From a virus: a stretch of DNA of 28,391 bases. Numbering within the stretch: the first letter of the stretch is position 1; each line of letters opens with the position of its first letter. The position numbers and the translations under genes were made by a program. Positions 1 through 28,391 of the stretch are shown here, piece by piece. The stretch covers positions 1-28,391 of IMG/VR virus record IMGVR_UViG_3300045049_000072. The stretch is one strand, 5' to 3'. The notes under the pieces were generated by a model that was not told the DNA's origin, did no database searches, and worked only from the letters and a program-made list of their open reading frames with translations.

Positions 1-3000
1 CGATAATCAAGTTGTAGTTGATGGATGGAGTGGCAATGTAGGGAACACACTATCTGGAACTTATTCGCTATCAAGTGGCAACTGGTATATGATTAGACTA
101 GATTACTATCAAACGACAGGTAATGCCAGTGTTCTGCTTGAGTGGAAAAAACCATCTGATGGAGCAAAATCGACCATTCCTGCGATGTATTTGACGCAAG
201 CAAATACAACTATCGATGGAGGTCAAATTCTAACAAATTCAATCTCTGCTGCAAGTATGAAAGTTGGGACTATTACAGCGGCTTCCGGTATCCTAGCAAA
301 TGCATCCATTACCACAGCAGTAATTGCCGATGGTACTATTACACATGCAAAAATTGGCTTAGGAGAAATTCAGACGGCCAATATTGCAACTGGCAATATT
401 ACAACGGCCCTAATTCAAGATGCATCTATTACAAATGCAAAAATTGCATCTATTGATGCTAGCAAAATTACAGCAGGATATATAAGTGCCGGAATTATTT
501 CGGGTGGAACTATAACTGGATATATGATTGCTGCTAACACGATTTCCGGAAATAATATAGCAGCTAGGACAATATTGACAGATAACCTGCAAGCTGGCGC
601 AGTAACCGCAACTGAAATTGCTGCTGGTTCTATTACTGGCGACAGAATACAGGCGGGAACAATTACTGGCGATGAAATTGCTGCTGGTTCTATTACAACA
701 CAACATATCACAACGCAAGGTTTAGATGCTCAAAGTATTTCGGTTTACAATAGCCAAACTGGACAAACCTTAATCGGTACTGGATATGTTCGTGTAGACG
801 GACTTGATGTTGGCGTAGTGCAATCTGATAACTTGCTTGCTAATGGTCTATTTTTAACTTCTTCATCTATGTATGGATTTAGAAGAAGTAATAATGCAGG
901 TGACAGCATTTATGGTCAGCAACCATTGATTTCAGGCTCCAACCAAATATGGAAATATGATTTGTCCGGAAATACAATTGTAGATAAGGTAACGATCAAT
1001 GGAAAGCGCCCTGCGTTTATGGCAATTGATGAAACCGGGACATACGGCTATGTGACAACACAAGGAGACAACACATTAGCGCAAATCGATCTAGTTCATG
1101 ACACTGTTATACAAACCTTGCAAATGGGTACTGGCCCCGGAAGAATCAAGAGCAACGGGGATAATAAGCATATGTTTGTTCTAAACACTGATCCTAGCGA
1201 CATGGCAACACCGGACTCTTTGTTTGTTATTGATAGGCCACCTAATTCAGTAAGTGGCGGATTCTATATTCATCATGAATTACCTTTAGGAAACACTCCT
1301 ATTGATTGGGTAAAAATCGGAAACACTGCATACATCACACTTGCCGACCAAGGCGACATAGCCATATTAGATATATCTGAATATCCATCAATGAACTGGA
1401 AACAAGTAGGCTCGATATCTATTGCTCCGTATATGACAGATAATTACCACGGCGGATTAAGCGCTGGTTTCGGATTAGGAGAAGCTGTTGGCGGAACATC
1501 TGGTGATAACTATGCTAGCGGCGGCATGATGATGGGCATGAACATGTATGGCGGCGGCGATGGAGCAGTAGTAAAATATACACCAAAAGGCATTGAGGTT
1601 AGCTCAGATAATACGATGCTCTATGTTGCAGATAGTACAAATGGAAACTTAGTTATTGTTAGTGTAAGTGGATATACTGGCTATGTAATGCAAACAGTTT
1701 CATTGGGCGGGCAACCTACATTTGTGAAGCTTGTAAATGGAAAAGTGTTCGTTACACTAAATGGTACTGCTCAGGTTGCGGTGATTGATGAATCTGCTAT
1801 TATGGCAATGGGAACCATTACGCCTAGATTTATAGATGTTGGCAATGGGCCATTTGATATGGTTGCTGATACAACGCGCGGGACAAGTGGCTACCTATAT
1901 GTCTCTTTAAGTACAGATGCTCAAGTTGCAAAAATAGATGTTAGCTCAGAGATGGTTGTTTCGAAGATCAATGCCGGACCAAATACTATGGGTCTTGCTA
2001 TCACACCTGATAGCAGATATCTATGGATTGTAAACAACGGCAATACTGGATTCCAATCATTTGTTTATCCATCTGGCAACTTTATTGGCGATCCGTACAT
2101 GGGTCTTGAAGGAGATGTTGTTTATCAGGGTGCAGATTACTGGATGCCAAATAGAAGTGACTGGATATATGATTCCAACGGAGATGTTCAGTCATATTCT
2201 CTAGTTGAATTTCATATCAACGAACCATTGCTTAATGAAGGCGGATATGCAAAGCTAGTTGCTTCCGGTAAGGATAATCAATTCGCGCAAATTGAACAAG
2301 ACATTATTAATGTTACAAACTTTTCTAATGGCAGCAATACTGCTAGTGTTCAAGGCGAAATATTGACACCTAGCCTATCAAATGTATGGAGTGGAGGCAC
2401 TAACAGTGGAAACGCTACTTGGTTTCCTAAGAATACATGGCTTAATAGCCCAGTCCCTTCCAATATATTGATTAGCGGAAGCAATGGAAGTGTGATAACT
2501 CCATCTGCAAACCAATATACAATTAATTATAGCCCTGCAAGTATTACATTCTCTGGTGGTGTTGTTCCTAGTGGAAGTTCAATTCTTGCGAACTATACTT
2601 ATGTTCCTAATGTTTGGTTTAAAAATCACAACGGCTCCGTGCTCGTAGCAACTGAGAATGGTGCTTCAAACAACTTCTATACTCACTTTGAGATTGATGA
2701 GCTAGTTCCTAAATTCGTTGTAGTTGACAACTTGCAAACCACTCCGTTTACTCCTACTGCCGATGGAATAAATCAGCAATATACAGGTATGGGCTATTCA
2801 TCTATGACAAATAGAGTGTATGGTATTGGTAATATGATGCTTGCCACTGGCAACATGAATATGAATGTTAATATGGGGTATGTCAATACTGTTGGCTCAA
2901 TTCTTATGAGCGGGGGAAGTAATACTGCTTATACAGGAAATACAGGCAGCGGCAACACTTCTGATATCACTCTTGTAACAGACGGAATCACGACAAGTAC

Positions 3001-5803
3001 AAATTATTTTGATGCTGGGTCAGGTAACGCCTATATTCAAATTGATTTAGGCGAAATCTACATGATCGACCATATTACAATATGGCGCTACTATGCAGAT
3101 AATCGAGTGTATTCTGGAAATATCACGCAGATTTCTACAGATGGAACGAACTGGACAAATGTTTGGGACTATCATATAAATGGAACCTATATAGAAACAT
3201 CATCTGGTAATACTATCTACATGAATAGCGGAAATGGATGCGCACCTGTCAGATACATAAGGGACTGGATAAGCGGAAATAGTGTAGATAAAAACAATCG
3301 CTGGGTAGAAATCCAAGCATTCGGAGACTGGCAAGTAGAAAGTAAGTATGTATATCCTAGCGGAACCGCCCAAGCCGGTCAACAAATGGCTACAAATGGA
3401 CAAAGCGTTACAACTACAAGTATTCCGGGCGCGCATATAAGCTATACATTTGATGCTGAATTCACAACTTACTGGTGGGTAAGTTATTTAACTGGACCCG
3501 AATTTGGCTCCATGTATATTAGGATGCCAGATTTGATGTCACAGTCTCACTACCTATTTCTGACTAGTCCAGTTTACAATAAGGTCGCCCATAGACATTT
3601 AATGCCACTACCACCGGGGCAGCATACGGTACAAATCTTTCAAAACTCTGGCAAGATTTCTGTTGACCGTTTTAGATTTGAGGACTTCCAGTACTACACG
3701 AAGACATCAACGCTAATACCCAGTAGTAATAGTAGCTACTTTACTCAATATAAAATTATAGCTAATCAAGCTCAAAATTATATTGGCAAAGGAAGACAAT
3801 CGACATTTGGTGCGTTTGATACTCAAAGAGTAAATCCAAGTACAGGATTGCCAGATAACAGCGTTCCAATCAAATATAGACTTAGAGTCAAATCTGAGAT
3901 TATTGGCGATGGAACACAAAAACAAGGCACAACATATGTAACATCTGCAATTGTGGAGACTGGTAAGTTAAGTACTCATTGGAGAATGTCGGAGTCTGCT
4001 GAGCATATTCCGTTTACAAGAATGGAATCTTGGGACCCAATGAACCCAATGAAAACAGGCGTTCAGACAGATCATATTGCTGATGGAGCTATCCAAGGTA
4101 CAAAGCTAATGCCATTCTCTGTCATGAATTACCATATTAGTCCATATGCAAGAATTCCAGAATTCAAATTAGACCTGAATTTTCCGACAAAAGATTATGG
4201 CGGAATTAGCGGAAACTATGGAACTGGAAACACAGTTGCTAGAACTGACCATTTGCACGATGGAAGATACCTGATGGTTTCAGGTGGTGGAACAATCAGT
4301 GGGAATATTACAGTCAACAATTTGACTGTCACAGGCAATTCAACAATAAGCGGGAACGAAGTCATAAGCGGCACATTAACAGTTACAGGGAATGTCTATG
4401 TAACTGGAAATGTAACAACCAATGGAACAATTAATGGCATTAATATCGTAACCCTAAATACAACACTTAATAGCCATATCGGTGCTGGTGGCTCTGCTCA
4501 TGCGTTGGTTGTATCTGGCGGCTCTGCTGGTTTTATGTCTGGTGCTGATAAAGCCAAACTAGATGGAATTCAAAGTAGTGCTATTAATCAAACTACTGCT
4601 GATGGGAGATATCTGCAATTAGCTGGCGGCTCATTAACTGGAACGCTAACATCAAATAGTCCAATACAAATAACATCCCTAAATAACCCATTTAAGGTAA
4701 CAACATATTCGTCATCTAGCGGATATGCAAACTATGTTGCAGATTGGGCTTCTTCTAACTGGTGGGGAATCGGACCGAGAACAGGAGCCAACGATAGTAC
4801 AGTTCTAATAGGTCAAGTAAGTGCCAATTCGGGAACTTGGCTAACTTCTCAGCCTTCTATGGATTTATATATCGGTGCCAATAAAGTATGGCACTCTGGA
4901 AACATGGGGGCAGGAAGTGGATTAAATGCAGACCTATTAGACGGCCATGATTCAACCTACTTTGCCGCCGCCTCGACTGTTTACACAACAAGTCAGTCCG
5001 ATAGTCGATATGCACAGCTAAATGCTAACAATATCATGTCAGGTATCAACACATTCAATGCTAGTGCAAATGCGGTAGTGCTACAGCCTACAGTCTCAGT
5101 ACCTTCTGGAACAGTATTGTTTGCTCTTAATACTAGTGGTGGCTCCACTTTAATTACAATGGATGGCGCAGGAAATATGGTAGTAAAAGGTAACTTGACT
5201 GTTAGCGGTACTACTACATATTCTCAGACATCTACTTCATCTGGTAACTCTTCAATAAGCGGAGACTTGATAGTAAGCGGGAATTCGACTTTAGGAGCTA
5301 CTGGCGCGAGCCATTTAACCACAGTAAATGGCGATATGTATATCGCTGGCAACCTAAAACAGTCCGGTAAATATATGGAAGTGGCAAGAACGCCGATCTT
5401 TGGTATTGGCGGAGATGGCATGTTTTATTCTAACACGATCAGTGGTAACGAAGTCATAACTAAGCACTATAATACATTCTTAGCTGATGGTTCGTACTGG
5501 ATGCCAGCACCACAAACAGGTGCATCTAGGTACTATAAAGCATTGGTCATGTATTCAATTAGCGGCTCTGGAAACTCAGCAAATCTGACCGTTTATCAAG
5601 ACAATACATCAACGCAGCTAGCTAATATTCCATTACCTCAAGTATGGGGTGTAACTGATGGTTCTTATGTTAGATCGATACTTAGTTCGCCATTCCAAGT
5701 AGTCTCTTCTACTAATCATACTCAATGGGATATGACAAGCTTAAACGGTGGAGATATGGTAATAAAATATATTGAGTTAATTGCATACGACTATTATAGC
5801 TAA
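1..5803 (+). CDS. Large multidomain tail tip/adhesin protein (5' end outside window)
   Basis: The frame is open from nt 2, so the gene starts upstream and the first ATG at 89 is not its start. Seen in order: the C-terminal end of a PA14-like carbohydrate-binding domain (nt 2-170, ending LLEWKKP); Ala/Ile/Thr-rich repeats of the type AGSITGDxIxAGTIT (about 230-720), common in phage central tail-tip proteins; a YVTN-like beta-propeller (about 950-2100); a discoidin/F5-8C-like sugar-binding domain (about 2930-3330, with IQIDLG and VRYIRDW); and fibre repeats with HLHDGRYL and ADGRYLQLAGGSLTG motifs (about 4130-5350). There are Met/Asn/Gly-rich insertions near 1520-1560 and 2830-2880. It probably sits at the tail tip and binds cell-surface glycans. 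The domain calls come from sequence pattern; the receptor is unknown. A further fibre gene follows after 16 nt. Confidence 0.85.
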   Translation, partial: DNQVVVDGWSGNVGNTLSGTYSLSSGNWYMIRLDYYQTTGNASVLLEWKKPSDGAKSTIPAMYLTQANTTIDGGQILTNSISAASMKVGTITAASGILANASITTAVIADGTITHAKIGLGEIQTANIATGNITTALIQDASITNAKIASIDASKITAGYISAGIISGGTITGYMIAANTISGNNIAARTILTDNLQAGAVTATEIAAGSITGDRIQAGTITGDEIAAGSITTQHITTQGLDAQSISVYNSQTGQTLIGTGYVRVDGLDVGVVQSDNLLANGLFLTSSSMYGFRRSNNAGDSIYGQQPLISGSNQIWKYDLSGNTIVDKVTINGKRPAFMAIDETGTYGYVTTQGDNTLAQIDLVHDTVIQTLQMGTGPGRIKSNGDNKHMFVLNTDPSDMATPDSLFVIDRPPNSVSGGFYIHHELPLGNTPIDWVKIGNTAYITLADQGDIAILDISEYPSMNWKQVGSISIAPYMTDNYHGGLSAGFGLGEAVGGTSGDNYASGGMMMGMNMYGGGDGAVVKYTPKGIEVSSDNTMLYVADSTNGNLVIVSVSGYTGYVMQTVSLGGQPTFVKLVNGKVFVTLNGTAQVAVIDESAIMAMGTITPRFIDVGNGPFDMVADTTRGTSGYLYVSLSTDAQVAKIDVSSEMVVSKINAGPNTMGLAITPDSRYLWIVNNGNTGFQSFVYPSGNFIGDPYMGLEGDVVYQGADYWMPNRSDWIYDSNGDVQSYSLVEFHINEPLLNEGGYAKLVASGKDNQFAQIEQDIINVTNFSNGSNTASVQGEILTPSLSNVWSGGTNSGNATWFPKNTWLNSPVPSNILISGSNGSVITPSANQYTINYSPASITFSGGVVPSGSSILANYTYVPNVWFKNHNGSVLVATENGASNNFYTHFEIDELVPKFVVVDNLQTTPFTPTADGINQQYTGMGYSSMTNRVYGIGNMMLATGNMNMNVNMGYVNTVGSILMSGGSNTAYTGNTGSGNTSDITLVTDGITTSTNYFDAGSGNAYIQIDLGEIYMIDHITIWRYYADNRVYSGNITQISTDGTNWTNVWDYHINGTYIETSSGNTIYMNSGNGCAPVRYIRDWISGNSVDKNNRWVEIQAFGDWQVESKYVYPSGTAQAGQQMATNGQSVTTTSIPGAHISYTFDAEFTTYWWVSYLTGPEFGSMYIRMPDLMSQSHYLFLTSPVYNKVAHRHLMPLPPGQHTVQIFQNSGKISVDRFRFEDFQYYTKTSTLIPSSNSSYFTQYKIIANQAQNYIGKGRQSTFGAFDTQRVNPSTGLPDNSVPIKYRLRVKSEIIGDGTQKQGTTYVTSAIVETGKLSTHWRMSESAEHIPFTRMESWDPMNPMKTGVQTDHIADGAIQGTKLMPFSVMNYHISPYARIPEFKLDLNFPTKDYGGISGNYGTGNTVARTDHLHDGRYLMVSGGGTISGNITVNNLTVTGNSTISGNEVISGTLTVTGNVYVTGNVTTNGTINGINIVTLNTTLNSHIGAGGSAHALVVSGGSAGFMSGADKAKLDGIQSSAINQTTADGRYLQLAGGSLTGTLTSNSPIQITSLNNPFKVTTYSSSSGYANYVADWASSNWWGIGPRTGANDSTVLIGQVSANSGTWLTSQPSMDLYIGANKVWHSGNMGAGSGLNADLLDGHDSTYFAAASTVYTTSQSDSRYAQLNANNIMSGINTFNASANAVVLQPTVSVPSGTVLFALNTSGGSTLITMDGAGNMVVKGNLTVSGTTTYSQTSTSSGNSSISGDLIVSGNSTLGATGASHLTTVNGDMYIAGNLKQSGKYMEVARTPIFGIGGDGMFYSNTISGNEVITKHYNTFLADGSYWMPAPQTGASRYYKALVMYSISGSGNSANLTVYQDNTSTQLANIPLPQVWGVTDGSYVRSILSSPFQVVSSTNHTQWDMTSLNGGDMVIKYIELIAYDYYS

Positions 5804-5819
5804 TGGAGGGGGATAGGGA

Positions 5820-7790
5820 ATGACAGCATATTATGAAATAATAAGAGACACACGCCTATTGGGGAGTTTAACACTCCCCACAGGCAATGTCACTATTGGC
5901 GGAGCGTTGAATGTATCAGGTTCAACGACATTGAATATATTAAATGTCACAGGGAATGCAACATTTGGAGCCTTATCATCAACTGGCATAACAGAAAACG
6001 GGACACAATTATCATCTAAATATGTATTGCAGACAACATCCGTATCTGGTGGTACTGGCCTAACAGGCGGCGGAACTTTAACAGGAAACCAAATTCTCTC
6101 TGTTGTATTTGGTGGAAACGGTACTGCCAACACATCATCTAGGTCAGATCATAATCATGATAGCACTTACCTTGCACTAACTGGTGGAACATTAACAGGA
6201 AGAGTAATGGGAACATCATATGCAGTGAATAGTACGCTTACTGATTTAGTAAATAACTCTCCTTGGTATGGGACAGGATATTCTAATCTATCTAATGGTG
6301 GGAGTGGTTACTATACACAAGTTGCTGGATATTGGGGTCTGTTATTTAAAACCGCCGGAAACGAATTAAAAATAATTCAATCGAGTGGAAATAGCAACCT
6401 GTTATTTAACAATTATACTGTATGGAATTCTGGAAATCTAGCAAGTCCTGCGCAAACAACAGGAGGAGTATTCACAGGGCCATTAACAATATCTGCAAAC
6501 ACTTACAATCTTCTTACTGTTGCAAGAACAAACCAATTATTTAACGCAGAAATACAATACCAAGATGCAGGTGGAAATATTCTATATGCTGGACTTGCGA
6601 CTGGTGGCATATTTGGCATTGGCTCCAATTCAGATTTAAATTTAACAGCACAATTTAAGTTTAACACTTCGAGCAACACGATGACGATTAATGGAAACAC
6701 CGTATGGCACGCCGGAAATCTCAATCCAGTTGTAGTAGGAGGGTCAAACCAGAATGTAGGCGGCGGATTCCAGATTAATAGCGGATATTTATATGTTGGT
6801 TCTGCATCCGGCGCAGGAAATCTAATACTAAAGAATGCGAGTAATAATTCTGCCATTCAATTAGATGGTTCACTTTCTGGAATTCAAGCCAATGTAAACT
6901 CGTATATAGATGCCAGTGGTAATGCGACACTTAAAGGTACTGTAAGCATTAATACATTACAAGTTACATCAAGTGGAAATATAGCAAATCTAAATGCTCA
7001 GTATATTAATGGTGTATCAGAGCCTAATCTTGCAAAAATAACAGCAACATATGAAATAGGTGGGGCAGGAGTCTATAGTGGATGTTCTGCACAACAAGTA
7101 TCTCCATCGCCCACTAATGCCGTACAAATCAATGCTGGTACAGTATATACCTCATCAGGAAAAAGATTTTCTATTGCCTCTCAGCAAGCAGCAATCGCAA
7201 ATCCAGATACGACGAATAATCGATATGATGTGGTATATGTACAGGGGCCAAGCGCTGGTGCAGGAGAAGGTTTAGTAGTAGTGCAAAAGGGAACTGCTTC
7301 TTCATCTCCTGTTGAGCCGTCTATCCCGTCAGATGGCATAAAATTGTATCGCGTCCTAGTTCTTGCCAATGCGCAAGTAGGAGCACAGGCAACAATTACA
7401 GACGGAACAGGCGGAACAACAAACTGCTTAACAGACGAAAGAGCGTGGAAGCCTGTAATCTATGATCCAAACTCAAATTCTCTAATTGTTGGCGGCGGAG
7501 GAAAGGTAAGAACTGACTGGATTTCTACAAATGCTAGCAATATGATTAAAATTGATAAGCCAATACAGGCTAGTGGATGGGCAACATCATTGAGCATTAC
7601 ATCTGGAAATACATCGATAGTTTGGAACCATAATCTAAATTTAACTAATTATGCGATTTCACTATCAAGCAACATGCCAGATAGGCACATTTACTGGTCT
7701 GGTAAATCAGGTAATTCAATTCAAATTAATATTGATGATACCGATAACACTGCGAATATTACTGTAGATGCTGTGATTCATGCTTATTGA
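5820..7790 (+). CDS. Tail fibre protein with SGN/TGN-type repeats
   Basis: This is a 656-aa fibre protein. It starts at an ATG with an upstream GGAGGGGG ribosome binding site at 5805-5812. The N-terminal third is built of short Gly/Ser/Thr/Asn repeats (VTIGG, LNVSG, LNVTGN, then GGTGLTGGGTLTG) as in beta-structured, trimeric phage fibres. It includes a DHNHDSTYLALTGG motif that also occurs in modified form in the preceding protein (HLHDGRYL); HxH motifs in fibre tips can bind metal ions. VWNSGNL and VWHAGNL segments are shared fibre-repeat hallmarks. The C-terminal part (about residues 410-656) is a different beta-rich region. The likely role is host recognition at the tail. The exact receptor and whether it is a side fibre or tip fibre are not visible. 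Confidence 0.8.
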   Translation: MTAYYEIIRDTRLLGSLTLPTGNVTIGGALNVSGSTTLNILNVTGNATFGALSSTGITENGTQLSSKYVLQTTSVSGGTGLTGGGTLTGNQILSVVFGGNGTANTSSRSDHNHDSTYLALTGGTLTGRVMGTSYAVNSTLTDLVNNSPWYGTGYSNLSNGGSGYYTQVAGYWGLLFKTAGNELKIIQSSGNSNLLFNNYTVWNSGNLASPAQTTGGVFTGPLTISANTYNLLTVARTNQLFNAEIQYQDAGGNILYAGLATGGIFGIGSNSDLNLTAQFKFNTSSNTMTINGNTVWHAGNLNPVVVGGSNQNVGGGFQINSGYLYVGSASGAGNLILKNASNNSAIQLDGSLSGIQANVNSYIDASGNATLKGTVSINTLQVTSSGNIANLNAQYINGVSEPNLAKITATYEIGGAGVYSGCSAQQVSPSPTNAVQINAGTVYTSSGKRFSIASQQAAIANPDTTNNRYDVVYVQGPSAGAGEGLVVVQKGTASSSPVEPSIPSDGIKLYRVLVLANAQVGAQATITDGTGGTTNCLTDERAWKPVIYDPNSNSLIVGGGGKVRTDWISTNASNMIKIDKPIQASGWATSLSITSGNTSIVWNHNLNLTNYAISLSSNMPDRHIYWSGKSGNSIQINIDDTDNTANITVDAVIHAY

Positions 7791-7829
7791 TATATAATAT
7801 TATATTGACAGGAAGAAGGGAAAGTAGAA

Positions 7830-9191
7830 ATGACTCAATCACATAAAGCGAGCAGATTAATTACTAAAGGACAAGTTTGTGCTGTGAACTTTGATTCAGC
7901 GTATTTTCCATATGATTATGATGCAACTGGTATTCAATTTGGAGAGCTAATACAACCTAGCGGGACTTCCATATACACAATAAGAGATAAAAATGGTGTA
8001 TATGGCGGCGGAATAGCTGTAGAAGAATCTACAACAAATATGACTCCTTATGGCGATTATTCTAATTATACAACAGGATATTCGCCGGGGTGGGACACAT
8101 CATTAAATGGAAACCTGCATTCTACAAATTGGAGCGATTATAATAGCGGAGTTACATCCGCCAATGTAGGCTATCATGCACATATAAATAACACCAGATT
8201 TAGTTATCCTGTAATGGAGTTTATCGATAAGAATAGTCAATATGGTCAACCCCACAGATGGCTAGGAAGTTCACAGCAATTTACTAGCAACATATCTGCA
8301 AATGGATGGGTAGACGGTACAAAAGTAACCGTATCAATGGATATAATGGTTGATGGAATTGATAAGGCAATAGTGTTTGGATTATACCATTTGAATAGCG
8401 GGAGTGTATCAGGGTTTTATGATTGTGAAACCCCATCTATTTATTGTACGGCACCTTACCAATGGCAAAGGGTATCGCAAACATTTACAATCAATATAAA
8501 TAACGGAAACTGGTTGCCTACATCATGGGCTACTCTCTATATATATGGGCATTACTGTAGAAATAATTATGAGGGAACTGCGTGGGTTAAAAATATACAG
8601 GTTGAGACTATGGGTTTTGGTACATCATTTATAATCTCATCAAGGAGCAAAGGTCTTTTAAGATATAATGATTCTTTATTGGATAATAACCAAGGGACTA
8701 TTTCATTTTGGTATGTGCCTGATATCGCATGGGACGACTCAACAACAAGCAACACAAGTACAAACGCAACTACAATCGAATATTTGTTTACATGGGGAAC
8801 GCCGGGGCAGTCAAACTCATTATGGGCAAAAAGAGACAGGTCTGCCAAGCAAATAGTCTTCACATACAATACAACTTCAAATAGTGCAGGTTACACATTA
8901 ACCGGATTTGCCCCCGCGATGATTACTTATTCATGGTCAGGCGTATCACAAAAATTATATATCAATGGCTCTTTAGTTGGCACATCTTCTGCTTCTGCCA
9001 TGTCAAGGCCGACAACTGGTTTTTTTGATATTGGCGGAAGAAATGAAGTAGCAGGATATGCTACCTGCAATGGAATAATAGACGATCTAAGAATGGACAG
9101 GCAACAGGTATCGGACGAAGAAGTATTGGCGTGGTATACGAGTGGTGTGCCATTCTACTCGCCTTATGACAAAAGAAGCTTTGCTTACTAA
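7830..9191 (+). CDS. LamG-like (concanavalin A fold) tail protein
   Basis: This is a 453-aa protein with an ATG start behind GAAGGGA at about 7815-7821. Residues 1-70 hold a conserved-looking N-terminal block with Tyr/Phe/Gly-rich strands. The middle (about 90-260) looks like a carbohydrate-binding jelly roll ending in WVKNIQVE. The C-terminal part (about 265-440) resembles a LamG/concanavalin A-like lectin fold: GTISFWYVPD near the start, QKLYINGSLVG in the middle and GIIDDLRMDRQQVSDEEV at the end, which is the usual closing strand of phage LamG-like domains. It likely binds host wall polysaccharide as part of the tail adhesion set. The fold is inferred from pattern. Confidence 0.75.
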   Translation: MTQSHKASRLITKGQVCAVNFDSAYFPYDYDATGIQFGELIQPSGTSIYTIRDKNGVYGGGIAVEESTTNMTPYGDYSNYTTGYSPGWDTSLNGNLHSTNWSDYNSGVTSANVGYHAHINNTRFSYPVMEFIDKNSQYGQPHRWLGSSQQFTSNISANGWVDGTKVTVSMDIMVDGIDKAIVFGLYHLNSGSVSGFYDCETPSIYCTAPYQWQRVSQTFTININNGNWLPTSWATLYIYGHYCRNNYEGTAWVKNIQVETMGFGTSFIISSRSKGLLRYNDSLLDNNQGTISFWYVPDIAWDDSTTSNTSTNATTIEYLFTWGTPGQSNSLWAKRDRSAKQIVFTYNTTSNSAGYTLTGFAPAMITYSWSGVSQKLYINGSLVGTSSASAMSRPTTGFFDIGGRNEVAGYATCNGIIDDLRMDRQQVSDEEVLAWYTSGVPFYSPYDKRSFAY

Positions 9192-9250
9192 TCGCATAAT
9201 GGCGCATGATGTAAGAAGTTTTATATGATAAAGGCAGGTGATACGGAACA

Positions 9251-11488
9251 ATGTTATTAAAAAAACAATTACTCAGTCAACAAAATTTAAACAATGCTTA
9301 CTTGTCTTTGATTAATACTCAGGCGCAGAGCATTCAGAGCAATTTAACTGTTAGCGGTGGAGCACTAACGCTGAAAACATCGTTATTTTCTGACAATGCA
9401 AATACGGGGCAGTTAAGAATTAGTCCTCAAGGAAATAACTTGGTTTTATACAATGGAGCAAGCAATCAGCAATTAAGTATATATAGTTCATCTGGAACAG
9501 AGAACACCTATATTACAACCATAAACCAAGCAAACAACCTATCGTATGGATTAATTGATGTAGCTGGCTCTAGTGTTGCTCAATTAAATATTAACTCAAA
9601 TAGTAATAAGCCAGTTTATTTTGGCGGAACAATTACACCAAACCCTGCTTCTTGGGTTGTGCCTAGTGGAACTACTACGCCTCCTGTTTTTAGGGCCATA
9701 GGACCAAGTAGCGATTTTAGGATAACTGTTCAGGATGGAAGCGCAAGATCGGCAATGACTTGGAACTCATATTGGGACAATGTGGCCGCACAACACAAAT
9801 ATATAGTAAGCAATGAACAGGCACTCAGACTGCAATTTGATTCCGTACTTGGGTTCGAGTTGTTAACAGCGACAACAGGAAATGCGAATGGCATAATCAA
9901 TTGGACAACTGGACTTGTAAATGGAATAGATGGAACTGTAAAAATAGGCACAACAACAGGATATAATGGTTCTTCTCTTGTTGTTTACAAATCGGGAGAC
10001 AATTGGCACACAACAATTGGTGATGTAGGTGCTGGTGTATTAAAGATAGGTGGAAATACCAACAACGGTGCCGTAATACAAGCATATAATCAGGCAACTA
10101 GTGCTGTGCGTGATCTGTACCTACAGCGAGACGGTGGTTATGTTGGTATTGGGACAAACTCTCCTGCTGGAAAATTCCATGTTGCAGAAGCCAATTATGA
10201 TTTAAAAACAGGTGGCGACCATTTAACATTACAATCAAATGCCAATATGACAACTACCTTCCCATACTTAGAATTTAGGAATAACTCTGGAACGAGGGGT
10301 ATGTTTTTAGGGTGGGGAAGTAATTCTGGAAAATATGTACAAATGACACTAGAAAACGGCTACAATTTAAACATTAATGGTGGGAATATAGGCATAGAAA
10401 CAAGTAGCCCAGAAAATTCAGAAGGATGGTATAGAGTTATCGATCTACTCGGCGTTGGAAACGCTAAATCTTCTGTTCGTACTGCAAATATCGACTCTCG
10501 AATTATGGTACATGACTCCGGTTGGTTTGGTGCCCCTTCTGGAATGATTATAGGAACAAAAACCAATCATGCGGTGTCGATTGCAACCAATGCATCTAGT
10601 AGATTGACCATTAGCACCGCTGGGAATTTAGGTGTTAATACAACTTCACCCGCCACAAAGTTGCATGTGTACACTGGAGCATCAACTACAAATGATGGTA
10701 TACTAACAGCTTCGCCTAATAAGAGTCTATATATGCTTCCCGATGTAGCGACAGGCTCATACAACCAACTCAATAATGGCGGCGGTCAAACCAGCATTGT
10801 ATATGCCAAGCAATCTGCCGATGATATAAATGGAAATATATTTACCATTGCTCCTTGGTCGGGTTATAACGGCGGTTTAAGTATGAACGGTCAAGGATTT
10901 ATGAATGCAGGAACATTTAGACAAACAGTTATTCCTTTAACTGGCGGGGATGGCCCTTGTCTGTTTGGTAACTTAGATAATCACTATGCTTGGCTACTCC
11001 AAGGCGGCGGCTTCATGTACTTTAAATTTAACAATATTGGCCGATTAACTAATGGCACAACTGGTAGGCCGATGACTTGGGTAATAGGTATCGTTTGTAA
11101 CAATGGCTCGCCGTATGACGGTGCAACAATTCAAATTGCCTATAATAGTGGATCAGGTGGATGGTATAAAACTGTTAATATGACAGGAACTATTCCAACA
11201 TCATCATTGGGTACAGTTAAAGTATTGACTGCTACTGTAAGTGATTTTAATCCATCAGCCATGCAGAACCTTGGGGCAGACTGGCGAATTAATTCACCCG
11301 CAAATCCAGCAAATGGGAATTTTGGAGTTATATTTGCTGTTATGTATGATAGCTGGACAGACTGCTTCCATACATTTGAAGCATATCCCGGCGCGGCTGG
11401 CCCTTATTGGAGTAGAATAGCTGGTCAGTGTAACGCAAGGGGAGCAAGAATGGTGATCCCCGTAGGAACAAATATGTATGCATCATAA
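9251..11488 (+). CDS. Tail fibre protein with GIGTxSP repeats
   Basis: This is a 745-aa fibre protein. It carries at least three copies of a motif typical of long phage fibres and other trimeric beta-structured proteins: YVGIGTNSPAGKFHV, NIGIETSSPENS and NLGVNTTSPATKLHV, spread over about residues 295-480. The N-terminus (LLSQQNLNNAYLSLINTQAQS) is helical and could be the attachment end. The C-terminal about 200 residues are a distinct Gly/Trp-rich domain, probably the receptor-binding tip. No intramolecular chaperone (S74-type) domain is evident. The ribosome binding site is weaker than its neighbours (AAGGCAGGTGAT, well upstream of the ATG). It is the last gene of the tail unit; a strong terminator begins at its stop codon. 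Confidence 0.78.
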   Translation: MLLKKQLLSQQNLNNAYLSLINTQAQSIQSNLTVSGGALTLKTSLFSDNANTGQLRISPQGNNLVLYNGASNQQLSIYSSSGTENTYITTINQANNLSYGLIDVAGSSVAQLNINSNSNKPVYFGGTITPNPASWVVPSGTTTPPVFRAIGPSSDFRITVQDGSARSAMTWNSYWDNVAAQHKYIVSNEQALRLQFDSVLGFELLTATTGNANGIINWTTGLVNGIDGTVKIGTTTGYNGSSLVVYKSGDNWHTTIGDVGAGVLKIGGNTNNGAVIQAYNQATSAVRDLYLQRDGGYVGIGTNSPAGKFHVAEANYDLKTGGDHLTLQSNANMTTTFPYLEFRNNSGTRGMFLGWGSNSGKYVQMTLENGYNLNINGGNIGIETSSPENSEGWYRVIDLLGVGNAKSSVRTANIDSRIMVHDSGWFGAPSGMIIGTKTNHAVSIATNASSRLTISTAGNLGVNTTSPATKLHVYTGASTTNDGILTASPNKSLYMLPDVATGSYNQLNNGGGQTSIVYAKQSADDINGNIFTIAPWSGYNGGLSMNGQGFMNAGTFRQTVIPLTGGDGPCLFGNLDNHYAWLLQGGGFMYFKFNNIGRLTNGTTGRPMTWVIGIVCNNGSPYDGATIQIAYNSGSGGWYKTVNMTGTIPTSSLGTVKVLTATVSDFNPSAMQNLGADWRINSPANPANGNFGVIFAVMYDSWTDCFHTFEAYPGAAGPYWSRIAGQCNARGARMVIPVGTNMYAS

Positions 11489-11511
11489 AGAAGGGCAATT
11501 TCCCTTCTTTT
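11487..11511 (+). terminator. Intrinsic terminator of the tail module
   Basis: A perfect 9-bp stem AAAGAAGGG (11487-11495) pairs with CCCTTCTTT (11502-11510) around a 6-nt loop, with a short T run at the base. It overlaps the stop codon of the last tail fibre gene and lies just before the next promoter, so it separates the tail and HxD transcription units. Confidence 0.85.
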
Positions 11512-11518
11512 ACGTACC

Positions 11519-11547
11519 TTGACTTTATATTATATTTATGATATAAT
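11519..11547 (+). promoter_or_regulatory. Sigma-A-type promoter of the HxD/radical SAM cassette
   Basis: TTGACT (-35, 11519-11524) and TATAAT (-10, 11542-11547) are separated by exactly 17 nt. A 9-bp inverted repeat, ATATTATAT (11527-11535) and ATATAATAT (11541-11549), spans the spacer and overlaps the -10, so it could be an operator, though AT-rich chance pairing is possible. AAGGAGG at 11557-11563 precedes the ATG at 11570. A reading frame that starts at the TTG inside the -35 would be wrong. Confidence 0.85.
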
Positions 11548-11569
11548 ATTATATATAAGGAGGATACCT

Positions 11570-12118
11570 ATGTCGATAAACGGCTCAATATGGATTGATA
11601 GTGCAAGTGGAGCTTTTTGTTTTATAAATGATTCTAATACACAAATATCAATCACAGGAACAAGCCAAGGAACAATTGCAGGAGCAATTCCGGGCAGCAT
11701 ATGGATTCAAGGTGAAGACTTTCATTATATAGATGCACAAAACAATCACAGGATCATTTCTAGTAGCGCTGTTACAACAATCTCAGGATCAATTCCCGGC
11801 AGTTTATGGGTCGAGAGCGGTGCATTAAAATATATAAGTGCTAGCAATACAAAAAGAACTGCTGGTGTACATACTGATACTCATAGCGATTCAAGCCATA
11901 GTGACGGTACAACTCATGGTGACAGTAGTACTACACATTATGATTGGACAAATACTGGACATAGTGATTCAAGCGGATATTATTCAGATGGAACACCTTG
12001 GCATTTTGACGCTGTTTATGCGCATACGGATACACCGGGAAGCCACTATGACAATTCTTCTGTACACTATGATAATGGAGTAACAAGTCATTCCGATAGC
12101 CATACGGATCACTACTAA
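11570..12118 (+). CDS. HxD-repeat protein, putative radical-SAM-modified precursor
   Basis: This is a 182-aa protein that starts at ATG 11570 with a perfect AAGGAGG 6 nt upstream. The N-terminal half has three diverged copies of a 35-37-residue beta-type repeat beginning GSIWID (residue 5), GSIWIQ (42) and GSLWVE (77). The C-terminal 82 residues (101-182) are almost only His, Asp, Ser, Thr, Gly and Tyr and contain twelve His-x-Asp motifs (His 101, 105, 110, 116, 123, 131, 145, 152, 159, 166, 174, 178) plus one degenerate YSD. The only Cys is C17. It is first in a promoter-driven unit and is followed after 17 nt by a radical SAM/SPASM enzyme, so it may be the modified substrate, with the repeat half as leader or structural base. 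Alternatively it could be a tail protein binding metal through HxD. No family was recognised with certainty. Confidence 0.72.
   Translation: MSINGSIWIDSASGAFCFINDSNTQISITGTSQGTIAGAIPGSIWIQGEDFHYIDAQNNHRIISSSAVTTISGSIPGSLWVESGALKYISASNTKRTAGVHTDTHSDSSHSDGTTHGDSSTTHYDWTNTGHSDSSGYYSDGTPWHFDAVYAHTDTPGSHYDNSSVHYDNGVTSHSDSHTDHY
11870..12115 (+). repeat. Twelve-fold His-x-Asp motif region
   Basis: This region codes for residues 101-182 of the HxD protein. Successive HxD motifs are spaced 4-8 residues apart in the first half, with one 14-residue gap bridged by a YSD variant. Three consecutive intervals are exactly seven residues (145, 152, 159, 166). The x position is S, T, Y, G or F. The DNA copies differ in codon use, so the repeat is held at protein level and is not a recent DNA duplication. 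Confidence 0.85.
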
Positions 12119-12135
12119 AGGAAAGGAAGATAAGA

Positions 12136-13329
12136 ATGGGACACAGTATTAAAAATACAATTGAATGCAATATGGGATGTACATACTGCTATGAATCAAC
12201 ATCACGAAAAAGCAACAAGCGTAATGGAGTACAGCTAGGATACAATGTAGATAAGATTATTGAGTTTATTGAAAACGAAGATAACAATGTGCTTCGTTTT
12301 CCTAATTTGCATGGTGGTGAGCCACTATTAACACCAAAGGAAGAAAATGAAAAATTACTTAAATATATATATGAGAAGTTCGGAGAAACCAGTATTCAAA
12401 CTAATGGCATTCTTATAGACCAAGATTATATTGATATGTTTAAAAAATATAATACGCAAGTTGGAGTAAGTATTGATGGTCACGAAGAACTAAATGACGG
12501 TCGATGGATGGGGAGCTTGGAAAAAACAAGGGCTACCACAGCTAAAACAATTGATAATATTAAATGGATGAAGCGAGAAGGCATTAGGGTTGGTCTTATT
12601 ATTGTCGTTAGCAAGAAAAATGGAACAAAAGAAAAGATCGAAAAACTACAAGAGTTCTTACTTATGATGCGAAGTATCGGTGTTAATGGAGGACGATTAA
12701 ATCTTATTGAACTTGACTTTCCTGAGCTAGCAGATGAGCTAGAGCTTAGCAAAGAAGATGCTATCTATTTCCATAGAAACATGCCTAAATTTTTGCGCAA
12801 AAATGGATTGCGATTTGCACCGTTTACCGATGTAGTTGATGCATTGCTTGGATATAAGCATGGAACATGTGTAACAAAACAATGTGATCCATTTCATACT
12901 TTAGGAGAGCAACCTATTTATGGAGATGGAACAAAGGGAAATTGTCTAAGAACTTCTAAAGATGGAGTTCTCAACCTTGCAGAAAATGTGAAGGGTATTA
13001 ATCGAGTATCAAATGAAAGATATTCAATTTTAAGGCAGATACCTATGGAAGAAGGCGGTTGTGGAGGTTGTCGTTACTGGTCAATCTGTAGCGCACACTG
13101 TCCCGGAACAGCAGAAGATGGAGATTGGAGAAATAAGACTTCGCATTGTGCCATATATAAAGCCATGTTTGAAGAGACAGAAAGAGATTTGAAGCAGATG
13201 TTGCCGGGACTTAAATTAACAACAGAGCATCCAGAAGTTCCACCGCAACAAATGTTTGATCTTATTAATAGCGGGATAGCTAGTGTTTATGTGTTTAGAG
13301 GAATGGCAGAGAATAGGAGTGCTTTTTAA
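12136..13329 (+). CDS. Radical SAM enzyme with SPASM domain, likely peptide maturase
   Basis: This is a 397-aa protein with an ATG start behind AAAGGAAG at 12122-12129. The radical SAM cluster motif CxxxCxxC is C11, C15, C18. HGGEP at 59-63 is the SAM-binding GGE motif, followed by QTNG (89) and SIDG (112). A full SPASM signature is present: C250, then G265 and C270 (Gx4C), then C309, C312, C318 and C322 spaced Cx2Cx5Cx3C, then C338. SPASM enzymes use extra FeS clusters and typically modify peptide side chains in RiPP and quinohemoprotein-type pathways. The gene follows the HxD protein by 17 nt and overlaps the next gene by one base (TAATG), so the three are co-expressed. The enzyme class is very secure; substrate and reaction are inferred. 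Confidence 0.93.
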   Translation: MGHSIKNTIECNMGCTYCYESTSRKSNKRNGVQLGYNVDKIIEFIENEDNNVLRFPNLHGGEPLLTPKEENEKLLKYIYEKFGETSIQTNGILIDQDYIDMFKKYNTQVGVSIDGHEELNDGRWMGSLEKTRATTAKTIDNIKWMKREGIRVGLIIVVSKKNGTKEKIEKLQEFLLMMRSIGVNGGRLNLIELDFPELADELELSKEDAIYFHRNMPKFLRKNGLRFAPFTDVVDALLGYKHGTCVTKQCDPFHTLGEQPIYGDGTKGNCLRTSKDGVLNLAENVKGINRVSNERYSILRQIPMEEGGCGGCRYWSICSAHCPGTAEDGDWRNKTSHCAIYKAMFEETERDLKQMLPGLKLTTEHPEVPPQQMFDLINSGIASVYVFRGMAENRSAF

Positions 13330-14168
13330 TGGAAAGGGAAGTCCACAATATTACAGTTCCATATTTAGTTAGATTCTCATGGGCTACTGGTGAGGCCATG
13401 AGACAATGGGATGATAAGCTTCTAAATAGTAGAATATTTTTACAAAATACTCTGCCAAAGCTCATTGTTGACAATGGTTTTGCAAAATTTGCTCCAATTA
13501 TTCCATTGGAAGATGAAGAATTTAGCCATGTAGCAGACGCATTTATCGCTAGCTTCTACAATTCTAGATGGACAACGGACTACGACATTATTCGTAATAT
13601 GGGCGACAGAACATTCCCTGCTCAGTTATATGGTAACTACGAATGTGATTTTGATTTGAGCAACAGATGGGATATTTATCGTGATCTGTGGCAACTAGCT
13701 CTTGCCCCTGAGTGCTGTAAGAAAGCGTATTTTGATAGTCCATACAAAGACCCGTATCATCATCTTTATGATTCGGCGGCGGGGAAAATTAAAAAACTTC
13801 CAAGTATAGGAATGAATTGTTTGCTAGCGCCAATAGGGTTTTATGTTAGCCCAATTGTTCCATGTTCAATAGAATGTAAACATGCCCATACTAGATCAAT
13901 GATGATTGAAGAACTAATTATGCAAGCAGACTACGGTATTTATGAAACATTAAAGATGTTAATGGAAATGCCCGTTAGAATTGACAGCTACAGGGGAATT
14001 TCGCTAGTAGATACTCCTATGTTTAAAGGGGAATTTACTACTGACGCATATAAAGGCAAATATATTTTAGATGTGAAAGTTAAAAATCCTGAGCTATTCA
14101 GCTATGAACATGATTGGGTTGCAAAAGGAGCCAGATTTCCATTCAAGGGCATCTTTAATTTGTCCTAA
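13329..14168 (+). CDS. Unknown Cys-containing protein coupled to the radical SAM enzyme
   Basis: This is a 279-aa protein whose ATG overlaps the radical SAM stop codon, suggesting translational coupling. It has no signal peptide or membrane segment. Cysteines are at 106, 129-130 (APECC), 164, 179 and 183 (VPCSIEC). The arrangement PxCC, then an NxLL stretch, then PCSxxC recalls the DUF483-like group from memory, but I cannot confirm this. The cysteines could bind metal or an FeS cluster. Position suggests an accessory or partner of the maturase: a second modifying enzyme, precursor-binding factor or delivery protein. An independent phage function is also possible. Confidence 0.6.
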   Translation: MEREVHNITVPYLVRFSWATGEAMRQWDDKLLNSRIFLQNTLPKLIVDNGFAKFAPIIPLEDEEFSHVADAFIASFYNSRWTTDYDIIRNMGDRTFPAQLYGNYECDFDLSNRWDIYRDLWQLALAPECCKKAYFDSPYKDPYHHLYDSAAGKIKKLPSIGMNCLLAPIGFYVSPIVPCSIECKHAHTRSMMIEELIMQADYGIYETLKMLMEMPVRIDSYRGISLVDTPMFKGEFTTDAYKGKYILDVKVKNPELFSYEHDWVAKGARFPFKGIFNLS

Positions 14169-14203
14169 AGAAGTTTTTGTATCATAAGGAGGTCGGCAAT
14201 CAA

Positions 14204-14560
14204 ATGTGGATTAAGCTAATAAATACTACTGTCATTCCAAACCAAGAATTGATTCTAGATGAGAATTTTTTGTTGCAGTGTGATTACAGGGTTAATTCTA
14301 TAAAAAGAGCTGTCATTGCATGTATGAGAATATTAGATTTAAGTAACTCTGATACCCTTGAGACAAAGATCAAAGATTTTATTAGCCTTGAGGATTTTAA
14401 AATTGAACTATATTCTGGTGATGCAGTGGTTAAGTCGTTTAGAGGGTGTTTTAGTAATTATTTTATACAAGACACATCAAATGGAATAGTTGAAAGGGCA
14501 GAGTTTACAGCGGGATTTAAAAATATAGACGGTGCTCTTGTTCAGCAGTCGGGAGGGTAA
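14204..14560 (+). CDS. Small phage protein of unknown function
   Basis: This is a 118-aa protein. The ATG at 14204 is chosen because AAGGAGG lies at 14186-14192; a TTG at 14177 in the same frame sits upstream of that site. It looks like a mixed alpha/beta soluble protein with three Cys and no membrane segment or signal peptide. It lies between the radical SAM-linked gene and the lysis genes. It could belong to either cassette, or be a small tail protein. No family was recognised. Confidence 0.7.
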   Translation: MWIKLINTTVIPNQELILDENFLLQCDYRVNSIKRAVIACMRILDLSNSDTLETKIKDFISLEDFKIELYSGDAVVKSFRGCFSNYFIQDTSNGIVERAEFTAGFKNIDGALVQQSGG

Positions 14561-14567
14561 ACAGAAA

Positions 14568-14816
14568 ATGGAATTAACTGGACTATTCGATTTTATTAAG
14601 AATTTCGGATTTCCAATCGTTATTGCTGGATGGGCTATTTGGAGATTAGATAATCATTGGAGCAAGGGTTCTAATATTTACATAACCCTAAACAGCATTG
14701 ATGATGATGTTGCAGAGATAAAGGAAACAGTAAAGAGAATCGTAGAAATTCAGACAGAACTAGTGACCACGATGAAGATTATCCAAACAATTATTGGCGG
14801 TGAGTTTAGGAAATGA
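14568..14816 (+). CDS. Small membrane protein, holin-like candidate
   Basis: This is an 82-aa protein. The ATG at 14568 follows GGGAGGG (14551-14557), which overlaps the previous stop region. Residues about 13-26 (FGFPIVIAGWAIWR) form one hydrophobic segment. The rest (about 40-80) is an amphipathic, probably coiled-coil helix rich in Ile, Glu and Lys. This architecture recalls BhlA/XhlA-type holin or haemolysin-associated proteins. It overlaps the next gene by 4 nt (ATGA), in a string of small membrane proteins ahead of the endolysin. Role inferred from architecture and context. Confidence 0.6.
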   Translation: MELTGLFDFIKNFGFPIVIAGWAIWRLDNHWSKGSNIYITLNSIDDDVAEIKETVKRIVEIQTELVTTMKIIQTIIGGEFRK

Positions 14817-15031
14817 TTCTAAATATAGTATATATGATTGTTGGTTTTTTGGTCGGGTTTTTAATTAAGCATGAAATAGATATTAGGCAACGAAAAAAAA
14901 GAATACAGCAACAACAAATGAAAATAGCAAAAAAGATCGAACCTTTTGATGAGACTCTTTCCATGATTAGGGATTTGAATGAAAGTCTTCTTAGTATGCA
15001 AAACAACAATCAAAGAAGAGGGGTGCATTGA
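14813..15031 (+). CDS. Small single-pass membrane protein in the lysis module
   Basis: This is a 72-aa protein. It has an N-terminal transmembrane segment (residues about 2-18) followed by a very basic stretch (RQRKKRIQQQQMKIAKK) and an amphipathic helix. Its ATG overlaps the previous stop by 4 nt and its own stop overlaps the next ATG by 1 nt (TGATG), so it is translationally coupled on both sides. The basic cytoplasmic tail is compatible with a holin, antiholin or tail/lysis accessory protein. No family was recognised. Confidence 0.6.
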   Translation: MILNIVYMIVGFLVGFLIKHEIDIRQRKKRIQQQQMKIAKKIEPFDETLSMIRDLNESLLSMQNNNQRRGVH

Positions 15032-15357
15032 TGTTTCTTATTTTTGTATATGTTTTTTCTGTTATTACTTGGGGAATTGTGTTATTTGATTTAGGTCAAG
15101 CAGTTTTTTCAAGTATTAAGTATAAAACAGATACTCCTAAATTACTAATTCCTTTAGCTTTTGTTTCACTTGCGCTTGTGGTGGAAAATGGATATTTCTT
15201 AGTAGCGAATATAGTTAGGTATTTTATAGACCCCGCCCAGTATGCTTTGTTTGTACAGCAAGACAATTTATTTTTAGTTAAGATTGGAATAGCAGTCTCA
15301 GGATTTTTGATGGTGCTGATGATGCGTTCAGATAAAAAAACCAAAATAAGAGGATGA
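15031..15357 (+). CDS. Three-helix membrane protein, holin candidate
   Basis: This is a 108-aa protein starting at ATG 15031, with GAGGGG at 15018-15023; the TTG just before the ATG has poorer spacing. Three hydrophobic segments are visible (about 2-26, 38-62 and 82-97), followed by a short basic tail (RSDKKTKIRG). Three membrane helices, a charged C-terminus and a position directly before the endolysin fit a class I holin, but another LLH-type holin candidate lies after the endolysin, so the assignment is open. Confidence 0.55.
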   Translation: MFLIFVYVFSVITWGIVLFDLGQAVFSSIKYKTDTPKLLIPLAFVSLALVVENGYFLVANIVRYFIDPAQYALFVQQDNLFLVKIGIAVSGFLMVLMMRSDKKTKIRG

Positions 15358-15363
15358 TAAAAA

Positions 15364-16167
15364 ATGGCAACAGGTATAGACTACACATCACACACAACAG
15401 TAGATTTAGCTAACAAAATAAAGTCATCAGGGTATGATTTTGTATGTAGGTACTTGGCTCCTGATAGTAGTTCTTGGAAAAAACTAACCAAGGATGAAGC
15501 ACAAATATTGTTGAATGCCGGACTAAACATTGTTTCTGTTTGGGAACAAGGAGCAAAAAATGCATTGGGAGGTAAAACATCTGGAACAGCAGATGGTAAA
15601 CTAGCATTTGCAGAGGCAATCAAAGTGGGGCAGCCAAAAGGATCAGCTATATATTTTGCTATTGATTTTGAAGCATCAGCTAGCCAAATGGATGCAATCG
15701 AAGCATATCTAAATGCAGCGGGAGATCAAATCACAGGCTACGAAGTCGGTGTCTATGGTTCATATTCCGTCATAGAAGAAATGGCTAAGCGAGGGGCTTG
15801 TAAGCATTTTTGGCAAACATTAGCATGGAGCCAAGGCAAAAAATCATCACACGCAAATCTATACCAATCTGACAATGATGTAAAAGAACTCGGTCTTGAT
15901 ATTGACCATGATGAATCCTATGAGAATGTTGGATTTTGGATAGATAACACAAAGAAGGGTGACAAAAAAATGGATTTTACAATTCAAGAATGGCAACAAC
16001 TTGGGAATGCTCTTGACGGATTATATCATAAGGGTTTAATTAATGATTACACTTGGGCTGATAAGGCATACAAACAAGAGCTTTCTGCCGAACAAATTGC
16101 AAGACTTAACATGATTATTTTTGCTAGATCACAAGGAATCGACACTGATAAAAATATCCAATGGTAA
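15364..16167 (+). CDS. Endolysin with DUF1906 glycoside-hydrolase-like domain
   Basis: This is a 267-aa protein. Residues 1-190 match the DUF1906 (Rv2525c-like) TIM-barrel family related to GH25 muramidases: GIDYTS at 4-9 with the early Asp, IVSVWEQG (57-63), and an acidic pair DFE at 101-103 after YFAI, likely catalytic. No signal peptide, so release depends on a holin. The last about 65 residues (MDFTIQEWQQLG onward) form a separate small helical domain joined by a KKGDKK linker, perhaps wall binding. An in-frame ATG with its own upstream AAGGG starts this domain (see separate entry). The gene lies between candidate holins. Confidence 0.82.
   Translation: MATGIDYTSHTTVDLANKIKSSGYDFVCRYLAPDSSSWKKLTKDEAQILLNAGLNIVSVWEQGAKNALGGKTSGTADGKLAFAEAIKVGQPKGSAIYFAIDFEASASQMDAIEAYLNAAGDQITGYEVGVYGSYSVIEEMAKRGACKHFWQTLAWSQGKKSSHANLYQSDNDVKELGLDIDHDESYENVGFWIDNTKKGDKKMDFTIQEWQQLGNALDGLYHKGLINDYTWADKAYKQELSAEQIARLNMIIFARSQGIDTDKNIQW
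15955..15972 (+). promoter_or_regulatory. Possible internal translation start in the endolysin
   Basis: AAGGG at 15955-15959 lies 10 nt before an in-frame ATG at 15970, exactly at the junction between the catalytic domain and the C-terminal domain. Initiation here would give a separate 66-aa C-terminal domain. Such secondary starts are known in several Gram-positive phage endolysins, where the extra chain assembles with the full-length enzyme. Spacing is slightly long, so this is a candidate only. Confidence 0.4.
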
Positions 16168-16179
16168 AAAGGAGAGAAA

Positions 16180-16596
16180 ATGAAAATGTTTATTGAGAAT
16201 CTATTTGTACAATATTGGGGAATTGCCGCTTTAGCCGTATTAGGTGTAGCATACTTTGTAACACACAAAAAAATCGCGCTTGCTTATGCTAAAAGGAAGA
16301 TTTCTTCTTTAATGCTTGCGGCAGAAAAGGGCGCAGAAGATTTAGTATTAAGCAACGGGCAAGCTAAACTACAATGGGTAGTAGACAAGGGATACGATAT
16401 TATGCCATCTGCCGTTCGTTTATTCATTAGTAAACCATTGTTTACTACATTGGTCCAAATTTTGTTTAACGAAGCAAAGGGATTGGTTGAATCACACAAA
16501 AAAGCACAGCCAGCAGTTGCTTCTGTTGCTGTAGTTGCGCCAATAACCAGCCCTCTTACTATTTCTGGCAATACAGTTTCCGGTTCTAATGGTTAA
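16180..16596 (+). CDS. LLH-family-type holin-like protein
   Basis: This is a 138-aa protein. It has one N-terminal transmembrane segment (about 9-27, YWGIAALAVLGVAYFV) followed by a basic amphipathic helix and the stretch LMLAAEKGAEDLVLSNGQAKLQWVV, split here only as a pattern: AAE, then K-WVV, typical of phage holins of the LLH family. The C-terminus is a low-complexity Ala/Val/Pro/Ser/Gly tail. It follows the endolysin by 12 nt with AAAAAGGAGAG upstream. A second ATG at 16186 would also fit the ribosome binding site. It is the last gene before the PhoH promoter. Confidence 0.68.
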   Translation: MKMFIENLFVQYWGIAALAVLGVAYFVTHKKIALAYAKRKISSLMLAAEKGAEDLVLSNGQAKLQWVVDKGYDIMPSAVRLFISKPLFTTLVQILFNEAKGLVESHKKAQPAVASVAVVAPITSPLTISGNTVSGSNG

Positions 16597-16600
16597 TTCC

Positions 16601-16630
16601 TTGACAAAATTGATATAATTCAAGTATAAT
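16601..16630 (+). promoter_or_regulatory. Sigma-A-type promoter of the phoH-like gene
   Basis: TTGACA (16601-16606) and TATAAT (16625-16630) are 18 nt apart. A second TATAAT lies in the spacer at 16614-16619, 11 nt before the true -10. The start codon is about 90 nt downstream, leaving a long untranslated leader. Confidence 0.85.
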
Positions 16631-16638
16631 ATAAGTAA

Positions 16639-16694
16639 CAATAACATCTCCATCGGAAGGGAGGTAGGCAAAACTTACCCACGATTGTTATTGC
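16639..16694 (+). promoter_or_regulatory. Structured 5' leader of the phoH-like mRNA
   Basis: CAATAACA (16639-16646) pairs with TGTTATTG (16686-16693), extended by two pairs across a 1-nt bulge. Inside sits a second hairpin: GGTAGG (16663-16668) pairs with CTTACC (16674-16679) around a 5-nt CAAAA loop. A Shine-Dalgarno-like GGAAGGGAGG (16655-16664) is partly held in this inner stem but has no fitting start codon. The gene's real site AGGAG is at 16710-16714. No known riboswitch class was recognised; it may stabilise the mRNA or bind a regulator. Confidence 0.5.
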
Positions 16695-16722
16695 AAAATT
16701 TTAAACATTAGGAGATGTGCAT

Positions 16723-18084
16723 ATGAATGTTGTAGTATTTGACACTAACGCACTTATTGATGACCCAAAAGCACCGCTAAGACAAGAGAACACATTAGTA
16801 GTCATTCCAAGAATTGTAATTGAGGAACTAGACAAACTAAAAACCGGAAGAGATGCTAATGTTCGCAGAATGTCTAGAGTTGCTTCTGATGTTATTGATG
16901 AAATTTCTGAGGCTCATGAAGACAAGCTTGAAATGCCAATTGGTCAAGGCAGCTATCTTAAGATTGAGAGCGGCATGACAAAACAGTTTGAATCTAGTGA
17001 GCCTGATAAGCCAGATAATATGATTATATCGGTTGCCCTTGGTTATGCACAACAAGGACATCGTGTTATCCTATATAGCAATGATAGGAATGTTCGTGTG
17101 TTTGCAAGGCAAATTGCTAAGGATTATTTCCCAAGTCAACTTTCAGACCTGCCATTAAAAGCAAGAGCGTATGAAATTGTTGATAGCTCTCTACATGACA
17201 TTGATAGCGGTGTCCGTGAACTATTGCTTCCAGATATGGATGTAAACATTCTTAGAAAGAATGGCTTTCATAATATCGAACTACCATATATTAATGGTGA
17301 GCATATCATGGTGCGAAGCCAAACAAATGAAAAGAATACCGCATTGGCAGTTTGGGACAAGAGACAAAATAAAATTCTTAATCTGCCCGACTATAAAAAA
17401 GGCGAACCTATTTGGAGAATTGGCGGCAATAATCCCGGTGCAACCGATGTTCGCCCAAGGGATGCAAGACAATCTTTCTTGATTCATGACCTTATGGACA
17501 CATCAAAAAATCTGCACTTCGTATTGTCTCGCGTAGCTGGTGCTGGTAAAAACTTTATCACTACTGCTTGCGCACTAAGATTGCTTAAAGACATGGAATA
17601 TGACCGCTTGATTATTGTCAAGCCTATGATTGCTGTCGATGGTTCTGATACAGGTTACTTGCCGGGAACGAAAGAAGAGAAGATGGCACCTTGGTTCGAA
17701 TCGTTTAATGATACAATCACAGAGCTTACAAATGATAGAGGACTGACAGCCGATTTAGAAGCTCGCATTGAGCTTGATATTGTTACTCATATGCGTGGTC
17801 GTAGCATTCCTAGAACACTTCTTATTATTGACGAAGCACAGAACTTCTCGGAGGATGCACTAAAGACATTAGGTTCGCGTGCTGGTGAAGGGTCTAAAAT
17901 TGTACTAATGGGAGACTTGTCGCAAATTGACAATCCAAGACTGGATGCAGGGAATACTGGATTGCGCGTATGGGCTGAGCGCGCCCGTAATAAGGAGTTC
18001 GGTTATGAAAATTCTACATATATCTTGCTTGACAGCAACTTCCGTAGTGAGCTTTCAGCTTGGTTCTCATCATTCTACGAATAA
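16723..18084 (+). CDS. phoH: PIN-PhoH family ATPase/RNase with altered Walker A
   Basis: This is a 453-aa protein. The ATG at 16723 is 8 nt after AGGAG; a GTG two codons earlier is too close. Residues 1-150 are a PIN nuclease domain (VVFDTNALIDDP at the start, IEELDKLK at 33-40). Residues 250-453 are the PhoH ATPase domain with Walker B LLIIDEAQN (366-374) and PhoH-typical LPGTKEEKMAPW (313-324). PIN-PhoH proteins are linked to RNA unwinding and cleavage, and PhoH proteins are frequent in phages. The P-loop reads RVAGAGKN (270-277) instead of the usual GxAGTGKT: the first Gly is Arg and the Thr/Ser after Lys is Asn. The gene has its own promoter and structured leader. Confidence 0.88.
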   Translation: MNVVVFDTNALIDDPKAPLRQENTLVVIPRIVIEELDKLKTGRDANVRRMSRVASDVIDEISEAHEDKLEMPIGQGSYLKIESGMTKQFESSEPDKPDNMIISVALGYAQQGHRVILYSNDRNVRVFARQIAKDYFPSQLSDLPLKARAYEIVDSSLHDIDSGVRELLLPDMDVNILRKNGFHNIELPYINGEHIMVRSQTNEKNTALAVWDKRQNKILNLPDYKKGEPIWRIGGNNPGATDVRPRDARQSFLIHDLMDTSKNLHFVLSRVAGAGKNFITTACALRLLKDMEYDRLIIVKPMIAVDGSDTGYLPGTKEEKMAPWFESFNDTITELTNDRGLTADLEARIELDIVTHMRGRSIPRTLLIIDEAQNFSEDALKTLGSRAGEGSKIVLMGDLSQIDNPRLDAGNTGLRVWAERARNKEFGYENSTYILLDSNFRSELSAWFSSFYE

Positions 18085-18091
18085 AAACATC

Positions 18092-18123
18092 GCACTCGCT
18101 CGCAGTGGGCGGGTGCTTATTCT
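18092..18123 (+). terminator. Probable intrinsic terminator after phoH
   Basis: GCACTCGC (18092-18099) pairs with GCGGGTGC (18109-18116), including one G-U pair, around a 9-nt loop, then a T-rich tail (TTATTCTTATT). It lies 7 nt after the phoH stop codon. No promoter is visible between it and the next gene, so the speD-like gene is likely expressed by read-through. Confidence 0.55.
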
Positions 18124-18147
18124 TATTATGAAAGGCGTGTGTGTGCC

Positions 18148-18510
18148 ATGCAGGAATATGATATCAGAGGTAAGCTATGTACAGCCGATATGTACGGCGT
18201 AAACAGGCTACTTCTTGATAGCGAACAATATTTAATTGAGCAATTAATCGAGGCCGCAAAAATCAGCGGCGCGACAGTTCTTAAAGAACAATCTGTTAAA
18301 TTTAAACCAACGGGCGTAACGGTTGCGTGTATTTTATCGGAGAGCCATATCACCTGTCATACTTATCCAGATAGGGGTTTTATTGCCGTTGATTGTTACA
18401 CATGCGGAGAACATTGTGATCCTGAGAAAGCAATCGAATATTTGGCGCTCGTATTGTGCCCTTCTGATGGCATGGACAAAGAAGTAATTATTAGGGGTAA
18501 GAGGACATAA
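18148..18510 (+). CDS. speD: SpeD-type pyruvoyl-dependent decarboxylase (AdoMet decarboxylase family)
   Basis: This is a 120-aa protein, the usual size of the short bacterial SpeD/SpeH class. The ATG at 18148 follows AAAGG (18131-18135). The self-cleavage motif SESH is at 64-67; cleavage between E65 and S66 would form the pyruvoyl cofactor. The three key residues known from Thermotoga AdoMetDC (Ser63, His68, Cys83) are matched by S66, H71 and C86 with identical spacing. The family makes decarboxylated S-adenosylmethionine for spermidine synthesis, but some phage SpeD homologues decarboxylate ornithine or arginine instead, so substrate is open. It could adjust polyamines for DNA packaging or translation. 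Confidence 0.9.
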   Translation: MQEYDIRGKLCTADMYGVNRLLLDSEQYLIEQLIEAAKISGATVLKEQSVKFKPTGVTVACILSESHITCHTYPDRGFIAVDCYTCGEHCDPEKAIEYLALVLCPSDGMDKEVIIRGKRT

Positions 18511-18524
18511 TTTCCTATTATTCC

Positions 18525-18554
18525 TTGACAAGCTACTAGATAATAGAGTATAAT
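18525..18554 (+). promoter_or_regulatory. Sigma-A-type promoter of the transglycosylase gene
   Basis: TTGACA (18525-18530) and TATAAT (18549-18554) are 18 nt apart, preceded by the TTCC sequence shared with most other promoters here. A -10-like GATAAT lies at 18539-18544 in the spacer. Confidence 0.82.
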
Positions 18555-18594
18555 TCAGTTATATTTCAAAACCAAATATATCGGAGATGATGTG

Positions 18595-19284
18595 ATGAAG
18601 AGAGGCATACTACTCTCCCTATCCCTGATGCTAATGCTATCGCAAACTTGTTCTGCGATGGTAAAACCAAAAGAGAGTAAGACTGTAGAGCCGAGTACCG
18701 AATTTCATGTAGATAACATTGTTTATTTGCAAACTGCCCAAAAAATTCAAAAATTAAGCGTGACGGTTCAAGATGAACCAGTGAAGCAAAAGCAAGAAAC
18801 ATATCCAAAGCTTGACATTCCAGTATCCGATGATTTACAAGAATATGCATGGGAACTAAGCAAAGAGTTTGGTATTCCAGTGGAAACGATTTGGTCTTTC
18901 GTGAAGCAGGAAACAGGCGGAACATACGACCCAAATCAAACTTATAGGAACAAAAACGGAACAACAGATTATGGCTTAATGCAACTCAACAATGGCGGAA
19001 CAATGCAATGGATAGTCAAAGAGAGTGGCATTGAAAATTTTGATTGGAGAAATCCAAAACATAATCTTAGGGCAGGAGTATGGTACTTAAAGTATTTAAA
19101 GGATGCATGGATAAGTGATGGATATGATGAAAATGTGATGGAGTTAGTAGCGTTAAGTTACAATAGGGGATATGGGAACGCGAAAAGCTACATCAAGAAT
19201 CATGACGTATTTGATTGGAAATATGTCGCTAACATACACACATATGAGGCTCAATTCAAGGCGAGAGGAAAGGGGATTGTGTAA
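18595..19284 (+). CDS. Secreted lytic transglycosylase (SLT-like)
   Basis: This is a 229-aa protein. The ATG at 18595 fits GGAG (18583-18586) with 8-nt spacing. Residues 1-22 are a Sec signal peptide (basic KR, long Leu/Met core, likely cleavage after CSA); the Cys does not fit a proper lipobox. After a linker (about 23-75), residues 80-225 resemble the lysozyme-fold SLT domain: WSFVKQETGG supplies the catalytic Glu, DYGLMQLNNG is the GLMQ block, and LVALSYNRGYGN corresponds to the ALAAYNxG motif. It would cleave peptidoglycan outside the membrane. Its place among early-type genes, away from the lysis module, and its signal peptide suggest wall remodelling or exclusion rather than final lysis. 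Confidence 0.85.
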   Translation: MKRGILLSLSLMLMLSQTCSAMVKPKESKTVEPSTEFHVDNIVYLQTAQKIQKLSVTVQDEPVKQKQETYPKLDIPVSDDLQEYAWELSKEFGIPVETIWSFVKQETGGTYDPNQTYRNKNGTTDYGLMQLNNGGTMQWIVKESGIENFDWRNPKHNLRAGVWYLKYLKDAWISDGYDENVMELVALSYNRGYGNAKSYIKNHDVFDWKYVANIHTYEAQFKARGKGIV

Positions 19285-19286
19285 GT

Positions 19287-20294
19287 ATGGGAACAACAAG
19301 TGTCCCTGCTACCTGTCTCAGCCGAATAAAAACGATCAGCGCATTAAAAACGCTGGTCGCTTTTTTGGCTATCAGAGACAAGTTGGGAAGGGGTGAGTTT
19401 GAGTTTAGCATTTTAAAGATTGCGGCAGATTATAATATCTCGCCAAATGCAGTAAGAAAAGGGATTAGTGAGCTTATTGAGTTAAAATTCATAGAGTTGG
19501 TTGAAAAAAATTCTGACAAACCGAATGTATATAAAATCACCATGCCCTATTCAAACTTTGAAGAGGGGTGTGTAAAAAATGAACACCCTACCTCTTCAAA
19601 CAATGAACACCCCCATTCAAAAAATGAAGACGTTAATGGGCGCGAAGAATACATGAAATCAGTGGCAGGGCGTAGAAAAAAGGCCGAGCAGCAAAATAGT
19701 GAAATCGAAAATGATATAAATAATATAGATTTTAATAATATAAATATATATAAAGAAGACATTAATTCTTATTCTATAATTAATAAAAATAATTATATGA
19801 ATAACGATGAAATAAAAAAGCTTGCCAATAGGGTACTACGAGAAGTCTTCGTGCCCCTGAACAATCCGCCGTTGCCACCAAATGGTAGAGAGCTTGGTAT
19901 GTGGATGGCAAAGCAAAACCGCATCATGTGTAAATTTCTTACAGAGTATCGAACAGAACAGGTTGTTGCGACAATTAAATATTTTGCAGAGGTAGCGCCG
20001 CCACCAAATGGTGTATTTAGCGTCTATTATTACATGCTAACGAAAAAGACGAAATATGGTACAATAACAAATGCAATGACTGCGCTTGATTATTACAAGA
20101 CCCAATTCATTGCCAATGAGCATGAGTATAAACGCGAGGAAATCGAAAAAAAGCAAGCTGAGATAGCTAAGCGTGAGCAAGAAGAAAAAGAGCTTGCCGC
20201 AAAAAGGGCAGAAGAAGTTGCCAAAATGAATCCAGACGAATTTATTGCTGGTATGATGGGGCGCTTCAAGTTGAACATAAAAAAGGACGAGTGA
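19287..20294 (+). CDS. Winged-helix DNA-binding protein, possible replication factor
   Basis: This is a 335-aa protein. ATG 19287 lies two bases after the transglycosylase stop, with AGGAAAGGGG in the end of that gene. Residues about 17-88 form a winged helix-turn-helix (helices ALKTLVAFLAIRDKLG, FSILKIAADYN, NAVRKGISELIE, then a wing). Residues 90-175 are a low-complexity linker ending in an Asn/Ile/Tyr-rich, very AT-rich stretch (19690-19800). A second folded domain (about 175-275) is followed by a Lys/Glu-rich coiled coil (280-315). The layout recalls phage replication initiators and helicase loaders, but this is not proven. A terminator-like hairpin lies inside codons 16-27. Downstream genes are recombination and replication genes. 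Confidence 0.7.
   Translation: MGTTSVPATCLSRIKTISALKTLVAFLAIRDKLGRGEFEFSILKIAADYNISPNAVRKGISELIELKFIELVEKNSDKPNVYKITMPYSNFEEGCVKNEHPTSSNNEHPHSKNEDVNGREEYMKSVAGRRKKAEQQNSEIENDINNIDFNNINIYKEDINSYSIINKNNYMNNDEIKKLANRVLREVFVPLNNPPLPPNGRELGMWMAKQNRIMCKFLTEYRTEQVVATIKYFAEVAPPPNGVFSVYYYMLTKKTKYGTITNAMTALDYYKTQFIANEHEYKREEIEKKQAEIAKREQEEKELAAKRAEEVAKMNPDEFIAGMMGRFKLNIKKDE
19333..19366 (+). terminator. Terminator-like hairpin inside the coding sequence
   Basis: CGATCAGCG (19333-19341) pairs with CGCTGGTCG (19351-19359) over 9 bp including one G-U pair, 9-nt loop, followed by CTTTTTT (19360-19366). It has every feature of an intrinsic terminator but starts 46 nt inside the winged-helix gene and about 50 nt after the transglycosylase stop. 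Confidence 0.6.
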
Positions 20295-20296
20295 TA

Positions 20297-20992
20297 ATGC
20301 ATTTTTCCAAAAACAAAGAGCGAAAATTGGTCGAAATTTACCCTACTACCGATGACCATGAAATAGCAAGGATATTAAAGCTAAGCGTGGGATTTGTGAG
20401 AAAGAAGGCGGAAGAGTTGGAGCTTGAGAAAGAGGATATAGACGAGTGGACACCACAAGAAATGAAGTTGCTTATAGAGATGTATCCCAATAGTTCCAAC
20501 GAATCAATCAGTGAGATTGTCGGCAGAAGCAAAATGGAGGTAGACCATTATGCCTTTAGAATGGGGTTGTCGAAGTCTAAAGAGTATTTCTCAAATATAA
20601 TTAGTACACCGCACGAAGAAGCATTGGCAAAGCATTGGAATGACGAATATAGCCAAAAAGACCATGGAAATTCGCGCGGAAATTACATATTAGGGAATGT
20701 GCTAAGACACATATTTCCACTATGCCAAATTCATCCAGAGTATCCGCTCGGAGGTCTAAGATTAGATTTCTATATGCCAACGCTAAGTTTGGGTTTTGAA
20801 TTTGATGGCATTCAGCATCAGGAGTATAATTCATTCTTCTACAAAACAAAGGATGATTTTCACAAGGCGCAATCGAGAGACTATGATAAGTCTGAAATGG
20901 CCGAGGCTTTAGGCATAGCCATTGTAAGATTTTCCCATGACGAACAACTGTCTATTGCTCTAGTAAGAGCTAAGATTAGTGAAGTGGTCTAA
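20297..20992 (+). CDS. Putative EDxHD/Vsr-like homing endonuclease with HTH domains
   Basis: This is a 231-aa protein. ATG 20297 is preferred over GTG 20291, which is too close to AAAAGG (20281-20286); the upstream stop lies at 20292-20294. Two helix-turn-helix modules (about 1-45 and 50-95, the second starting WTPQEMKLLIEMYP) precede a nuclease domain (about 125-231). That domain has LRLDFYMP and FEFDGIQHQE (D157, E168, D170, H174), as in PD-(D/E)xK/Vsr-like enzymes. The EDxHD homing nuclease I-Bth0305I, known from memory, belongs to this type and comes from a phage recA intron. Here the gene stands free, directly upstream of recA, consistent with a mobile gene that targets this locus. Confidence 0.72.
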   Translation: MHFSKNKERKLVEIYPTTDDHEIARILKLSVGFVRKKAEELELEKEDIDEWTPQEMKLLIEMYPNSSNESISEIVGRSKMEVDHYAFRMGLSKSKEYFSNIISTPHEEALAKHWNDEYSQKDHGNSRGNYILGNVLRHIFPLCQIHPEYPLGGLRLDFYMPTLSLGFEFDGIQHQEYNSFFYKTKDDFHKAQSRDYDKSEMAEALGIAIVRFSHDEQLSIALVRAKISEVV

Positions 20993-21002
20993 TAGTTTCT
21001 CC

Positions 21003-21031
21003 TTGACAAATTGTTATAATTCAAATATAAT
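21003..21031 (+). promoter_or_regulatory. Sigma-A-type promoter of recA
   Basis: TTGACA (21003-21008) and TATAAT (21026-21031) are 17 nt apart, with a second TATAAT at 21015-21020. The predicted transcript start lies only a few bases before the ribosome binding site GGGAGG (21041-21046), so the leader is very short. No SOS-type operator was seen. Confidence 0.88.
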
Positions 21032-21053
21032 ATAGTTCAAGGGAGGAATGACA

Positions 21054-22205
21054 GTGGCAAAAGGCAAGAAAGAAACAATTGTTGCTGGTGGAGATATTCA
21101 AGAAAGAATTAAACTAGCAATGGCTAAGACGCAAGAAAAATTTGGCGTTGGTTCTGTTTCGATTTTAGACAAGGACGCTAAGCCAGTAAAGTTAAAGCGT
21201 AAAAGTTCTGGCTCGCATAAGGTAAATCAGATTCTAGGTGGAGGTATACCCGAAGGACGTATCATAGAAATCTTCGGACCAGAATCGTCAGGTAAAACTA
21301 CATTTGCACTACATGCGGTGGCGGAAGCACAAAAGGAAGATCAAGAGAAATACGCTTTATATGTTGATGCAGAACATGCTCTTGATGTGAACTATGCAAA
21401 AGCACTTGGCGTAGACCTGTCAAGAATGATTCTATCGCAACCAGATACGGCAGAAGAGGCACTGCAAATTGTAGAGCTATGGATGGACTTGGATTGTGTT
21501 AGTATCTATGTAATTGATTCTGTGGCGGCGATGATTCCAAAAGCAGAGCTTGAAGGGCAAATTGGCGATAACCATATGGCAGTATTGGCTAGATTATTGT
21601 CAACCACACTAAGAAAGCTTGCTAAGCTTACCCATAGAACAAAAACAATCGGAATCTTTATCAACCAGCTTCGTGAAAAGCCGGGGGTCATGTTCGGTCC
21701 AAGTGAAACTACCACTGGCGGGCGAGCGTTGAAGTTCTATTCATCTATTCGCCTTGATATTAGGCCAATTGAACTTATTAAAGACAAAAGTGGATTGCCG
21801 ACTATTCGTAGAACTAAAATTAAAGCTATTAAGAATAAGGTATATAGACCATATCTTGAAGCAGAGGTAGATATCGAATTTGGGAAAGGTATTTCGCGTT
21901 CAGGTGAGATCATTGACTTTGGACAAGATTTAGGATTGGTTGTTAAGAGCGGAAGCTGGTTTACATACAAAGATGTCCTCAGAGAGCAAGGGCGAGAAAA
22001 TATGAAAGCCGCCCTTGAAGCGAACCCTGAAATCATGAAAGAACTTGATTTTCTTATTTCTACCATGTTAATGCCAGAAGACAGCGAAGAAGATGTCGAA
22101 GATATTATTGCTATCTTAGAAGACGATGAACCTATTGATGAATACCAACTTACTGCTACTTACTATGAAGAAGGGGCAGATGTTGTAGGCGGTGAAGTGA
22201 ATTGA
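21054..22205 (+). CDS. recA: RecA recombinase
   Basis: This is a 383-aa protein from GTG 21054, which has 7-nt spacing from GGGAGG; the ATG at 21048 is only 1 nt from that site and is unlikely. Walker A GPESSGKT (75-82), the YVDAEHALD block, IDSVAAM and NQLREKPGVMFG (L2 region) with TTGGRALKFYSS identify RecA. It forms ATP-dependent filaments on single-stranded DNA for strand exchange and repair. The C-terminal 60 residues are acidic (DSEEDVEDIIAILEDDE) and extend beyond the core; acidic tails regulate DNA binding in known RecA proteins. The gene is uninterrupted, with no intron or intein. It overlaps the next gene by 4 nt. Confidence 0.97.
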   Translation: MAKGKKETIVAGGDIQERIKLAMAKTQEKFGVGSVSILDKDAKPVKLKRKSSGSHKVNQILGGGIPEGRIIEIFGPESSGKTTFALHAVAEAQKEDQEKYALYVDAEHALDVNYAKALGVDLSRMILSQPDTAEEALQIVELWMDLDCVSIYVIDSVAAMIPKAELEGQIGDNHMAVLARLLSTTLRKLAKLTHRTKTIGIFINQLREKPGVMFGPSETTTGGRALKFYSSIRLDIRPIELIKDKSGLPTIRRTKIKAIKNKVYRPYLEAEVDIEFGKGISRSGEIIDFGQDLGLVVKSGSWFTYKDVLREQGRENMKAALEANPEIMKELDFLISTMLMPEDSEEDVEDIIAILEDDEPIDEYQLTATYYEEGADVVGGEVN

Positions 22206-22690
22206 GTTATGTAGATAGCCTAGAAGCAAGGCTAAAAAAGAATGGAGTCTACTGCGCTGACCAAGTAGACCCCGATGATATTAGGCGCATTGTGAATATG
22301 CGCGAGTGGGAATATTATAGTCTTGAAATCCAAGAAATAGAAGCCTATCTTTTAATGCTAGCGCAACACATCTATTTTCTACAGCAAGAAGCTAACTTAT
22401 CAGAAGCAAAAGAGATTGAGCTAGGGAACGATTTCAAGCTAGAGGCACTACCGCTAGTATACGGAGCAAAGATTAGGTCGGTTGATGAACGGTGGTTGTT
22501 TGCCGCTGGCCTAACTGATGATCTTGGAGAAAAATACAGCAAGTGGCAAAATGCATTGGCAGAATATGTTGCCTTGAAAGATTTGGCAAAGCCAGCAACA
22601 GAGAAGCTGAATGTAATGAAAAAAATCTATGATGAACGCAGGATGGAGGGTTCTAATAGAAACATACATAAGTATGTTGATGGAATATGA
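22202..22690 (+). CDS. Unknown small protein coupled to recA
   Basis: This is a 162-aa protein. It starts with TTG 22202 overlapping the recA stop (TTGA), so translation is probably coupled; there is no strong separate ribosome binding site. It is mostly helical, acidic, with many Glu, Leu and Ala (IQEIEAYLLMLAQHIYFLQQEAN) and may form a coiled coil. The C-terminus is basic (YDERRMEGSNRN). No catalytic motif, signal peptide or membrane segment is seen. It could be a RecA partner by position, but this is a guess. Its stop overlaps the next ATG (ATGA). Confidence 0.68.
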   Translation: MSYVDSLEARLKKNGVYCADQVDPDDIRRIVNMREWEYYSLEIQEIEAYLLMLAQHIYFLQQEANLSEAKEIELGNDFKLEALPLVYGAKIRSVDERWLFAAGLTDDLGEKYSKWQNALAEYVALKDLAKPATEKLNVMKKIYDERRMEGSNRNIHKYVDGI

Positions 22691-23409
22691 GAGAGCTAAT
22701 AACTATCAATGGAAGGTCGCAAACAAAGGCGGCTTGGGCAAGGGAGATAGGAATATCATTAACTGGATTCTGTCAGAGGCTTCGCAATAATTGGTCTGAC
22801 GATGAATTGCTCAGGTCGCCTAGAGAAACAAAAGAATATGAGTCGCATGGTATGAAAGGAACGCCGCTATATAGGGCTTGGGGTAACATGAGAAATAGAT
22901 GTTACAATGAAAAGCATAGATTTTACTCGCATTATGGAGCTAGGGGAATTAAAGTATGCGATGAATGGAATGGTAGCTTTAAATCTTTTTATGAATGGGC
23001 TATAGATAATGGATATCAAAAAGGGCTATCAATAGACAGAATAGACAATGATGGAAATTATGAGCCAAGCAACTGTAGATGGGCGACTACACAAGAACAG
23101 AATATTAATAAAAGAACAAATGTTTATGTTGAAATTGATGGAGTAACAAAAACACTTTCTGAATGGGCAACAGAAGTTGGAATCAGACAAGAAACAATTT
23201 ACAGAAGATACTATGTTGGCTGGCGCGGGGAAGATTTGATTAGCAAAACACAAGATAGAAGTGTGTTTATCACAATAGATGGAACAACCAAAAAGCTTTC
23301 TGAGTGGGCTAATGAATCGGGGATTGAGCGCAGTACCATTATGTATAGATTTAAAAACGGCATAGAAGGTAAGGAACTGCTTAAACCAACAAGCAAAGGA
23401 GAGGCATAA
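22687..23409 (+). CDS. HNH endonuclease with repeated DNA-binding modules
   Basis: This is a 240-aa protein. Its ATG overlaps the previous stop (ATGA). Residues 58-143 are a typical phage HNH domain: LYRAWGNMRNRCY, YGARGIKVCDEW, SIDRIDNDGNYEPSNCRW. Three related modules flank it, each about 37 aa with IxIDG or ITINGR, a W, and an HTH-like IGIS/VGIRQETI/SGIERSTI helix: residues 5-42, 147-184 and 195-232. Such modules position homing endonucleases on DNA. It is free-standing in a replication cluster and may be a selfish gene. It fits the operon neatly with overlap, so it has been settled there for some time or inserted precisely. Confidence 0.88.
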   Translation: MRELITINGRSQTKAAWAREIGISLTGFCQRLRNNWSDDELLRSPRETKEYESHGMKGTPLYRAWGNMRNRCYNEKHRFYSHYGARGIKVCDEWNGSFKSFYEWAIDNGYQKGLSIDRIDNDGNYEPSNCRWATTQEQNINKRTNVYVEIDGVTKTLSEWATEVGIRQETIYRRYYVGWRGEDLISKTQDRSVFITIDGTTKKLSEWANESGIERSTIMYRFKNGIEGKELLKPTSKGEA

Positions 23410-23410
23410 G

Positions 23411-23830
23411 TTGGAATACTTATCATTAAGAAAACTTTTCGCAGAGTATCAGAAAACAAACAAAGGATATCGTAAGGAAGTATTCTATAATGGACACAAC
23501 AATAATTTGATTGTGTTTTATCCTTGTGATATATCTTGTGATACGATTAGTATTTGTAATAGCATCAGTGAAGAGGTATATGATTACCTAATCCATACAC
23601 TTAATACTAATAAAGGCGTTACTGTTTTATGGTCGCAAGTTGAAGGAACAACAAGTGATTATACAATTTTTTATGACTTAAATCCTTCTAAGTTAAAGAA
23701 TATTGGTGTCAATGCCATTCTTCGAAAATTAAATGAACAGCCGAACAACATATCGAGAAAGTATGTTCAGGTAAAAAATGGCGTAGCGGAGCCTATTACG
23801 AGAGAAACGATGTCAAGCGTATCGCTTTGA
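23411..23830 (+). CDS. Unknown small protein with TTG start
   Basis: This is a 139-aa protein. The TTG at 23411 is a convincing start because AAAGGAGAGG (23395-23404) lies 6 nt upstream, and it follows the HNH stop by one base. It is a soluble alpha/beta protein with three Cys (FYPCDISCDTISIC) and no clear family motif. The last gene of the recA transcript; a GC-rich hairpin follows 12 nt after the stop. Function unknown. Confidence 0.65.
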   Translation: MEYLSLRKLFAEYQKTNKGYRKEVFYNGHNNNLIVFYPCDISCDTISICNSISEEVYDYLIHTLNTNKGVTVLWSQVEGTTSDYTIFYDLNPSKLKNIGVNAILRKLNEQPNNISRKYVQVKNGVAEPITRETMSSVSL

Positions 23831-23842
23831 GGCAATTCAATG

Positions 23843-23867
23843 GGAGGGCGATGCCCTCCTACTTTCC
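23843..23867 (+). terminator. Intrinsic terminator at end of the recA unit
   Basis: A perfect 7-bp GC-rich stem GGAGGGC (23843-23849) pairs with GCCCTCC (23853-23859) around a GAT loop, followed by TACTTTCCTT. The T run is interrupted, so efficiency is uncertain. It abuts the -35 of the helicase promoter. Confidence 0.7.
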
Positions 23868-23895
23868 TTGACAAACGATATAATTTAAGTGTAAT
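23868..23895 (+). promoter_or_regulatory. Sigma-A-type promoter of the helicase operon
   Basis: TTGACA (23868-23873) is followed after 16 nt by TGTAAT (23890-23895); TAATAT at 23892-23897 would give 18 nt. A TATAAT lies at 23879-23884, 11 nt before the -10. The ribosome binding site GGGAGGG is at 23907-23913. Confidence 0.8.
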
Positions 23896-23919
23896 ATATA
23901 TGAACAGGGAGGGAATTGA

Positions 23920-25365
23920 ATGCCAGCACCACACTTACATTTTTTGAATGAAGAATTACAACGAAAATACGATAGTATCAGTCATTCGGGTTCAGAGAGG
24001 GCAATACTGAGCGTTGCAATGCGCAATCCAGAGGTATTATTTGACATCTGCACAGAGATTGATGTCGATGATTTCACAAATACCAACAACCGAAATATTT
24101 ATCAGATTATGTTGTCCATTCTGGATAACAAATACGAAAACATTGTACAAGTTAACCAAACGATTATCGGTAGCTTAGCACAAGCTTCGGGGATGCTAGA
24201 TGATATTGGTGGTGTCCAGTACCTTGACGCATTACATAGAACAGATGTTGGCGAAGAAAACATTAAGTTCTTTACAGCACAGGTTAAGCAAGCTTCTATT
24301 CGCAGAGAAGCCTTCCTAAAGGCTGTTAGTGTTATTCAGGAAGCTGTCGATTGCGAAGATGAAGACGGAGATACATTCGCGGCTAGGCAGGAAGAAAAAT
24401 TTCTTGATATCGTAATGAATAACAACGGAAGCGACGATATCCTTCATGTGGGAAGCATGATTGATATGGTTGTGGAAAAGCGCATGACCAATCAACGCGA
24501 GATTTTAGGGATGCCATCAGGTTTTCCTGAATATGACCGTCAAACTAGTGCGTTTGTTCCGGGACGATTGAAGGTTGTTGCGGCGGCAGCAAAGACAGGC
24601 AAATCAGCTTTTGCTCTTAATATCGCAAAACATGTAGCTATTCATGAAGGAATTCCTGTTCTGTATATTGACACTGAGATGCAAACAGAAGAACAAATTG
24701 ATCGTCTAATCTCCATCCTTGCTACTGAAATGACAGGAACAATTGTTCCAGAAAGTGCCGTATCTAAAGGCTTGTTCGCTAGAAATGAGAAGATGGCACA
24801 GGCAGTAGAAGTAGCAAAAGAGCTAATTAGACATGCACCATTTCATCATATCTATATGCCAAACTTTACAGCACAAAAGGTACATAACCTAGCTCGTAAA
24901 TTCCAGCGTCAACATGGTATTGAGTGGAATGGATACCAAGGCCAGTTCCTTCTAATTTTTGATTATATCAAAATGCCGGATGAGGCCACCAAGAACCCCA
25001 CTGCTCAGGAATATCAAATCTTGGGCGAGATTGCTAATACATTGAAAAACCAAACAGCAGGGCAACTCAATATCCCTGTACTAGCATTCGCACAGTTGAA
25101 TCCTAGAACTGTTCATGGTCAAACAGAAGTGAATAGCTCTCATATGTCAGGTTCCAATCGTATTGTTATGTATGTCAACGAACTGTCATTTCTTCGCCGC
25201 AAGACAGAAGAAGAAATTGAGCAAGATGGCGCACAGAATGGAAATTTGATCTGGAAGCTAGGGGAGACGCGAAACGGCGGTTCATATTGTGGATGGATTG
25301 ACTATAGCATTCGTCATGGTGTTTGCTCTATGAAAGAGTTGCGGAATGCAGACCTTGCAAGTTAG
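23920..25365 (+). CDS. dnaB: DnaB-type replicative DNA helicase
   Basis: This is a 481-aa protein with an ATG 6 nt after GGGAGGG. Residues 20-130 match the DnaB N-terminal helical domain (SERAILSVAMRNPEVL, DDIGGVQYLDAL). Residues 190-475 form the RecA-like helicase core: LGMPSGFPEYDRQTSAFVPG, Walker A variant AAAAKTGKS (221-229), LYIDTEM, Walker B-like LLIFDYIKM and AQLNPR. It would unwind the phage fork as a hexamer. The P-loop lacks the usual G-x-P/T-G start (GRPGMGKT type) but keeps GKS. It heads an operon with a methyltransferase and primase, forming a primosome with them. Confidence 0.9.
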   Translation: MPAPHLHFLNEELQRKYDSISHSGSERAILSVAMRNPEVLFDICTEIDVDDFTNTNNRNIYQIMLSILDNKYENIVQVNQTIIGSLAQASGMLDDIGGVQYLDALHRTDVGEENIKFFTAQVKQASIRREAFLKAVSVIQEAVDCEDEDGDTFAARQEEKFLDIVMNNNGSDDILHVGSMIDMVVEKRMTNQREILGMPSGFPEYDRQTSAFVPGRLKVVAAAAKTGKSAFALNIAKHVAIHEGIPVLYIDTEMQTEEQIDRLISILATEMTGTIVPESAVSKGLFARNEKMAQAVEVAKELIRHAPFHHIYMPNFTAQKVHNLARKFQRQHGIEWNGYQGQFLLIFDYIKMPDEATKNPTAQEYQILGEIANTLKNQTAGQLNIPVLAFAQLNPRTVHGQTEVNSSHMSGSNRIVMYVNELSFLRRKTEEEIEQDGAQNGNLIWKLGETRNGGSYCGWIDYSIRHGVCSMKELRNADLAS

Positions 25366-25376
25366 GGAGTGGGTAA

Positions 25377-25454
25377 ATGAATACAGTTTTATATGCTAAG
25401 AAGAGAGATAAGCCACTTATTATGATCGACCCAAGGAGCTATGAAAATGTTTGA
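25377..25454 (+). CDS. Possible 25-aa leader peptide before the methyltransferase
   Basis: This small frame has an ATG with GGGAG at 25364-25368 (8-nt spacing) and ends at 25454, overlapping the start of the methyltransferase gene by a few codons in another frame. Its sequence (MNTVLYAKKRDKP and onward) is basic and matches no family. It fills the only gap between helicase and methyltransferase and could couple translation of the latter. Evidence is ribosome binding site and position only. Confidence 0.4.
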   Translation: MNTVLYAKKRDKPLIMIDPRSYENV

Positions 25455-26124
25455 AGAAAACACAATATATAACATGAATTGTATGTATGGGCTACCATTC
25501 ATTGACGATAGCTCAATTGACTTGATTTTAACAGATATACCATATGGCAATGTTACTAGAAACGGTGAAGAGAGAGCTAGATACGGTGGTCAACTAAGAA
25601 GCATGGATAAGGGCGGTGCCGATTTAGAGACATTTAACCTTTATGAGTTCTTAGAACATTGCTATCGTGTAACATCGGGAAGTATTTATATATTTTGTGG
25701 TATCGAGCAAATGTCAGAAATATTCGCCTATTTTGACGCGAAAGAAGATATGACAGCCCGACAGTGTCTATGGCATAAAACAAATCCATCTCCTGTTAAT
25801 GGTCAGCATTACTGGATTCATTCAGTTGAAAATTGTGTGTTTGCCAAAAAGCGTAGAACAACATTTAACAGGCATTGTCAACATAATGTATGGAATTTCC
25901 CTGTCGGCAGAAGTAAACGACACCCAACAGAAAAGCCATTAAAACTTTTTGAGTATCTTATCGAGAGTTCTACTAATGAGGGAGATATAATTTTAGACCC
26001 ATGTATCGGAAGTGGGACAACGGCGGAAGCGGCTGTAAGGCTTAATCGCAAGTTTATTGGTTTTGAAATCGATGATAATTATTTCAATGTTGCTACTGAG
26101 AGAATTAAAGCATTGGAGGTATAG
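25447..26124 (+). CDS. DNA methyltransferase, beta-class amino-methyltransferase
   Basis: This is a 225-aa protein. ATG 25447 is preferred because AAGGAG (25433-25438) is 8 nt upstream; ATG 25441 lies only 2 nt from it. Motif IV TDIPYGN (29-35; DIPY in place of the usual DPPY/SPPY) comes before HPTEKP (159-164) and motif I DPCIGSGTT (184-192), the beta-class order of N6-adenine and N4-cytosine methyltransferases. Fold ends with FIGFEIDDNYFNVA. No endonuclease partner is adjacent, so it is an orphan enzyme, probably protecting phage DNA from restriction or marking replicated DNA. Target base and site cannot be read from sequence. Confidence 0.9.
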   Translation: MFEENTIYNMNCMYGLPFIDDSSIDLILTDIPYGNVTRNGEERARYGGQLRSMDKGGADLETFNLYEFLEHCYRVTSGSIYIFCGIEQMSEIFAYFDAKEDMTARQCLWHKTNPSPVNGQHYWIHSVENCVFAKKRRTTFNRHCQHNVWNFPVGRSKRHPTEKPLKLFEYLIESSTNEGDIILDPCIGSGTTAEAAVRLNRKFIGFEIDDNYFNVATERIKALEV

Positions 26125-26127
26125 GGA

Positions 26128-27258
26128 GTGACAACAGCAGTGGATTATTCCGTTGTGAAAGAATTAATACGCGAAAAAATGGACCCTGTAGTTCTGTTAG
26201 AACACTATGGAGTGGATATAGCGGACAGAAATTTTCGCTATGATAAAGTCCGCTGTGCCTGTCCGCTTCATGGTGGTGATAATAATACAGCATTTTCATT
26301 TGATTTAAACACTAAGCAGTTCACTTGTTTTACGAATCATTGCGGCGAACAATCGAAAGATTGGTTCTTTATTCCAAAAGAAGGCAATGCGCCGCGAGAT
26401 TTGTTCTTATTTATCAAGCTCATGGAAGAAAGAAACGGTAGAAAATGCTCATGGACGCGAGCGCTACAAATTGGTTCTGAGCTAACAGGAATCCCTCTTG
26501 ACGCTACTTCAACAGCATACAACAAAGAAATGTCTGATAAACTGGAAACGCAAAAATGGATTCGCACAATGGCGAAAGTGAACCAGCAAATCGAGCTTGA
26601 AACATTTGACGAAGGCGAGATTGAAATGTATCAAGCTATGCTTCCTGCTTGTGATTATGTTAATTCTCGTGGATTCGATGACGAAATGTTGCAATTCTTT
26701 GAAGTAGGTTATTCACCAGAAGGTGTCGATGAACCGTATCGTACAAAGTTTAATGACTTCCCCGGCAGAATTATTTTCCCTGTTCGCGGACTAGATGGAA
26801 GTCTAGTCGGTTGGAGTGGGCGCTTAGCCGTAGATGACAAAACGAAAACTATCTTTAAGAAGTATCCTAAGTGGATGCACAAAATGGACTTTGACAAAGG
26901 ATTCGTTCTTTATAACTTTAACAACGCTAAGCCACATGTAAGACAATCTATGGAGCTAATCTTAGTGGAAGGTGCGTGGGATGTCATTCGCCTATGGTCA
27001 TATGGCATCAAGAATGTAGTTGCCGTTATGGGTTCGTCATTGACACCAGAACAGCTACAGCTAGCTATCTCTTCTGCTTTAAGAGTAAAAGTGTTCTTAG
27101 ATGGTGACGGCGCAGGGAAAAGCGGAACTAACCGTATCTGCGAGCAGCTTAAAAAATATGTGGATGTATATACGATTGACGCTGGCGACAAAGACCCTGA
27201 CGAAATGACCATTGAAGAAGCATACCAAGCAGTTAATTCCGCAAAGCGATATATATAA
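26128..27258 (+). CDS. dnaG: DNA primase (CHC2 zinc finger and TOPRIM)
   Basis: This is a 376-aa protein starting at GTG 26128, 8 nt after GGAGG (26115-26119). A CHC2-like zinc finger is at 43-72 (C45PLH48 with C67 and C72; C43 is extra). The primase core follows with GRIIFPVRGLDGSLVGWSGR-like strand region near 210-230, TOPRIM motif LILVEGAWDVI (about 270-280), FLDGDGAGKSG and the GDKDPDEM acidic motif. It would synthesise RNA primers for the phage helicase encoded just upstream. At 376 aa it is shorter than cellular DnaG (about 600) and lacks the C-terminal helicase-binding domain. Confidence 0.9.
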   Translation: MTTAVDYSVVKELIREKMDPVVLLEHYGVDIADRNFRYDKVRCACPLHGGDNNTAFSFDLNTKQFTCFTNHCGEQSKDWFFIPKEGNAPRDLFLFIKLMEERNGRKCSWTRALQIGSELTGIPLDATSTAYNKEMSDKLETQKWIRTMAKVNQQIELETFDEGEIEMYQAMLPACDYVNSRGFDDEMLQFFEVGYSPEGVDEPYRTKFNDFPGRIIFPVRGLDGSLVGWSGRLAVDDKTKTIFKKYPKWMHKMDFDKGFVLYNFNNAKPHVRQSMELILVEGAWDVIRLWSYGIKNVVAVMGSSLTPEQLQLAISSALRVKVFLDGDGAGKSGTNRICEQLKKYVDVYTIDAGDKDPDEMTIEEAYQAVNSAKRYI

Positions 27259-27270
27259 GGGGGGGGCAAT

Positions 27271-27390
27271 ATGGAGAAGCATGTCTTTGATGACGGATAT
27301 GTAAATCCCTATCAAAAGGGAAGCGAAAATCACAATGCGGCATCAAGTAGTTTGTCCTTGACAAAAGGCTGTAAATCTACTATAATATAA
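27271..27390 (+). CDS. Possible 39-aa peptide running through the SSB promoter
   Basis: An ATG at 27271 follows a strong AAGGGGGGGG stretch (27257-27266) just after the primase stop. The frame encodes 39 aa (MEKHVFDDGYVNPYQ at the start) and ends at 27390. Its last ten codons are the -35, spacer and -10 of the next promoter, so the C-terminus is unlikely to be selected as protein. It may be a real small protein or a spurious frame with a good ribosome binding site. Confidence 0.4.
   Translation: MEKHVFDDGYVNPYQKGSENHNAASSSLSLTKGCKSTII
27358..27386 (+). promoter_or_regulatory. Sigma-A-type promoter of the SSB-like operon
   Basis: TTGACA (27358-27363) and TATAAT (27381-27386) are 17 nt apart, preceded by TCC like the others; TGTAAA at 27370-27375 lies 11 nt before the -10. 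AAGGAGA at 27404-27410 serves the next gene. Confidence 0.85.
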
Positions 27391-27419
27391 ATATATTACA
27401 AATAAGGAGAGTTATAACA

Positions 27420-27752
27420 ATGTCTAATAAACAAGAAGAACAATTTTTTCGAATGGAATTGAAAGGAGTAGCCAAGGATGCGCACCAACGATTTCCTATT
27501 AATTTTGCCTATGGACAAAGTGGAGTAGCATATTTCAATGGATGCAAGGTCGAGGCAACAATTGAACGCGGCGGAAAAACAATTACAAATAGAATGGACG
27601 TTCAAGCTTTTGGTCCAGTTGCCGAAGAATTGGCTTGTGTTGTAGATGGAACAGAAGTTCATGTAAAAGGTGAATTTGGCAAACGCAAGAGCACCAATAG
27701 TAATGACTGGTATGATGTAGTAACTATTGATGAAATTATTAGCATTGGCTAA
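27420..27752 (+). CDS. ssb: Single-stranded DNA-binding protein-like OB-fold protein
   Basis: This is a 110-aa protein behind its own promoter. The pattern of strands (VAYFNGCKVEATIERGG, MDVQAFGPVAEELACVVDGTEVHVKGEFGKRK, WYDVVTIDEI) fits an SSB OB-fold: a basic, aromatic middle and the AFG, then AE-L, then G-VxVxG series seen in SSB proteins. It would coat single-stranded DNA during replication. It lacks the acidic C-terminal tip (DDDIPF-like) of cellular SSB that recruits partners, and is shorter, so partner recruitment may differ. Placed after the primase gene. Confidence 0.72.
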   Translation: MSNKQEEQFFRMELKGVAKDAHQRFPINFAYGQSGVAYFNGCKVEATIERGGKTITNRMDVQAFGPVAEELACVVDGTEVHVKGEFGKRKSTNSNDWYDVVTIDEIISIG

Positions 27753-27765
27753 GGGAGAGTATGAG

Positions 27766-27978
27766 ATGAATTTTGGTCAAGCTTTTGAAGAAGTAAAAAG
27801 AGGTAAGGGCATGAGGCTTCCACAATGGAGCTTAGATGTAGTTGTAAGAGCACAATATCCAGATGCTAGCAGCAAAATGACAGCACCTTATCTTTATGTA
27901 GAAAGTAGATTTGGCAAGGTTCCTTGGAAAGAAACAATGATTGAGCTATTTTCGGAAAATTGGCAAGTTGTAGAGTAG
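27766..27978 (+). CDS. tad2: Tad2-like (DUF2829) anti-Thoeris protein candidate
   Basis: This is a 70-aa protein. ATG 27766 is chosen because GGGAG (27753-27757) has 8-nt spacing; an in-frame start 39 nt upstream lies inside the SSB gene. The layout MNFGQAFEEVKRGKGMRLPQW, split around the G-K-R-W block, then PYLYVESRFGKVPW and the end ENWQVVE, follows DUF2829: an N-terminal helix, GK-xRxxW, a central PYI/YL strand, VPW, then a helix and DWxVVE-type end. Tad2 proteins of this family bind and sequester cyclic ADP-ribose isomers to block Thoeris defence. The family is likely; binding has not been shown here. It is slightly shorter than the about 89-aa SPO1-type protein. Confidence 0.65.
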   Translation: MNFGQAFEEVKRGKGMRLPQWSLDVVVRAQYPDASSKMTAPYLYVESRFGKVPWKETMIELFSENWQVVE

Positions 27979-27989
27979 GAGGAATTCCT

Positions 27990-28226
27990 ATGTTTGATGT
28001 TTCAAAAGTAAAGGCAGGAGCGAAGCTAAAGTATATTGGAAAAAACTTTATAGCATATGCTGGTGAGTATACTACATATGCCGCCGAATCTACTTATAAA
28101 AATCCAGATAGTTGTCCTGAAAATGAAAAAGGTAAGCTAGTAATTATCGAGTTTATGAATAATGGTACCCCAATGTTCTTTACAATAGACAATCTAAGAC
28201 AGGAAGAATGGGAACTAGTAGAGTAA
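27990..28226 (+). CDS. Small unknown protein next to the Tad2-like gene
   Basis: This is a 78-aa protein with an ATG 7 nt after AGGAGG (27977-27982). It looks like a small beta-barrel: VKAGAKLKYIGKN at the start, strand-rich middle, and the end NLRQEEWELVE. The terminal EEWELVE echoes the ENWQVVE end of the gene before it, which could reflect a shared fold or chance. Co-transcribed with the SSB-like and Tad2-like genes; may be another anti-host factor. Function unknown. Confidence 0.65.
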   Translation: MFDVSKVKAGAKLKYIGKNFIAYAGEYTTYAAESTYKNPDSCPENEKGKLVIIEFMNNGTPMFFTIDNLRQEEWELVE

Positions 28227-28248
28227 AAAAGCCAAAGGAGAGGTTAAT

Positions 28249-28391
28249 ATGCGTTATTACGCTACAGGAACGGTACGAAAGAAAGATAAACTTAGTGGGG
28301 AAGTTACTATTGTGAATGTACTGATTCCATTGACAAAGGAAACACGCACAGCAGCAGTCAATCAAGCTGAGCGCATTGCTCGACGCGATCA
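28249..28391 (+). CDS. Small unknown protein, cut by window end
   Basis: The ATG at 28249 follows AAAGGAGAGG (28234-28243) with 5-nt spacing, and the frame stays open to the window end (47 full codons seen). It starts MRYYATGTVRKKDKLSG; the rest is basic (ERIARRD). No family recognised. The last gene seen of the SSB-Tad2 transcript. Confidence 0.6.
   Translation, partial: MRYYATGTVRKKDKLSGEVTIVNVLIPLTKETRTAAVNQAERIARRD

Follow-up and report, generated by a model that had tools for sequence, protein, structure and literature searches.

The 28,391-nucleotide viral contig IMGVR_UViG_3300045049_000072 (the window), a fragmentary IMG/VR record, encodes a protein ending in a series of histidine-containing repeats immediately upstream of a radical SAM/SPASM enzyme. 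This arrangement raises the questions of whether the repeats are the substrate of the enzyme, which reaction it might catalyze on them, and what use a phage might have for the product.

Gene neighborhood in the window

The genes of the window are ordered as tail proteins, a three-gene unit comprising the repeat protein, the enzyme and a DUF483-like protein, and then lysis and replication genes. The same genes recur in a near-identical contig, IMGVR_UViG_3300044683_000029, their proteins being 100% identical. The features of the region are as follows:

9251..11488, + strand: tail-fiber-like gene upstream of the unit, 745 aa (PHROG tail fiber protein match, E 2e-6)
11453-11485, + strand: C-terminus of the 745-aa fiber, RMVIPVGTNMYAS (VIPVGTNMYAS), resembling the C-terminal motif found near most short repeat proteins
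11487..11510, + strand: hairpin 3' of the fiber gene, possible weak terminator (fold -11 kcal/mol, z -4.6)
11519..11547, + strand: promoter-like TTGACT-17-TATAAT with extended TG (11/12 positions match; consensus only)
11570..12118, + strand: repeat-protein gene, 182 aa (P0001), the proposed substrate (from translation), with homologs in Thermus phages
11570..11869, + strand: N-terminal domain of P0001, three G-S-x-W-x-x...Y-I copies (from alignment), predicted folded beta domain
11870..12115, + strand: repeat stretch of P0001, with 12 H-x-D, one Y-S-D and one W-T-N, lacking confident predicted structure
12136..13329, + strand: radical SAM/SPASM enzyme gene, 397 aa (P0002; Pfam Radical_SAM E 7e-18; invariant cysteines)
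13329..14168, + strand: DUF483-like gene, 279 aa (P0003), its start overlapping the enzyme stop by one base (Pfam DUF483 E 3e-4)
14177..14560, + strand: 127-aa protein after the module, for which an ATG at about 14204 is the likelier start

The first-pass annotation of this DNA had credited the unit with a strong promoter of its own and a terminator upstream. The promoter-like site indeed matches the consensus closely, but such sites are no commoner in the window than in shuffled sequence (28 found against 29.5 expected). The T run at the hairpin is short, and a consensus terminator scan did not list the structure; its role as a terminator downstream of the fiber gene is plausible, not certain.

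Elsewhere in the window, a perfect TTGACA-18-TATAAT promoter-like site (16601-16630) precedes the gene of a PhoH-like ATPase with an N-terminal PIN domain (16717-18084). A phage-encoded S-adenosylmethionine decarboxylase lies downstream of the unit (18139-18510; AdoMet_dc E 2e-30), and an N6/N4-type DNA methylase (25441-26124) is apparently unrelated to it. By eye, the 127-aa protein that follows the module looks like the N-terminal part of a protein encoded a short way past the module in locus L008.

Components of the module

The repeat protein starts with an ATG at 11570 and stops at 12116-12118, and of the 13 His among its residues 101-182, 12 belong to H-x-D motifs. In 100,000 shuffles of this stretch H-x-D occurred on average 2.0 times, at most 8 and never 12, which rules out that the motifs arise by chance from a composition rich in D and H; translation and shuffling are thus in agreement with the earlier description of a 182-aa protein with twelve HxD motifs. 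The additional Y-S-D and W-T-N share the identical i/i+2 spacing. AlphaFold2 modeled residues 1-100 with pLDDT above 90, and the repeat stretch acquired no confident structure. Structural look-alikes of the N-terminal domain were weak (LlpA lectin, Z 5.0; choline-binding repeats) and were set aside.

The enzyme gene begins 17 nt past the stop of the repeat gene and is intact to its end. The encoded protein contains the cluster motif C11-x3-C15-x2-C18 (4Fe-4S; nucleotides 12166-12189) and, in the SPASM region, the cysteines C245, C250, C270, C309, C312, C318, C322 and C338, all of which are invariant over 32 relatives. It thereby shows the arrangement of radical SAM/SPASM peptide maturases (Cx3Cx2C; CX9-15GX4C ... 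CX2CX5CX3C ... C), which resembles that of the anaerobic sulfatase maturase, and this maturase is also the solved structure nearest to it by sequence. Translation, cysteine motifs and the Pfam match hence agree with the initial call of an intact enzyme of this class, and it is the only radical SAM match of this kind in the window. The top NCBIfam ranks were sulfatase maturase and the cyclophane or peptide maturases AmcB, DynA and YhhB, all far below cut-offs; with GrrM, XyeB and FxsB likewise far below the curated values, the enzyme falls in no named cyclophane maturase family. Most of its relatives end in a short H-x-D tail of their own, often approximating HGDHxD (e.g. L006:5974-7422 and L150:5974-7995, the enzyme of L150 having up to 24 H-x-(D/N) counted), which could possibly be a self-substrate or a docking tail; such a tail is absent from the window enzyme.

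The unit had first been read as the repeat gene plus the enzyme. Both are present, but a third conserved gene, which had been missed and whose start overlaps the final base of the enzyme stop codon, also belongs to it. Its product scores 21.2 bits against Pfam DUF483 (PF04467; gathering score 25), and 20 of 27 homologs match the same family at E up to 0.01. These proteins keep P-x-C-C (C129, C130) and P-C-x3-C (C179, C183) as invariant alignment columns. A C-terminal methyltransferase domain is present in about 19 of the 27 homologs and absent from the window protein. The AlphaFold2 model is of moderate confidence (pLDDT 80), and neither Foldseek nor a second structural search recovered a PDB match for it.

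Linkage of the repeats, the enzyme and DUF483 across viruses

Among 50,697 phage records, near full-length close relatives of the enzyme were recovered only from the Thermus phages phiLo, Cumys and phiMa (35-37% identity). Two of these, phiMa and Cumys, share the gene order of the window: a 342-343 aa protein having the N-terminal domain of P0001 and 53-54 H-x-D is encoded directly ahead of the enzyme, and a DUF483 protein directly behind it. In phiLo the enzyme and DUF483 genes adjoin, and the repeat gene, with 72 H-x-D, is found about 3 kb away on the opposite strand. When the viral collection was searched with single proteins, only the near-identical contig was retrieved, and further relatives required profiles; for these, alignments A3 and A5 proved too diverse, and the closer subset A7 worked. 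Profile searches with the enzyme alone then recovered 80 distinct loci, nearly all viral, the closest relative being L008 (58-61% identity).

Loci were judged only where enough flanking sequence was available, and a repeat protein was counted if it had at least six H-x-(D/N). In this set, chosen by enzyme similarity alone, such a protein is present in 70 of 74 loci with enough upstream sequence, and DUF483 in 70 of 75 with enough downstream sequence. The four loci without H-x-(D/N) repeats are L012 (an 8-kb contig grouping with phiLo), L063 (a contig end), L160 (the most distant enzyme, with no repeat protein in its available stretch) and L120, which has repeats of another composition (see below). 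Both the repeat protein and DUF483 are missing from the more distant radical SAM loci that fall outside the family (L043-L060). The reverse search with the N-terminal domain alone gave 30 loci, two of them cut by contig ends; repeats are present in 27 of the 28 judged, every time together with the enzyme. The remaining one, L186, encodes a natural repeat-less N-domain protein with no enzyme alongside, which implies that the enzyme follows the repeats and not the N-terminal domain. This L186 protein (3053-4309) is tail-like and ends in the G-S-x-W domain.

The loci share ancestry, so these counts represent non-independent events. The three-gene module recurs in many unrelated bacterial viruses, and the proposal that the two genes belong together, which would have failed had they been unlinked in relatives, is borne out in both directions. 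Of the 399 genomes belonging to the class around L062, the seed genome was the sole match, so cells rarely carry the module. Several phages possess two to five repeat genes; in L087 (1-5908, five) and L098 (520-5908, four) different repeat proteins stand in a row before one enzyme gene. In L008 (2913-7994) and L062 (7137-8572) the repeat genes are flanked by six and two tandem paralogous putative Fe/2-oxoglutarate oxygenases, respectively, which belong to PHROG 1843 (function unknown) and are assigned by a W-H-x-D ... H-R ... R signature; no convincing PDB match was found for them, and none is present in the near-identical contig of the window phage.

Sequence pattern of the repeats

Motif statistics were collected over 91 repeat domains (17,506 residues). 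Of 3020 His, 2951 (98%) have D/N at +2, Ser being rare in this position. Independently of His, D/N is also found at +2 of 63% of F, 43% of Y and 40% of W, as against 6% of other residues pooled, and only about 10% of F/Y/W have it at +1, +3 or +4 (Fisher p for the +2 enrichment 6e-199 and 2e-113, with relatedness ignored). The rule of the repeats is aromatic-x-(D/N), and the HxD named initially is its commonest form. The extreme case is L120 (4169-5959), a 596-aa protein with the same N-terminal domain and C-terminal end, consisting of almost pure Phe-x-(Asn/Ser/Gln) repeats: 94 of its 98 Phe fall in F-x-N (35), F-x-S (29), F-x-Q (26) or F-x-D (4). L092 likewise has many F-x-N repeats, and one proposed substrate, in L009, has up to 93 His sites.

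Comparisons of relatives agree with this pattern. Between phiMa and Cumys the motif His and Asp are unchanged (53 codons each), whereas 11 of the 89 linker codons differ. Among more closely related pairs, with 491 sites aligned, Asp-Asn exchange is frequent, and x and the linkers vary while H and D stay. Losses of His are few, and those that keep the D/N lead to F (2), Y (1) or R (1); given the small number of events and the alignment artefacts considered, these replacements lend minor support only.

Contextual associations with tail proteins

In the window the repeat gene comes after the fiber genes and before the lysis genes, and in other phages it lies among structural genes. Seventeen loci encode the repeats as part of a longer fusion, with 400-860 aa of mostly tail-like protein attached, and two of the fused proteins scanned have a laminin-G domain and virion-protein matches. 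On the enzyme tree, repeat-fiber fusion requires at least two to three changes. Furthermore, of the 48 loci with a short repeat protein, about 36 encode a neighboring protein, in most cases upstream, whose C-terminus has a motif of the approximate form IPVG-T-N/D-K-W/Y-A; the motif occurs in none of the 17 loci with the fused form (a regular-expression match in L120 on the wrong strand was excluded from the count). It was found in 0 of 968 control ORFs, which come from 27 control loci only, so that it could be common in fibers generally. Baseplate_J was absent from the 35 records searched.

Gene position, laminin-G fiber fusions and the fiber-tip motif together point to the repeat protein being a tail-tip protein, and we infer from the sequence relationships that its N-terminal domain would dock on the fiber tip. 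The product is likely to reside at the tail tip and to aid adsorption or stability. Of the two locations suggested at the outset, the tail fits the fusions, the fiber neighbors and the tip motif, and a lysis-related one fits less well.

Proposed mechanism and alternatives

Given the two-way linkage, the best-supported reading, as had been put forward at the start, is that the radical SAM/SPASM enzyme modifies the phage repeat protein, and the repeats are very probably its substrate. Characterized cyclophane enzymes join residues i and i+2, linking Trp, Phe, Tyr or His at position 1 to the C-beta of Asn, Asp, Ser, Arg or Ala at position 3 (PMC11002830). Since the phage repeats obey this rule, with the same residue interchange, crosslinking appears to be the most economical reading, and by this analogy a cyclophane crosslink is a reasonably likely reaction. 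The absence of an evident leader peptide, recognition domain or protease counts against it, as do the scores of the enzyme below the cut-off of every named cyclophane maturase. In such a mechanism the module would serve virion maturation, with the repeat protein as a tail-tip appendage: the N-terminal domain would dock on the tail fiber, or in other phages the repeats would be fused directly to it, and the enzyme would act on the flexible C-terminal repeats. At each aromatic-x-(Asp/Asn) the C-beta hydrogen of residue 3 would be abstracted and this carbon joined to the ring of residue 1 (by analogy with characterized enzymes, at His C2, Tyr C3, Phe C4 or Trp C6/C7), so that three-residue cyclophanes would follow one another in a rigid chain. 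As a constant partner, the DUF483 protein might be a substrate carrier, an electron or metal partner, or the catalyst of a second modifying step.

The product had been conceived as cross-linked, epimerized or oxidized; the i/i+2 rule favors the crosslink, and other changes of the Asp/Asn make up the main rival. In this alternative the enzyme might carry out C-beta oxidation or hydroxylation, dehydration or epimerization, the aromatic residue being only a recognition mark. Several such reactions are performed by SPASM enzymes, the sulfatase maturase with the closest solved structure oxidizes C-beta, and putative 2-oxoglutarate oxygenases lie beside the module in L008 and L062. However, strict i/i+2 spacing combined with His/Phe/Tyr/Trp and Asp/Asn/Ser/Gln interchange fits ring-to-C-beta crosslinks better, and this alternative seems unlikely. 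A different possibility is that the enzyme serves something else and that the H-x-D repeats form a metal-binding tail tip, comparable to metal-binding HxH fibers. His and Asp are natural metal ligands, and the window protein has 12 such motifs. Yet aromatic-x-(D/N) is the substrate rule of the enzymes that form triceptides, which argues against metal binding, as does the strict pairing of the repeats with the enzyme; moreover, Phe, on which the repeats of L120 almost wholly and many of those in L092 are built, cannot ligate metal like His. A metal-binding tip is accordingly very improbable.

The two remaining alternatives place the product outside the tail. Similar enzymes mostly have secreted peptides as their precursors, and the repeat protein could by this token be a bacteriocin-like or host-directed product acting outside the virion. 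Examples of such secreted precursors have been described (PMC11002830). The 17 fusions to mostly tail-like proteins, two with laminin-G, stand against it, as does the lack of a transporter or protease in the loci examined, and this possibility appears quite improbable. Modification of the phage DNA by the enzyme and DUF483 protein, as proposed for Cumys, draws on that published suggestion, on cyanobacterial homologs near deazapurine genes (both PMC11437467) and on the methyltransferase domain of many DUF483 homologs. Nonetheless, the enzyme tracks the repeat protein both ways, including the L186 control, and the module genes are located among tail genes, making a DNA-directed function highly improbable. 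Poly-cyclophane crosslinking of the phage tail tip by the enzyme-DUF483 module hence appears to be the best overall explanation, which we hold with moderate confidence on these comparative grounds. A more extended proposal is that of a widespread and hitherto unrecognized class of virus-encoded radical chemistry on virion proteins: in diverse kinds of phage, a dedicated radical SAM-DUF483 pair would stiffen the flexible tail-tip repeat into a rod made up of tens of three-residue cyclophanes in succession, with hydroxylation or methylation added in some cases. This proposal might hold or fail with about equal probability.

Relationship to known systems

If the crosslinking proposal is correct, viruses encode radical enzymes of their own with which the tail tip is covalently hardened or shaped, this group of DUF483 proteins gains a function, the DNA-modification guess for the Thermus phages is overturned, and dozens of new enzymes apparently accept His, Phe, Tyr and Trp sites. 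No description of such a virion modification in any virus was found in the open-access literature. Separate proteins or repeats at fiber tips are known from T4-type adhesins (gp38) and metal-binding HxH tips, but no covalent crosslinking is proposed for these, and metal ligation cannot be what unites the phage repeats, since some of them are built on Phe.

Part of the candidate undescribed system of the first-pass annotation was already on record: the pairing of the enzyme with DUF483 in Thermus phages was noted in a 2024 paper in Viruses, where these two together with a protein of unknown function form the 'rSAM module' of Cumys and phiMa (PMC11437467). The module and the phages are the same; in the part of that paper considered here, DNA modification is suggested and the repeats receive no mention.

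The HXS system (HxsA/B/C/D), previously taken as the closest known pattern, similarly pairs a SPASM enzyme with a protein having His every few residues. It differs from the viral module in that the third position of the phage motif is Asp/Asn and the window has a single such radical SAM gene, where HXS combines HxsB with a second radical SAM, HxsC, and with HxsD; the enzyme scores 50 bits against HxsB (cut-off 370), and no HxsA match was found in the window. While the pairing of repeat protein and SPASM enzyme is shared with HXS, the closer chemistry is that of triceptide cyclophane formation. Triceptide precursors are short, with a leader, cleavage and export genes, whereas the proposed phage substrate is tail-associated, with a folded 100-aa N-terminal domain, up to 93 motifs and no such genes beside the module in the loci examined; the DUF483 partner and an enzyme outside the named families are further differences. 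Fe/2-oxoglutarate hydroxylase partners are known for some triceptides, a likeness to the putative oxygenases of L008 and L062. In the triceptide (3-CyFE) systems, namely XncB, OscB/GrrM, MscB, YxdB, HaaB and YhhB, a SPASM radical SAM enzyme is likewise encoded beside an aromatic-x-X3 gene with His/Tyr/Phe/Trp at position 1 and Asp/Asn/Ser at position 3, and the phage repeats display the same fixed i/i+2 relationship.
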